From contig NZ_JACHNE010000001.1 in assembly GCF_014205255.1 (NCBI RefSeq), forward strand, positions 3,534,001 through 3,598,000: DNA of 64,000 nucleotides, written 5' to 3'. The translations under genes and the position numbers were made by a program. The notes beneath the pieces were generated by a model. That model was not told the DNA's origin, did not search any database, and saw nothing but the letters and a program-made list of their open reading frames with translations. This stretch comes from Streptomyces caelestis. Lineage in GTDB: Bacteria > Actinomycetota > Actinomycetes > Streptomycetales > Streptomycetaceae. Positions 1-64,000 of this stretch are shown here, piece by piece; positions within the stretch are counted from its first letter, which is position 1; each line of letters begins with the position of its first letter.

Positions 1-610
1 CGAGCAGCCGCTGACCGGGTCTCAGTCCGAGCTTGCGGCAGACCAGTTCGAGCTTGTCGTGCTGGGCCTGTTCGAGGGTGCTGCCGGGGCTCGGCCAGTA
101 GGCGCAGGAGTACACCATGGAGGGGCCGAGGACGATCTCGTAGAAGTCGTTGCCGACGTCGTAGTGGTGGCTGATGGCGCGTCTGTCGGTGCGCTTGGTG
201 TGCAGGTTGCGGCGGGGCCGACGGGCCTCCTCGCGGGGCGGGGCGGGCGGCAGCGGGCTCCCGGCGAGCTTGACGAGCCCGCGTACGGCGGCGCGGAACT
301 CGGGGTCGCGCAGGGCCTGGGCGAGGGTGCGGGCGTCCTCGCCGCGCTCCCAGATGTGACCGGCCAGCAGGTCGAGGGTGGTGTAGAGGTCGCCGTCGAT
401 GTCGAGATCGCCCGCCACCCAGGCCCGGGCCAGGCCGAGTTCGCCCGGCCTCCACAGCAGGCGGCGCAGGGCGCGGCGGTTGCGTACGACCAGGGCCGGC
501 GCGCCCGGCGGGCCCGCCTCCGAACCGTCCCAGGCGCGGATGCGCACGGGTGGCGGTGCTCCCAGCACCTGTGCGAAGAGGCCCTGCAGCCGCGGCGCGG
601 CGTCTGCCAT
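1..610 (-). CDS. cfa: Cyclopropane-fatty-acyl-phospholipid synthase, 3' end cut by window edge
   Basis: An open minus-strand frame starts at ATG 610 and runs off the left edge, so only about 203 N-terminal residues are visible. A GGAGGTG ribosome-binding site lies just upstream. The part just before the edge reads HYDVGNDFYEIVLGPSMVYS followed by CAYW and TLEQAQHDKLELVCRKLGL. This is the conserved start of the CFA/mycolic-acid methyltransferase fold, just before its SAM-binding glycine loop, which lies outside the window. The family uses S-adenosylmethionine to add a methylene group across the double bond of membrane phospholipid acyl chains. The N-terminal CFA domain (about residues 1-130) is also recognisable (NRRALRRLLWRPGELGLARA). 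It is separated from ndh by a terminator. Family call is firm; exact lipid substrate is not visible. Confidence 0.9.
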   Translation of the reverse strand, partial: MADAAPRLQGLFAQVLGAPPPVRIRAWDGSEAGPPGAPALVVRNRRALRRLLWRPGELGLARAWVAGDLDIDGDLYTTLDLLAGHIWERGEDARTLAQALRDPEFRAAVRGLVKLAGSPLPPAPPREEARRPRRNLHTKRTDRRAISHHYDVGNDFYEIVLGPSMVYSCAYWPSPGSTLEQAQHDKLELVCRKLGLRPGQRLL

Positions 611-743
611 GGTGTACACCTCCGTGACGGAGAATCCCGGAATGTCCGACACCACGTAAACACCTGCGGGGCCATGGCGCAGTCCCCGGCACGCGTCACG
701 TCTGGGCAAAACCACTACCCAGGGGGAACGCCGCGGGAAACGC

Positions 744-783
744 CGAAGGACCTCCCGCACCACGGATGGCGGGAGGTCCTTCG
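744..783 (-). terminator. Terminator downstream of ndh
   Basis: A perfect 15-bp stem (744-758 with 769-783) and a 10-nt loop sit 24 bp after the ndh stop. There is no long U tract, which is common in Streptomyces. It should separate ndh from cfa. Confidence 0.8.
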
Positions 784-806
784 TCAAGCGGGGGAGCGAC
801 CGGAGG

Positions 807-2219
807 TCAGGAGGCCTTGGCCTTCTCCTCGGTCTTCTCCTTGGCCTTCGCCTCGGTCTTCTCCTTCGGCGCGGAGGCGACCGGGGCCGGCTTCGCGGCC
901 TCGTAGAACTCCTCGCGCGGCGTCTCGATGGCGCCGAGCGAGACGACCTCGCGCTTGAGGAACATGCCGAGCGTCCAGTCGGCGAAGACGCGGATCTTGC
1001 GGTTCCAGGTCGGCATCGCCATGCCGTGGTAGCCACGGTGCATGTACCAGGCGAGACGGCCCTTGAGCTTGATCTTCATCTTGCCCATGACGATCATCGC
1101 GACGCCCTTGTGGAGGCCGAGACCGGCCACCGCTCCCTTGTTGGCGTGGGAGTAGTCCTTCTGCGGGAAGCCCCGCATGCCGGACAGGACGTTGTCGCCG
1201 AGGACCCGGGCCTGACGCAGCGCGTGCTGCGCGTTCGGCGGGCACCAGGCGTTCTCGTTGCCCGCCTTGCGGCCGACGAGGTCCGGGACCTGGGCGTTGT
1301 CGCCCGCGGCCCAGATGTAGTCGGTGCCCTTGACCTGGAGCGTGGTCTCGCAGTCGACGTGGCCGCGGGGCCCGAGGGGCAGGCCGTAGCGGGAGAGGAC
1401 CGGGTTGGGCTTGACGCCGGCGGTCCAGACGATCGTGTTGGAGTCGACCTCGAGGCCGTTCTTCAGCACCACGTGGCCGTCGACGCAGGAGTCCATGGAG
1501 GTGGACAGGTAGACCTCGACGCCGCGGCCCTCGAGGTGCTCCTTGCCGTACTTGCCGAGCTTGGGACCGACCTCGGGGAGGATCTTGTCGGCGGCGTCGA
1601 CCAGGATGAAGCGCATGTCCTCACGGGACACGTTCTTGTAGTACTTCGCCGCGTCGCGGGCCATGTCCTCGACCTCGCCGATGGTCTCCGCACCGGCGAA
1701 ACCGCCACCCACGAAGACGAAGGTGAGCGCCTTGCGGCGGATCTCCTCGTCGTTGGTGGAGTCGGCCTTGTCGAGCTGCTCGAGGACGTGGTTGCGCAGG
1801 CCGATGGCCTCCTCGATGCCCTTCATGCCGATGCCCTGCTCGGCGAGGCCGGGGATCGGGAAGGTGCGGGAGACCGCGCCGAGCGCGACGACCAGATAGT
1901 CGAAGGGCAGCTCGTACGCCTCGCCGACCAGCGGCGCTACGCGAGCGACCTTGCGGTCCTGGTCGATGGTGGTGACCCGGCCGGTGAGGACCTCCGCCTT
2001 CGGCAGCACGCGTCGCAGCGGGACGACGACGTGGCGCGGGGAGATGTTGCCGGCGGCGGCTTCGGGGAGGAAGGGCTGGTAGGTCATGTACGACCGGGGG
2101 TCGACGACCGTGACGGTCGCCTCGCCGTAGCGCATCTTCTTGAGAATGCGCCGAGCTGCGTACAGGCCTACGTACCCACCGCCTACTACGAGGATCCTGG
2201 GACGCTCCGTGGTGCTCAT
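807..2219 (-). CDS. ndh: Type II NADH dehydrogenase (NDH-2)
   Basis: 470 residues. It oxidises NADH and passes electrons to menaquinone without pumping protons, at the inner face of the membrane. An FAD-binding Rossmann motif VVGGGYVGLYAARRI is at the N-terminus, a second dinucleotide motif FVGGGFAGAET is near residue 170, and the C-terminal FAD contact WAAGDNAQVPD is near residue 310. The C-terminal tail is Lys/Glu/Ala-rich and probably flexible. The start ATG 2219 has no clear ribosome-binding site, but a GATACT -10-like box lies 7 nt before it, so a leaderless mRNA is possible. A Rex-like site about 320 bp upstream suggests control by the NADH/NAD+ ratio. Family call is secure. Confidence 0.93.
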   Translation of the reverse strand: MSTTERPRILVVGGGYVGLYAARRILKKMRYGEATVTVVDPRSYMTYQPFLPEAAAGNISPRHVVVPLRRVLPKAEVLTGRVTTIDQDRKVARVAPLVGEAYELPFDYLVVALGAVSRTFPIPGLAEQGIGMKGIEEAIGLRNHVLEQLDKADSTNDEEIRRKALTFVFVGGGFAGAETIGEVEDMARDAAKYYKNVSREDMRFILVDAADKILPEVGPKLGKYGKEHLEGRGVEVYLSTSMDSCVDGHVVLKNGLEVDSNTIVWTAGVKPNPVLSRYGLPLGPRGHVDCETTLQVKGTDYIWAAGDNAQVPDLVGRKAGNENAWCPPNAQHALRQARVLGDNVLSGMRGFPQKDYSHANKGAVAGLGLHKGVAMIVMGKMKIKLKGRLAWYMHRGYHGMAMPTWNRKIRVFADWTLGMFLKREVVSLGAIETPREEFYEAAKPAPVASAPKEKTEAKAKEKTEEKAKAS

Positions 2220-2461
2220 GCCATCGAGTATCCACCCGCCTCAGGGGGGTAGCTCGTGCGCCCCTTCACAAGCTCCGTCGGGGGGTGTGTTATCCTCCGC
2301 GACTCCCGTGATCCATGTCATGGTGACAAGCGGGCTCCTTTGTGCACGGCGGGCCGTTGTCAATGCCGCGTGAGCTGCCTCTCTGGCCCGCGGACCCCCC
2401 TGTGAGACCCCCGTCGAACCCTCCTCCGGCCATCCGCCCGGGCGCACCCATACCATGCTTC

Positions 2462-2514
2462 TGAACATGTTCAAAGGGTCATCAGGCCCCCAGAAGGGTC
2501 AACGTGACCCTTCT
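2462..2514. promoter_or_regulatory. Two adjacent palindromes upstream of ndh
   Basis: A perfect 12-bp palindrome TGAACATGTTCA at 2462-2473 is followed by an inverted repeat AGAAGGGTC (2492-2500) / GACCCTTCT (2506-2514). An AAAGGGTCA copy at 2473-2481 repeats the second motif. They look like operators for unknown factors. The first has GAAC/GTTC arms but only a 2-bp gap, so it does not fit the actinobacterial LexA box (4-bp gap). Confidence 0.45.
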
Positions 2515-2538
2515 CTTCGCCCTGGAGTGCCGAATTCC

Positions 2539-2556
2539 TTGTGAAGAACTTCACGA
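2539..2556. promoter_or_regulatory. Rex-like operator (ROP) upstream of ndh
   Basis: TTGTGAAgaacTTCACGA matches the Streptomyces Rex consensus TTGTGAA-N4-TTCACAA at 13 of 14 fixed positions. Rex is an NADH/NAD+-sensing repressor of respiratory genes, so a site in front of an NADH dehydrogenase gene makes biological sense. The 320-bp distance to the ndh start is long and implies an upstream promoter. Confidence 0.6.
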
Positions 2557-2704
2557 ACTTTTCCGGGGGACTGCTTCCGGAGGCTCACACGAGTCCCCCG
2601 GACCCGCTCAAACGTGATCCATGCCTGCTCAGAAGCGGCCGGGGCGACGGACCGCGCGATGCCGTCGAGGATCGCCCACGAACGCGACTCCCGACAGATG
2701 CCAT

Positions 2705-2727
2705 GTGTACACGTGGACGCGTACACT
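2705..2727 (+). promoter_or_regulatory. Leaderless promoter with TGTACA-type operator of the antitoxin gene
   Basis: The palindrome GTGTACAC (2705-2712) contains the TGTACA core known as the YefM/YoeB operator hexamer, and a near copy CGTACA (2720-2725) lies 14 bp downstream. The -10 box TACACT (2722-2727) overlaps the second copy and ends 6 nt before the ATG at 2734. Transcription would start at or near the first codon, and the antitoxin would repress its own promoter. Confidence 0.6.
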
Positions 2728-2733
2728 GGCTTC

Positions 2734-3006
2734 ATGACTGAGAACACCGTGACCGTACGGGAAGCCCGCGCGCACCTCGCCGACCACATCAACCGGGCTG
2801 AGGAAGGCGTCCCGACCGTCATCACGCGCAATGGCGCTCCGGTGGCCGCCGTGGTGCCGATCTCGGACTTCGAAGCGTTGGAGGAGGCGGCCGACGTGAT
2901 GTTGGCGCGTGAAGCCGAAGCGATCCTGGCCGAGGGCGGCACCACGGTGACGATGGCCGAACTGCTGGCGGACCTGTTCACCGAGCGGGACGGCGAGGCG
3001 GCGTGA
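2734..3006 (+). CDS. Phd/YefM-family antitoxin
   Basis: 90 residues from ATG 2734. The N-terminus (VTVREARAHLADHINRAEEG then PTVITRNGAPVAAVVPISDF) is the DNA-binding Phd/YefM fold. The C-terminal third (ELLADLFTERDGEAA) is acidic and likely wraps the toxin. It should neutralise the downstream RelE-type toxin and autorepress the operon. An in-frame upstream ATG at 2614 exists, but the 2734 start is preferred: it begins exactly where the family fold begins and lies 6 nt past a -10 box. Its stop overlaps the toxin start as GTGA. Confidence 0.88.
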   Translation: MTENTVTVREARAHLADHINRAEEGVPTVITRNGAPVAAVVPISDFEALEEAADVMLAREAEAILAEGGTTVTMAELLADLFTERDGEAA

Positions 3007-3272
3007 AGTACGCCTTCCGGTTCACCACGGCGGCACAGCGGCAACTCCGGGCCCTCAGCCGTCCCGATGCCATGCGTATCCTGACCGCGTTGACCGCACT
3101 CGGTGACGACCCGTACCGCCAGGACGCCGACGTCAAGAAACTCACCGGACCGTCGGAGCTCTACCGGCTCCGGGTCGGAAGCTACCGGGTCGCCTACCAG
3201 ATCAACGACGGTGAACTCGTCGTCCTCGTCGTCAAGGTGGGCGACCGGCGGGACGTCTACCGAAACCTGTGA
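3003..3272 (+). CDS. RelE/ParE-superfamily toxin
   Basis: 89 residues from GTG 3003, overlapping the antitoxin stop (GTGA), so translation is coupled. The sequence has the RelE-type layout: an N-terminal helix pair (AAQRQLRALSRPDAMRI), the DVKKLTG segment, then the beta-hairpin YRLRVGSYRVAYQI and a C-terminal DRRDVYRNL with basic and aromatic residues. RelE-like members cleave mRNA on the ribosome and ParE-like members poison gyrase. Pairing with a Phd/YefM antitoxin favours the RelE activity, but this is inference. Confidence 0.87.
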   Translation: MKYAFRFTTAAQRQLRALSRPDAMRILTALTALGDDPYRQDADVKKLTGPSELYRLRVGSYRVAYQINDGELVVLVVKVGDRRDVYRNL

Positions 3273-3309
3273 CGCCCCGCCCGACACCACCACAGCCGGG
3301 CCCCGCCCC

Positions 3310-4263
3310 TCAGCGCGCCTCGCTCGCCGCGTCATGAGCTATCCCGTCGAGGATGTCGTGCTCGCTCACCACGACCTCCTCCGCGCCGATCCGCTCCATG
3401 ATCGACAGCAGCACGAGGGCCCCCGCCCCGATCACGTCGACCCGGCCCGGGTGCATGGAGGGCACGGCCGCGCGCTCGGCGTGCGTGGAGCGCAGCAGCC
3501 ACTCGGTGATCTCGCGGACCTTCTCGCGGGAGACGCGGGAGTGGTGGATGGCGGCCGAGTCGTACTCCGGCAGCTCCTGGGCGATCGCCGACACGGTCGT
3601 CACGGACCCGGCCAGGCCGACCAGCGTGCGGGCCTCGCGCAGCGGGACCGTCTCCTCGGCGAGGTCGAGGGCGGCCTCGATGTCCGCCCGCATGGCCGCG
3701 ATCTGCTCCTCGGCCGGCGGGTCGGTCACGGCCCCGTCCCGGACCAGGTGCCGCTCGGTCATGCGGACACAGCCGATGTCCACCGAGCGTGCCGCGCGGA
3801 CATGGTCGTCGCCGAGGACGAACTCGGTCGAGCCGCCGCCGATGTCCACCACGAGGTAGGGCTTCGCGAGGTGGTCGCGCCCGGCGAGCTCCTTGGTGGC
3901 GCCGGTGAAGGAGAACTCGGCCTCCTGGTCCCCGGAGATCACCTCGGGCTCGACGCCCAGGATGTCCAGTACGCCGCGCACGAACTCGTCCCGGTTCTCG
4001 GCGTCCCGGGAGGCGGAGGTCGCCACGAACCGCAGCCGTTCCGCCCCGTGCTCCTTGATGATCCCGGCGTACTCGCGACAGGCCGCGAAGGTCCGCTGGA
4101 GCGCTTCGGGGGCGAGCCGGCCGGTGCGGTCGACGCCCTGCCCGAGCCGCACGATCGTCATACGGCGGTCCAGGTCGACCAGCTCACCGGTGGCCGGGTC
4201 CGCGTCGGCGACCAGGAGCCGGATGGAGTTCGTACCGCAGTCCACGGCGGCGACGCGGGTCAC
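3310..4263 (-). CDS. ppx: Ppx/GppA-family exopolyphosphatase
   Basis: 317 residues from GTG 4263. The ASKHA-fold phosphate motifs are present: DCGTNSIRLLV at the N-terminus, then YLVVDIGGGSTEFVLG in the middle and LVGLAGSVTTVSAIA later. It should hydrolyse inorganic polyphosphate or pppGpp in the cytoplasm. Its length fits the short actinobacterial Ppx form without an HD domain. A longer reading frame upstream (to 4398) is low-complexity and overlaps the previous gene. The GTG overlaps the DUF501 stop as GTGA, so I chose it. It converges with the RelE-type toxin, 37 bp away. Confidence 0.9.
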   Translation of the reverse strand: MTRVAAVDCGTNSIRLLVADADPATGELVDLDRRMTIVRLGQGVDRTGRLAPEALQRTFAACREYAGIIKEHGAERLRFVATSASRDAENRDEFVRGVLDILGVEPEVISGDQEAEFSFTGATKELAGRDHLAKPYLVVDIGGGSTEFVLGDDHVRAARSVDIGCVRMTERHLVRDGAVTDPPAEEQIAAMRADIEAALDLAEETVPLREARTLVGLAGSVTTVSAIAQELPEYDSAAIHHSRVSREKVREITEWLLRSTHAERAAVPSMHPGRVDVIGAGALVLLSIMERIGAEEVVVSEHDILDGIAHDAASEAR

Positions 4264-4790
4264 TGGGCGTCCTCCTCGGCGGCCGCCACGCACGGGCCCT
4301 TGAGCCACCACTCCGGCAGCATCCCGATGGCCTCGTCCCCGAGCGGGTTCACCCCGGGCCCCGCGGCCAGCGAGTGCGCCACCAGCACGTGCAGGCACTT
4401 CACCCGGTCCGGCATGCCGCCCGCGCTCGGGAAGTTCTTCAGCTCCTCGATCTCGTCACGGCGCCGGATGTAGTCCTCGTGCGCCGCTTGATACGCCGCC
4501 GCCAGCTCCGGGTCCGAGGCCAGCCGCTCGGTCATCTCCTTCATCACGCCGTTCGCCTCCAGCGTGCCGATGGCCGAGGCGGCGCGCGGGCACGTCAGGT
4601 AGTACAGCGTGGGGAACGGCGTCCCGTCCGGCAGCCGCGGGGCCGTCTCGACGACGTCGGGCTGCCCGCACGGGCACCGGTGCGCGATCGCGCGCAGACC
4701 GCGCGGGGGCCGGCCGAGCTGCTGCTTGAAGGCCTCGACGTCCGCGTCGGTGGGCTCGGTGCGCGGAGTGGTCGGCGGGGGCGTTTCCAT
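4260..4790 (-). CDS. DUF501 family protein
   Basis: 176 residues. The pattern CPCGQPDVVETAPRLPDGTPF followed by PTLYYLTCP is typical of DUF501, an actinobacterial family of unknown role. The cysteines in CPCG and TCP and the histidine in HRC could bind metal, which is inference. It lies between divIC and ppx with an overlapping stop/start, a gene order that is conserved in actinobacteria from memory. It is likely part of one eno-divIC-DUF501-ppx transcript. Confidence 0.85.
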   Translation of the reverse strand: METPPPTTPRTEPTDADVEAFKQQLGRPPRGLRAIAHRCPCGQPDVVETAPRLPDGTPFPTLYYLTCPRAASAIGTLEANGVMKEMTERLASDPELAAAYQAAHEDYIRRRDEIEELKNFPSAGGMPDRVKCLHVLVAHSLAAGPGVNPLGDEAIGMLPEWWLKGPCVAAAEEDAQ

Positions 4791-4851
4791 GACTGTGTTC
4801 AGGCTGTCTTTCTCTGGGTTCGGGTCACTGGGGCACTGGCTGGGTCCGGGT

Positions 4852-5328
4852 TCACCGGTCGGAGGCGTCGGCCTTGTCGACCCCGTCCCAGACGTTCGAG
4901 TACCAGGGGCGGTCGGCCGCCCCGAGGTCGGCGCGCGACTGCCGCGCCGCGTGCGGGTCGACGACGATGAACCCCGTCTCCCCCGGCATGACGTAGTGCA
5001 ACCGCTTCCGGATCTGCTGCTCCGCGTACGCGTCGTCCTGCCAGCGCGCCTTCTGGTCGCGCAGCCGTTCGACGCGCTGCCGGGCCTGCTGCTGTTCGCG
5101 CTGGAGGTCGTCGATCTCGGCCCGCTGCGAGACGTACTCCCGCATCGGGTAGGCCAGGGCCACTATCAGCGAGCACATCACCAGGGCGAGCAGCGCGGCC
5201 CGGCCGGTCAGCCGGGAGCGGCGGGCCTGGCGCTTGGTCTGGGAGCGGTAGACCCGGGCCGCGGTCTGCTCACCGAGCAGCCGGATCCTGGTCGCGGTGG
5301 AGAACCGGTCCCGGTCCTTCACGGCCAT
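4852..5328 (-). CDS. divIC: DivIC/FtsB-family septum formation initiator
   Basis: 158 residues. A basic cytoplasmic N-terminus is followed by one transmembrane helix (about 42-60, ALLALVMCSLIVALAYPM). Next come a periplasm-facing coiled coil (about 66-95, AEIDDLQREQQQARQRVERL) and the family motif IRKRLHYVMPGETGFIVVDP. It should pair with FtsL/FtsQ in the divisome; in Streptomyces this complex is needed for sporulation septa rather than for viability. It follows eno with a hairpin in the 104-bp gap and precedes DUF501 by 61 bp. Confidence 0.9.
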   Translation of the reverse strand: MAVKDRDRFSTATRIRLLGEQTAARVYRSQTKRQARRSRLTGRAALLALVMCSLIVALAYPMREYVSQRAEIDDLQREQQQARQRVERLRDQKARWQDDAYAEQQIRKRLHYVMPGETGFIVVDPHAARQSRADLGAADRPWYSNVWDGVDKADASDR

Positions 5329-5362
5329 GTCTGTCCGCCTCCCGCTCCACCGTCATACGCGC

Positions 5363-5405
5363 GTACGTCCCCGGACACGGTACGGGACCGGGTACGGGGA
5401 CGTAC
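5363..5405 (-). terminator. Hairpin between eno and divIC
   Basis: An 11-bp perfect inverted repeat (5363-5373 GTACGTCCCCG with 5395-5405) and a 21-nt loop. It may partly terminate the highly expressed eno transcript or protect its 3' end, allowing lower expression of divIC. Confidence 0.55.
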
Positions 5406-5432
5406 GTACGACGCTGCCTCTTACGGCTCGGG

Positions 5433-6797
<1,365 letters not shown>

Positions 6798-6901
6798 CTA
6801 ACCGGCTCCGGGCGATCGGCCACCGGGTCGCCCACCCCATGGACAGAACCGAGAGTAAATTGTTTCCGAACTGAACAAAGCCGGATCGCAAAGACCGGCA
6901 G

Positions 6902-6949
6902 AAAAAACCCCGCCCCGGTGCGCACGGGGGATGACGCACCGGGGCGGGG
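6902..6949 (-). terminator. Strong intrinsic terminator of rpfA
   Basis: A perfect 15-bp GC stem (6908-6922 with 6935-6949), a 12-nt loop and a T6 tract on the minus strand. It lies 30 bp past the rpfA stop and insulates eno. Confidence 0.92.
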
Positions 6950-6978
6950 AGCCCGTGGGGACGGGGAGGGGCCGCTGC

Positions 6979-7850
<872 letters not shown>

Positions 7851-7927
7851 GCGACGACTGTTCCCGTGCGGCCGCTGGCAGGATTCGGCGTTGCGGCAGC
7901 CGGGGCTCGCGGTGACGAGCGGTCACG

Positions 7928-7957
7928 ACCGTAGACATGCGATCCGCGGAATTTCAA
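7928..7957 (-). promoter_or_regulatory. Promoter of the rpfA riboswitch transcript
   Basis: On the minus strand, -35 TTGAAA (7957-7952), an 18-bp spacer and -10 TACGGT (7933-7928) fit a housekeeping-sigma promoter. It gives a leader of about 250 nt that includes the whole riboswitch. Confidence 0.6.
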
Positions 7958-8081
7958 AGACGATCAGGGCTTCTGAGATCTATCTCTCAGCGACCTAAAA
8001 GCGACATTCAGCGCAAAAGGCGACGTCAACTCGGGTGGTTTCGGGGTGACTTCCGCCCCCGTTTCCGGACTGCCCCACCGG

Positions 8082-9041
8082 CTACTCGCCGTCCGCTTCG
8101 ACCCCTACCGTGAGCTTCTGACCGGGGCGGATGAGGTTCGGGTCGACGCCGACGGCGGCCTGGTTCCCGGCGTAGAGCGCGTGCCATCCGCCGCTGAGGT
8201 CAAGGGAGTCGGCGATGGACCAGAGGCTGTCGCCGGGGCGCACGGTGTAGGAGCCGTCCGGCGCCTCGCGCGAGGCGTCGCCGCCGCGCGATGCGTGCCG
8301 GCCCGTGGATTCGTCCGTACGGCCGTCCGCGGGTGCGGGCTTCTCGTCGGCGCCGGGGCCGCGATGGCGGCCGGAGCCGGTGTCGGTCAGGGCCGAAGAG
8401 TCGTCGTCCTGCTGGGAATTGCCGGACTCGCCACTCTCGGAAGTGGCCGGGAGGGAGCTGTCGGGCTCCTGGTCTCGCGACTGATCCCGTGTCGAGGAAT
8501 CAATAGAATCGGATGACTTGTCGGACTTGGCGGTTTTGTCCTGCGAGGTCGACGGTGCGTCAGGGGACGGCGACGAGGACGGAGAAGACGAAGGAGACGA
8601 CTCGACGGAGTCGAGCAATCCGGGCGAGTCCGTCGGAGTCGACGAGTCGGACGTGCCCGGATCCTTGTCCTGCTGGAGGCCGGAGAGCAGCCCGCAGGTG
8701 CGCCACGCGCCGACCCCCTGGTCGGCGAGGATTCTCTCGGCCACGGCTATCTGCTGGGACCGGCTGGCCAGGTCGGCACTCGGGGCGTAGTCGAGGCCGC
8801 CGTGGTTCTCCCAGTCCTCCTGGGACAACTGGAGGCCGCCGAAGTATCCGTTGCCGGTGTTCTGGCTCCAGGCGCCGCCCGTCTCGCAGTCCGCGACCCG
8901 GTCCCAGGTCGTGCCGTCGGCCGCGCTGGCGCCGGAGGCTCCGAGGAGCGGGATCGCGATGGCGGAGCCGGTCACTCCGGCCGCGACGAGGAGAGCCGGA
9001 GCCTGGCGGGGGCGACGGTGCCGACCGTTCCCGGAGAGCAT
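8082..9041 (-). CDS. rpfB: Second resuscitation-promoting factor with long Ser/Asp linker and LysM
   Basis: 319 residues. Signal peptide (about 1-41, SGASAADG), Rpf lysozyme-like domain (about 42-115) with Glu53 in ADCETGGAW and NTGNGYFGGLQLS. A roughly 140-residue linker rich in Ser, Asp and Pro follows (about 120-260), then a C-terminal LysM domain (YTVRPGDSLWSIADSL to LIRPGQKLTV). It is a secreted or wall-bound peptidoglycan hydrolase. It resembles rpfA but has its own promoter and no riboswitch leader. The linker is much longer than that of rpfA, which should extend it further into the wall. The name follows position and family only. Confidence 0.92.
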   Translation of the reverse strand: MLSGNGRHRRPRQAPALLVAAGVTGSAIAIPLLGASGASAADGTTWDRVADCETGGAWSQNTGNGYFGGLQLSQEDWENHGGLDYAPSADLASRSQQIAVAERILADQGVGAWRTCGLLSGLQQDKDPGTSDSSTPTDSPGLLDSVESSPSSSPSSSPSPDAPSTSQDKTAKSDKSSDSIDSSTRDQSRDQEPDSSLPATSESGESGNSQQDDDSSALTDTGSGRHRGPGADEKPAPADGRTDESTGRHASRGGDASREAPDGSYTVRPGDSLWSIADSLDLSGGWHALYAGNQAAVGVDPNLIRPGQKLTVGVEADGE

Positions 9042-9108
9042 ACGGAGACCTTTCGCGAGACAGCAGTGACCGGCGCGGCGCAGGGTGCCCGGGCCGCGCT
9101 GATGGGTG

Positions 9109-9140
9109 AACGTATCGGCAGACGATCACTTGTCACAAGT
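9109..9140 (-). promoter_or_regulatory. rpfB promoter with overlapping palindromic operator
   Basis: Minus-strand -35 TTGTGA (9138-9133), an 18-bp spacer and -10 TACGTT (9114-9109). The 13-bp palindrome ACTTGT-c-ACAAGT (9128-9140) covers the -35 box, so a repressor bound there would block transcription. The factor is unknown. Confidence 0.5.
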
Positions 9141-9184
9141 TCATGCCGCGCAGATCACGTGAAGATCACAGTGCTGACGGCGTG

Positions 9185-10450
9185 TCACCTTTGGGTCGGT
9201 GTGAACTCCACCGGGAGGGTGCGCAGCCCGCGCATGATGAGACCGCCGCGCCAGCGCAGCTCGGCCGGATCCGCGGCGAGCCGCAGGTCCGGGAGGCGGG
9301 TGAGGAGCGTGGCGAGCGCGGTCTGGCCCTCCAGGCGGGCGAGCGGGGCGCCGAGGCAGTAGTGGATGCCGTGGCCGTAACCGAGGTGCTGGTTGTCGCG
9401 GCGGGCGAGGTCGAGCACGTCCGGATCTGCGAACCGCTCCGGATCCCGGTCCGCGGCGGCCAGGACGACGAGGACCGGGTCACCGGCCGCGATGTGCTGT
9501 CCGCCGATGGTGAGCGGCTGTGTGGCGAACCGCCAGGTGGCGAGTTCGACGGGGCCGTCGTAGCGCAGGAGCTCCTCGACGCCGGTCTCCAGGAGGCCGG
9601 TCTCCCCGGCGGCGAGGGACGCCTGGAGCCGCGCGCGCTGCTCGGGGTGGGTGAGCAGGGCGTAGGTGCCGTTGCCGATCAGGTTCACGGTCGTTTCGAA
9701 GCCGGCGAACAACAGGATGAAGGCCATGGCCGCGGCCTCGTTCTCGGTGAGGTGCTCACCGTGGTCGGAGGCGCGGATGAGACCGGAGATGAGGTCCTCG
9801 CCGGGGGCGGGCTCGGTGGGGAGCGCCTCCCGCTTGCGGTGGATGAGGTCGGCGAGGTAGCCGCGCATCTTCTTCACGGACCGCGCCACGCCGCCCCGGG
9901 GCCCGCCCTGGTGCCGGATCATCATCCCCGCCCAGTCGCGGAAGTCGTCCTGGTCCTCGCGGGGGACGCCGAGCAGGTCGCAGATGGCGTAGATGGGGAG
10001 CGGGAACGCGAACTCGTGGATGAGGTCGGCGGACCCCTTCTCCGCGAACCCGTCGATGAGCCCGTCCGTGAGCTCCTGCACCCGCGGCGCGAACTCGGCG
10101 ACCCGGCGCGGCGTGAACGCCTTGGACACGAGCCGCCGCAGCCGGGTGTGGTCCGGCGGGTCGATGTTGAGCAGATGCGTCATCAGCTCGGCCTTGCGCT
10201 CGCCGGGGATCCCGGTCTTGCCCTTGGCGTGCGCGGGTTCGTCGTGATGCGCCGGGTTCTTGGAGAGCCGGTGGTCGGCGAGCGCCTGCTTGGCATCGGC
10301 GTACCGCGTGACCAGCCAGGCCTCCACGCCGCTGGGCAGCTCGGTGCGGTGCACGGGGGCGTGCTCGCGGAGCCAGGCGTAGGCCGGGTAGGGGTCGGTG
10401 GCGAACTTCCACGAAAACAGTTCGGGCCCGCCGGGCACGTCACATCGCAT
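9185..10450 (-). CDS. Cytochrome P450, CYP107-like
   Basis: 421 residues, soluble bacterial class I size. The I-helix oxygen-activation motif AGFETT is at 249-254, the K-helix ExxR (E293-R296), and the haem loop LGYGHGIHYCLG with Cys365 as the iron ligand. The usual Phe of the haem loop is Leu here. It needs ferredoxin and ferredoxin reductase, neither of which is adjacent. The S. coelicolor gene at this position, as I recall it, is CYP107U1, reported to matter for sporulation; the natural substrate is unknown. It ends 144 bp from the rpfB start. Confidence 0.9.
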   Translation of the reverse strand: MRCDVPGGPELFSWKFATDPYPAYAWLREHAPVHRTELPSGVEAWLVTRYADAKQALADHRLSKNPAHHDEPAHAKGKTGIPGERKAELMTHLLNIDPPDHTRLRRLVSKAFTPRRVAEFAPRVQELTDGLIDGFAEKGSADLIHEFAFPLPIYAICDLLGVPREDQDDFRDWAGMMIRHQGGPRGGVARSVKKMRGYLADLIHRKREALPTEPAPGEDLISGLIRASDHGEHLTENEAAAMAFILLFAGFETTVNLIGNGTYALLTHPEQRARLQASLAAGETGLLETGVEELLRYDGPVELATWRFATQPLTIGGQHIAAGDPVLVVLAAADRDPERFADPDVLDLARRDNQHLGYGHGIHYCLGAPLARLEGQTALATLLTRLPDLRLAADPAELRWRGGLIMRGLRTLPVEFTPTQR

Positions 10451-10541
10451 GCCACGACCCTACGCAGCGCCCGGGGCAGCGCCGGCCGCCGCTGTCAGAG
10501 GTCATCGCTCCTCTCACCGCGTCGAGATCGAGGAGGACCGG

Positions 10542-10925
10542 GTGCTCGAAGGCGTGTTGATCGCGGAGAGCCTGAGGGTCGGGGCCGAGCCGGCCGGTGT
10601 CCCGCTGTGCGTCACGAAGATCGCCAGGGTGGAGGTGGAGGGCGCGGCGGCCGGGCAGCCGCAGCAGTGGACGCTCCTGGACTTCACCGGGGAGGAGGCC
10701 GATGCGGAGCGTCTGGCCGGACGGCTGGCCGCGTGCCTGGCTCCGACCGGGGGCTGGTACGTCAACTACCACACCGCCGCCGAGGTGTTCGTGGTCTTCC
10801 CCGGTGAGGTCTTCCGCTGTCCGCGCGGCCAGGATCCACACGGGCGGGCGGAGGGCCGTCGGCGGGCACAGGACCACGCCCGTTCCCTCGGGATCCCCGA
10901 AGGGCAGCTGGACTGGCCGGACTGA
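10542..10925 (+). CDS. Conserved hypothetical protein, small, cytoplasmic
   Basis: 127 residues from GTG 10542, with GAGGAGG ending 5 nt upstream. A longer frame reaches into the P450 gene but is Pro/Ala-rich there, so I reject it. The protein has no signal or membrane segment. It reads as an alpha/beta fold: a beta start LEGVLIAESLRVG, TKIARVEVE, the core WTLLDFTGEE, then GGWYVNYHTAAEVFVVFPGEVF, which alternates hydrophobic residues. I do not recognise a catalytic motif. It is divergent from the P450 gene and convergent with mazG. Confidence 0.75.
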   Translation: MLEGVLIAESLRVGAEPAGVPLCVTKIARVEVEGAAAGQPQQWTLLDFTGEEADAERLAGRLAACLAPTGGWYVNYHTAAEVFVVFPGEVFRCPRGQDPHGRAEGRRRAQDHARSLGIPEGQLDWPD

Positions 10926-10956
10926 CCCGCCGGGCACCGCGCCACGGCCGCTGACC

Positions 10957-11970
10957 TCAGCCCTCGACCTCCCTGATCGCGTCCCGGTACGCGCGGGCCG
11001 CTGCTCTCAGGGCCGCTTCCGGGTCGACGCCCTGTGACTCCGCGCGGACGGCCAGGGCCAGCAGGTCGTAACCGATGCCCTCGACGGGAGGGAGCGGTAT
11101 GTCCAGGTGCGCGGCGCGGGCGCGGGAGGCGAGCTTGGCGGCGAGGGCCAGGCCGGGCTGGCCGAGGGGGACGCCCTCGGTGATCGAGGTGCGCTGCTTC
11201 TCGACCGCCTTGGTGCGCAGCCAGTGCGCCTTGACCTCCTCGGGCGTGGTGGCCGTCTCGTCGCCGAAGACATGCGGGTGGCGGTGGATCAGCTTGGCGA
11301 CGATGCCGGCGGCGACGTCGTCGATGGAGAAGGGAGCGTCCCCGTCCTCCTCGGCGATCCGGGCGTGGAAGACGACCTGGAGGAGGACGTCACCGAGCTC
11401 CTCGCGCAGTTCGTCGCGGTCGCCCTCCTCGATCGCCTCGACGAGTTCGTACGCCTCCTCGATGCCGTACTTGGCCAGGCCCTTGTGGGTCTGCTGGGAC
11501 GACCACGGGCACTCGGCGCGGATGCGGTCCATGACCTGGACGAGATCGAGCAGGCGGGCGCCCGGCAGGTCGTAGGAGGCGGGGAGCAGCTCCAGCTCGG
11601 GCATGGCGACGCGGCCGGTGCCGGCGAGGCGGGCCAGGCCGTCCGTCAGGGCCGGCTCGCCCTCGCCTGTCGCCACGACGACCACCGTGCGGCCGCCGGC
11701 GCAGGCGTCGACCAGCTCCTGGGCCGTCGGGGACGCCTCGGCGACCGCTATCCCCGCCTCGCGCAGATACGGCAGCTGCGGATGCGCGCCGTCCGCGCAC
11801 AGCACCTGGTCGGCCGCGTGCAGTGCCTGCCAGGCGGGCCAGGACAGCAGGCCGGGGGCGACGCGGTGGCTGGTGGTGAGCAGGACGACGCGGCCGGGGG
11901 CCGGGGTGGCGGCCGTGCCGGGGGCGGCCTGCTCGGGACCAGGAGTGGCTTCGGGGCTGTTGGCGTTCAC
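10957..11970 (-). CDS. mazG: Nucleoside triphosphate pyrophosphohydrolase MazG
   Basis: 337 residues. The C-terminal half holds one MazG domain with the metal-binding helices EEAYELVEAIEEGDRDELREE and LGDVLLQVVFHARIAEEDG. The motif ECPWSSQQTHKGLAKYGIEE, reduced to its start here, precedes it. It hydrolyses aberrant (d)NTPs to monophosphates. The N-terminal 150 residues (VVLLTTSHRVAPGLLSWPAW, HPQLPYLREAG) resemble the tetrapyrrole-methylase-like N-domain found in some actinobacterial and Bacillus MazG proteins, here probably without the SAM motif. It lies 82 bp downstream of the SurA-like gene. Confidence 0.92.
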   Translation of the reverse strand: MNANSPEATPGPEQAAPGTAATPAPGRVVLLTTSHRVAPGLLSWPAWQALHAADQVLCADGAHPQLPYLREAGIAVAEASPTAQELVDACAGGRTVVVVATGEGEPALTDGLARLAGTGRVAMPELELLPASYDLPGARLLDLVQVMDRIRAECPWSSQQTHKGLAKYGIEEAYELVEAIEEGDRDELREELGDVLLQVVFHARIAEEDGDAPFSIDDVAAGIVAKLIHRHPHVFGDETATTPEEVKAHWLRTKAVEKQRTSITEGVPLGQPGLALAAKLASRARAAHLDIPLPPVEGIGYDLLALAVRAESQGVDPEAALRAAARAYRDAIREVEG

Positions 11971-12052
11971 GATTCGAAGCTATCCCACGCCGCCGACAGC
12001 CCCCGAAGTTGTCCACAGGCCCCGTGGCCTGGTGCCCTCACCTGCTCTGCCG

Positions 12053-12700
12053 CTACATGCTCTGCTGCGCCTGGGCCGCCGACACGTCCCGCACCCACGG
12101 CGTCTTCGCGTCGGCGCGGCTGCTCTTCTGGACGTCCCAGGTGCCGTAGCGCGGATTGAGGTCGACGTTCAGGTCCTTGGAGGCCTCGGACAGGGCCTTC
12201 CAGAACTCGGGACGGTTGGTGTCGGTGCCGAGCTTCTCGGCGAGCTTCTGGGCCTCCAGCTGGAGGCGGAGATTCTCTTCGAGGCGCTGCGGCGGGACGC
12301 CGTACTGCTGGAGCCAGGTCGTCTCCAGCTGCTTGGCGCCGCCGGCCTGCTCTTCCAGGCCGGACCGCATCTCCTGGATCTCCCTGCGGGTGACGGTCAC
12401 ACCGGCGTCCGCGGCGGCGCGGTGCAGGACCCGGTCGAGGATCATGGTGTGCAGGGTGTCGCGGGTGAGCGTGCCGGTCCCGGCGATGGCCTGCTGGTAC
12501 TGGGCGTCGTTCTGCACGGCGGCCCGCTGGGCCGCGCGTACCTCGCCGACCCGCTCCTCCAGCTGGGAGAGGGTGATCCGCTGGCCGCCCACCACGGCTG
12601 CCGCGCCGGGATGCGCGTCGTTGCCGCAGGCGGTGAGAAGGGGAGCCGCGGCGGCGATGGCGGCGGTGAGGAGGAGCGCGGTGCGACGGCGGCGGTGCAA
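12053..12700 (-). CDS. SurA N-domain-like lipoprotein
   Basis: 215 residues from TTG 12700, with GGGAGG 5 nt upstream; the longer upstream reading is rejected for lack of such a site. The lipoprotein signal ends LLTACG, so Cys is lipidated and the protein is anchored on the outer face of the membrane. The rest is the SurA-type chaperone N-domain (VVGGQRITLSQLEERVGEVR, LHTMILDRVLHRAAADAGV) with no parvulin domain, so it is likely a chaperone rather than a prolyl isomerase. A promoter is visible 102 bp upstream. Confidence 0.85.
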   Translation of the reverse strand: MHRRRRTALLLTAAIAAAAPLLTACGNDAHPGAAAVVGGQRITLSQLEERVGEVRAAQRAAVQNDAQYQQAIAGTGTLTRDTLHTMILDRVLHRAAADAGVTVTRREIQEMRSGLEEQAGGAKQLETTWLQQYGVPPQRLEENLRLQLEAQKLAEKLGTDTNRPEFWKALSEASKDLNVDLNPRYGTWDVQKSSRADAKTPWVRDVSAAQAQQSM

Positions 12701-12802
12701 GGAGACCTCCCGAGGAGATTGCAATGACAGGTGCGGCGCGCAGCGCCTCCGCCAGGGGTGGTGGTCGGGCGACGGGCGGGCGCACAAGGTCTTGCGGTGA
12801 TG

Positions 12803-12831
12803 ATGGTAGGCAGTGGCCAAGCTCTGGCCAA
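12803..12831 (-). promoter_or_regulatory. Promoter of the SurA-like lipoprotein gene
   Basis: Minus-strand -35 TTGGCC (12831-12826), a 17-bp spacer and -10 TACCAT (12808-12803). The leader would be roughly 95 nt. The rest of the 337-bp gap (12701-13037) shows no other supported feature. Confidence 0.5.
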
Positions 12832-13037
12832 CCCATTCGACCAACGATCCGCCAGGACTTCCGGCACCGCCGCGCGGACCGGGCCGGGAGGCGAGCCTCG
12901 TACGGGGAGTCGGCGCGGTTCTCCTCCCGGGGTCTCCCGGGTCTCCGGTGATCCGCTGTCCCCCGCCCCCAGGGGGCCGCCGAGCTGTTCCGGGACCCGC
13001 GGCGACGGCTGCGCTGTGCGGCAGGCCCGCCCACGGG

Positions 13038-13781
13038 TCACAGGGGATGCCGCATCCACACGTTGGGCTCGACGTACACCGCGTACCCGCGCTCCGGCTC
13101 GCAGCGCACCGGTACCAGGGCTCCGGGCACCTCGATGTCGCCCCGGGCGTCGAAGGGCAGCCCTGTCCAGCGGCGCCAGTCGGCCAGCGAGGCGGCCACC
13201 GTCATGGACGCCGGTGCCACGGAGTCGATGGTGGCACCGGCCCGGGCGTGGACCCGCAGCCACGGGTCCTGGGGCAGGCCGTCGGGGCGCACGCGGTGGG
13301 CGTACTCCTCGATGGGTGTGTGCGGTTCCAGGTGCTTGGCGTTGGGGCGGACCGGGGCGACGACCTCCCTGAAGCCGCGCGCCCGGGCGTTGTCACGCAT
13401 GGCCGAGAGCATCACAGCGGACAGGCCGCGGCCCTGGGCGTGCGGGGCGATGGAGACCGAGATCGCGCTGACGGTGTCGGGGCGGACCCCGCGACGCAGG
13501 TCGGAGAAGGCCCACACGAGGACCGTGTCCCAGCCGTTCGCGGGCAGTCGGCCACGGCCCTCGGCGTTCAGGGCGAACGGCACGCTGTAGGCGTTCGCGA
13601 CGATCTCGCCCTGCTCGTCCTCGGCGAACAGGACGTACTCCGGGAGTTCGGTGGCGATCCGCGGGAAGTGTGCGGCCCCCACGAGGTCCTGGATGGTGAA
13701 CTCCGGCCAGCTGTCCGCCATTCCGACGACCCGCTCCAGCATGTCGGGACGGTCGGCGAGGCTCGATATCTTCCACTGCAT
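13038..13781 (-). CDS. GNAT-like N-acetyltransferase
   Basis: 247 residues from ATG 13781; a start at 13811 is also open, and neither has a clear ribosome-binding site. The segment SVSIAPHAQGRGLSAVMLSAM is the acetyl-CoA binding motif A of GNAT enzymes (Q/RxxGxG/A form). The flanking strands (YVLFAEDEQGEIVANAYSVP and REVVAPVRPNAKH) fit the fold. The C-terminal 90 residues are longer than a typical GNAT and end in YAVYVEPNVWMRHPL. Substrate cannot be read. It is monocistronic and next to the secreted nuclease gene, 79 bp away. Confidence 0.75.
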   Translation of the reverse strand: MQWKISSLADRPDMLERVVGMADSWPEFTIQDLVGAAHFPRIATELPEYVLFAEDEQGEIVANAYSVPFALNAEGRGRLPANGWDTVLVWAFSDLRRGVRPDTVSAISVSIAPHAQGRGLSAVMLSAMRDNARARGFREVVAPVRPNAKHLEPHTPIEEYAHRVRPDGLPQDPWLRVHARAGATIDSVAPASMTVAASLADWRRWTGLPFDARGDIEVPGALVPVRCEPERGYAVYVEPNVWMRHPL

Positions 13782-13860
13782 GCGGTCACGGTAGGCGCGA
13801 GGGCGCGCCATCGGGAACCGAATTACCCCGCGGGACGACCGAGGCGGTCGCGCTGCCGTT

Positions 13861-14637
13861 TCAGCCGCCGCACTGCTCCCGCATCATCCGCTTGTCCGCC
13901 GCCGTGACGGGAAGCTCGTACTTCAGCGACACCTGCGCGAAGCGCACCGCATAGGCGCAGCGGATCCGCTTGCTCGGCGGCAGCCAGGACGCCGGACCGG
14001 AGTCGCCCTTCGAGCTGTTGGTCCGCCCGTCCACCGGGACGAGGTTGAGCGGGTCGTTCGCGATGGCCTCCCGCTTGTCCTCCGTCCAGCGCGAGGCGCC
14101 CATCTGCCAGTCGTAGGACAGCGGCATGACGTGGTCTATCTGGACCTCGGTCGCGCGGGACTTGGTCCACTCGATGACCTTCCCGGTGTACGGGTCGTGC
14201 AGCGTCAGTGCCATGACGACGCAGTCCGAGCCCGACCGGAAGCGAAGGTCCTCCCCGTCGCGCTTCAGGAGGTCGTTGCGCGTGTCGCAGCCGTTGCGGG
14301 CGAAGGGGACGTCGGCCGGTGCCGAGTCCATCCAGGCGTAGCCGAACTCGTCCCGGTCGTAGCCGGTCCTGGGGCCGCGTCCCTTCGTCCCGACCTTCTC
14401 GATCAGGGCACGGGCCCTCGCCTTGTCCTCGGCGGACGTGATCGCCGCCAGGCCCGGCTTCGTGCCGTCCGGGTTGTCCAGCGGGTTCACGGCTCGTCCG
14501 TCGCCGGCCGCCGGGACGCCGGAACCCGAGGGCCCGCCGCCGTCCGCGGGCGGGGCCAGGCCTTCGCAGCCGGCCAGTGCCGAACCGGCGAACATCATCG
14601 CGACAGCCACTGCCGCCCCGCCCCTCAGACGCCTCAT
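13861..14637 (-). CDS. Secreted HNH-family nuclease lipoprotein
   Basis: 258 residues from ATG 14637, chosen because GGGGAGGGG lies 6 nt upstream. The signal ends ALAGCEG, a lipobox with Cys. The C-terminal domain carries EVQIDHVMPLSYDWQMG, then DPLNLVPVDGRTNSSKGD, the DHVxPL and NL...N...K spacing of HNH nucleases of the DUF1524/GmrSD-C type. The likely catalytic residues are the Asp-His pair and the downstream Asn and Lys. It probably cuts extracellular DNA for phosphate or during competition. Four cysteines after the lipobox could form disulfides, as expected outside the cell. Confidence 0.85.
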   Translation of the reverse strand: MRRLRGGAAVAVAMMFAGSALAGCEGLAPPADGGGPSGSGVPAAGDGRAVNPLDNPDGTKPGLAAITSAEDKARARALIEKVGTKGRGPRTGYDRDEFGYAWMDSAPADVPFARNGCDTRNDLLKRDGEDLRFRSGSDCVVMALTLHDPYTGKVIEWTKSRATEVQIDHVMPLSYDWQMGASRWTEDKREAIANDPLNLVPVDGRTNSSKGDSGPASWLPPSKRIRCAYAVRFAQVSLKYELPVTAADKRMMREQCGG

Positions 14638-14807
14638 CGTGCGCCCCTCCCCTGCTCGCCTGTTCCGCCGCCGCACGGGCGGTTGCGGTCTTGTGCCTGC
14701 CCCACACGGTAGCGGGGAAGAGGTCCAGACCACATCCGACCTGAACGGGCATTCCTCGCATGCCACGCGTATCGTCGGTTCTGTGTCAACCCCGGAAGGA
14801 GCTCTTC

Positions 14808-14993
14808 ATGGGCATCTTCGACAAGCTCAAGAGCCAGGCGCGGAACAAGGGCAAGCAAGGCTCCGACTCCGCGGAACGGAAGATGAACGAGAGGACCGGC
14901 GGCAAGCACGAGGACCAGATCGATGCCGGGCAGCAGCGGGTCGAGGGACAGCTCGGCATGGACCGCGACCGCGAACGGCCCGACCAGAGTTAA
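14808..14993 (+). CDS. Small MT0933-like antitoxin family protein
   Basis: 61 residues from ATG 14808, with GGAAGGAG 6 nt upstream. The sequence MGIFDKLKSQARNKGKQG then NERTGGKHEDQIDAGQ matches the short, highly charged family of Rv0909/MT0933-type antitoxins (DKxK...TGGKY/HxDQID). No toxin gene lies next to it. These stand-alone copies in Streptomyces may be stress proteins rather than antitoxins. No membrane or signal segment is present. Confidence 0.75.
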   Translation: MGIFDKLKSQARNKGKQGSDSAERKMNERTGGKHEDQIDAGQQRVEGQLGMDRDRERPDQS

Positions 14994-15078
14994 GGCCTCC
15001 GCCCTCAGAGGCCGTCCGCGGAGACACTGCTCCTGCGGGCGGCTTCGCTCGGTCTCGCACCTTCGCTGACACCTTCGC

Positions 15079-15111
15079 TTGACCATGACACTGACGTCAG
15101 GGTCCGACGAT
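15079..15111 (+). promoter_or_regulatory. MerR-type dyad in the promoter of the SDR-merR operon
   Basis: A dyad GACaCTGAC|GTCAGgGTC (15087-15104, one mismatched pair) lies between TTGACC (15079-15084) and a -10-like GACGAT (15106-15111). The spacer is 21 bp, longer than the 19-20 bp typical of MerR-controlled promoters. The -10 ends 6 nt before ATG 15118, so the mRNA may be leaderless. The downstream MerR protein is the likely ligand. Confidence 0.5.
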
Positions 15112-15117
15112 CACCGC

Positions 15118-15885
15118 ATGGCATCTCCCTCCCCGTATCCGAAGACCCCGCGAACCGTGCTCGTCACCGGCGCCGGTACCGGCATCGGCCGTGCCACCGC
15201 CCACGCGTTCGCCGACGCGGGCGCACAGGTCGTGGCGGTGGGCCGCCGCGAGGCGCCCCTCGCCGAGACCGCCGCTCACGACCCGGCCCGCATCAGCCCG
15301 CTCGTCGCCGACATCACGGCCGACGACGGTCCCGAGCGCATCGTCCGTACGGCACTCGACCGGCACGGCCGGATCGACGTGCTCGTGAACAACGCGGGCG
15401 TCGTCAACACCCAGTCCCTGCGCACCTACACGCGTGCCGCCGTCGAGCCACAGCTCGCGACCAACCTCCTCGCTCCCGTCCTGCTCGCGCAGGCCGCGCT
15501 CCCGGCTCTGGAGGACAGCCGCGGCGTGATCGTGAACGTGACGACGTCCGTCGGGCAGCGTGCCTGGCCGGGCGACTCCCTGTACGCGGCCGGGAAGGCG
15601 GCACTGGAGGTGCTCACGCGCAGCTGGGCGGTCGAGCTCGCCCCGCTGGGGATCCGGGTCGCCGCCGTGGCGCCGGGCGCGATCGACACACCGATCGGCG
15701 AGCACGCGGGCCACACCCCCGAGCAACAGGCCGCGATCCGCGCGTGGCAGCTCGCGCACACGCCGCTCGGCCGCCTCGGACGCCCCGAGGAGGTGGCGTG
15801 GGCGATCACGCAACTGGCCGCGCCGCAGGCGTCGTTCGTCACCGGCGTGGTCCTTCCGGTGGACGGCGGCGCGGTCGTCGCATGA
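15118..15885 (+). CDS. Short-chain dehydrogenase/reductase
   Basis: 255 residues from ATG 15118. Classical SDR motifs: the coenzyme loop TGAGTGIG, the NNAG motif in VLVNNAGVVN, the catalytic Ser in VNVTTSVGQ and YAAGK (YxxxK). The residue pattern after the second strand (VVAVGRREAPL) has basic residues, which favours NADPH. Substrate is not predictable. It ends in an ATGA overlap with a merR gene, so both are expressed together. Confidence 0.88.
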   Translation: MASPSPYPKTPRTVLVTGAGTGIGRATAHAFADAGAQVVAVGRREAPLAETAAHDPARISPLVADITADDGPERIVRTALDRHGRIDVLVNNAGVVNTQSLRTYTRAAVEPQLATNLLAPVLLAQAALPALEDSRGVIVNVTTSVGQRAWPGDSLYAAGKAALEVLTRSWAVELAPLGIRVAAVAPGAIDTPIGEHAGHTPEQQAAIRAWQLAHTPLGRLGRPEEVAWAITQLAAPQASFVTGVVLPVDGGAVVA

Positions 15886-16283
15886 GACTGGCGCGCATGG
15901 CGGAACCACGGATGCGGATCGGCGAACTCGCCGAGGCGACCGGCACGACACCGCGCGCCCTGCGCCACTACGAGCAAGCGGGTCTCATCACCTCCGAGCG
16001 CGCCGCGAACGGCTATCGCGTGTACGACGCCGGTGCGGCCGTCCGCGTCCGCAACGTCCGCCGTCTGCTGGGCGTGGGCCTGACGCTCGACGACGTACGG
16101 GTGTTCCTGCCGTGCCTGGACGGCGACGTCACGGCCGGGCCCGCCTCCGAGGAGGCGCTCCGGGTCGCCGCCGGCCGTCTCGCGGTGCTGGACGCGCGCA
16201 TCGCCGCGCAGGTCGCGGTCCGCGACCGGCTGGCGGCGGCGCTGCGTCAGGCCACCGGGGCGCAGGTACGACCGGTGGCCTGA
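15882..16283 (+). CDS. MerR-family transcriptional regulator
   Basis: 133 residues from ATG 15882, overlapping the SDR stop; ATG 15897 is an alternative start. The N-terminal winged helix is clear: MRIGELAEATGTTPRALRHY, then EQAGLITSERAANGYRVYD. A dimerisation helix follows (RLAVLDARIAAQVAVRDRL). No cysteine cluster for metal binding is visible apart from one Cys in FLPCLDGD. It likely controls the SDR operon through the dyad at 15087-15104. Confidence 0.88.
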   Translation: MRLARMAEPRMRIGELAEATGTTPRALRHYEQAGLITSERAANGYRVYDAGAAVRVRNVRRLLGVGLTLDDVRVFLPCLDGDVTAGPASEEALRVAAGRLAVLDARIAAQVAVRDRLAAALRQATGAQVRPVA

Positions 16284-16307
16284 CGGGGTCTCGGCGGGCC
16301 CGGGCCG

Positions 16308-19841
<3,534 letters not shown>

Positions 19842-20117
19842 TCGGGGCTTTTTCCGTCCAGGGGTGGGCAACACGACGGGCCCGTCACGCGCCGCGGGCC
19901 GGGGGTCTCCAGCGTACGACGACGCGGGCCCGGGCGGCGGGGCTGTGGACAACGCCCGTTCTCCGCGAGGTCCGCCCGGCCGCCTGCCCCCATGCGGCCG
20001 GGCCGGAACGGAACCAGTCGCCCAATCTTCACAACTTCACCCCCACCCGTCGTTTTCGCCACGGCATGATCGGTCCGGTCCCCGAACCGGCGGTACCCCC
20101 CACCCGTAAGGTCCGGC

Positions 20118-21551
20118 ATGTCTGCCCCCACCCTCCAGGTCCCAGAGGCCCACATACCGGTGCCGGTCGCCCCTCTCCGCGGCGTCCGGCACCCGGATCG
20201 CGCGCGGTGGGACCCGTGGGTCCTCGCCGCCGTCCTCTGCGCCGCCTACGCGGCCGTCTCCGTCGGCCGTTACCGGCACATGGCGACCCTCTCCTGGGAC
20301 CTGGGCATCTTCGAGCAGGTCGTGCGGGCGTACGCGCATCTGCGGGCGCCGGTGTCCGACCTCAAGGGGCCGGGGTTCGACATCCTGGGTGACCACTTCA
20401 GCCCGGTGACGGCCCTGCTCGCGCCGGCGTACCGGCTGTTCCCCTCACCGGTCACGCTGCTCGTCGCCCAGGCCGCGCTGTTCGCCCTGTCCGCCGTACC
20501 GGTCACCCGCGCCGCAGCCCGGCTCCTGGGCCGCCGGCGCGGTCTCGCGCTCGGCGTCGCCTACGGACTGTCCTGGGGCGTGCAGCGCGCCGTCGACTTC
20601 GACTTCCACGAGATCTGTTTCGCCGTGCCGCTGATCGCCTTCTCCCTGGAGGCCCTGCTCGCGGACCGCCGGGGCGCGGCCCTGTGCTGGGCACTTCCCC
20701 TGGTGCTGGTGAAGGAGGACCTGGGGCTGACGCTGGCCGCGATCGCGCTCGTCGTCGCCTGGCGGGCGCGCGGCTCGTCGTCCCGGGTGGTTCCGTACGC
20801 GCTCGGTGTCGCCGTGTTCGGCGTGGCGGCGACGCTGCTCGTCCTCACGGTGGTCATCCCGTCGTTCAACACTTCCGGGAGCTACGACTACTGGGGCAAG
20901 GTCAGCGAGTCGGGCAGCCCCGTCGACGGCCTCGACACCAAGGTCCGCACCCTCGCCTGGCTGCTGATCCCCACCACCGGGCTGCTCGCCCTGCGTTCCC
21001 CGCTGCTGCTGGTGGCCCTGCCGACGCTCGGCTGGCGCATGCTGTCCGGAGACGAGCACTACTGGGGCACCGACTGGCACTACAGCGCGGTGCTGATGCC
21101 GGTCGTCTTCCTCGCCCTCGCCGACGCCCTCACGACCGCGCGCCGCAGCTCGCGCCCGTGGCTGAGCTCGTACGCCGCCCAGTTGCCGGCCGCGGTCGCC
21201 GCCGCGGCCCTGGCGCTGACCACCTCGCTGCCGCTGGCGCAGCTCACGGAGGCCGGGATCTACCGCGAGCCCGCCGCGGTGTCCGGCGTCGAACGGCTCC
21301 TGGCGCGGATCCCCGACGGCGCCACCGTCGAGGCCAACATCGGCCCGATCAGCCGCCTCACCTCGCGCTGCCGGGTCTTCTGGCTCGGCAACACGCAGGG
21401 CGTCACCCCGCAGTACATCGCCCTGGAGAACGTCGACGGCACGTACCGCGACCCCGTGGGCTATGCCGGGGACCTGCACCCCGGCGCCGAGTACGCCGTC
21501 GCGGGCAAGGCCAACGGGTACGTGGTCCTGGAGCGGCTCACGCAGAGCTGA
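20118..21551 (+). CDS. DUF2079 multi-pass membrane protein
   Basis: 477 residues with roughly 9-10 hydrophobic segments (for example WVLAAVLCAAYAAVSVG and VALGVAVFGVAATLLVLTVV-like stretches). The motifs SWDLGIFEQVVRAYAHLRAP, DILGDHFSPV and FDFHEICFAVPL are DUF2079 hallmarks, a family related to GT-C glycosyltransferases. The Asp in SWDLGIFEQ corresponds to the catalytic position of that superfamily, which suggests sugar transfer from a polyprenyl carrier, but no activity is shown. The gene is monocistronic and shares a terminator with the ABC exporter genes. Confidence 0.85.
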   Translation: MSAPTLQVPEAHIPVPVAPLRGVRHPDRARWDPWVLAAVLCAAYAAVSVGRYRHMATLSWDLGIFEQVVRAYAHLRAPVSDLKGPGFDILGDHFSPVTALLAPAYRLFPSPVTLLVAQAALFALSAVPVTRAAARLLGRRRGLALGVAYGLSWGVQRAVDFDFHEICFAVPLIAFSLEALLADRRGAALCWALPLVLVKEDLGLTLAAIALVVAWRARGSSSRVVPYALGVAVFGVAATLLVLTVVIPSFNTSGSYDYWGKVSESGSPVDGLDTKVRTLAWLLIPTTGLLALRSPLLLVALPTLGWRMLSGDEHYWGTDWHYSAVLMPVVFLALADALTTARRSSRPWLSSYAAQLPAAVAAAALALTTSLPLAQLTEAGIYREPAAVSGVERLLARIPDGATVEANIGPISRLTSRCRVFWLGNTQGVTPQYIALENVDGTYRDPVGYAGDLHPGAEYAVAGKANGYVVLERLTQS

Positions 21552-21581
21552 TACCGGGTGCTCAAGAGCCTGCCGAGCAAC

Positions 21582-21621
21582 CGGGCCCGCTCCGGAGGCG
21601 GAAACCTCCGGGGCGGGCCCG
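21582..21621. terminator. Bidirectional terminator between DUF2079 and ABC permease genes
   Basis: Stem of 9 bp (CGGGCCCGC/GCGGGCCCG), one internal mismatch, then 7 bp (CCGGAGG/CCTCCGG) with a 6-nt loop, 21582-21598 with 21605-21621. It lies 31 bp after the DUF2079 stop and 38 bp past the permease stop, so it can serve both genes. Confidence 0.85.
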
Positions 21622-21658
21622 TCCTCCGCAACCCCCGTGTGCGGTGGTCCCTGGCCGG

Positions 21659-24238
21659 CTACTCGGTGGCGATCGCGTTCAGGACGTTCATCCGGCCCGC
21701 CCGGAACGCGGGGATGAGTGCCGCGAACAGACCCACGAACGCCGAGGCGATGAAGACGCCGATGATCGTCGGCCAGGGGATCTCCAGGACCTCCAGGCCC
21801 TCCAGGGCGAGGAGCTGCTGTGCGGTGGCGCCCCAGCCCATGCCCAGCCCGAGGCCCAGGAGGGCGCCGAAGAGGGCGATGACGACCGACTCCATGCGGA
21901 TCATGCGGCGCAGCTGGCGGCGGGAGAGGCCGATCGCCCGCATCAGGCCGATCTCCCGGGTGCGCTCCACCACCGACAGGGCCAGGGTGTTCACCACGCC
22001 CAGGATGGCGACGACGATCGCCAGGGCCAGCAGGCCGTAGATCATGTTCAGCAGCTGGCCGATCTGCTCCTTCAGGGCCTCCTTGTAGTCGGTCTGGTCG
22101 CGCACGATGTACTGCGGGTAGTCGTGCAGCGCCGACTTCAGGGACGTGTAGGCGGCGTCCTGCTGTCCGTCCTTCGCCGTGGCGAAGAGCAGCGAGTCCA
22201 GCGGCATCTTGTCGGCCGGGACGTACTTGGCCATCGTGGCGATGGACGTGTACATCGCGCCCGCGTCGATCACGACGTCACTGCTGGTGATCGCCCGGAC
22301 CGTCAGGTCGGCCGTGGCGCCGTCCTTGAAGGCGACCTTGATCCTGGATCCGAGGCTGATGCCGTGGTCCTTGGCGAACTTCTCGTGCACCGACATCGAG
22401 TCGGCCTTGTAGGCGTCGGGCAGCTTGCCGGCGACCGTCTCGGTGCGCAGATCGGTCGCGTACGACGGGTCGGCCGCCGTGATCGCCGTCTTCTTGAGCG
22501 TCTTGCCGTCGGGGGTGGTGAAGTCGGCCTGGGTCCACTTGTACTCGGTGACCCGCTCCACGGCCGGCGCCGACTTCGCGGCCTTGACCGCCTGCGGGGT
22601 GATCAGCTGGCCGCTGTCGGACTGGATGATGAAGTCCGTGCCGACGGTCTTGTCGAGCTGGTCGGTGGCGGACGCCACCATGGAGGAACCGACCACGGAC
22701 AGGCACGCCACCAGCGCGAGGCCGATCATCAGCGCGGCGCCCGTGGCGCCGGTGCGGCGCGGGTTGCGCAGGGCGTTGCGCTCGGCCATGCGGCCGACGG
22801 GGCCGAACATGCGCAGCAGGACGGCGCCGAGGACGCGGACCACACCGCCGGCGAGCAGCGGGCCGATGACGACGAAGCCGATCAGCGACAGCACCACGCC
22901 GAGGCCGAGCCACAGCGAGCCCTCCTGGGCCTTGTCGGCCTCCGTCGCCAGGTAGAGGCCGAAGACGCCGGCGCCGGTGAGGACCGTGCCGATGACGCCG
23001 CGGATCCAGCCGGCCCTGGCGTCGGCGGGGGCTCCCGCGTCGCGCAGTGCGGCCATCGGGGAGATCTTGCCGGCGCGCCGTGCGGGCAGGTAGGCGGCCA
23101 GGACGGTGACGACCACGCCGAGGACGAGGCCGACCACCGGGGTCGTCCAGGCCACCGTCAAGTCGTCGGTGGACAGCTCCATGCCCATCTGGCCCATGAG
23201 CTTCATCAGGCCGACCGCGAGACCGACGCCCCCGGCCACGCCGAGCACCGAGCCGACGACGCCGAGCAGCAGCGCCTCGGCCAGCACGGAGCGGTTGACC
23301 TGCTTGCGGGAGGAGCCGATCGCCCGCATCAGGCCGATCTCCCGGGTGCGCTGGGCGACCAGCATGGAGAAGGTGTTGATGATCAGGAAGATGCCGACGA
23401 GGAAGGCGATCCCGGCGAAGCCGAGCATCGCGTACTTCATGACGTTCATGAAGCCCGCGACGTCCTTCTGGTTGGCGTCGGCGGTCTCCTTCGCGGTCTT
23501 CACCTGGAAGTCGCCGCCGAGTGCGGCCGCGACGTTCTTCTTCAGCTGCGCGTCGCTGACGCCGGAGGCCGCGGTGACGTTGACGTTGGTGTAGACGCCA
23601 CTCTCGCCGACCAGGGTCTGCTGGGCGGTCTTCGTGTCGAGGTAGAAGATCGCGGCGCCGGGGTTGGTGACCGTGAAGTCGGCGATGCCGGAGATCTTCG
23701 TCTTGTGGGTGCCGACCGCGGTGATCACGCCGATCTCGTCACCGAGCTTCAGGTCGTGCTTGTCGGCGGTGTCGGCGTCGACCATGATCTGGCCGGAGCT
23801 CTCGGGCGCCGCACCGGAGGTGATCTTCATGGTGCGGGCTTCGTTGCTGTTCCAGCTGCCGACGATGGTCGGGCCGCCGCTGGAGGGCGACAGGTTGTCC
23901 TTGTCGGCGTCGACGACGGTCACCGACGTCGAGAACACCGCGCCCTGGGCGGACTTGACCCCGTCGGCCTTGCGGACCTCGCCCAGCACGGAGGCCGGCA
24001 TGACCGGCGGCTTGCCGTTGTCGGCGGTCGTCTCACCGCTGTCGGAGGCGCCCTTGGCGCTCACCGTCACGTCCGAGGAGGTGGCCGCGAAGAGCTTGTC
24101 GAACGTCGTGGACATGGTGTCCGTGAAGACGAGCGTCCCGCAGACGAAGCCCACCGACAGCAGGACGGCGATCGCCGACAGCGCCATGCGTCCCTTGTGC
24201 GCGACGAAGTTGCGCAGGGAGGTCTTCATGACGGTCAT
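21659..24238 (-). CDS. ABC transporter permease, MacB/FtsX type with two FtsX units
   Basis: 859 residues from ATG 24238, which overlaps the ATPase stop as ATGA. An N-terminal transmembrane helix (ALSAIAVLLSVGFVCGTLVF) precedes a large extracellular domain. The first FtsX core is FAGIAFLVGIFLIINTFSML..QRTREIGLMRAIGSSRKQV and the second is LLALAIVVAILGVVNTLALS with VERTREIGLMRAIGLSRRQL. Two such units give 8-10 helices, so one chain may form the whole membrane pore. These exporters move lipids, peptides or signals rather than small nutrients. Cargo is unknown. Confidence 0.92.
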   Translation of the reverse strand: MTVMKTSLRNFVAHKGRMALSAIAVLLSVGFVCGTLVFTDTMSTTFDKLFAATSSDVTVSAKGASDSGETTADNGKPPVMPASVLGEVRKADGVKSAQGAVFSTSVTVVDADKDNLSPSSGGPTIVGSWNSNEARTMKITSGAAPESSGQIMVDADTADKHDLKLGDEIGVITAVGTHKTKISGIADFTVTNPGAAIFYLDTKTAQQTLVGESGVYTNVNVTAASGVSDAQLKKNVAAALGGDFQVKTAKETADANQKDVAGFMNVMKYAMLGFAGIAFLVGIFLIINTFSMLVAQRTREIGLMRAIGSSRKQVNRSVLAEALLLGVVGSVLGVAGGVGLAVGLMKLMGQMGMELSTDDLTVAWTTPVVGLVLGVVVTVLAAYLPARRAGKISPMAALRDAGAPADARAGWIRGVIGTVLTGAGVFGLYLATEADKAQEGSLWLGLGVVLSLIGFVVIGPLLAGGVVRVLGAVLLRMFGPVGRMAERNALRNPRRTGATGAALMIGLALVACLSVVGSSMVASATDQLDKTVGTDFIIQSDSGQLITPQAVKAAKSAPAVERVTEYKWTQADFTTPDGKTLKKTAITAADPSYATDLRTETVAGKLPDAYKADSMSVHEKFAKDHGISLGSRIKVAFKDGATADLTVRAITSSDVVIDAGAMYTSIATMAKYVPADKMPLDSLLFATAKDGQQDAAYTSLKSALHDYPQYIVRDQTDYKEALKEQIGQLLNMIYGLLALAIVVAILGVVNTLALSVVERTREIGLMRAIGLSRRQLRRMIRMESVVIALFGALLGLGLGMGWGATAQQLLALEGLEVLEIPWPTIIGVFIASAFVGLFAALIPAFRAGRMNVLNAIATE

Positions 24239-25023
24239 GACGTGCGCCCCCGGGCGTCGAAGTCCTTCATGCGGTCCAGGACGGCCTCCGCGGTCGGCTT
24301 GAACATCTCGTCGACGATGCGGCCGTCGGCGAGGTACAGCACACGGTCCGCGTAGCTGGCGGCGACCGGGTCGTGGGTGACCATCACGATGGTCTGGCCC
24401 AGTTCGTCCACGGACCGGCGCAGGAAGCCGAGGACCTCGGCGCCGGCGCGCGAGTCGAGGTTTCCGGTCGGCTCGTCCCCGAAGATGATCTCGGGCTGGG
24501 CGGCGAGCGCCCGCGCCACGGCGACGCGCTGCTGCTGGCCGCCGGACAGCTGGGTGGGCCGGTGCTTGAGACGGTCGGCGAGCCCGACGGTCTCCACGAC
24601 GCGCGTCAGCCACTGCTTGTCCGGCTTGCGGCCCGCGATGTCCATGGGCAGCGTGATGTTCTCCATGGCGTTGAGCGTCGGCAGCAGGTTGAAGGCCTGG
24701 AAGATGAACCCGATCCGGTCCCGGCGCAGCTGTGTGAGCTTCTTGTCCTTCAGGCCGGTGATCTCGGTCTCGTCGAGGTAGATCTGCCCGCCGGTGACGG
24801 TGTCGAGCCCGGCGAGGCAGTGCATGAGCGTGGACTTGCCGGACCCCGAGGGGCCCATGATCGCGGTGAACTGGCCGCGTGCGATGTCCACGTCCACGTG
24901 GTCGAGGGCGACGACGCGGGTCTCACCGGTCCCGTACGCCTTCACGACCTGCCGCGCCCGCGCGGCAACGGCCGTACGCCCTCCAGTACCCCCGTGCCTG
25001 GGAATGGTCACAGCCGAAGTCAC
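24235..25023 (-). CDS. ABC transporter ATP-binding protein, MacB/LolD type
   Basis: 262 residues from GTG 25023, supported by TAGGAGA 6 nt upstream. Walker A GPSGSGKST, Q-loop FIFQAFNLLPTL, signature LSGGQQQRVAVARALA, Walker B IIFGDEPTGNLDS and H-loop VMVTHDP are all intact. It energises the FtsX-type permease encoded directly downstream with a 4-bp overlap. The pair resembles Streptomyces exporters controlled by neighbouring two-component systems, but none is adjacent here. Confidence 0.94.
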   Translation of the reverse strand: MTSAVTIPRHGGTGGRTAVAARARQVVKAYGTGETRVVALDHVDVDIARGQFTAIMGPSGSGKSTLMHCLAGLDTVTGGQIYLDETEITGLKDKKLTQLRRDRIGFIFQAFNLLPTLNAMENITLPMDIAGRKPDKQWLTRVVETVGLADRLKHRPTQLSGGQQQRVAVARALAAQPEIIFGDEPTGNLDSRAGAEVLGFLRRSVDELGQTIVMVTHDPVAASYADRVLYLADGRIVDEMFKPTAEAVLDRMKDFDARGRTS

Positions 25024-25496
25024 GGTATGTCTCCTATATCGGTCAGCAGATGGTGAAGGCGGTCGCCTGGTCGACAGCCGCGATATGCGTTGCCGGACCA
25101 CTGGGTCCGTCCGACGCGTCTCAGTCTCGCGGCGGGGAGGGGCCCCGCGCCCTGGTGCTCAGCGCAGTCTTTTCCTGTGGGAAACCCCACCCCCGCCGTG
25201 TGAGAACCGCCCCCCGGCGGCATAAAGCCAGGTTAAGGAGCGCCCCCCGCGCGTCTCGTCCTCCGCCGGTACGAACCCTCCCCAGGTCGTAGTACGGAGG
25301 TACCCCTAGGGGCAGTCCACCGAAGGGTGGAGACCGTCTCAGGGTTCGCTCCACCCGTCGGCCCGTTCAGGCTCCACCCTCCCGCTGCGTCAGGGTCAAG
25401 TGGGAAGCTGTTCGGCGGCAGGTAGGTGCAAGGGGCAGGCAATGCGACGGCATCCGTGGCGCGGGCGTGGCCAGGGCGAGGGGGAGGAAACCCGGG
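25024..25496. other. 473-bp divergent control region between ABC exporter and MFS genes
   Basis: No gene is supported. A perfect 10-bp palindrome CCCCTAGGGG (25303-25312) follows GTAGTACGGAGGTA. The GTAGTAC/GGTAC-rich stretch 25288-25305 could be a response-regulator site. I cannot assign firm -10/-35 boxes. Confidence 0.4.
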
Positions 25497-26990
25497 GTGG
25501 GCAGCACCAGTTCCGCGGCACGTGAGTCCGCGCGTCCCGCCACGACGGACCGGCGGGGTGCCGTCGTCGCCGCCCTGATGCTCTCGATGGCGCTGGCGGC
25601 GCTCGACGCCACCATCGTCTCGACCGCCGTCCCGCAGATCGTCGGGGACCTCGGCGGCTTCTCCGTCTTCTCCTGGCTGTTCTCCGGCTACCTGCTGGCC
25701 GTGACCGTCACCCTGCCCGTCTACGGCAAGCTCTCCGACACCTTCGGCCGCAAACCGGTCCTCGTCGCGGGCTCGGTGGTCTTCCTCGTCGGCTCCCTGC
25801 TGTGCGCGCTGGCCTGGAACATGGGGGCGCTCATCGCGTTCCGCGTCGTGCAGGGCCTGGGCGGCGGCGCGCTCCAGGGCACCGTGCAGACGCTCGCCGC
25901 CGACCTCTACCCGCTGAAGGACCGTCCCAGGATCCAGTCGAAGCTGTCCACGGTGTGGGCGGTCTCGGCGGTCGCCGGACCGGGTCTCGGCGGCATGCTC
26001 GCCGCCTACGCGGACTGGCGCTGGATCTTCCTGGTCAACCTGCCGATCGGCGCGGTCGCGTTGTGGCTGATCGTCCGTCACCTCCACGAGCCCGGGCGGG
26101 AGAAGAGAACGCACGCGCGCGTGGACTGGGCCGGCGCGCTCGCGGTGTTCGCCTGCGGCGGCGTGCTGCTCACGGCCCTGGTGCAGGGCGGGGTGGCGTG
26201 GCCGTGGCTGTCGGCGCCCTCCTTCGCCCTGTTCGGGACGGGACTCGCCCTGGTCGCGGTCGTGGTGCTGGTGGAGCGCCGGGCGGCGGAGCCGATCATC
26301 CCGGGCTGGGTGTGGCGGCGCCGTACGATCGCCGCGGTCAATCTGGCCCTGGGCGCGCTGGGCCTGCTGATGGTGGCACCGACGGTGTTCCTGCCCACCT
26401 ACGCCCAGTCGGTGCTGGGCCTGGCGCCCGTGGCCGCCGGATTCGTGCTGTCCGTATGGACGTTGAGCTGGCCGGTGTCGGCGGCGCTGAGCCAGCACGT
26501 GTACCGCAGGATCGGTTTCCGCAACACGGCGATGCTGGGCATCGGCGCTGCCGCGCTGATCCTGTTCGCGTTCCCGTTCCTGCCGTACCCCGGGCAGGCC
26601 TGGCAGCCGACCCTGCTGATGCTGCTGCTCGGGGCCGCGCTGGGCCTGTTCCAGTTGCCGCTGATCGTCGGGGTGCAGTCGACGGTGGGGTGGGCGGAGC
26701 GCGGTACGACGACCGCGTCCGTGCTGTTCTGCCGCCAGAGCGGCCAGACCGTCGGCGCGGCGGTCTTCGGCGCGGTCGCCAACGGGGTGCTGGCCGCCCG
26801 GCTCGGCGGCGCGAGCGACCTCGACTCGGTGACCCGGGCCCTCGGCTCGGGTACCGCGCCGGAGGCGACCCGGCGGGCGATCGCCGACGCCGTGCACGCG
26901 GTCTACTTCGGCGCGTCCTGCGCGGCGGCACTGGCGTTCCTGGTGCTGCTCTTCCTCGCGCCCCGGAAATTCCCGGTGCTGGGCGACTGA
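25497..26990 (+). CDS. MFS drug exporter, DHA2 (EmrB/QacA) family, 14 helices
   Basis: 497 residues from GTG 25497, with GGGGGAGG 9 nt upstream. The first helix carries ALDATIVSTAVPQIVGDLGG, the DHA2 motif D1. Motif A is GKLSDTFGRKPV and motif C AVAGPGLGG appears in helix 5. The length and hydrophobic pattern fit 14 transmembrane segments. It should pump out drugs or endogenous metabolites by proton antiport. It is divergent from the ABC exporter and followed by a GNAT gene 20 bp later with its own possible promoter. No regulator is adjacent. Confidence 0.92.
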   Translation: MGSTSSAARESARPATTDRRGAVVAALMLSMALAALDATIVSTAVPQIVGDLGGFSVFSWLFSGYLLAVTVTLPVYGKLSDTFGRKPVLVAGSVVFLVGSLLCALAWNMGALIAFRVVQGLGGGALQGTVQTLAADLYPLKDRPRIQSKLSTVWAVSAVAGPGLGGMLAAYADWRWIFLVNLPIGAVALWLIVRHLHEPGREKRTHARVDWAGALAVFACGGVLLTALVQGGVAWPWLSAPSFALFGTGLALVAVVVLVERRAAEPIIPGWVWRRRTIAAVNLALGALGLLMVAPTVFLPTYAQSVLGLAPVAAGFVLSVWTLSWPVSAALSQHVYRRIGFRNTAMLGIGAAALILFAFPFLPYPGQAWQPTLLMLLLGAALGLFQLPLIVGVQSTVGWAERGTTTASVLFCRQSGQTVGAAVFGAVANGVLAARLGGASDLDSVTRALGSGTAPEATRRAIADAVHAVYFGASCAAALAFLVLLFLAPRKFPVLGD

Positions 26991-27010
26991 CCTTGCGTAT
27001 CCTCCCGCCC

Positions 27011-27496
27011 ATGCTGACCTTGGAACCGCTCCGGGCCGAACACGCGGACGCCGTGCTGGACTTCGAGCGGGAGAACCGGGCGTACTTCGCCCGCTCGGTG
27101 CCGGACCGCGGGGACGCCTACTTCACGGCAGCGGGGTTCGCCGAACGCCACCGGGCGCTCCTCGCGGAACAGCACGCGCGCGTGTGCCGCTTCCACGTCG
27201 TCCTGGACGAGGAGGGAAAGCTGATCGGCCGGGTGAACCTGGTCGACGTGACGGACGGCTGCGCCGAACTGGGCTACCGGGTGGGCGAACAGGCCGCGGG
27301 CCGGGGCGTGGCGACGGCGGCCGTCGCGCAGGTGTGCCATCTGGCCGCCACCGAGTACGGGCTGACCTCCCTCACCGCGGTCACGACTCTGGACAACCCG
27401 GCCTCCATGACGGTCCTGACCCGCAGCGGCTTCACACACGTCGAGGACACCACGGTGGCCGGCCGCCCCGGAGTCCGCTACCTACGCCGCCTCTGA
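27011..27496 (+). CDS. GNAT acetyltransferase, RimJ/RimL-like
   Basis: 161 residues from ATG 27011. The N-terminus LTLEPLRAEHADAVLDFERE-type start, the central CAELGYRVGEQAAGRGVATA (acetyl-CoA loop, QxxGxG/A) and LDNPASMTVLTRSGFTHV are typical of RimJ/RimL enzymes that acetylate protein N-termini or small amines. A TATCCT box (26998-27003) ends 7 nt before the ATG, so the gene may be transcribed leaderless from inside the end of the MFS gene region. Substrate unknown. Confidence 0.87.
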   Translation: MLTLEPLRAEHADAVLDFERENRAYFARSVPDRGDAYFTAAGFAERHRALLAEQHARVCRFHVVLDEEGKLIGRVNLVDVTDGCAELGYRVGEQAAGRGVATAAVAQVCHLAATEYGLTSLTAVTTLDNPASMTVLTRSGFTHVEDTTVAGRPGVRYLRRL

Positions 27497-27680
27497 CCAC
27501 TCGACGCCCGGGGACCGGGTTAATCCGGGTAACACCCGAGGTCAGCGTAGTAAGCGCATACCGACCGATCAGTTTGTCCAAACACTCGCGCCTGCCGGTA
27601 CCGCGAAGTAACGTGCGTGGCTCCCCCCCACCTCCCTGCGGTCCGCCGCACCGGATCCGACCCGCGCAAGGAGCACCGGG

Positions 27681-28127
27681 ATGTCCTACGACCCGCCGCC
27701 ACCGTCCTATCCGTACCGGCCACCGGATTCCTCACCCTCCTACGACACCTATCCCTGGCTGCCGCAGCAGCCGCCCGAGCCACCCGAACCGGCCGGGCGG
27801 CGCCCTCAGCGCCACGCCGCGCTCGGGCACCACAGCGACCTGCGGGTGCTGCGCAGCGCCTACCGCTGGCAGCGGCGCGTGGCCACGCTCACGGCGCTCG
27901 GCTACTTCGTCCTGTTCCTGATCCTGTCGGCGTTCGCACCGTCGTTCATGACGAGCACCGTCACCGAAGGCCTGCCCACCGGCCTGTTGCTCGCGCTCGT
28001 CCAGGTCCCCGTGACCTGGCTGGCGATCGCCCTGTACGAGCGGACGGCCCGCCGCCGCGTCGACCCCCTCGCGGACCGGATACGCAAGCAGGCCGAACTG
28101 GACGCCAGGCGGGAGGGAACGCGGTGA
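27681..28127 (+). CDS. DUF485 membrane protein, partner of an acetate-type symporter
   Basis: 148 residues. A Pro/Tyr-rich cytoplasmic N-terminus (1-45) precedes HSDLRVLRSAYRWQRRVATL, then two transmembrane helices (LTALGYFVLFLILSAFAP and GLLLALVQVPVTWLAIALY). DUF485 proteins are encoded next to ActP-type symporters and probably help their assembly or activity, as in E. coli yjcH-actP. The stop overlaps the symporter start as GTGA. AAGGAG lies 6 nt before the ATG. Confidence 0.88.
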   Translation: MSYDPPPPSYPYRPPDSSPSYDTYPWLPQQPPEPPEPAGRRPQRHAALGHHSDLRVLRSAYRWQRRVATLTALGYFVLFLILSAFAPSFMTSTVTEGLPTGLLLALVQVPVTWLAIALYERTARRRVDPLADRIRKQAELDARREGTR

Positions 28128-29737
28128 CCACCGAGTTCAGCGGCAACGCCCAGTCGATGTCCCTGGTCGGCTTCACCGCCGTCGCCACCATCACGCTGCT
28201 GCTGTGCGTGATGACCGGCCCGGACCGGGACGACCTCGACGAGTTCTACACCGGCTACGGCTCCCTGTCCCCCCTGCGCAACGGCCTGGCGATCGCCGGC
28301 GACTACATCTCCGCCGCGACCGTCCTCGGCACCGGTGGCGTGATCGCCCTGTTCGGCTACGACGGGACCGTACTGGCCCTCAGTACCGCGCTGTCCCTGA
28401 TGCTGCTGATGTTCCTGCTGGCCGAACCGCTGCGCAACGCGGGCCGCTTCACCATGGGCGACGCGCTGACCCGCCGTATGCCGGGACGCGGTGTGCGTAT
28501 CGCGGCCTGCGCGGTGACCCTGGCGGCGCTGCTGCCGCTGATGGTGGTGCAGTTGGCGGGGACCGGGCAGCTGATGGCGTTCGTCCTCGGCTTCTCCGGC
28601 GAGTCGTTGCAGACGGGTTGCATCATCGGCGTGGGCGCACTGATGATCAGTTACGCGGCGATCGGCGGGATGAAGGGCACCGCCCTCATCCAGATCCTGA
28701 AGATCGTGATGCTGCTCGGCTCCGGCGTGGTGGTCGCGGTGCTGATCCTGCACCGGTTCGACTGGGATCCGGGGGCCCTGTTCAACGCCGCCGCCGCGAA
28801 CAGCGGTGCGGGCTCGGCATTCCTCTCGTCCGGGCTCCAGTTCGCGGGCGGCCCCAGCCCCGACCTGGACATGATCACCGCGCAGCTGACGGTGGTCCTC
28901 GGCGGTGGCGTACTGCCGCACGTCACCATGCGCATGTACACCGCTTCCAGTGCCCGGCAGGTACGGCGTTCGATGTCCTGGGCGGTGTCGGGCGTGGCGC
29001 TGTTCGTGCTCGTCATCACGGTCATCGGGTTCGGCGCGACGGCACTGGTCGGGCGGGCGGTGATCGCACAGGTGGACCCGCAGGGCAACACGGCCTACCT
29101 GCTGGGCTCCCGGGCGGCGTTCGGCCCGGACGTGTCGACGGCGGAGACGTTCCTGTTCACGACCGTCACCACGGCGGTCTTCCTCACGCTGCTCGCCTCG
29201 GTCGCCGGGATGATCCTCGCCTGCGCCAACTCCCTCGCGCACGACGTGTTCGCGGCCCGGGTGCGGGAGATGTCACCGCGCCGCGAGATGACGGTGGCCC
29301 GGGTATCGGCGCTGGCCGTGGGTGCCCCGGCGATCCTCCTGGCCACGCTCGTCCAGCATCGCAGCCTGCAACCCCTGGTGACGCTGTCCTTCTGCCTGGG
29401 CGCCTCGGCCATCGCGCCCGCGCTGGTCTACAGCCTCTTCTGGCGCCGCTACACCCGAACGGGCCTGCTCAGCACCCTCATCGGCGGCTCCCTGGCCGTC
29501 CTGCTGCTGATGCCGGGCACCAACCTGGTCTCCGGCTCGCCCGTCTCCGCCTTCCCCGACGCCGACTTCAACTGGTTCCCCTTCACCACCACGGGTCTGC
29601 TCTCCATCCCCCTGGGCTTCGCCTGCGGCTGGCTGGGCACGATGGCCTCCGGCCACCGCAAGTCGGAGGAACAACGCCACCAGTACGAGGCGGTGGAGGG
29701 CTGGATCCTGGCGGGCGCGGTGCGCAGGGATCCCTGA
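28124..29737 (+). CDS. Cation:acetate-type symporter (SSS family)
   Basis: 537 residues from GTG 28124, with GGGAGGG 5 nt upstream. Twelve to thirteen hydrophobic segments and the SSS signatures FYTGYGSLSPLRNGLAIAGD, YISAATVLGTGG and LPLMVVQLAGTGQLMAFVLG match ActP. It imports acetate or another short monocarboxylate with Na+ or H+. Coupling to the DUF485 gene by a 4-bp overlap supports the ActP reading. The C-terminus is cytoplasmic and charged (KSEEQRHQYEAVEGW). Confidence 0.9.
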   Translation: MTTEFSGNAQSMSLVGFTAVATITLLLCVMTGPDRDDLDEFYTGYGSLSPLRNGLAIAGDYISAATVLGTGGVIALFGYDGTVLALSTALSLMLLMFLLAEPLRNAGRFTMGDALTRRMPGRGVRIAACAVTLAALLPLMVVQLAGTGQLMAFVLGFSGESLQTGCIIGVGALMISYAAIGGMKGTALIQILKIVMLLGSGVVVAVLILHRFDWDPGALFNAAAANSGAGSAFLSSGLQFAGGPSPDLDMITAQLTVVLGGGVLPHVTMRMYTASSARQVRRSMSWAVSGVALFVLVITVIGFGATALVGRAVIAQVDPQGNTAYLLGSRAAFGPDVSTAETFLFTTVTTAVFLTLLASVAGMILACANSLAHDVFAARVREMSPRREMTVARVSALAVGAPAILLATLVQHRSLQPLVTLSFCLGASAIAPALVYSLFWRRYTRTGLLSTLIGGSLAVLLLMPGTNLVSGSPVSAFPDADFNWFPFTTTGLLSIPLGFACGWLGTMASGHRKSEEQRHQYEAVEGWILAGAVRRDP

Positions 29738-29750
29738 CGCGGAGGCCTCG

Positions 29751-29769
29751 ACGGCGGGCGGCCCGCCGT
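29751..29769 (+). terminator. Short palindromic hairpin after the symporter gene
   Basis: ACGGCGGGC-g-GCCCGCCGT forms an 8-bp stem with a 3-nt loop, 14 bp after the stop. No U tract. Probable terminator. Confidence 0.5.
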
Positions 29770-29845
29770 GCCGTGCCGCCGACGGCGGGGGCGGGGGTGG
29801 GGGCGGGGGCGGGGCGCTGAGGGCAGGCGCAGCGACACGAAGGGG

Positions 29846-29992
29846 CGAGCGGCAAGCGGCGAGCGGCGAGCGGCGAGCGGCGAGCGGCGAGCGGCGAGCG
29901 GCGAGCGGCGAGCGGCGAGCGGCGAGCGGCGAGCGGCGAGCGGCGAGCGGCGAGCGGCGAGCGGCGAGCGGCGAGCGGCGAGCGGCGAGCGG
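29846..29992. repeat. Heptanucleotide tandem repeat, 21 copies of CGAGCGG
   Basis: Twenty exact copies of CGAGCGG plus one variant (CAAGCGG, second unit) run without interruption for 147 bp. It sits in the 409-bp non-coding gap (29738-30146) between a symporter gene and the 3' end of a coiled-coil gene. Seven is not a multiple of three, so copy-number changes would break any frame. The rest of the gap holds an imperfect duplication of CTCCACCGCCCCCGC (about 30087 and 30128) and no gene. Confidence 0.97.
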
Positions 29993-30146
29993 CGCCAACG
30001 AACTGTGGCCGGAGGGGAGTCGGCGCGGTCCCCGTAGCCGCGTCACCCCGCCGCTATCCGCTCCGCCCTGGCCGTACACACCATCGCTCCACCGCCCCCG
30101 CTCCACCCCAGTCCGTTCACCCCATCACTCCACCGCCCCCGCCCCG

Positions 30147-31034
30147 TCACTCCGCCGCCACCCTCCCCGCCCACGCCGTCAGGCTGCTGTGCACGCGGTC
30201 GATGTGGGCCCGTGCGTCGTCCCCGCGCTGGGCGTGCTCGCGCAGCACTCGTTCCGTCTCCTGTTCGACGGACTCCGCGTGGCTGCGGGCCTGCGCGAGC
30301 AACTCCGCGGCGCGCGCGGCTGCCTCTTCCTGCCGGTGCGGGGTCGCGTCGTCGGCGTCGGCGAAGGCCTGCTCGGCCTCGGACAGGGCGCCCTCGGCGT
30401 GTGCCACCGCTTCCGTGTGGTGGGCGTCCAGCGCGGCCGCCCGGGCGGCATCCTCCCGGTCCCACTCCACCCACCGCTCGGCGTGCTCCTTGGCCTGCTC
30501 GGCCAGCATCCCGGAGGTGCGCTGCCGCATCTCCCGCAGCGCGGCCAGCGCCTCGCCCCGCTGTTCCTGCGCCTCACGATCGGCCCCGGCCCGGATCTCG
30601 TCGGCCTCGGCGCGCGCCGCGAGCAGCCGCTGCCGGGCGCGTTCGTCGGCATCGGCGCGTACGGCATCGGCGTACGCCTGCCCGGACTCGCGCACGCCGG
30701 CCGCGGACGCGCACGCCCCGTCCACGAGTTGCCGCGCCTCCCGCCGCGCCCCCTCCCGTACGGCCGCGGCTTCCTCCTGGCCGAGTTCGAAGAGCCGCCG
30801 CGCCCGCTCCCCGAGCGACTCGTAGGTCTGCGGGACCAGCTGTGCGACGGCCTCCCGCAGCTGCTGCAGTTCCGCGTCCATGTGCCGGGCGAGCACCGTC
30901 AGCCGGGCGGCCCTCTCCCAGGCCGCGTCACGGTCCTCGGAGAGGGCCTCGGCGTACTCGTCGACCTGCTCGGGACGGTAACCGCGGCCCCGCACGGCCA
31001 GAAAGCCGTGCGGGGACACCGATGCGCTGCTCAT
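30147..31034 (-). CDS. DivIVA-like coiled-coil protein
   Basis: 295 residues from ATG 31034, with GGAGAGGGG 6 nt upstream. The N-terminus FLAVRGRGYRPEQVDEYAEA resembles the DivIVA lipid-binding head (GYxPEQVD). Nearly all the rest is Ala/Glu/Arg heptad-rich coiled coil (about 35-285), with repeated REARQLVDGA and ARAEADEIRAGADREAQEQ segments. Such proteins in Streptomyces (for example Scy, FilP and relatives) shape the cell pole or form filaments; many are mis-named cellulose-binding proteins. The cytoplasmic location is inferred from lack of signal. It lies 3' of the SUKH cluster on the same strand with a 180-bp gap, so a functional link is not shown. Confidence 0.78.
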   Translation of the reverse strand: MSSASVSPHGFLAVRGRGYRPEQVDEYAEALSEDRDAAWERAARLTVLARHMDAELQQLREAVAQLVPQTYESLGERARRLFELGQEEAAAVREGARREARQLVDGACASAAGVRESGQAYADAVRADADERARQRLLAARAEADEIRAGADREAQEQRGEALAALREMRQRTSGMLAEQAKEHAERWVEWDREDAARAAALDAHHTEAVAHAEGALSEAEQAFADADDATPHRQEEAAARAAELLAQARSHAESVEQETERVLREHAQRGDDARAHIDRVHSSLTAWAGRVAAE

Positions 31035-31214
31035 GCTGGGGCCCCTCTCCACCACGCCAACGCGCGATCGAGCACGAAATGGGATGATTTCGCGCACATC
31101 TTGGTGGATCAGACGGAAGTGTTCATAACGCGACACTCCGCAACAAAGAAGCCGGGCCCGGCGGCCTCACGACCGACCGGACCCGGCGCCTCAGAGCACC
31201 TCAGCCGCAGCGCG

Positions 31215-34010
31215 TCACAGCAGCCCGTCCCACATCTGCTCCAGCACCACCGACCACCAGCTCTCCGGCGACCCGAGGGCCGCCGGGTCGAGCGCGGCCA
31301 ACTGCGCCTGGAAGTCGACGGTCCAACGGCCCGCCTGCTCCTGGCTCAGCCCGAACCGCAGCCGCCACATCCGCCCGAGCAGCGCCAGACAGCGCGCGAA
31401 CTCCGGCAGCCCGGTGTTCACGAACTGCGGCGGTACGGGCGCCCCGCCCGGCCCCGCCTCCACCGGCACGGCGACGATGTTGGCCGTGCCGTACTGCACG
31501 CAGATCGCCTTGCCGAAGTCGCTGCCCATCACCAGGTACGAACCCGCGTCCGGAGCCGGCTGCACACCACGCTCGGCCGCCAGCTCCGCCAGCGTCGGAA
31601 CGGGCCGGCCCGGCTGCGCCTGCGCCCAGAAGAAGGGGCCCATGTCCATCGGCAGGCCCGCCGCCACCAGCGTGTGCGCCACGATCGGCGGCACCCCCTG
31701 CCGGGACACCGCGGCCTGCTCGAACCGGAACACCCCCGGCCCGAACGCGGCACCCAGCTCCTGCGCGATCGCCTCCGGCGGGATCGGCGGCACCGCCTGC
31801 ACCGGCGGCAACGGCGCCCGCACCGGAGCCGGACGCGCCGGGCCGTCGGCCACCTGATGCAACTCGCCCTGGTGGGCCAGCAGTTGCTGCATGCCCTGCT
31901 GCCGGCTCGCGTGGTCCGTACCGTACGGCGCGATGCTCGTGATCCGCGCCTGCGGCCACTGCTCCCGGATCATCCGCGCGCAGTACGCACCCGGCAGCTC
32001 GCACGACTCCAGCTCGGTGTGGAGCTCCAGCACCTGGTCCGGGGGCACGTTCATGGCCCGCAGCTCGTGGAAGATCTGCCACTCCGGGTGCGGCGTGCCC
32101 GGCGCCGAACGCCGGATCAGCTGCTGCTCGGAACCGTCCTGCGCGCGGTAGCGCAGTACGGCCTGGTAGCCGGGGCCGACCGTCGGCTGCCCGGTGGGCT
32201 GCTGCGGATAGCCGTATGCCGGCGGCTGCCCGGGAACGGGCTGACCGGGCGGCGGCATCGCACCGGGCGGCATCCCGCCTGGCACCGCACCCGGCGGCAT
32301 CGCACCCGGCATCGCACCCGGCGGCATCGCACCCGGCGGCATCGCGCCGGGCGGCATCGGCGGCGCACCGGGCACGCCGGGAGCACCCGGGGCGCCCGGG
32401 GCGGCAGGTGGTGCGCCGGGGGCCTGCGGCGGCGGAGGCACACCGGGGCCGCCCGCCGGAGGCGTGGCCAGCATGGTCTCCGCGTGGTGCACGGGACCCG
32501 GGCCGCCTGGACCACCCGGGGCGCCCGGCGCACCAGGCGGGTTCGGCGCACCCGGAGGCTGCGGCGCACCGGGAGGCCCCGGAGGCTGAGGTACGCCCGG
32601 GCCCGTCCGGCCGGGATCGGCAAGCATCGTGGCGGCATGGTGGACACCGGCGGGGGGCGTACCACCGGGGGCGCCGGGCGGGTTCGGCGCACCAGGAGGA
32701 CCCGGCGGCTGCTGCGGAGGCAGCGGTGCACCGGGGCCTTCGCCGCCCGGACCTCCAGGCCCCCCGGACCTCTCAGGCCCGAGCGCCGACACAAGCTGCG
32801 TAGGCACGTAACCCCCCGCCGGAGTACCCGGCACACCGGGCCCCGACGGCGGAGGCGTACTGCCCGGCCGCGCACCCGGCGCCCCCGGGGCACCCGGCGG
32901 AGGTGGCGTCGTCGGACCCGCGCCCCGTCCACGACCCGGCGGCGGAGCCGCCTTGCTGGTCGCGGCGTCGGCGATGTCCCCGGCGTTCGGCGCGAGCGGC
33001 CGCTCAGGCACACCCTGCGGATACCCGTACGGCTGTCCGACCGGCGCGGGCGGAGGCGGAGGCGTGCTGCCGTGCGGCACACCACCAGGCGGCGTCCCCG
33101 GCCCACCCGGAGCCGGAGCCGGAGCAGCACCCGCCCCCGGCGGATAGCCGTAACCCGGCCCACCAGGCGCAGCCGCGCCCGCAGCCGTACCCGTACCGGC
33201 ACCGGCACCGGCACCGCCCTGCGCGTTCGGATCGTCGATCGCCGGTGACACCGCCGTCGGCGGAAGCTGGCTGCCGCCCGACAGCAACGCCGTCCTGGCC
33301 TCGGGCGTCGCCGACGGCGGCGTGCCATCGCCGGTCTCGCTCAGCGGCGGCGCGAAAACCGTCGCGGGCAGCGGAACGGAACGGTCCTCACCGGCATCGC
33401 CGTTGGTGTCCGTACCGGCCCAGGGCGTGGCCCCGGGCGGCGCACCCGGCGCCTCCGCGCCCCCGCCGTCACTCCCCACGGCAGCAGGCCACGACGCACC
33501 GGAAGCGGAATCACCACCCGCCGCAGCACCGGCAGAAGCAGAGCCCGAAGCACCAGCCGGGTCGGCAACGGAAGCCGAAGCGGCACCCGCACCCGTACCC
33601 GCCGCCGCACCCGAACCGGCCCCCCGCCGATCCGGAATCCCCAGCTTGTCGGCCGCGTCCTGCAACCACTCCGGCGGAGTCAGCAGGAACGACGTCTGGT
33701 TCAGGTCCACCCGGGCCGCGGGAGCCGCCGCCGGCTCCTCCGCCGTGTCCGGACGGCCGTACTCCTCCTCGTACCGGCGGATCACCTCACCCACCGGCAG
33801 CCCGGGCCACAACGTCGCCTCGCCGCTGTCCCGCGCGATCACCAGCCGCTGCGCGCCGCCGTCGGAACGCGGCCCGTCCGCCCGGTCCTCGGCCCACACC
33901 ACGAACCCGAGGTCGAACTCCCGCACCCGCACCTCACGCTGCTGGTACGACGGCACGTCCCCGTTGATCCACTCTTCCGCGCGCTCCTGCGCCTGCGCGA
34001 AGGTCACCAT
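31215..34010 (-). CDS. YrhB-like / deaminase-like / SUKH-4 fusion with long Pro-Gly linker
   Basis: 931 residues from ATG 34010; GTG 34022 overlaps the upstream stop and is an alternative, but GGGGGAG would be too close to it. Residues 1-85 (TFAQAQERAEEWINGDVP) look like the YrhB immunity fold. Residues about 130-610 are a Pro/Gly/Ala linker with collagen-like PPGAPGAPG and PPGAM repeats. Residues about 612-720 are deaminase-like: HPEWQIFHEL (His641, Glu643) and ELESCELPGAYC (Cys670, Cys677) supply the zinc site and proton shuttle, with Ser replacing the usual Pro before the first Cys. Residues about 739-931 fit SUKH-4, with GSYLVMGSDFGKAICV and the C-terminal WRLRFGLSQ. Toxin and immunity domains in one chain suggest self-neutralisation. 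No signal peptide is present. Confidence 0.78.
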   Translation of the reverse strand: MVTFAQAQERAEEWINGDVPSYQQREVRVREFDLGFVVWAEDRADGPRSDGGAQRLVIARDSGEATLWPGLPVGEVIRRYEEEYGRPDTAEEPAAAPAARVDLNQTSFLLTPPEWLQDAADKLGIPDRRGAGSGAAAGTGAGAASASVADPAGASGSASAGAAAGGDSASGASWPAAVGSDGGGAEAPGAPPGATPWAGTDTNGDAGEDRSVPLPATVFAPPLSETGDGTPPSATPEARTALLSGGSQLPPTAVSPAIDDPNAQGGAGAGAGTGTAAGAAAPGGPGYGYPPGAGAAPAPAPGGPGTPPGGVPHGSTPPPPPAPVGQPYGYPQGVPERPLAPNAGDIADAATSKAAPPPGRGRGAGPTTPPPPGAPGAPGARPGSTPPPSGPGVPGTPAGGYVPTQLVSALGPERSGGPGGPGGEGPGAPLPPQQPPGPPGAPNPPGAPGGTPPAGVHHAATMLADPGRTGPGVPQPPGPPGAPQPPGAPNPPGAPGAPGGPGGPGPVHHAETMLATPPAGGPGVPPPPQAPGAPPAAPGAPGAPGVPGAPPMPPGAMPPGAMPPGAMPGAMPPGAVPGGMPPGAMPPPGQPVPGQPPAYGYPQQPTGQPTVGPGYQAVLRYRAQDGSEQQLIRRSAPGTPHPEWQIFHELRAMNVPPDQVLELHTELESCELPGAYCARMIREQWPQARITSIAPYGTDHASRQQGMQQLLAHQGELHQVADGPARPAPVRAPLPPVQAVPPIPPEAIAQELGAAFGPGVFRFEQAAVSRQGVPPIVAHTLVAAGLPMDMGPFFWAQAQPGRPVPTLAELAAERGVQPAPDAGSYLVMGSDFGKAICVQYGTANIVAVPVEAGPGGAPVPPQFVNTGLPEFARCLALLGRMWRLRFGLSQEQAGRWTVDFQAQLAALDPAALGSPESWWSVVLEQMWDGLL

Positions 34011-34018
34011 CGCTGAAG

Positions 34019-35023
34019 TCACTCCCCCACGGCCGAGGACGACACCGCGCCCACCGGCACCACACGCGCGAAACCGCCGTCCACCATCAGGTTCGCCACC
34101 GTCTCCAACTCCGGCGGATCACCGGCCAGCCGCGACAGGAAGACGTCGAAGTCGTCCCCGCACGGCAGCAGCAACCGCTCCACCCGCTCCGCCGGCGGCA
34201 CCGAGGGATCCACGTCCCGCGCGTCGTCGTACGCGCAGAACCACACCGAACCGATCCGGTCACCCTTCACCTTCACCGCCAGCAGCCCGCCCTGCACGAA
34301 GGCGATGCCCAGGTAGTCCTTGGTCAGATGGTCACGCAGACACTTGTTGACGTACACCAGGTCGTTGACGGCCGCCTCGTCCCGCACGGTGAAGAACGGC
34401 TGGTCGATCAGCAGCCCCAGCTCCGCGTCCAGCGCGGCACCCACCGGCGCACAGCCCCCCGCCGCCTTCAAGAACGACCGGTACGGACCCGGCAGCCGGT
34501 AGCCGAGGTCCTCCTCGACCCCCTGCACCTGCGACTCCGTCACCGCCACACCCGACTTCGGCAGCCCGAAGTGCGCCGGACGCGTCTCCTGCAACGGCCG
34601 CGTGCCCCGCTTGGACTGGTCGACGCCCGACGTCGCCACGCCACCGTGGTGCCGCAGCAACGCCTTCACCTCCACCGGGACCAGCTCCAGCCGCCGCGAG
34701 TCCACCGCGTGGTGCCACGTCCAGCCGTGCGGCGTCGCCACCGCCGGCACCGTGTCCCACAACTCGTGCCCGGACGCCGCCAGCGCCATGTTCGCCGACA
34801 CGTAGTCCGTCAGCCGCAACTCGTCGACGCCGAAACCCTCCGGCGGCTCCGCGATCTCCGCGGCCGCACGGGCGTAGGGCGAGAAGTCGGGGTAGCCACG
34901 CTCGTCGACCCGTACCCCTCTCGGGTGACGTGCCGCCCGGACCGGATCCGGGAAATGCACGACCTGCCCGGCGTAGGCCGCGTTCGGCGGCGCGGCTTGC
35001 TGCCCGAGCCGACCTGTCGTCAT
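34019..35023 (-). CDS. WHH nuclease-like / SUKH-1 (SMI1/KNR4) fusion protein
   Basis: 334 residues from ATG 35023, with AGGGGG 8 nt upstream. The N-terminal half (YPDFSPYA, then ATPHGWTWHHAVDSRRLELV and PVEVKALLRHHGG) matches the WHH class of HNH/endonuclease VII toxins, with Trp103-His104-His105 and His125. The family pattern LVPxDLH-x4-H keeps LVP, but the His expected in it is Lys120 here, so activity may be lost. The C-terminal half (VTESQVQGVEEDLGYRLP to the region ending DFDVFLSRL) is SUKH-1, an immunity fold. The stop overlaps the next gene, so the two fusions are translated together. No secretion signal. Confidence 0.75.
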   Translation of the reverse strand: MTTGRLGQQAAPPNAAYAGQVVHFPDPVRAARHPRGVRVDERGYPDFSPYARAAAEIAEPPEGFGVDELRLTDYVSANMALAASGHELWDTVPAVATPHGWTWHHAVDSRRLELVPVEVKALLRHHGGVATSGVDQSKRGTRPLQETRPAHFGLPKSGVAVTESQVQGVEEDLGYRLPGPYRSFLKAAGGCAPVGAALDAELGLLIDQPFFTVRDEAAVNDLVYVNKCLRDHLTKDYLGIAFVQGGLLAVKVKGDRIGSVWFCAYDDARDVDPSVPPAERVERLLLPCGDDFDVFLSRLAGDPPELETVANLMVDGGFARVVPVGAVSSSAVGE

Positions 35024-35340
35024 GGCGGTTGCCCCCTGCGGCACTCTGTACGACCCGCAGTGACCCCTCTGGCCCACTACGCCCGTATCGACTGTCACGT
35101 CCGCACCCACGCGTCAACCACGTGGATCGCGGTGCCGACAGCCTATGCGGTACGACGACACCGGTCACCGGCCCCGGTCACCGGCCCCGGTCGGCGGCCC
35201 CTCCACATCCGTGACCAGCCGTCACCCCACCGTCACAGCACGCCCCGGTACGGGCGTGTCGCCGCGCCCCAGCTTCCGCACGAGCCACGCCATTTGGCAG
35301 TCTGTGACCTCCCGGGGGATGCACGGAGGGGAATACGATC
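35024..35340. other. 317-bp divergent control region of the deaminase/SUKH cluster
   Basis: No gene is supported. It contains three tandem 13-bp units CCGGTCACCGGCC at 35161-35173, 35174-35186 and 35187-35199 (the third varies), followed by scattered GTCAC copies near 35220-35240. These may be operator iterons controlling both arms of the cluster. Upstream of the plus-strand deaminase, GGAGGGG (35325-35331) is its ribosome-binding site. Confidence 0.55.
35161..35199. repeat. Three tandem 13-bp iteron-like repeats
   Basis: Two exact copies of CCGGTCACCGGCC and one variant (CCGGTCGGCGGCC) sit head to tail in the divergent promoter region. Their position between two oppositely oriented operons fits a shared operator; no known factor matches. 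Confidence 0.7.
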
Positions 35341-35916
35341 ATGAACGCGACACAGACGGGACCACACACCGGCAGGTCCGCCGACCCACGCAACGGCGAC
35401 CCCCGGGGCGGTGCCCCCCGAGGCGGCGACCCCCGCACCGGCGACCCCCGCATCGGCTGGAGCGCCACCGAAACGGCCCACACCCCCGTCCTCCACCACC
35501 GCCGCGACGGCATCCTCCCCACCGTCGCCGCCGCCCTCTCCGTCCGCGGCACCACCCTCACCGGCACCGCCGCCCGCGGCGACACACCCCCCGCCCTGCA
35601 CCCCCTCGTCCAGGACTTCCTGGACACCCTCACCAGCGCCCAGCGCGACCGCTTCACCGGCCGCTGCGCCGAGACCATCCTCATCTCCCGGCACATCGCC
35701 GCCGCCGACGCCGCCCGCAGCAAACGCGCCGCACGCAAACCCATGACCAACGGCGAGGCCCGCAAAGCCCTCAAGCAGGCCAAACTCACCGCCCGCCGCA
35801 TCCGCGAGGACGGCGACCCCCTCCACGGCAGCTTCGCCACACCCTGCCGCGCCTGCACCGCGCTCAGCGCCCACTTCGGCGTCCGCATAGTCGACCCGGC
35901 GGCCACGACCAGCTGA
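35341..35916 (+). CDS. YwqJ-like nucleic-acid/nucleotide deaminase
   Basis: 191 residues from ATG 35341 with GGAGGGG 9 nt upstream. A Gly/Asp/Pro/Arg repeat region (15-40, GDPRxG units) precedes the deaminase domain (about 87-185). The zinc and proton-shuttle motif is GRCAETILISRHI (Cys109, Glu111) and the second zinc motif is TPCRACTALS (Cys169, Cys172). This CxE...PCxxC layout is that of YwqJ-family deaminases known from polymorphic toxins. All catalytic residues are intact. There is no signal peptide, WXG100/LXG or PT domain, so export by known toxin routes is not evident. The SUKH-3 gene follows by 86 bp. Target base or nucleotide is unknown. Confidence 0.83.
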   Translation: MNATQTGPHTGRSADPRNGDPRGGAPRGGDPRTGDPRIGWSATETAHTPVLHHRRDGILPTVAAALSVRGTTLTGTAARGDTPPALHPLVQDFLDTLTSAQRDRFTGRCAETILISRHIAAADAARSKRAARKPMTNGEARKALKQAKLTARRIREDGDPLHGSFATPCRACTALSAHFGVRIVDPAATTS

Positions 35917-36002
35917 CACGCCCCCCACAGGCACCGAAGCACCACCCCACACCAAGGCGCGCCCCGCACGCCTCCCCATGACCTCGACGAGACGAAGGGC
36001 AG

Positions 36003-36497
36003 ATGCACACCGACCGCACCTCCACCACCCGCTTCGCCGTACAGGTCGACGCCACCCTGCGCGCCGCCGGCTGGCAACCCGGACGCTGGGACATCAAACA
36101 GGCCGAGATCTGGGCGGACGCCCTGCGCGACCACATCTCTCCCGCCGGCCACCGCCACACCGTCTTCCCCGCAGCCGTCGAAGCCTGGGCCGAGTTCGGC
36201 GGACTCCACATCACCCCCACCGGCCCCGGCCGGCAAGTAGCCCCCGCCACCCTCCACCTCGACCCGCTGCACGGCCTCCACATGGCCCGCACCCTCGGCG
36301 ACCTCGGCCGCGCCCTCGGCACCCAGGTCTGCCCCCTCGGCGCCGAAACCGACAGCCAGGCCCTCCTCGCCATCGACACCGAAGGCCGCGTCTACACCCT
36401 CGACCACACCGGCGACTGGTACCTCGGCGCAGACATCGACCAGGCCCTGACCACCCTCATCGCCGGCACCGAACCCACACGCCTGACAACGGGCTGA
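36003..36497 (+). CDS. SUKH-3 family immunity protein
   Basis: 164 residues from ATG 36003, with AAGGG upstream. The opening FAVQVDATLRAAGWQPGRWD (GWxPGR) and the segments FPAAVEAWAEFGGLHI, TLGDLGRALGTQVCPLG, ALLAIDTEGRVYTLDHTGDW and the C-terminal IDQALTTLI are diagnostic of SUKH-3. It should bind and block the deaminase encoded just upstream on the same strand. It converges with a histidine-kinase gene 43 bp away. Confidence 0.87.
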   Translation: MHTDRTSTTRFAVQVDATLRAAGWQPGRWDIKQAEIWADALRDHISPAGHRHTVFPAAVEAWAEFGGLHITPTGPGRQVAPATLHLDPLHGLHMARTLGDLGRALGTQVCPLGAETDSQALLAIDTEGRVYTLDHTGDWYLGADIDQALTTLIAGTEPTRLTTG

Positions 36498-36540
36498 CCG
36501 AAACAGCCGACGACAGACGGCAGACCGGAATCACCGGGGG

Positions 36541-37839
36541 CTACGCCGCCGGAATCACCGCCGACACCCGAAAACCCCCCGCGTCCGTCGGCCCCGACAC
36601 GAACACCCCGCCCAGCGCGGCAACCCGCTCCTTCATCCCCACCAGCCCGTTCCCCCCGGACGGCAACCGCGCCGACGACGCCGCCGCCTCCGGCGGCTCG
36701 TTCTCCACCTGCATCGCGATCTCCGACACCCGATGCGCCAGCCGCACATACGTCTTCGCGCCGGCCGCGTGCTTGTGGACGTTCGTCAACGCCTCCTGCA
36801 CCACCCGGTACGCCGTCTGCTCCACCTCCGGCGGATACGACCGGGCCTCCCCCTCCACCGACAGATCGACCACCATCCCCGCGGCCGCCGACTGCCCGAC
36901 CAACTCCTCGATCTCCGCCAGACACGGCCCCTCGTCATCGGCGGCCCGCGAAGCCGCCGCCGCGGCAGCCACCCCCACCGCCGCCAGCGGCACCGGCGCG
37001 GCACGCTCACGCCGCTCGCTCCCACCACTGCGCAGCACCCCGAGCATCTCCCGCAGCTCGGTCAGCGCCTGCCGCCCCATGTCCCCCACGAGCGCCGCGT
37101 TCCTGACGGCCTTCTCGGGATCCTTCCGCGCCACGGCCTGAAGCGCCGCGGCATGCACGACCATCAGACTCACCCGATGCGCGACCACGTCGTGCATCTC
37201 CCGGGCGATCCGCGTCCGCTCCTCGTTCCGGGCCCACTCGGCCCGCTCCTCCGCCCGCTCGGCCAGCAGCTGAAGCTCCCGCTCCAGACTGTCCGCACGC
37301 TCCCGCAGGCTCTCCATCAGCCGCCGCCGGGCCCCCACGTACAGCCCGAGCAGCACCGGGGGCGCCGTGAAACCGAGCGACATCGTGATCGCCGCGAAGG
37401 GCACGAACCAGTCCCCCAGGTCCAGATCACCCCGCACCATGTCCTGCCGCGTCCTCACGAACGTCACGATGAGCGTCCCCACCAGCGACATCCCCGCCAG
37501 CGAGCCGATGATCCGCCGGGGCAACTCGGACGCGGCCAGGGTGTAGAGGCCGACGACGCCCATCACGAGACCCATCTGGGCGGGCGTGATGGCGATCGAG
37601 ACCAGCACGACGGCGATCGGCCAGCGCCGCCGCACGAGCAGCACGGACCCCGCCAGCAGGCCGAAAACGACCCCCGCGGCCACCGGGATCCCCGCGTCCC
37701 GGGCGAACGGAAAGCCCTCCGCCCCACACTCCAGCGCGGACACCACGGCCAGACTCACATCGAACACGGCACTACGCCGTCTGGCCCACCACCACGGCCC
37801 TCCCCGGGCCGTCACATGGCCTTCCCCCGTCGCGGTCAT
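36541..37839 (-). CDS. Orphan NarL-type sensor histidine kinase
   Basis: 432 residues. Four to five N-terminal transmembrane segments (about 25-170, for example VVFGLLAGSVLLV and ITMSLGFTAPPVLLGLYVG) lead to a coiled segment and the HisKA_3 dimerisation domain with His216 in RTRIAREMHDVVAHRVSLMV. The HATPase region follows, with the N box YRVVQEALTNVHKHA and the G box GGNGLVGMKERV. It senses an unknown signal at the membrane. No response regulator gene lies next to it, which is unusual for this class; the LuxR genes 13 and 24 kb away could be partners. Confidence 0.92.
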   Translation of the reverse strand: MTATGEGHVTARGGPWWWARRRSAVFDVSLAVVSALECGAEGFPFARDAGIPVAAGVVFGLLAGSVLLVRRRWPIAVVLVSIAITPAQMGLVMGVVGLYTLAASELPRRIIGSLAGMSLVGTLIVTFVRTRQDMVRGDLDLGDWFVPFAAITMSLGFTAPPVLLGLYVGARRRLMESLRERADSLERELQLLAERAEERAEWARNEERTRIAREMHDVVAHRVSLMVVHAAALQAVARKDPEKAVRNAALVGDMGRQALTELREMLGVLRSGGSERRERAAPVPLAAVGVAAAAAASRAADDEGPCLAEIEELVGQSAAAGMVVDLSVEGEARSYPPEVEQTAYRVVQEALTNVHKHAAGAKTYVRLAHRVSEIAMQVENEPPEAAASSARLPSGGNGLVGMKERVAALGGVFVSGPTDAGGFRVSAVIPAA

Positions 37840-37977
37840 GCCCCCAGCCTACGGGCGCCCCCCGCCGGTTTTCCGGCGAGTTTCCCGGACTGGCCTACAC
37901 CACATTCCGTGACCGTTCGGCTGCGATACGGCCCGATATCCCTCGAACTGCTGAATCGCTCACCGTTCGATCCCGGA

Positions 37978-38000
37978 ACCGTCCATTCCGCCCGGACGGT
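37978..38000 (+). promoter_or_regulatory. Inverted repeat abutting an ATG
   Basis: ACCGTCC (37978-37984) and GGACGGT (37994-38000) form a 7-bp stem with a 9-nt loop that ends at the ATG 38001. It may be an operator or hide the start in the mRNA. Downstream ATGs at 38007 and 38013 exist. Confidence 0.4.
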
Positions 38001-38879
38001 ATGCCTATGACACATGCCATTGGTAAATACGCCGACTTCGAGGGACTGCGGGAGAGGGCGGTGGCGCTGCGCCGCGCGGGGCTGAGCCGACGCCAGATCC
38101 GCGACCGACTGCACGTCGACAACAACGACATCCTCAACCGCCTGCTGGAGGGCGAGCCGCCGCCGGAATGGACGAAGCGCCCGAACGCGAAGGACGACCT
38201 CCGCGAGCGGGCCCGGGAGCTCCGGCTCCAGGGCTGGACGTACGACCAGATCCAGGTGGAGCTGGGGTGCTCGAAGAGTTCGATCTCACTGTGGGTACGC
38301 GATCTGCCGAAGCCGGAGCGCAAGCGGACTCCCGAGGAGGCGTCAGCGATCGCGAGGCGGGGCTGGGAAGCCACGATGCGCCTGCGCGACGAGGAGCGGC
38401 AGCGCACCAAGGAGGCTGCCAAGCAGGCGGTCGGCGCGCTGTCGCCGCGCGAGCTGTTCCTCCTGGGCGTCGGCCTGTACTGGGCGGAAGGCGGCAAGGA
38501 CAAGCCGTACGACCGTCGCGAGAACGTCTGCTTCGTCAACAGCGACCCCGGCATGATCCGGGTCTTCATGGCCTGGCTCGACCTGCTGGGCGTGGAACGC
38601 GACCGCCTGCGCTTCACGGTGATGATCCACGAGTCCGCTGACGTGACAGGGGCTGAGCGGTACTGGGCCGAGGCCGTCGGCGCCGAACGCTCCGCGTTCA
38701 ACAAGACGACGCTGAAGAGGCACAACCCCAAGACGGTCCGCAAGAACACCGGCGACTCCTACCGGGGCTGCCTCGTGATCAAAGTCCGAAGGAGCGCCGA
38801 CCTGTACCGTCGCATCGAAGGCTCTTGGTACGGCATAGTGTTGGGAGCCGCCCAGCTAATCGGCGAGATGTCCGATTAG
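38001..38879 (+). CDS. HTH protein with LAGLIDADG-like motif
   Basis: 292 residues. Two helix-turn-helix-like segments near the N-terminus (VALRRAGLSRRQIRDRLHVD at 21-40 and LRLQGWTYDQIQVELGCSKS at 74-93, the latter ending SSISLWVRDL) suggest DNA binding. Residues 154-166 read LLGVGLYWAEGGK, close to the LAGLIDADG helix of homing endonucleases, followed by FVNSDPGMIRVFMAWLDLLG as in those folds. The second LAGLIDADG helix is not evident. Such stand-alone proteins are common in actinobacteria and are of unknown role. The gene ends 12 bp before a tRNA gene. The start may be 38001 or 38007. Confidence 0.7.
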   Translation: MPMTHAIGKYADFEGLRERAVALRRAGLSRRQIRDRLHVDNNDILNRLLEGEPPPEWTKRPNAKDDLRERARELRLQGWTYDQIQVELGCSKSSISLWVRDLPKPERKRTPEEASAIARRGWEATMRLRDEERQRTKEAAKQAVGALSPRELFLLGVGLYWAEGGKDKPYDRRENVCFVNSDPGMIRVFMAWLDLLGVERDRLRFTVMIHESADVTGAERYWAEAVGAERSAFNKTTLKRHNPKTVRKNTGDSYRGCLVIKVRRSADLYRRIEGSWYGIVLGAAQLIGEMSD

Positions 38880-38891
38880 CCGGGTTTATAG

Positions 38892-38963
38892 TCCCCTGTG
38901 GTGTAATTGGCAACACGGGTCACTTTGGATGATTTGTTCCAGGTTCGAGTCCTGGCAGGGGAG
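38892..38963 (+). tRNA. tRNA-Gln(UUG)
   Basis: The 7-bp acceptor stem TCCCCTG/CAGGGGA closes the cloverleaf. D arm GTGT/ACAC, anticodon arm with loop CTTTGGA (anticodon TTG at 38925-38927), and T arm CCAGG-TTCGAGT-CCTGG are all present. Discriminator is G; CCA is not encoded. The anticodon stem has two G-U pairs. Confidence 0.95.
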
Positions 38964-38977
38964 CACACTCTCGGTTC

Positions 38978-39009
38978 GGGTCCTGGCTGATGAAACCGCG
39001 GCCAGGCCC
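38978..39009 (+). terminator. Hairpin after tRNA-Gln
   Basis: GGG-t-CCTGGC (38978-38987) pairs with GCCAGGCCC (39001-39009), with one bulged T and a 13-nt loop. It lies 14 nt past the tRNA and before glmU. Confidence 0.6.
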
Positions 39010-39086
39010 CACACCCCCACCCCCCACAAAACCCCCCGGTATCCTGCGGATGTCACCCCACCCCATCCACAGCCGAAGGGCATCCC

Positions 39087-40532
39087 GTGAGCGCCAACCG
39101 CCCGGCAGCCGTCGTCGTTCTCGCAGCGGGTGAGGGCACCCGTATGAAGTCGGCCACACCCAAGGTCCTGCACGAGATCTGCGGCCGCAGTCTCGTGGGA
39201 CACGTGCTCGCCGCCGCGGGCGAGCTGCACCCCGAGCACCTGGTCGTCGTGGTCGGCCACGCCCGTGAGAAGGTCACCGCCCACCTCGGCGAGATCGCCC
39301 CGGACGTCCGCACGGCGGTACAGGCGGAGCAGAACGGCACGGGGCACGCCGTACGGATGGGGCTGGAAGCGCTCGGCGGGTCCGTCGACGGGACCGTGGT
39401 CGTCGTGTGCGGGGACACTCCCCTGCTCACCGGCGAGACGCTGCGGGCCCTCGCCACCACCCACACAGAAGACGGCAACGCGGTCACCGTGCTGACCGCC
39501 GAGGTGCCGGACGCGACCGGCTACGGCCGGATCGTGCGGGACGACTCGGGTGCCGTGACGGCGATCGTGGAGCACAAGGACGCCAGCGACGCCCAGCGGT
39601 CGATCCGTGAGATCAACTCGGGGGTGTTCGCGTTCGACGGGCAGCTGCTCGCCGAGGCGCTGAAGAAGGTGCGGACGGACAACAGTCAGGGCGAGGAGTA
39701 CCTGACCGACGTGCTCGGGATCCTGCGTGAGGCCGGGCACCGGGTCGGCGCCTCCGTGGCGGGCGACCACCGGGAGATCGCCGGCATCAACAACCGTGTG
39801 CAGCTCTCCGAGGCCCGTCGCATTCTCAACGACCGGCTGCTCACCGAGGCCATGTTGTCGGGTGTCACGGTCATCGACCCGGCGACCACCTGGGTCGATG
39901 TCACGGTCACGTTCGGGCAGGACGCCGTGGTGCATCCGGGCACGCAGCTGCACGGGTCGACGCACCTGGGCGAGGGTGCCGAGGTCGGGCCCAACTGCCG
40001 GCTGACCGACACCCGGGTGGGTGCGGGCGCACGGGTCGACAACACGGTCGCCGTGGGTGCGGAGGTGGGCGCGGAGGCGACCGTCGGGCCGTACGCGTAT
40101 CTGCGTCCGGGGACCCGGCTGGGTGCCAAGGGCAAGATCGGGACGTACGTGGAGACGAAGAACGCGTCCATCGGTGAGGGGACGAAGGTGCCTCATCTCT
40201 CCTATGTCGGTGACGCGACGATCGGCGAGCACACGAACATCGGTGCGGCGAGCGTGTTCGTGAACTACGACGGTCAGGACAAGCACCACACGACCATCGG
40301 TTCGCATTGCCGTACGGGCTCGGACAACATGTTTGTGGCGCCTGTCACGGTCGGGGACGGCGCGTACACCGCTGCCGGGTCCGTGATCACGAAGGATGTG
40401 CCGCCCGGTTCGCTGGCCGTGGCCCGTGGTCAGCAGCGGAATATCGAGGGTTGGGTGGCTCGAAAGCGTCCGGGGAGCGCGGCGGCGAAGGCGGCTGAGG
40501 CGGCTTCCCGGGGGTCGGCCGAGGAGGGCTGA
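39087..40532 (+). CDS. glmU: Bifunctional GlcNAc-1-P uridyltransferase / GlcN-1-P acetyltransferase
   Basis: 481 residues from GTG 39087. The N-terminal domain has the nucleotidyltransferase loop [13 protein letters not shown] and the UTP site EQNGTGHAV. The C-terminal left-handed beta-helix shows hexapeptide repeats ([20 protein letters not shown]) and the catalytic region [20 protein letters not shown]. It makes UDP-GlcNAc for peptidoglycan in two steps in the cytoplasm. It precedes prs as in other actinobacteria. A TATCCT -10-like box (39040-39045) lies upstream. Confidence 0.96.
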
Positions 40533-40594
40533 CTGAAACCGGTGCCTCGAACACGGCGTACGGTGATAAGTGCATACCCGCACCCCCACCAGCT

Positions 40595-40630
40595 GAGACG
40601 GCCTCTCGCAAGCCGGCTGAGAGGTCTCTC
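40595..40630 (+). promoter_or_regulatory. Leader hairpin before prs
   Basis: CCTCTC (40602-40607) with GAGAGG (40619-40624), extended outward by GAGA/TCTC pairs around a small internal loop. It lies 37 nt before the prs GTG. It could terminate glmU, regulate prs, or both. Confidence 0.4.
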
Positions 40631-40666
40631 GACACCCAGCTGCGACACCTCTGAGGAGACAGTGCT

Positions 40667-41647
40667 GTGACCGGGATCAAGACGACCGGCGAGAAGAAGT
40701 TGATGTTCTTCTCCGGCCGCGCCCACCCCGAGCTTGCCGAGGAGGTCGCCCAGCAGTTGGGTGTCGGGGTCGTCCCGACGAAGGCCTTCGACTTCGCGAA
40801 CGGGGAGATCTATGTGCGGTATCAGGAGTCGGCACGTGGTGCCGACTGCTTCCTGATCCAGAGCCACACGGCTCCGATCAACAAGTGGATCATGGAGCAG
40901 TTGATCATGATCGACGCGCTGAAGCGTGCGTCGGCCCGCTCCATCACCGTCATCGTGCCGTTCTACGGTTACGCGCGGCAGGACAAGAAGCACCGGGGGC
41001 GTGAACCGATTTCGGCGCGTCTGATCGCGGACATGATGAAGACCGCGGGTGCGCACCGGCTGCTGACGGTGGATCTGCACACGGACCAGATCCAGGGCTT
41101 CTTCGACGGTCCGGTGGATCATCTGTTCGCGCTGCCGCTGCTGGCGGACTACGTGGGCCGGAAGGTGGACCGGAACAAGCTGACGGTCGTGTCTCCGGAC
41201 GCGGGCCGGGTGCGGGTCGCCGACCGCTGGTGCGACCGGCTGGGCGCGCCGCTGGCGATCGTGCACAAGCGGCGGGACAAGGACGTCGCGAACCAGGTCA
41301 CCGTCCACGAGGTCGTGGGTGAGGTGAAGGGTCGCGTGTGTGTCCTGGTGGACGACATGATCGACACGGGCGGGACGATCTGTGCCGCGGCGGACGCGCT
41401 GTTCGCGCATGGCGCGGAGGACGTGATCGTGACGGCGACGCACGGTGTGCTGTCGGGTCCGGCGGCGGATCGGCTGAAGAACTCGCGGGTGAGTGAGTTC
41501 GTGTTCACGAACACGCTGCCGACGCCGGGTGAGCTGAGCGGGGACCTGGACAAGATCTCGGTGCTGTCGATCGCGCCGACGATCGCGAACGCGGTGCGTG
41601 AGGTGTTCGAGGACGGTTCGGTGACGAGCCTGTTCGACGACCAGTAG
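40667..41647 (+). CDS. prs: Ribose-phosphate pyrophosphokinase
   Basis: 326 residues from GTG 40667, with GAGGAG 8 nt upstream. It makes PRPP from ribose-5-phosphate and ATP, feeding purine, pyrimidine, His and Trp synthesis. Conserved parts: FSGRAHPELAEEVAQQLG, FANGEIYVRYQES, the flexible loop YARQDKKHRGREPISARL, and the PRPP-binding loop CVLVDDMIDTGGTI. It is followed by rplY with its own promoter. Confidence 0.96.
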   Translation: MTGIKTTGEKKLMFFSGRAHPELAEEVAQQLGVGVVPTKAFDFANGEIYVRYQESARGADCFLIQSHTAPINKWIMEQLIMIDALKRASARSITVIVPFYGYARQDKKHRGREPISARLIADMMKTAGAHRLLTVDLHTDQIQGFFDGPVDHLFALPLLADYVGRKVDRNKLTVVSPDAGRVRVADRWCDRLGAPLAIVHKRRDKDVANQVTVHEVVGEVKGRVCVLVDDMIDTGGTICAAADALFAHGAEDVIVTATHGVLSGPAADRLKNSRVSEFVFTNTLPTPGELSGDLDKISVLSIAPTIANAVREVFEDGSVTSLFDDQ

Positions 41648-41677
41648 GAGTCCCTGGTCGGGCTTGTGTAGATCGTT

Positions 41678-41734
41678 TTGGGTGCGGCCTCCCTCGCCGA
41701 GTAGACTGCTGAAGTTGCTCGGCGAGGGAGGCCG
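41678..41734 (+). promoter_or_regulatory. Promoter nested in a 17-bp inverted repeat before rplY
   Basis: -35 TTGGGT (41678-41683), an 18-bp spacer and -10 TAGACT (41702-41707). A perfect 17-bp inverted repeat (41685-41701 with 41718-41734) has one arm filling the spacer and a 16-nt loop that begins at the -10 box. The same DNA can terminate prs and act as an operator or a hairpin near the 5' end of the rplY mRNA. Confidence 0.65.
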
Positions 41735-41842
41735 TACCGCTTCTTCTGGAGGCTTGTACGGCGGTCCGTTATCGACGCGCTCTTCGTAGCAGGCCGTTCG
41801 TGGCCGGGTGACCACGTCCGTTTCTGACTTCGAGGAGTGAGT

Positions 41843-42436
41843 ATGTCCGAGGTGAAGATCTCCGCCGCGACGCGCACCGAGTTCGGCAAGGGTGCCGCGC
41901 GCCGTATCCGTCGTGAAGACAAGGTTCCGGGTGTCCTGTACGGGCACGGTTCGGACCCGCTGCACCTGACCCTGCCGGGTCACGACCTGCAGATGGCGCT
42001 GCGTACGGCGAACGTGCTGATCGCGCTGGACATCGACGGCAAGACCAACGAGCTGGCGATTCCGAAGGCCGTGCAGCGTGACCCGCTGAAGGGCTTCCTG
42101 GAGCACGTGGACCTGCAGCTGGTCACGCGTGGCGAGCAGGTCAACGTCGAGATCTACGTCCACACCGAGGGTGAGCTGGCCCCGGGCGGCAACCTGCTGG
42201 AGCACGTGCTGAACGCGCTGCCGGTGGTGGCCGAGGCGACCCACATCCCGGAGTCCGTGACCGTCTCCGTCGAGGGTCTGACGGCCGGTGACTCCATCCT
42301 CGCCAAGGACATCCCGCTGCCGAAGGGCACGACGCTGGACGTCGAGGAGGACACCGTCGTCCTGCAGGTTCTGGCCGCGCAGGCCGAGGAGCCCTCCGAG
42401 GGCGAGGAAGAGGGCTCAGAGGCCGCCGAGGCCTGA
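41843..42436 (+). CDS. rplY: 50S ribosomal protein L25 / general stress protein Ctc
   Basis: 197 residues from ATG 41843, with GAGGAG 5 nt upstream. The N-terminal L25 domain (about 5-95) binds 5S rRNA and includes [17 protein letters not shown] and [12 protein letters not shown]-like strands. The C-terminal TL5-type domain (about 96-180) has [19 protein letters not shown]. An acidic tail ([13 protein letters not shown]) ends the chain, typical of actinobacteria. It lies between prs and pth, the standard order in this phylum. Confidence 0.95.
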
Positions 42437-42452
42437 TCCCTCGTCGTCGTTT

Positions 42453-42489
42453 CGTCGGCCGCTGTTCCCGTGCGGAGCAGCGGCCGACG
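42453..42489 (+). terminator. Terminator after rplY
   Basis: A perfect 12-bp stem (42453-42464 CGTCGGCCGCTG with 42478-42489) and a 13-nt loop, 16 bp past the stop and before the pth ribosome-binding site. Partial readthrough to pth is likely. Confidence 0.75.
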
Positions 42490-42509
42490 CGTATGAAGGA
42501 GACATGGAC

Positions 42510-43106
42510 GTGACGACCGATGCCGCCGCTCCCTGGCTGATCGTGGGGCTGGGCAATCCGGGGCCGGAGTACGCGGGGAACCGGCACAACGTGGGCTTCA
42601 TGGTGGCCGATCTGCTGGCGGAGCGGATCGGGGGGAGGTTCAAGCGGGCCGGGAAGGCGCAGGCGCAGGTCGTCGAGGGGCGGATCGGGCCGCCGGGGCC
42701 GTTGAGCCGGCGGGTGGTTCTGGCGAAGCCGATGTCGTACATGAATCTGTCGGGCGGGCCGGTGAACGGGCTGCGGGATTTCTACAAGGTGCCGGTGGCC
42801 CATGTGGTGGCGATTCATGACGAGTTGGACATCGATTACGGGATGCTGCGGCTGAAGCTGGGTGGCGGGGACAACGGGCACAACGGGCTGAAGTCGATGA
42901 CGAAGGCGTTCGGGCCGGACTACCACCGGGTGCGGTTCGGGATCGGGCGGCCGCCGGGTCGGATGCCGGTGGCGGATTTCGTGCTGAGGGATTTCTCGTC
43001 GGCGGAGCGCAAGGAGCTGGACTACTTCGTGGACCGGGCGGCGGACGCGGTGGAGTGTCTGGTGATCGACGGGCTGGAGCGGGCGCAGAGTACGTACAAC
43101 TCCTGA
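42510..43106 (+). CDS. pth: Peptidyl-tRNA hydrolase
   Basis: 198 residues from GTG 42510, because GAAGGAG lies 8 nt upstream of it; ATG 42504 would be only 2 nt away from that site. It frees tRNA from peptidyl-tRNA lost by stalled ribosomes. Motifs: [20 protein letters not shown] with the catalytic His in [25 protein letters not shown] and [13 protein letters not shown]. Cytoplasmic. It ends 54 bp before a small membrane-protein gene. Confidence 0.95.
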
Positions 43107-43123
43107 CTTGTCACCCTCGGGAG

Positions 43124-43153
43124 TTGACCGGTCGTGTGGGTATGGCCAATGAT
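43124..43153 (+). promoter_or_regulatory. Leaderless promoter of the small membrane-protein gene
   Basis: -35 TTGACC (43124-43129), 18-bp spacer, -10 AATGAT (43148-43153), then 7 nt to ATG 43161. This spacing is ideal for a leaderless transcript and fixes the start codon. Confidence 0.6.
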
Positions 43154-43160
43154 CCCGGCC

Positions 43161-43652
43161 ATGCCTGCCTCTGCCGTCGCCACTCGCCAGAGCGCCCACG
43201 CCTTGTTGCGGTTCGGGCGGTTCGCGGCGATGGGTGCGGTCGCGGTGCTGATCCTGATCGCGGGTGTGTGGGCGTCGTGGGGTACGGCGCAGCACGTGAT
43301 GCTGACGAAGGGCCGGGAGCGCGGCACGGTCGAGGTGACGCGGTGCGGGCAGGGCTCGTGTACGGGCCCGTACGCGCCGTTGTCGGAGGGTTCGCAGCCC
43401 CGGTCGACGGTGGTTCTGGAGAAGTCGGTCGCGGTGCGGGAGGGCCGGACCTACACGGTGGTCTTGAAGCCCGGCAGTGATGACGCGGTGCGTTCGGGCC
43501 CGGCCGGGGTGCTGTACGCGTGGATTCCGCTGGGTGGTGCGCTGTTGCTGGCGTCGGTGGTGGTGGCGGGTGGCCTGCTGCGGACGCGGGCGGCGTGGGT
43601 GCTGGCGTTGTCGGGGGTGGCGTTGCTGACGGCCGCTTTCGTGACCGTCTGA
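43161..43652 (+). CDS. Small membrane protein with extracytoplasmic domain, unknown function
   Basis: 163 residues from ATG 43161. One helix near the N-terminus (AAMGAVAVLILIAGVWASW) leads to an outside domain with two cysteines (VTRCGQGSCTGPYAPLS) and a beta-rich part. Two more helices follow (AWIPLGGALLLASVVVAGG and AAWVLALSGVALLTAAFVTV). The Cys pair CxxxxC could form a disulfide. I do not recognise a family. It looks like Streptomyces small membrane proteins found near pth, based on memory. Confidence 0.75.
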   Translation: MPASAVATRQSAHALLRFGRFAAMGAVAVLILIAGVWASWGTAQHVMLTKGRERGTVEVTRCGQGSCTGPYAPLSEGSQPRSTVVLEKSVAVREGRTYTVVLKPGSDDAVRSGPAGVLYAWIPLGGALLLASVVVAGGLLRTRAAWVLALSGVALLTAAFVTV

Positions 43653-43790
43653 GGGGTTCGGGCGTTCTCCAGTTCTGTGGAGGGCCGAGCGTTGTCGGTT
43701 CGTGATTGACGGGCGGTCGCGCGGGGCTGGAAGCTGAGCCGCCCCCTCCACATCTTCCCGGTCACTTCTCGAAGATGGATGACTTCATCG

Positions 43791-44495
43791 ATGCGAACTC
43801 TCTCGCGTGCCGGCGTTGTCGCCGGCGCCGCTTCCGCGGTGCTCCTGCTCGCTCCGGCCGCCCAGGCGTCCCCTCCCGGTGACAACGGCACGGTCAAGAT
43901 CCACGACGCGTCGACGGGCGAGGAGCTGCGCCGCAACGAGCCGCACGTGTGCACGTTCTACCTGGACGCTTTCGGTTTCGACGGGGGCCAGGAGGTCGAC
44001 TGGCGCATCGACGCGATCCCGCCGAGTGAGAACAAGGGGGAGACGGTGGAGTCCGGCGCGCTGACGCTGGACGCCGAGGGTCACGGCCGTACGGAGGAGC
44101 TGTCGCTGCCCGACGGGCACTACAAGCTGTTCTGGACCTTCGACGGCGAGAAGGGTGCCGGCAAGCACAAGGTGTTCTGGACGGACTGCGAGGACGGGCG
44201 CGAGCCCGGCGGTTCGGTGCCGTCGGGGGCGGCTTCGCCGTCGCCTTCGTCCGGGGCGTCCGAGGCGCCGTCGGCCGGGCCGGGGACGTCGGCGTCGCCG
44301 GGTGCGTCGGCCGGTGAGGGTGTGCCGGCCGGCGAGGGTGTGGCCGCGTCGCCGTCTCCGCAGGGTGGTGCCGGCGGTGATCTCGCCGAGACGGGCAACG
44401 GGGCTCCGGTGGGGCTGCTGTCCGGTGTGGCGGCGGCGCTGGTCGCGTGCGGTGGGTTCCTGGCGTTCCGTCGCCGCAAGCTCAACCGCGGCTGA
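43791..44495 (+). CDS. Sortase-dependent surface protein, LAETG
   Basis: 234 residues from ATG 43791; ATG 43779 is in frame but has no site. Signal peptide (1-25, ending AAQA) precedes a beta-rich outer domain (about 26-135) with two cysteines (HVCTFYLDAFGF and FWTDCEDG). A Ser/Pro/Gly/Ala linker follows, then the sorting signal LAETG with a C-terminal helix and RRRK tail. Class E sortases of Streptomyces cut LAxTG and attach the protein to the wall; no sortase gene is in view. Function of the domain is unknown. Confidence 0.88.
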   Translation: MRTLSRAGVVAGAASAVLLLAPAAQASPPGDNGTVKIHDASTGEELRRNEPHVCTFYLDAFGFDGGQEVDWRIDAIPPSENKGETVESGALTLDAEGHGRTEELSLPDGHYKLFWTFDGEKGAGKHKVFWTDCEDGREPGGSVPSGAASPSPSSGASEAPSAGPGTSASPGASAGEGVPAGEGVAASPSPQGGAGGDLAETGNGAPVGLLSGVAAALVACGGFLAFRRRKLNRG

Positions 44496-44509
44496 GGTCG
44501 GACACGGCT

Positions 44510-44541
44510 GTGCCCCCGGGCCTCGACGGGCTCGGGGGCAC
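44510..44541. terminator. Bidirectional terminator between sortase substrate and ppc
   Basis: GTGCCCCCG (44510-44518) pairs with CGGGGGCAC (44533-44541), extended by GCC/GGC past one mismatch. It lies 14 bp after the surface-protein stop and 25 bp past the ppc stop. Confidence 0.8.
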
Positions 44542-44566
44542 GGTCATGTCCGGGGACGGGAGCGGT

Positions 44567-47299
<2,733 letters not shown>

Positions 47300-47469
47300 A
47301 GGTGCGGCTCCTTGCAGTGTTGAAGCTCGTCTGGGAGGGGGTACCCGGACGGCGTCTCGCGCGGCGGGCGCCGCATACGGATCGGACATCCGGGAGGAAA
47401 TCAGAGCGGACCGCGCTGTCCGACCGACTCCAGGATAGGTGTCGGCCGGGACGCGCAGCTCGCGGGCTC

Positions 47470-47524
47470 TTGCCGCCGGGCGCCGCGCTGCCATACTTAC
47501 GAAGCCGTAGGTTACGGAACCGTA
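47470..47524 (+). promoter_or_regulatory. Promoter and multi-half-site operator of the desaturase-tetR operon
   Basis: -35 TTGCCG (47470-47475), 16-bp spacer, -10 CATACT (47492-47497). Directly after it, alternating half-sites TACG, CCGTA, TACGG and CCGTA (47498-47524) form overlapping palindromes such as CCGTA-ggt-TACGG and TACGG-aa-CCGTA. The TetR encoded at the end of the operon is the probable ligand. Confidence 0.6.
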
Positions 47525-47592
47525 GGAAGCGCTGCGGAGTTCCCGTGCTCCGGCACCCTCTTCACCATCCACACACCCCCCAGGGGACGCGT

Positions 47593-48609
47593 ATGACCAG
47601 TAGTTCCGACGTGATCGAGAACGCCGCGAAGGCGTCCGGTCAGGCCACCGATCAAGCCCCCGCCGCCACACTGGGCGGCGAGCAGAAGCGGTCCATCGAG
47701 CAGATCGCCCTCCTCCTCTTCATCACCGTCCCGTTCCTCGCGCTGCTGGCGGCCGTGCCGCTGGCCTGGGGCTGGGGGGTGAGCTGGCTGGACCTCGGTC
47801 TGCTGGTGTTCTTCTACTACCTGGGGTGCCACGGCATCACGATCGGTTTCCACCGTCACTTCACCCACGGTTCCTTCAAGGCCAAACGGCCGCTGAAGAT
47901 CGCGCTGGCGATCGCCGGGTCCATGGCGGTCGAAGGTCCGCTGGTCCGCTGGGTGGCCGATCACCGCAAGCACCACAAGTTCTCCGACGCGGAGGGCGAC
48001 CCGCACTCGCCGTGGCGGTTCGGCGAGACGCTCCCGGCCCTGATGAAGGGCCTGTGGTGGGCGCACATCGGATGGATGTTCGATGAGGAGCAGACATCGC
48101 AGGAGAAGTACGCCCCGGACCTGATCAAGGACAAGACGCTCCGCGCGATCTCCCGCCAGTTCGTGCTGTGGACGGTCGTGTCCCTGGCCCTGCCGGCGCT
48201 GATCGGCGGGCTGGTCACGATGTCCTGGTGGGGCGCGTTCACGGCGTTCTTCTGGGGGTCGCTCGTCCGGGTGGCCCTGCTGCACCACGTGACGTGGTCG
48301 ATCAACTCGATCTGCCACGCGGTGGGCAAGCGCCCCTTCAAGTCGCGTGACCGCTCGGGCAACGTGTGGTGGCTGGCGATCCTGTCCTGCGGCGAGTCCT
48401 GGCACAACCTGCACCACGCCGACCCCACCTCCGCGCGGCACGGTGTGATGCGCGGCCAGCTGGACTCCTCCGCCCGGCTGATCCGCTGGTTCGAGATCCT
48501 CGGCTGGGCCTACGACGTGCGCTGGCCGTCACGCTCGCGTATCGATTCGCGCCGTAACACCGGGGAAGGCGACTCCCCGCGCGGGAAGGAGCCCGTCAAG
48601 GCGGCATGA
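47593..48609 (+). CDS. Acyl-CoA (delta-9) fatty-acid desaturase
   Basis: 338 residues from ATG 47593, with AGGGGA upstream. The three histidine boxes of membrane desaturases are present: HRHFTH, HRKHHK and HNLHH, plus [20 protein letters not shown]. Four transmembrane segments flank them. It inserts a double bond using O2 and a diiron centre and needs an electron donor encoded elsewhere. It adjusts membrane fluidity. The stop overlaps the tetR start (ATGA), and the operator upstream suggests feedback control. Confidence 0.93.
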
Positions 48610-49283
48610 TGGTCGCTGTGGCGACCGACTCGAGCAGCACCCCCAGCAACGACAAGCCGCGGCGAGTGCGTCGCACCCGGATGACCGGTGCCGAGCGCCG
48701 CCAGCAGCTGCTGGAGATCGGTCGCACGCTCTTCGCCACCAAGGGTTTCGAGGGCACGTCGGTGGAGGAGATCGCGGCGAAGGCCGGGGTCTCCAAGCCG
48801 GTGGTGTACGAGCACTTCGGCGGCAAGGAAGGGCTGTACGCGGTGGTCGTGGACCGGGAGATGCGCCGCCTGCTGGACATGGTGACCAGCTCTCTCACGG
48901 CCGGTCACCCTCGCGAACTGTGCGAACAGGCCGCCTTCGCCCTGCTGGACTACATCGAGGAGTACACGGACGGTTTCCGCATCCTGGTCCGTGACTCCCC
49001 CATCCCCCAGTCGACGGGTTCCTTCGCCTCGCTCATCTCGGACATCGCCACCCAGGTGGAGGACATCCTGGGCCGCGAGTTCAAGAGCCGCGGCTTCGAC
49101 CCCAAGCTGGCCCCGCTGTACGCCCAGGCCCTGGTCGGCATGGTCGCCCTGACCGGCCAGTGGTGGCTGGACGTACGCAAGCCGAAGAAGGCCGAGGTGG
49201 CCGCGCACCTGGTGAACCTGGCGTGGCACGGGCTGGACGGGCTGGAGGCCAAGCCGCACCTGATAGGGCGCCGCAAGGCCTAG
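48606..49283 (+). CDS. TetR-family regulator of the desaturase gene
   Basis: 225 residues from ATG 48606 in an ATGA overlap with the desaturase stop; ATG 48609 is equally possible. The HTH is RTLFATKGFEGTSVEEIAAK then AGVSKPVVYEHFGGKEGLYA. The C-terminal half is the ligand-binding helical domain (for example LAPLYAQALVGMVALTGQWW). It likely senses a fatty acyl-CoA or acyl-ACP and represses its own operon; ligand is inferred from the partner gene only. Confidence 0.9.
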   Translation: MMVAVATDSSSTPSNDKPRRVRRTRMTGAERRQQLLEIGRTLFATKGFEGTSVEEIAAKAGVSKPVVYEHFGGKEGLYAVVVDREMRRLLDMVTSSLTAGHPRELCEQAAFALLDYIEEYTDGFRILVRDSPIPQSTGSFASLISDIATQVEDILGREFKSRGFDPKLAPLYAQALVGMVALTGQWWLDVRKPKKAEVAAHLVNLAWHGLDGLEAKPHLIGRRKA

Positions 49284-49313
49284 AGAGGCCGGAGAACTCC
49301 AGGGCGAGGATCG

Positions 49314-50120
49314 TCACCCGTCCTTCCGGGCCACGGCGAACAGGCGCCGGAAGGGGAACGGCGTACCGTGCTGCCCCGCCGGATAGGCCTCCCGCAGGGC
49401 GGCCCGGTACTCGGCGAGGAAACCGTCCCGCGCCTCGGGGTCATCGGCGAGAGCCGTCAGCACGGGACGCAGCCCCGTCCCCTTCACCCAGTCCAGGACC
49501 GGGTCCTCCCCCTGAAGCAGATGCACGTAGGTCGTCTCCCAGACATCCGCGGTGCAGCCGAGGGCGGTGAGCCGCTCCAGGTAGGCCTCGGGGGCGAGGA
49601 CGGCGTCGGCGTGGCGGAGGGTGTCGGCGACGCCGTACCGGCGGGCGAGGTCGCGCATCAGCCGGTGGCTGGGGGCGTCGAAGTTGCCGGGCACCTGGAA
49701 GGCAAAGGTGCCGGACGGCTTCAGCGCGGCCACCCAGTCGGCGAAACGGCCGGCGTGCCCCGCCACCCACTGGAGCGTGGCGTTGCTGACGATCAGGTCG
49801 CAGGGCTCGCTCGGCGCCCACGTACGGACGTCGGCGTGGGCGAAGTCCAGGCGGCCGCCGCCCGGGGTGGGACCCTCGTGGTCGACGTGGGCCTTGTCGA
49901 GCATCTCGGGCGAGTTGTCGTAGCCGGTGATGCGAGCCGTGGACCAGCGCTCGGCGAGCAGGGCGGTGACGTTGCCGGGGCCGCAGCCGAGGTCGGCGAT
50001 CCGCGGTGGGTCGCCGGGGAGCTCGGGGACGCGGGCCAGCAGGTCCGTGAAGGGGCGGGCGCGATGGCCGGCGTGGCGGAGGTACTGGGCGGGGTCCCAG
50101 GTGGGGGCGGCCGCGGACAT
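49314..50120 (-). CDS. tam: Trans-aconitate 2-methyltransferase
   Basis: 268 residues from ATG 50120, with AGGAGG 4 nt upstream. SAM motif I is IADLGCGPGNVTALLAERW, motif II DFAHADVRTWAPSEPCDLIV, then SNATLQWV. The sequence WDPAQYLRHAGHRARPFTDL matches the Tam family start. It methylates trans-aconitate, a spontaneous isomer of cis-aconitate that inhibits aconitase. It is divergent from a MarR gene, the same arrangement as the characterised tam/tamR pair of S. coelicolor. Confidence 0.92.
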   Translation of the reverse strand: MSAAAPTWDPAQYLRHAGHRARPFTDLLARVPELPGDPPRIADLGCGPGNVTALLAERWSTARITGYDNSPEMLDKAHVDHEGPTPGGGRLDFAHADVRTWAPSEPCDLIVSNATLQWVAGHAGRFADWVAALKPSGTFAFQVPGNFDAPSHRLMRDLARRYGVADTLRHADAVLAPEAYLERLTALGCTADVWETTYVHLLQGEDPVLDWVKGTGLRPVLTALADDPEARDGFLAEYRAALREAYPAGQHGTPFPFRRLFAVARKDG

Positions 50121-50195
50121 GGTTCCTCCTGGTGTCCTGATGGTTTTCTGCCCTGTGCCTGCGCCGGGCGCACACACAGCGTGACACCGCATTTC

Positions 50196-50226
50196 TCTCG
50201 ACGTCAAGAAAATGGATATCAAGAGA
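50196..50226. promoter_or_regulatory. TamR-type operator between tam and tamR
   Basis: The 14-bp palindrome TCTCGACGTCAAGA (50196-50209; one mismatch from TCTTGA-N2-TCAAGA) is followed by a second partial copy TGGATATCAAGA (50213-50224). They lie between tam and tamR, close to the tamR promoter. Confidence 0.65.
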
Positions 50227-50246
50227 CTCTACGTCGACACAACCAC

Positions 50247-50252
50247 TACACT
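50247..50252 (+). promoter_or_regulatory. tamR -10 box, leaderless
   Basis: TACACT at 50247-50252 ends 7 nt before ATG 50260, which fits a leaderless tamR mRNA. The operator covers the -35 region. Confidence 0.55.
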
Positions 50253-50259
50253 GATCGTC

Positions 50260-50757
50260 ATGGAGGACGAGGTCGACCGGCTGGTCGCAGCATGGCGCCG
50301 GGAGCGCCCGGACCTCGACGTCGAACCGCTCGAGGTGCTCAGCCGCGTGAGCAGACTGGCCCGGCATCTGGACCGGGCACGCCGGCTGGCCTTCTCGGAG
50401 CACGGCCTGGAGCCGTGGGAGTTCGACGTCTTGACGGCGCTGCGCCGGGCGGGCACGCCCTACCAGCTCTCGCCGGGACAGCTCCTCACCCAGACCCTGG
50501 TCACATCGGGCACGATGACCAACCGCATCGACCGCCTGGCGAAGAAGGGCCTGGTGGAACGCCTGCCCGACCCCAGCGACCGCCGAGGCGTCCTGGTCCG
50601 GCTGACGGACGAGGGCAGGGACCGCGCGGACCAGGCCCTGGCGGGCCTGCTGGACCAGGAGCGCGCGATCCTCGCGGAGCTCACGCGGGCCCAGCGCGCC
50701 GAACTGGCGGGGCTGCTACGCCAGCTGACCGCCCCGTTCGACAACATCCCCGGCTAG
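50260..50757 (+). CDS. tamR: MarR-family regulator TamR
   Basis: 165 residues from ATG 50260. The winged-helix core includes LAFSEHGLEPWEFDVLTALR and LVTSGTMTNRIDRLAKKGLV, with the wing RLPDPSDRRGVLVRLTDEG. N- and C-terminal helices form the dimer. In S. coelicolor the orthologue at this position binds citrate, aconitates or isocitrate and derepresses tam and aconitase. Identity here rests on the divergent tam neighbour and the operator. Its 3' end overlaps the convergent luxR gene by 42 bp. Confidence 0.88.
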   Translation: MEDEVDRLVAAWRRERPDLDVEPLEVLSRVSRLARHLDRARRLAFSEHGLEPWEFDVLTALRRAGTPYQLSPGQLLTQTLVTSGTMTNRIDRLAKKGLVERLPDPSDRRGVLVRLTDEGRDRADQALAGLLDQERAILAELTRAQRAELAGLLRQLTAPFDNIPG

Positions 50758-51483
50758 GTCGACGGGCCCGACCCCGGCCCGCCGGGCGAGGGCGACGGCG
50801 GCGAGCGTGGAATGCACGCCCAGCTTGCCCAGCACGTTCTGCATGTGCGTACGCACCGTGTGCGGCGACAGGTAGAGGCGCTCGGCAACGGCCTTGCGCC
50901 CCAGCCCCGCCACCATGCACCGCAGCACTTCCCGCTCACGCGGAGTGAGGGACTCCACGAGCCGCTCGCTCTCGGTGCGATGCTTGCGGGCGGCGGTCAG
51001 CTCGCGCAGGACGCCGGTGAGCAGGGCGGGCGGCAGATGCGTCTCGTCCCGCAGCACGCCCCGGATGACGGTGAGCAGCCGGGACAGCGAGCAGTCCTTG
51101 GCGACCCACCCGGAGGCCCCGGCCTGCAGCGCCAGCGCGGCCCGGCGCGGATCGTCCTTCTCGGCGAGCACGACGATCCGTACGTTCGGCTGCGCGGACC
51201 GCACTCCCGTGACGAGGGAGATCCCGTCGACGAGCCCGTCCTCGTTGCCCTCCTGCACGGGTACGGCCGGGCGGGCGCCCGGCACCTTGCCACCCAGATC
51301 GGCGTCGACGAGCAGCACGTCGAACCGCCGCCCCTCGGCGACCGCCCGCTCCAGACTGCGCAGCGCGGCGGGGCCGCTGCCGGCCGCGGAGACGTCGACA
51401 TCGGGCTCGGCGGCCAGGGCCGCCGCGAGTGACTCGGCGAAGATGCGATGGTCGTCGACGACCAGGACTCGGATGCGAACCAC
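50716..51483 (-). CDS. LuxR/NarL-family response regulator, orphan
   Basis: 255 residues from GTG 51483, with GGAAGGGGG 4 nt upstream. The receiver has Asp10-Asp11 in VLVVDDHRIF and phosphoacceptor Asp60 in FDVLLVDADLG, then an insertion of about 20 residues (GKVPGARPAVPVQEGNEDGL) and the conserved Lys in SGWVAKDCSLS. The C-terminal HTH is LTPREREVLRCMVAGLGRKA followed by VAERLYLSPHTVRTHM. No kinase gene is adjacent; the kinase 14 kb away is a possible partner. The coding end overlaps tamR. Confidence 0.9.
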   Translation of the reverse strand: MVRIRVLVVDDHRIFAESLAAALAAEPDVDVSAAGSGPAALRSLERAVAEGRRFDVLLVDADLGGKVPGARPAVPVQEGNEDGLVDGISLVTGVRSAQPNVRIVVLAEKDDPRRAALALQAGASGWVAKDCSLSRLLTVIRGVLRDETHLPPALLTGVLRELTAARKHRTESERLVESLTPREREVLRCMVAGLGRKAVAERLYLSPHTVRTHMQNVLGKLGVHSTLAAVALARRAGVGPVDLAGDVVERGGQLA

Positions 51484-51800
51484 GTAACCCCCTTCCCCAG
51501 GCTCCTGAAGAGCAGGGGATACCCCATCGTCGGAAGACGGCACCGCACGGGTACGACGCCGAGGTGCCCGGGTCTGCTGCATCTGTCCGTCCGTCCTCGC
51601 AGCAGCCTGGCCGGGTCGCCGCAGCCGCACGGCCGCCGCCGTGCAGAAACCGCTACCCCCACCCCGGGCGTCGTACCCGGCTGTCTCGCCCCCTGATCGG
51701 CACCGGCCCCCACCAGTGCTGCTCATCAGAGTACGGCCGGGGGCCCGGAGCGGAAGGTTATTTGCAGAACTGACTGTCCTACGCGTTTATGGTGTGCCGC
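51484..51800. other. 317-bp gap between luxR and a GNAT gene
   Basis: No gene is supported. A -10-like TATGGT (51788-51793) ends 7 nt before the GNAT ATG. No strong hairpin or repeat is visible. Confidence 0.5.
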
Positions 51801-52247
51801 ATGTTCCGTCTTGAGACAGAAGTCGACAAGGCCCGACGTGATCTGCTCCGTACGCGTCTGCGGGAAACGAACACAGCCGCCTCTCCGGTACTGCGCGCCC
51901 TGCGCGGGACGCCCGGCGAGCGGGACGTCCCGTTGCACGTGTGGGCTGTGAACGACACGGACGACGACCTCGCGGGCGGCCTCGTCGGCTACACCTGGGC
52001 GACCTGGCTCCACGTCACCTACCTGTGGGTCGACGAACGCCACCGCGGGGCGGGCCTCGGGGCCGGGTTGCTTCGGGAGGCGGAACGCATCGCGTCCCGC
52101 GAACGCGGCTGCCGGGCGTCCCGCCTGGAGACGTGGGAGTTCCAGGCGCCGCGGTTCTACGAGAAGCAGGGGTACGAGGTGGTGTGCGTGATCCCGGACT
52201 ATCCGCCGGGGATCACGGAGTACACGCTGACGAAGCGGCTGGGCTGA
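51801..52247 (+). CDS. GNAT N-acetyltransferase
   Basis: 148 residues from ATG 51801, preferred over 51789 because a TATGGT box lies 7 nt upstream. Acetyl-CoA motif A is YLWVDERHRGAGLGAGLL (RxxGxG), and the C-terminal FYEKQGYEVVCVIPDYPPG is the GNAT tail. It probably acetylates a small amine or antibiotic-like molecule, but the substrate cannot be read. Confidence 0.87.
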   Translation: MFRLETEVDKARRDLLRTRLRETNTAASPVLRALRGTPGERDVPLHVWAVNDTDDDLAGGLVGYTWATWLHVTYLWVDERHRGAGLGAGLLREAERIASRERGCRASRLETWEFQAPRFYEKQGYEVVCVIPDYPPGITEYTLTKRLG

Positions 52248-52390
52248 CGGTCGGTCAGGATTGGTGGCAGCGAATCCTGCGTTGGCAAAGGGGCGATGCG
52301 GGAGGTGTACGAGACCTCGGTGTCAACGTGCGTACAACCACCGATAACGTTGGTTCGCTTGAGTTACCTTCACCTCAACGGGAGACCTGA

Positions 52391-53038
52391 GTGAATCGCC
52401 CCGCCCGGCTCACAACAGCCGCGCTCACCGCGTCGATTGCCCTGCTCGTCACCGCATGCGGTTCAGGAGGAGGAGACTCGTCCTCCGACACGATCAAGGG
52501 TACGGAAGCCGGGGACGCGAAGACGTCGGCTGGCGCCTCCGCCTCGGCCTCGCCGGGCAGCGTCAAGCGTCCGAAGGTCACGCTGCCCAAGCAGTTCCAA
52601 GCGGACTTCGAGAGCTGGTCGAACAGTGACCCGAAGCTTCAGGCGATCCTGAACGACGGCCGTGAGGAGCTGCGGTCGAAGTACGCGGCGATCATCGAGG
52701 CCGACCCGGAATCGGACGCGGTCGCGTTCTACAACTCAGAGACCACCCAGGCGACTGCCCGAAAGTGGATCAAGCAGTTCACGGACGACGGCGACAGCAT
52801 CATCGGCAAGGTCAGGGTCTTCGATCCGCAGGTCCACATCAGCGACACCGGTTCGGGGGTGCTCTTCTACTGCGTCGACGAGCGCGAGGCGTCCACGCAG
52901 AACCGCGAGACCAAGAAGATCGTCAGCACTCCGGACAAACCCGAGTCACTCATCCAGTACCGCCTCCGGCTGGACCGGACGTCCCAGGGCGTGTGGAAGA
53001 CCACCTCGCTGACCACCGTCCCGGGGGCATGCAACTGA
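52391..53038 (+). CDS. Lipoprotein of unknown function
   Basis: 215 residues from GTG 52391, with GGGAG 6 nt upstream. Signal ends LVTACGSG, so Cys is the lipid anchor. After a Ser/Gly/Asp-rich linker the domain reads VTLPKQFQADFESWSNSDPK, then ATARKWIKQFTDDGDSIIGK and VHISDTGSGVLFYCVDEREAS. The late Cys residues could pair. The fold may be a ketosteroid-isomerase/NTF2-like cone, but I am not sure. It is co-transcribed with the next exported protein gene (TGATG overlap). Confidence 0.82.
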   Translation: MNRPARLTTAALTASIALLVTACGSGGGDSSSDTIKGTEAGDAKTSAGASASASPGSVKRPKVTLPKQFQADFESWSNSDPKLQAILNDGREELRSKYAAIIEADPESDAVAFYNSETTQATARKWIKQFTDDGDSIIGKVRVFDPQVHISDTGSGVLFYCVDEREASTQNRETKKIVSTPDKPESLIQYRLRLDRTSQGVWKTTSLTTVPGACN

Positions 53039-54108
53039 TGCGATTCGCGGCGAAGGCAGGTGCTGTCCTCGCAGCTTCGGCCTCAACCCTCGTCCTGTCG
53101 TGCACAGCTGCCTACGCCATCGGCGACGACGAGTCCCAGGCGCCGCCCTCGGGCGGGGCCGGCGGCGCGTCCGGGGGCACGCTGACGGCATCGGCCGCCA
53201 CCACCCGTATCAAGGTGACGCAGGAAAGCGGCGGCACGGGCAGCTCCACCCAGTCGCTCGCCCCGGTGGATCCCAACTGGGAGCCGCCGGCGTGCTGGTA
53301 CGAGCCCGTGGCGACGCCCCAGCAGCTCAAGGAAGCCGTGGACCGGCTCAAGAAGAACCCCAACGGCGATCTGGTTCCCGTCACCCCCAGTCTCAGCTGG
53401 GGCAGGGAACTCATGGTGGACCACTACGAGAAGGGACAGGACAACACCGACAGCGGGTTCAGCTACAAGAACTACAACCTCGGCAAAGACGGAATGTTCT
53501 GGCGCGGAGTGATCAACAAGAATCGGGAGAACGACGCCGAGTCGTACGACTGCGAACGCACCCTGTTCTGGCAGAACGCCAACACTCTCCCTGACGACGA
53601 CCACGCCCCCACCCCTGACATCCTCGCCGGCTACGCCTACGACAAGATCAAGGTGCCGCAGACCGAGGTCGAGCTGAAGCCCGCGACCAGGTCGACCGTG
53701 AACCTGCCGACCTGGGTGTGGCTCGACAAGGCGACCTTCAAGGAGGTCAAGGTCCGCGCCGAGCTGCCGGACGCCGGCGTGTGGGCGGAGACCACCGCCA
53801 AGCCGATCGCCCTGCACCTGGACGCCGGTACGGAGGACGCGGAGACCTACCCGGCCTCCGGCAACTGCGCGATCGACGAAGACGGCTCCATCGGCACCCC
53901 GTACACCAAGGGCGACGCCGACCGAACCCCGCCGTGCGGCATCCGCTACCTCCGCGCCACGAACGGCACGCCGTACCAGCTCAAGGCGTCGATCACGTGG
54001 CAGATCTCCTGGGAGGGCTCCGGCGGCGCGCAAGGCGACCTGCCGGACGGGACTTTCGAGACCACGCAGAACATGACGGTCCAGGAGATCCAGTCCGTCA
54101 ACCGCTGA
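53038..54108 (+). CDS. Exported protein of unknown function
   Basis: 356 residues from ATG 53038, overlapping the lipoprotein stop by one base; ATG 53029 is also open. Signal peptide (1-27, LVLSCTAAYAIG). The mature protein has DPNWEPPACWYEPVATPQQL, ESYDCERTLFWQNANTLPDD, a long beta-rich region PTWVWLDKATFKEVKVRAEL and GNCAIDEDGSIGTPYTKGDA. Paired cysteines suit an extracellular site. It resembles a family of Streptomyces exported proteins paired with a small lipoprotein; no activity is known to me. Confidence 0.85.
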   Translation: MRFAAKAGAVLAASASTLVLSCTAAYAIGDDESQAPPSGGAGGASGGTLTASAATTRIKVTQESGGTGSSTQSLAPVDPNWEPPACWYEPVATPQQLKEAVDRLKKNPNGDLVPVTPSLSWGRELMVDHYEKGQDNTDSGFSYKNYNLGKDGMFWRGVINKNRENDAESYDCERTLFWQNANTLPDDDHAPTPDILAGYAYDKIKVPQTEVELKPATRSTVNLPTWVWLDKATFKEVKVRAELPDAGVWAETTAKPIALHLDAGTEDAETYPASGNCAIDEDGSIGTPYTKGDADRTPPCGIRYLRATNGTPYQLKASITWQISWEGSGGAQGDLPDGTFETTQNMTVQEIQSVNR

Positions 54109-54124
54109 ACCGCAGAATGCTCGG

Positions 54125-54151
54125 GCGCCCTCGCCCTCAGGACAAGGGCGC
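54125..54151. terminator. Terminator between exported-protein gene and galK
   Basis: GCGCCCT (54125-54131) pairs with AGGGCGC (54145-54151) with a 13-nt loop, in the 63-bp convergent gap. Confidence 0.65.
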
Positions 54152-54171
54152 TCAGCAACCGGTACGGAGTC

Positions 54172-55335
<1,164 letters not shown>

Positions 55336-55362
55336 GCCTGACCCCTGACCCTTCGTTCCGTA

Positions 55363-56325
55363 CTAGTTGCCGCGCCGCTGCGCGAAGTCCCACGCGTCCG
55401 CGACGATTCCGTCGAGGTCCGCGCGCGACGGGTGCCAGCCCAGCTTCTCGCGGGCCGTGGCGGCCGATGCCACCAGGACCGCCGGGTCGCCGCCCCGGCG
55501 GGGGGCGACCACTTCCGGGATCGGGTGGCCCGTCACGCGGCGGACCGTCTCGATGACCTCGCGGACGGAGAAGCCGTTGCCGTTGCCGAGGTTGCAGATG
55601 AGGTGCTCGCCGGGGGCGGCGGCCTTCAGGGCCAGCAGGTGGGCCTCGGCCAGGTCCGCGACGTGGATGTAGTCGCGCACGCAGGTGCCGTCCGGCGTCG
55701 GGTAGTCGTCGCCGAAGACGGAGATCGCGTCGCGCTTGCCCTGCGCGACCTGGAGGACGAGCGGGATCAGGTGGGACTCGGGGTCGTGGCGCTCGCCGTA
55801 CTCGCCGTACGCCCCGGCCACGTTGAAGTAGCGCAGCGACACCGCGCCCAGCCCGTGGGCCGCCGCCTCGCCGGTGATCATGTGGTCGACGGCGAGCTTC
55901 GAGGCGCCGTAGGGGTTGGTCGGGGAGGTGGGCGCCGATTCGACGATCGGGACCAGCTCCGGCTCGCCGTACGTCGCCGCCGTCGAGGAGAAGACGAGCC
56001 TGCGGACGCCCGCCTCGCGCATCGCCGCCAGCAGGGTCATGGTGCCGCCGACGTTGTTGTCCCAGTACTTCTCCGGCTTCACGACCGACTCGCCGACCTG
56101 CGAGAACGCGGCGAAGTGCAGGACACCGTCGAACGAAGCGTCCAGCCACTTGGCGGCGTCGCGGATGTCGCCCTCGATGAACGTCGCCCCGGCGGGGACG
56201 CCCTCGCGGAATCCGGTCGAGAGGTTGTCGAGGACGACGGCCTCGTGACCGGCTTCCAGCAGGTGCTGGGCGACCACGCTGCCCACGTAACCCGCGCCGC
56301 CCGTCACCAGGTACTTCCCGCTCAT
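55363..56325 (-). CDS. galE: UDP-glucose 4-epimerase
   Basis: 320 residues. NAD-binding [20 protein letters not shown], the SDR catalytic Tyr-Lys in [13 protein letters not shown], and [20 protein letters not shown]. It interconverts UDP-galactose and UDP-glucose. ATG 56325 overlaps the galT stop (ATGA). Second gene of the operon. Confidence 0.96.
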
Positions 56326-57383
56326 GAACTCGCTACCTCTCGCAGTCGCTCGGCCGCGCGCTCCGGCGGCACGTCGTTGATGAACACGTTCATGCCGGAC
56401 TCGGAACCCGCGAGAAACTTCAGCTTGCCGGAAGTGCGGCGGATGGTGAAAAGCTCGAGGTGAAGCGCGAAGTCCTCCCGCACGACCCCGTCGAACTCCT
56501 CCAGCGCGCCGAAGGGGGCCTGGTGCCAGGCCGCGATGTACGGGGTCGGAGGCTCGCCCTCACCGAAGATCCGGTCGAAGCGCCTCAACAGTTCCAGATA
56601 AACCTTGGGGAACTCTGTGCGCGCGGCCTCGTCGAGCCCGAGCAGGTCGGGCACGCGGCGCTTGGGGTAGAGGTGGACCTCGTACGGCCAGTGCGCCGTG
56701 TACGGCACGAAGGCCACCCAGTGTTCACCCTCCAGGACGACCCGCTCGTCGGCGAGTTCACGCTCCAGAACGGCGTCGAAGAGGTTCTCCCCGCCCGTCA
56801 TCTCCTTGTGGGCCGCGACGGAACGCAGCATCAGGGCGGTGCGCGGAGTGGTGAAGGGGTAGGCGTAGATCTGCCCGTGCGTGTGCTGGAGGGTCACGCC
56901 GATCTCCGCGCCCCGGTTCTCGAAGCAGAACACCTGCTCGACGGAGGGGACATGGGACAACTCCGACGTACGGTCCGTCCACGCCTCCAGCACCAGGCCC
57001 GCCTGCTCCTCGCTGAGGTCGGCGAAGGACGCGTTGTGGTCGGACGTGAAGCAGACGACCTCGCAGCGGCCGGCGTCGCCCGCCAGCGAGGGGAAGCGGT
57101 TCTCGAAGACGACGACGTCGTACGACGCGTCCGGGATCTCGCTCAGCCGGTCGCCCTCGGAGGGGCACAGGGGGCACTCGTCGGCCGGCGGGTGGTAGGT
57201 GCGGCCCTGGCGGTGCGAGGCGATGGCGACGGAGTCGCCGAGCAGGGGGTCGCGGCGGATCTCGGACGTGGTGACGGTGCGGTCCAGCGGGCGGCGGTCG
57301 ACCGCGTCCCGCACGCTGTCGTCACGCAGGTCGTAGTAGATGAGCTCGCGACCGTCGGCCAGCCGGGTCGAGGTCTTCTTCAC
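56322..57383 (-). CDS. galT: Galactose-1-phosphate uridylyltransferase
   Basis: 353 residues from GTG 57383, with GAGGAG 6 nt upstream; the longer frame to 57440 runs through the promoter. Zinc-binding [15 protein letters not shown] and the catalytic [11 protein letters not shown] (HxHGQ) are intact, as are FENRFPSLA and [12 protein letters not shown]. It exchanges UMP between UDP-glucose and Gal-1-P. First gene of galTEK and divergent from the symporter gene. Confidence 0.96.
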
Positions 57384-57547
57384 GCCGGACTCCTCATCCT
57401 TCAAACATAACCCAACACACCAAAACACGGCCCTCCCCAATTGTCAACATCACAATCAAACAAAGCGCACCAGCAGACGTGTTCAATCCCTGAAGACGGA
57501 GGCATAGATTCCGCGACGTATCGGTTCGCGCAACGAAGCGAGGGCTC
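57384..57547. promoter_or_regulatory. Divergent galT / symporter control region with CAAACA-type repeats
   Basis: Three hexamers CAAACA (57402), CCAACA (57412) and AAAACA (57422) are exactly 10 bp apart, and a second cluster holds TCAACA (57444) and CAAACA (57457). The spacing resembles direct-repeat operators of DeoR-type sugar regulators. A minus-strand TTGACA (57447-57442) is a candidate -35 for galT. The galactose-inducible galP1 promoter of S. lividans lies at this place. Confidence 0.6.
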
Positions 57548-59246
57548 ATGCATCCCCCCACAGACCTGCATCCCCCCACGGACCTGGCAGCCGAGCTGCG
57601 GCTCCCCACGAACTGGCTCGACTACACGATCCTCGGCATCTACTTCGTCGTCGTCCTCGGCATCGGCTTCGCCGCCCGCCGCTCGGTGAAGACCAGTCTC
57701 GACTTCTTCCTCTCCGGCCGTTCCCTGCCCGCCTGGGTCACCGGCCTCGCGTTCATCGCCGCCAACCTGGGCGCCACCGAGATCCTGGGCATGGCCGCCA
57801 ACAGCGCGCAGTACGGCGTCTACACCACCCACTGGTACTGGATCGGCGCCATCCCGGCCATGGTCTTCCTCGGCCTGGTGATGATGCCCTTCTACTACGG
57901 CTCCAAGGTCCGCTCGGTCCCGGAGTTCCTGCTGCTGCGCTTCGACAAGGCGGCGCACCTGCTCAGCTCGGGCCTCTTCGCCTGCGCCGCCATCCTCATC
58001 GCCGGCGTCAACCTCTACGCCCTGGCCATCGTCGTCGAGGCGCTGCTGGGCTGGCCCCAGTGGGTGGCGATCGTGGTCGCCGGCTTCTTCGTCCTGGCGT
58101 ACATCACCCTCGGCGGTCTGTCCTCGGCGATCTACAACGAGGTCCTTCAGTTCTTCGTCATCCTCGCCGCGCTCATCCCCATCTCGGTCCTCGGCCTGAA
58201 GAAGGTGGGCGGCTGGGACGGCCTGTCCGACTCCCTCACGCAGAGCCGCGGCGCCGACTTCATGACGTCCTGGGGCGGCACGGGCATCGGCAACGACAAC
58301 CCGCTGGGCGCGAACTGGCTGACGATCGTCCTCGGCCTCGGCTTCGTGCTCTCCTTCGGCTACTGGACGACGAACTTCGCCGAGGTGCAGCGCGCCCTGT
58401 CCGCGAAGAACCTCTCGGCGGCCCAGCGGACCCCGCTGATCGCCGCGTTCCCGAAGATCTTCATCGTGTTCCTGGTGATGATCCCGGGTCTGGTCGCCGC
58501 GGTGCTGGTCCCGAAGATCGGCACCGCCGGCTCCGACCTCCAGTACAACGACGCGATCCCCTACCTGATGGAACAGCTCCTGCCGAACGGCGTGCTGGGC
58601 ATCGCCGTGACGGGTCTCCTCGCGGCCTTCATGGCGGGCATGGCGGCGAACGTGTCGTCCTTCAACACGGTGTTCACGACCGACATCTGGGCGAAGTACG
58701 TCGTGAAGGGCCGGGAGGACGAGTACTACGTCCGCTTCGGCCGCCTGATCACCGCGATCGGTGTCCTGGCCTCCATCGGCACGGCGTTCCTGGCGTCGTC
58801 CTTCTCCAACATCATGAGCTACCTCCAGACGCTGTTCTCCTTCTTCAACGTGCCGATGTTCGTGGTCTTCATCATCGGCATGTTCTGGAGGCGGACGTCG
58901 ATGAAGTCGGGCTTCTGGGGTCTGCTCGCCGGCACCACGGCCGCGATGGTCAACTACTTCGTCATCTACAAGCAGGGCGTCATCGACATCCCCTCCGACC
59001 AGGGGGGCGAACTTCGTCTCGGCGATCGCGGGGTTCGTCGCGGGGGCGGTCGTCATGGTGGCGGTGTCGCTCTTCACCGCGCCGAAGCCGGCCGAGGAAC
59101 TCCAGGGGCTGGTCTACGGCACGACCTCGCCCGGCGTGGCGGAGCCGCCGGCGCCCGGGGACGAGGCCTGGTACCGCAAGCCGGCGTTGCTGGGCTGGGG
59201 CGCGGTGATTCTGGCCGCCGCCTGCTACATCCCGTTCTCGTTCTGA
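57548..59246 (+). pseudogene. Sodium:solute (galactose-type) symporter, split by a +1 frameshift
   Basis: From ATG 57548 the frame encodes a standard SSS/SGLT-like protein for about 485 residues: RRSVKTSLDFFLSGRSLPAW, AANLGATEILGMAANSAQYG, FNTVFTTDIWAKYV and about 13 helices. At 59002-59007 there are six G residues. With five, the sequence continues as QGANFVSAIAGFVAGAVVMV and ends naturally at 59246 with the tail AVILAAACYIPFSF. As given, the frame instead runs into unrelated Arg/Gly-rich sequence to 59629. It is either a sequencing error, phase variation in a G run, or true loss of function. Divergence from galT suggests galactose uptake. Confidence 0.85.
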
Positions 59247-59264
59247 CCGAGGGAGGATTGACAG

Positions 59265-59579
59265 ATGTCCGAGTTCTACTCCGAGAAGGACGTGCAGCGG
59301 GAAGTCACCGAGCTGGAGGGCAAGTCGGCGACGGCTGCGCGGTTGTTCGACATCCGGCGGATCATCGGTGGGCTGTTCGTGGTCTACGGGGTCATCGTCA
59401 CGATCGCGGGGTTCACGGCGTCCGACGCCGATATCGACAAGGCGGAGGGCGTCAACATCAATCTGTGGACCGGGTTGGGGATGCTCGCCCTGGGCCTGTT
59501 CTTCCTGGCGTGGCTGAAGCTGCGGCCTGTGGCTCCGCCGCCGCCGGGTGCTGCGCCGGGGGACGAACCGAGGGAGTGA
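59265..59579 (+). CDS. Small membrane protein co-transcribed with the symporter
   Basis: 104 residues from ATG 59265, with GGGAGG upstream. Charged N-terminus (YSEKDVQREVTELEGKSATA), then two helices (IIGGLFVVYGVIVTIAGFTA and TGLGMLALGLFFLAWLKLRP). It lies 18 bp after the symporter stop. Small two-helix proteins are often encoded with SSS transporters and may assist them. I do not know its function. Confidence 0.82.
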   Translation: MSEFYSEKDVQREVTELEGKSATAARLFDIRRIIGGLFVVYGVIVTIAGFTASDADIDKAEGVNINLWTGLGMLALGLFFLAWLKLRPVAPPPPGAAPGDEPRE

Positions 59580-59826
59580 CGGCGGGCGCCCGGTCGCGCG
59601 ACTGGACGCCGACGTCTGTACGGCGGTGAGGGCCACGGTCAGGCGTCACTGCTGACGCATCGATGCAAACCTCGACCTGGACGGTCGGGCCGTCGCCGAG
59701 CGGTCACGCCGTCGTACCGGAGCTTCCGGAGTCCTCGCATACGACGGGGATCACGCTGACGGAAAGACCTGCCGTACGGGCCGGGCGTCTGGCGGGTGTG
59801 AGATCAGGCAGGAAGCACCGGGGGAC

Positions 59827-60130
59827 GTGGACGAGGAGCATCTCGTCCGGCTGGTGGCCCGGGGTGACCGGGCGGCGTTCGAGGAGCTGTACCGGCGCAC
59901 CGCGCCATGGATGACGGTGCGGCTGCGCCGCCGCTGCGCGGACGAGCAGATCGTCGCCGAGGTCACGCAGGAGACGTATCTGGCGGTGTGGCGCGCGGCG
60001 GGCGCGTTCGCCGGAGCTGCGGTGGGACGGCCGTCGGCTGGCTGTGGACGATCGCGGCACGCCGTCTCGTCGACGCGTTCCAGGGGCCGACGGCGGGGCG
60101 AGAACGCTCAAGCCTGCCGCCGGAGCGTGA
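59827..60130 (+). pseudogene. Decayed ECF sigma-factor gene
   Basis: From GTG 59827 the first 60 residues are a good ECF sigma region 2 (ARGDRAAFEELYRRTAPWMT, VTQETYLAVWRAAGAFAG). Near 60015-60035 the frame changes by one base: the continuation GGTAVGWLWTIAARRLVDAF (end of region 2) lies in the neighbouring frame. Region 4 is missing, because the DNA beyond about 60130 is the 3' end of the convergent HAAS gene. So the gene is both frameshifted and truncated. Not expected to give a working sigma factor. Confidence 0.75.
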
Positions 60131-60147
60131 TCGTCAGGAAGTGATCC

Positions 60148-60768
60148 TCAGGAAGTCGAGGCCGTGGGATCGTCCGGGCCCTCGGAGAGCCCGGCGGAGG
60201 GCGGCGCGGTGGGCTCGTCGCCGGCATCCGTGGGCCACTCACCCGGTGACGTACTGCCGGCCCCTTCGCTTTCGGAGGGGGTGATGGCCGGCCCCTCGTA
60301 GGCGGGTGGCTGCCCTTGACCGTCGTTGGACGCGCTGACGCCGAAGGCCAGCACCCCGACGACAAGTGCCGTCGTTGCCGCCCCGATCAGGAGCATCGTC
60401 CTTCTGCGCGAAGGCGGCGAAGGGGCAGGGGACGCAGCAACGTCGTCCTGTCGTAGCTGTTCTTGACGCTCGGCCTTGTGGCCATGCGCCACGTCGGCGG
60501 GAGGAGCGATCGGTTTGACTACCGGCGTGGAACCGGTGGACCTTGGGCCACTCACCTCAGCAGCCACGATGTCCGCAGGAGGCCCTAGTCGTTCGAGGAC
60601 GGTGCGGACCGCTTCGGCGTGCCGGGCGTCTGCTTCCTCCAGGCCGGCATCTATGTGCTCAACGATCTCCTGCTTGAGCTCCTCGCGCCGATCAGCGGGG
60701 AGGAACACAGATGCGTTGTCGAAGCGGTGCAGGTACTCGTCTATGAGCTGATTGCGCCTCGAGGTCAC
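60148..60768 (-). CDS. HAAS-domain membrane protein, PadR partner
   Basis: 206 residues. The N-terminus (RRNQLIDEYLHRFDNASVFL, REELKQEIVEHIDAGLEEAD, VRTVLERLGPPADIVAAEV) is a HAAS domain, which in many bacteria is encoded next to PadR. One transmembrane helix (TMLLIGAATTALVVGVLAFG) leads to a Pro/Ser/Glu-rich outer tail. ATG 60768 overlaps the padR stop as ATGA. It may sense or relay a membrane signal; the mechanism is not established. Confidence 0.85.
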   Translation of the reverse strand: MTSRRNQLIDEYLHRFDNASVFLPADRREELKQEIVEHIDAGLEEADARHAEAVRTVLERLGPPADIVAAEVSGPRSTGSTPVVKPIAPPADVAHGHKAERQEQLRQDDVAASPAPSPPSRRRTMLLIGAATTALVVGVLAFGVSASNDGQGQPPAYEGPAITPSESEGAGSTSPGEWPTDAGDEPTAPPSAGLSEGPDDPTASTS

Positions 60769-61121
60769 TCGTGGCTCTCCTCACTGTCCAGGAGGTTGTC
60801 AACGGCGGTTTTGAAAGGCCCCCACTCACCAGCGAACTCATCCAGCGCTCGTCGCCCCGTCGCGGTCAGCGTGTAGTAGCGGCGTGGAGGACCTGAGTCG
60901 GATTCCTTCCAGACCGTGTTGACCCACCCCTCCTTCCGAAGCCGCGAGAGCAGCGGATAAATGGTGCCTTCACTGGTCACGAGTCCGTGGGCGTCGCACA
61001 GTTCCCGCACCAGTTCGAAGGCGTACCTCTCGCCGTCACGCAGCAGCGCCAGGACGCAGAACTGCAGGATTCCCCGACGAAGTTGACTCACTCCGGAATG
61101 CGCTCCACCCGGCAGTACCAT
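60765..61121 (-). CDS. PadR-family transcriptional regulator
   Basis: 118 residues from ATG 61121, with a TACCTT box ending 7 nt upstream (leaderless). Winged-helix pattern: QLRRGILQFCVLALLRDGER, YAFELVRELCDAHGLVTSEG, TIYPLLSRLRKEGWV and RRYYTLTATGRRALDEF. It probably represses its own gene and the HAAS gene. A GTACC...GGTAC inverted repeat (61115-61119 and 61131-61135) near the start may be its operator. Confidence 0.9.
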   Translation of the reverse strand: MVLPGGAHSGVSQLRRGILQFCVLALLRDGERYAFELVRELCDAHGLVTSEGTIYPLLSRLRKEGWVNTVWKESDSGPPRRYYTLTATGRRALDEFAGEWGPFKTAVDNLLDSEESHE

Positions 61122-61487
61122 GCCTAACAAGGTACCTGCTGAAGCATGTTCCCGCTAGCAGCAAGTCACGCGGCTGACCGGCCTGTTACTTCACGGCGTC
61201 ACGCTGACGCGTCTCGCGGACCATCTGCTCGGCGGTCTGGCCGGGGGTGAGGCCGAGGTATCCAACTACCCTCGGGGATCGCCGAGTTCGCGTCGAGCAC
61301 CGGCGTGAAGCCGACGTCGGCGAAGGTGTTCGTGGCTCAGCACACGGACTGACCGACGAACCCGATGAGGTGCGCAGCCCGAGGCAGGGCCCGGCGGGTG
61401 CGCCCAAGCTGAGAGCGCGCGTTCTCCTCTCGTCACCCCTTCACCGCCAAAGCCGCCTTGGCGTCGGTCGGTTCGGAGTGCGGTTGG
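61122..61487. other. 366-bp gap with a possible gene remnant
   Basis: No intact gene. On the minus strand, FADVGFTPVLDANSAIPEG (about 61345-61265) and VVGYLGLTPGQTAEQMVRET followed by RQRDAVK and a stop (to 61186) lie in different frames and look like pieces of one decayed protein. I cannot name the family. The rest shows no repeat or hairpin. Confidence 0.4.
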
Positions 61488-62198
61488 TCAGGCCTCCGGA
61501 CCCGTCTCCGGATCCGGCGTCGCAGCCCTCGACAGTGTCCCTGCGCGGTCCAGCAAGCCGGTCCGGGCGGCCAGCGCCGCCGCCTCCAACCGCGAACCCA
61601 CCCCCAGTTTCATCAGGACCCGCTGGACGTGCGTCCGGGCCGTCGACGGTGCGATGCCCATGCCCGCCGCGATCAGGCGGGTGTCCTCGCCGTCGGCGAC
61701 GCGGAGCAGGACCTCGACCTCCCTCGGGGTCAGCATCTGGAGCAACCGCTGGCCCTCGTCGTCCGGCTGGGCCGCCGGGTTGAGCAACTCACTGAACGCC
61801 CCTTGCAGCAGCTGCGGCGCCACCGCCGCCTCCCCCGCCCGGGCCTTCATGATCGCCCGCTCGACACCCTCTATGCGCTCGTCGTGCCGTACGTAGCCGG
61901 ACGCGCCCGCGGCGAAGGCTGCCGCGATGCCGCGCGGGCTCGGCACCGGTCCCAGGACCAGGACCGCGACCTGCGGACGCTCCCGCTTGATCCGCACCAC
62001 CGGGTCGAAGATCCCCGGCTCCGCCGGTGTGGCCGTCCCGAGCAGGCACACCTCCGGCGCGCGTGTGATCACCAGCTCCGCCGCCCCCGCGGCCGGCGCC
62101 GCCGCGGCCAGCACCCGGTGCCCCCGCAGCTTCAACGCCGAGGCCAGCGCCTCGGCCAGCAGTCGGTGGTCGTCGACCACCATCAGCCGCACTCCCAT
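61488..62198 (-). CDS. LuxR-type regulator with degenerate receiver domain
   Basis: 236 residues from ATG 62198, with GGGGGG 8 nt upstream. The N-terminal VRLMVVDDHRLLAEALASAL keeps the acidic pair, but the phosphoacceptor position reads EVCLLGTATPAEP with no Asp, and the usual switch Lys is absent in ASGYVRHDERI. So it is likely phosphorylation-independent. The HTH is intact: LTPREVEVLLRVADGEDTRL, then IAAGMGIAPSTARTHVQRVL. It may bind a ligand or act constitutively. No kinase is adjacent. Confidence 0.87.
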   Translation of the reverse strand: MGVRLMVVDDHRLLAEALASALKLRGHRVLAAAAPAAGAAELVITRAPEVCLLGTATPAEPGIFDPVVRIKRERPQVAVLVLGPVPSPRGIAAAFAAGASGYVRHDERIEGVERAIMKARAGEAAVAPQLLQGAFSELLNPAAQPDDEGQRLLQMLTPREVEVLLRVADGEDTRLIAAGMGIAPSTARTHVQRVLMKLGVGSRLEAAALAARTGLLDRAGTLSRAATPDPETGPEA

Positions 62199-62367
62199 CG
62201 AGCAACCCCCCAGTCACCCCGGTCCCCCAGATGGAAGCCCCCCGGCTCCCCCGCCTTCATGCCCCCGGAAGCTACACGCTTGTTCGACGTTGCGCTCCCC
62301 CTACCCCCGAGAATCGCCCCGGATCGCCGAAATTCCTCTCATACGAGGTTGACTGAGCCATAAGCGA

Positions 62368-62399
62368 ACGGTCCCGCCCCTGAACAGGGACGAGACCGT
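62368..62399 (-). terminator. Terminator after the propeller protein gene
   Basis: ACGGTC-c-CG-c-CCCT pairs with AGGG-a-CG-a-GACCGT around a GAAC loop (62368-62399), with two mismatches, 38 bp past the stop. Confidence 0.65.
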
Positions 62400-62437
62400 A
62401 TCCGCACCGAGTCGATCACCAAGCGGCCATCGATCGA

Positions 62438-64000
62438 TCAGCTCGTACCGAAGGCGACCGCCAGGTACTCCTTCTCGCTCGTGCTGCTGCTCCGCTTGCT
62501 GGCGTACACCTTGGACATGAACAGGTGCCCGTCGCCGTACAGCAGCTCGGAGTACTCCGGCGACATGCCGGCCTCCACGTCCCGCACCGAGTCCGTCGCC
62601 GGGTTCTCCAGCAGCTTCGTCTCCTTGAAACTGCCCCCGTCGATGCTCACGACCTGCCCGCCCTTGTCGTACGGCGGCCGCTTGTACGCGATCAGGTTGC
62701 CGCCGTCCATGCGCAGCGGCGTGATCGTGTAGCCGTCGCCCGCGTCGGCCCGCTGTCCGGTCTGCTTGCCGGTGGTGAGGTCGAAGGCGACGATCTCGTT
62801 GGTCTGGCTGTACTCGCCGGAGCCGTCGTGCCTCTCGGTCGGCAGGTACAGCCGGTCGTTGCCGACGGCCAGCATGGTGCAGTACTCGATGCGGGTGACG
62901 CCCTCGCAGCGGGCCGCGAACTGCTCGCCCGGCGCGGAGATGCGCGTGCGCAGCTTGCCGGTCTTGTTGTCGATGGAGAAGAAGTCGGAGATGCCGCTGC
63001 CGTCGCCCGCGGAGTCGCCGACGTCGGCGGCCACGACGAGCGGGTTGGTCGAGGCGATGCTCGCGTACTCGATGCCCTGGGCCATCTTGTACTCCGAGAT
63101 CACCTTCCCGGACTTCGGGTCGATGGTCTGGATGTGCAGCTGCCGCTGCCCGTACGTGCCGCACTTGCGCACCGCGACCAGCTTCTCGCCGCCGCCGTAC
63201 CCGGCGTCGTAGCAGGAGTCGGTCGGCTTCGGGCTCCACAGAAGCTTGCCGGACACGTCGAAGGCGGCGCCGCCGCTGGAGCTGCCGACGGCGACGGTGT
63301 CGCCGCTGATCGTGACGTTGTCGAAGCTGATCAGCTGGTCACCGGTCTTGACGGTCTTGGTCCACAGCTTCTTGCCGGCGTCGAGATCGATCAGGGCGAT
63401 CTGGCTGCACCCGTGCGACGGATCGGCCTTGGTCGGCATCGCGGGCTGGTAGAGGATCGCCGTCTTGTTGTCGTCGGTGACGTGGCGGCTCGCCTGGCAG
63501 ACCGGGCCGGCCAGCGGGATCGTCCACTGCTCGCCGCCCTTGTCGCGGTCGTAGCCGACGATCTCTGCGACGCCGCTCTTGGCGTACGTCTTGTCGGTGA
63601 GCCAGGAGCCGGAGACGACGACCGTGCTGTCGTTCTTCACCTCGGGCATCGGGACCTGGAAGAGGACCTTGGCGCTCGGGTCCGCCGGGGCCTTCTCCTT
63701 GCCGCCGGAAGTGGTGCCGCCGTTGCCGCCATTGCCGTCGTCCGTGCCGCCGGTGCCGCCGCCGGAGCTGGCGGTGTCGTCCTTCTTGCCGTCGTCCTTG
63801 GACGTGGAGTACCAGACACCGCCGCCGACGATCAGGGCGATCGCCACGACCGCGGCGACGATGATGGCCAGCTGCGCGTTGAACTTCCCGCCCCCGCCCG
63901 GCTGCCCGGGCTGCGGCTGGAGCGGCATGGTCGGCTGCGGATAGGCGTAACCGGGCTGCCCGTAACCCGGCTGCCCCGGCGCGCCCGGCTGTCCGTAAGG
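62438..64000 (-). CDS. PQQ-like beta-propeller membrane protein, 5' end outside window
   Basis: The frame continues through the right edge, so ATG 63928 is probably internal. The visible N-terminal part is a Pro/Gly/Gln/Tyr repeat region (PYGQPGAPGQPGYGQPGYAY). One transmembrane helix follows (LAIIVAAVVAIALIVGGGVW), then a Gly/Asp/Thr linker and a large outer domain. Blade-like repeats include IVGYDRDKGGEQWTIPL, IALIDLDAGKKLWTKTV and IVAFDLTTGKQTGQRA, as in BamB/PQQ-type propellers. Four or more cysteines suggest an outside location. Similar Streptomyces proteins often follow regulatory genes or have a kinase domain N-terminal; that part cannot be checked here. Confidence 0.85.
   Translation of the reverse strand, partial: PYGQPGAPGQPGYGQPGYAYPQPTMPLQPQPGQPGGGGKFNAQLAIIVAAVVAIALIVGGGVWYSTSKDDGKKDDTASSGGGTGGTDDGNGGNGGTTSGGKEKAPADPSAKVLFQVPMPEVKNDSTVVVSGSWLTDKTYAKSGVAEIVGYDRDKGGEQWTIPLAGPVCQASRHVTDDNKTAILYQPAMPTKADPSHGCSQIALIDLDAGKKLWTKTVKTGDQLISFDNVTISGDTVAVGSSSGGAAFDVSGKLLWSPKPTDSCYDAGYGGGEKLVAVRKCGTYGQRQLHIQTIDPKSGKVISEYKMAQGIEYASIASTNPLVVAADVGDSAGDGSGISDFFSIDNKTGKLRTRISAPGEQFAARCEGVTRIEYCTMLAVGNDRLYLPTERHDGSGEYSQTNEIVAFDLTTGKQTGQRADAGDGYTITPLRMDGGNLIAYKRPPYDKGGQVVSIDGGSFKETKLLENPATDSVRDVEAGMSPEYSELLYGDGHLFMSKVYASKRSSSTSEKEYLAVAFGTS

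Follow-up and report, generated by a model that had tools for sequence, protein, structure and literature searches.

The spacing between two predicted Rex operators upstream of ndh changes almost exclusively in whole helical turns across Streptomycetaceae

Far upstream of ndh in Streptomyces caelestis lies a genuine, ndh-linked predicted Rex operator that is kept across Streptomycetaceae. A second candidate operator was found close to the start codon, and among members of the family the separation of this pair differs almost exclusively by whole helical turns. This whole-turn spacing suggests control of ndh through a DNA loop. Rex is a widespread sensor of the NADH/NAD+ ratio that is generally portrayed as acting by simple blockage of single operators.

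The window, that is the whole 64-kb stretch of DNA that was analyzed, carries ndh at positions 807 to 2219 on the minus strand, with the ATG at 2219. The gene is annotated here as a type II NADH dehydrogenase (NDH-2), and its product matches Pfam Pyr_redox_2 (1.4e-38). In the NCBIfam profile search, no family came above the cut-off for this product. Therefore, the NDH-2 name rests on the link to SCO3092/SAV3529, which is made by the identical proximal site and by a gene order that we presume to be shared. A second ndh paralogue (58% identity) is located at G000:C1:4159557-4160906, and no Rex-site match is listed within 10 kb of it.

The distal site, TTGTGAAGAACTTCACGA (2539 to 2556), was identified as a Rex operator, putatively an auxiliary one, from its match to the consensus and its conservation. 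The sequence-only reading had described this 18-mer as one base away from the Rex consensus and 320 bp from the start codon. Both points were confirmed: there is a single mismatch to TTGTGAANNNNTTCACAA, a TTGTGAA-n4-TTCACAA inverted repeat, and the A of the ndh ATG is 320 bp away. Across the 8.94-Mb genome, only the distal site matches TTGTGAANNNNTTCACRA perfectly. When up to three mismatches were allowed, the 64-kb window gave six strand-hits (three sites) against 1.16 expected, and six were reached in 0 of 100 shuffles. All six fall within 2254-2556, upstream of ndh. Among all 43 genome-wide strand-hits with up to two mismatches to TTGTGAANNNNTTCACRA, two sites lie within 500 bp of each other at ndh alone. 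The remaining genome matches with one or two mismatches include the letters of the published S. avermitilis rex-hem, wblE, atpI and nuoA sites.

A single Rex gene was found in the genome (NF003992, 392.5 bits against a cut-off of 226), and a Rex domain was detected in 20 of the 21 genomes searched, the missing one being 79% complete. In the Rex frame (L004 1349-2362), matches to solved Rex structures stop at 296-300 of 337 residues; the extra residues, approximately 37, could form a contact tail. The proposed role of the distal site, a Rex operator linked to ndh, is supported by the family-wide conservation described below, by the single Rex gene, and by the reported binding of S. avermitilis Rex to an ndh2 probe (PMC5355995).

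Conservation was assessed on 255 ndh loci, comprising that of the window, 80 named relatives, further members of the genus, 59 genus genomes missed by an exact two-site pattern search, 64 loci from other genera of the family and 10 from outside the family. The pattern-missed genus genomes numbered 170, of which 60 were searched and 59 had ndh and were read; in G038, one of the 60 searched, an ndh match at E 1e-150 was absent. In the other genera, 92 genomes from 16 genera had a match (64 read), and in two other families of the order 15 loci were found (10 read). Six duplicates were present among the 255 loci, and 238 distinct family loci were left after their removal. Three close pairs are identical in both coding sequence and leader, and may represent the same species.

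Distal sites were located with up to two mismatches allowed, and every family locus with enough sequence had one. Of the 245 family loci, which span 17 genera, 244 carry the site at 225-370 bp from the start of ndh, on its upstream side; the sole family locus where it is missing, L031, is on a contig that ends 198 bp upstream. Thus, the site is kept not only in other Streptomyces but also in other genera of the family. It was absent from all 10 loci read in the two other families of the order. In the distal site, GTGAA and TTCACA are invariant in all 238 distinct loci, and the 4-bp spacer takes 14 forms. Invariant arms around a variable spacer are the expectation for a Rex site.

The proximal site, TTGTGAAGGGGCGCACGA (2254 to 2271, minus strand), had been missed by the sequence-only reading. 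Located 34 bp before the ATG (-52 to -35, centre at -43), it has three mismatches to the Rex consensus and is identical to the SAV3529 site given in Table 1 of the available text of PMC5355995, and we consider it as the candidate primary operator. It is kept at a fixed place, with up to four mismatches, in 229 of 238 distinct loci. Its inner T is lost, with C in 227 of these 229. The other nine loci display more than four mismatches at this place, and in seven of the nine (at least seven mismatches) no site is recognisable.

The region next to the ATG also displays promoter-like features. A putative -10 element of a leaderless promoter, GATACT (2227 to 2232, minus strand), lies 7 nt before the ATG. 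In 239 of 244 loci the element has the form [G/A]ATACT, with its end 6-7 nt from the ATG, and CATACT takes its place in the other five. Shine-Dalgarno signals are poor, the best match to GGAGGA between -16 and -5 reaching at most 4/6 in 238 of 244 loci. Since GATACT is conserved near the ATG and no clear Shine-Dalgarno is present, these features point to a predicted leaderless promoter beside the ATG, the -35 region of which would overlap the proximal Rex site. Another conserved element, TAnCA[C/G/T] (TAACAC here; 2287 to 2292, minus strand), 72-73 bp before the ATG, is in place in 244 of 244 loci and might be a second -10. A standard sigma-70-type scan of 2150-2760 returned nothing, even for the proposed proximal promoter, and both promoter elements are therefore predictions.

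The distance between the centres of the distal and proximal sites varies from 182 to 327 bp across loci. To follow how it changes, an ndh tree was built with the 215 of 244 loci that had enough coding sequence, on which 69 spacing changes were inferred. Thirty-two were of 1-2 bp (29 of 1 bp and 3 of 2 bp) and one was of 4 bp. Twenty-three were close to one turn (6 of 10 bp, 10 of 11, 5 of 12 and 2 of 13). The larger ones were of 23 bp (one), 24 bp (three), 25 bp (one), 34 bp (three) and 35 bp (two), and 44, 54 and 66 bp occurred once each. Changes of 5-9, 14-22 or 26-33 bp were never found among the 69 changes of this 215-locus tree. Thus, 36 of the 37 changes of at least 3 bp amount to 10-13, 23-25, 34-35, 44, 54 or 66 bp, the last one being of 4 bp. 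In a strict test, a change of 3-70 bp was scored as in phase when it differed by no more than 2 bp from a multiple of 11.25, for which 37% of the sizes from 3 to 70 qualify. By this measure 34 of 37 changes were in phase, the exceptions being those of 4, 25 and 54 bp. As a control, the interval from the ndh stop to cfa (124 loci) gave 27 of 83 changes in phase and a flat spectrum (Fisher p 5e-10 versus 34/37). When the main interval was restricted to the same 124 loci, 13 of 13 changes were in phase.

A tree-free comparison led to the same picture. Of 67 independent close pairs, 51 have equal spacing, 11 differ by 1-2 bp, 5 by 10-13 bp and none by any other amount, whereas among 43 pairs for the ndh-cfa control 9 are equal, 1 differs by 1-2 bp, 3 by 10-13 bp and 30 by other amounts. 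The two-site pattern, applied to 392 genomes of the genus, gave a gap of 245-275 bp in 222 of them and a half-turn gap of 257-263 bp in none. Inside the leader, 13 of 62 close pairs carry gaps of 3-9 bp; the net difference is nevertheless 0-1 or 11-12 bp in 13/13, a count that depends on the alignment. The fitted repeat is 11.30 bp per turn (bootstrap 11.11-11.52). In periodogram Monte Carlo runs, 0 of 2000 sets did as well for the main interval, and likewise for a 141-locus subset, against 3 of 2000 for a ppx-side control. The distal-proximal spacing is quantised in whole helical turns.

Some results complicate the reading of this phase. All nine loci without a good proximal site lie within 0.28 turn of phase when position -43 is assumed, and two whole-turn changes (L239/L240 and L242/L243) link relatives that both lack the proximal site. 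Because phase holds in the absence of a recognisable proximal site, RNA polymerase or some other protein may serve as the proximal anchor of the loop. Moreover, in the 141-locus subset used for the ppx-side control, changes of 8-9 bp (three) and 26 bp (one) appear in the main interval. At a looser cut-off, 91 pairs divide into 65 equal, 16 differing by 1-2 bp, 2 by 3-9 bp, 7 by 10-13 bp and 1 by 33-36 bp. The inferred changes thus depend on sampling. When 12 distance-cluster centres were compared with random sets in a crude test, the outcome did not reach significance (542 of 5000 sets were as good).

Partial phasing (39/70) is also present between the ppx motif and the distal site, where changes of 10-13 bp are in excess (21/102). 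In our reading, this is due to motif U, which lies inside that interval. Motif U is a TGAGC direct repeat (TGAGC-n16-TGAGC here; 2605 to 2631, minus strand) found approximately 50-95 bp upstream of the distal centre. Its regex form is present in 107 of 244 loci, mostly as TGAGC-n15-TGAGC, and it is unrecognisable in most outer genera. Between U and the distal site, the changes in 104 loci were 17 of 1-2 bp, 10 of 10 bp, 4 of 11 bp and 1 of 21 bp; a fixed-length definition (81 loci) gave 16 of 1-2 bp, 1 of 3 bp and 12 of 10-11 bp. These steps correspond to approximately 10.3 bp per turn, versus 11.3 for the main interval. From ppx to U, 8 of 41 changes (66 loci) were of 11-13 bp, and one of 14 clean ppx-side pairs displays an 11-bp tandem duplication (10/11 bases). 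These two observations may reflect a regional 11-bp indel bias. Motif U was also considered as the mark of a regulon, which led no further: there were 5 genome matches to the exact pattern against 6 for the reversed control, and the pattern misses the window's own variant.

Other elements lie between the two Rex sites. The sequence-only reading had mentioned two palindromes between the distal site and the ATG, and both were found. The one at 2492 to 2514 is an inverted repeat, AGAAGGGTCA-n3-TGACCCTTCT, with perfect 10-bp arms, which is poorly kept in an 80-row alignment. The middle palindrome, TTCTGAACATGTTCAAAG (2459 to 2476; core TGAACATGTTCA), has three mismatches to the Rex consensus. It was rejected as a third Rex site, as three mismatches or fewer are found in only part of the loci and a near twin is missing from the probes reported as bound in the available text of PMC5355995. 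The counts given in that paper place this twin, TTCTGAACGTGTTCAGAA (pbp3-4), among its 16 tested S. avermitilis probes. The middle palindrome is probably not a Rex site. A 23-base block B, GCAGCTCACGCGGCATTGACAAC (2356 to 2378, minus strand), is conserved in the alignment of relatives, and lies 114-116 bp from the centre of the proximal site in the 98 loci matching at least 18 of its 23 bases. In variants such as GCAGTTCACAAGGGGTGAAGAAC, block B is similar to TTCACAAGGGGTGAAC, the GlnR ChIP site of S. venezuelae Sven_2895 (PMC3087709). The form seen in the genus, CTCAC-n6-TTGAC, bears just a loose resemblance to the GlnR pattern GTnAC-n6-GTnAC, and some genomes carry instead TTCACAAGGGGTGAA, which is similar to that ChIP site. 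Block B may possibly be a GlnR box. In addition, SCO3092 is listed in a DasR ChIP table (PMC4398421). A known structured leader RNA upstream of ndh was ruled out, as an Rfam search of 2000-3000 up to E 1 gave no match. In several outer genera (at least L220-L223, L226-L235 and L241), an inverted repeat GTCC...GGAC occurs approximately 35-65 bp downstream of the distal site, and in L241 it has the form TTCGTCCCG-n5-CGGGACGAA.

Beyond the distal site, an insertion between ppx and ndh encodes a Phd/YefM antitoxin and a ParE-like toxin, which form a type II toxin-antitoxin pair (2734-3272, plus strand, with 2640-2690 and 3310-3380). The codons of the ppx 3'-end (ILDGIA) occur a second time on the ndh side, and the ppx end has therefore apparently been duplicated or replaced by the insertion. 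Palindromic GTGTACACGT/ACGCGTACAC repeats (2705-2726) directly precede the antitoxin start and are possibly its autoregulation operator. S. afghaniensis (L006), a very near relative, lacks the pair, and only 123 bp separate its ppx motif and distal site. The idea that the distal site serves the plus-strand toxin-antitoxin pair was discarded, since the site remains in S. afghaniensis.

With moderate confidence, we propose that ndh has two Rex operators joined by a phased repression loop, the proximal one acting as primary operator over the -35 region of the leaderless promoter and the distal one as auxiliary. At low NADH/NAD+, Rex dimers would bind both operators. The DNA between them would fold into a repression loop, and the local concentration of Rex at the promoter would rise. 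Upon an increase in NADH, Rex would be released and the loop would open. Because such a loop needs both sites on the same face of the helix, evolution would tolerate only whole-turn changes in spacing. From the patterns described above we infer the occupancy of the distal site, the loop, the Rex-Rex contact, the leaderless start and repression. A broader reading is more tentative, and we place it somewhat under an even chance: a family-wide, redox-controlled ndh loop would be closed by Rex or a Rex-containing complex, the ladder of spacings would record an in vivo repeat of approximately 11.3 bp over evolution, and the U arm of approximately 10.3 bp would lie outside the loop. If the phased operator pair is real, control of NDH-2 would be cooperative, sharper and tied to DNA supercoiling. 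The model of the ndh promoter would then be completed, the published site being only half of the control region. More generally, the spacings that occur naturally in a family can indicate a DNA loop and give its helical repeat without experiment.

The main rival to a loop between two Rex operators is one in which Rex at the distal site contacts RNA polymerase or another promoter-bound protein, the proximal site being a separate operator. It would account for the phase that holds in the seven genomes without a recognisable proximal site and for the whole-turn changes between such relatives. Furthermore, conservation of the promoter block (TAnCA, GATACT) extends to more loci than that of the proximal site, and a larger complex of proteins and DNA is suggested by motif U and block B. 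However, the proximal Rex site is at its fixed place in 229 of 238 loci, and L239 and L240 have a weak ROP-like site at -98 (4 mismatches) that could serve instead. We consider this alternative unlikely, although it deserves attention.

The sequence-only reading had deduced from the 320-bp distance a long leader or a second promoter. In this form there is no loop, and the distal site acts as a roadblock or as the operator of a second ndh promoter near motif U, giving a leader of approximately 350-400 nt. Some members of the genus do conserve motif U on the upstream side of the distal site, and a Rex site inside a transcribed region has a precedent at S. avermitilis wblE (+108 to +135, in the available text of PMC5355995). 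However, the deduction was not supported by our data: the conserved GATACT at the ATG points to a leaderless promoter, and the spacing moves in steps of approximately 11.3 bp. Whole-turn spacing over 182-327 bp is not predicted by a second promoter or long leader. The empty sigma-70-type scan, which missed the proposed proximal promoter too, and the lack of a recognisable motif U in most outer genera also speak against it. Thus, we judge this explanation to be improbable.

The 11-bp steps could also reflect a mutational habit of the region and not selection on phase, as the ppx-side excess and the tandem duplication would suggest. In the lone clean single-gap event of the leader (two pairs with L229), the match to the neighbouring sequence is just 7/11. 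Against such a habit, the ndh-cfa interval has a flat spectrum in the same genomes, and leader indels of 3-9 bp do occur yet net length is kept in all 13 pairs, as far as the alignment can be followed. A mutational origin is very improbable in our view. Finally, as the Rex consensus includes the Crp pattern TGTGA-n6-TCACA and the proximal site has lost its inner T, Crp might occupy one or both sites in place of Rex; we give this hardly any credence, since the inner AA and TT of the distal site, dispensable for Crp, do not vary in any of the 238 loci around a variable spacer, and Rex bound the S. avermitilis ndh2 probe (available text of PMC5355995).

The closest published case is that of S. 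avermitilis. There, Rex binds the ndh2 (SAV3529) probe in EMSA, with TTGTGAAGGGGCGCACGA listed as its site, and NADH lowers Rex binding to target promoters, as tested on cydA1 (Liu et al. 2017, PMC5355995, available text). It is the same gene, with a regulator of the same family and a proximal site identical letter for letter. The difference is that the available text of this paper gives one site, with three mismatches, and contains no mention of the distal site, the phase or a loop. The published search covered up to 350 bp upstream, and the ndh2 site was placed 119 nt from the annotated start (PMC5355995), which would put that start approximately 85 nt into our ndh reading frame, around Met29. 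Placed 285 bp further up, as in the window, a distal site in S. avermitilis would lie approximately 404 nt from that start (285 + 119) and would thus have been missed by the 350-bp search. For the other Rex targets (rex-hem, cydA, nuoA, atpI and wblE), operators lie over or just below the promoter, as proposed here for the proximal ndh site. Indeed, the footprinted Rex sites of S. avermitilis rex, nuoA1 and atpI overlap the -35 region, and the wblE site lies at +108 to +135 (PMC5355995). Unlike ndh, the other Rex targets of this genome have no second site within 500 bp at up to two mismatches to TTGTGAANNNNTTCACRA.

In the literature searched, neither a phased Rex pair nor a phase read from natural spacing in a family was found, and searches for Rex with looping or tetramers gave nothing of this kind; earlier Rex regulon lists or RegPrecise may include the distal site. 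Rex operators and looping repressors are already known kinds, and what is new is the whole-turn spacing of the two ndh sites. The E. coli lac loop resembles the proposed arrangement in that it joins a promoter operator to a distant one, and lac repression is periodic in the spacing; araCBAD and gal are further E. coli repression loops. LacI is a tetramer and Rex a dimer, and we know of no tetramer formation by Rex. In vivo fits of lac repression gave 11.08 and 11.60 bp per turn in the wild type and 10.95 without HU (PMC1762422). The 11.30 bp fitted here is similar to the wild-type values. In the lac system the phase was obtained from engineered spacers, whereas here it comes from the natural spacing of a family.
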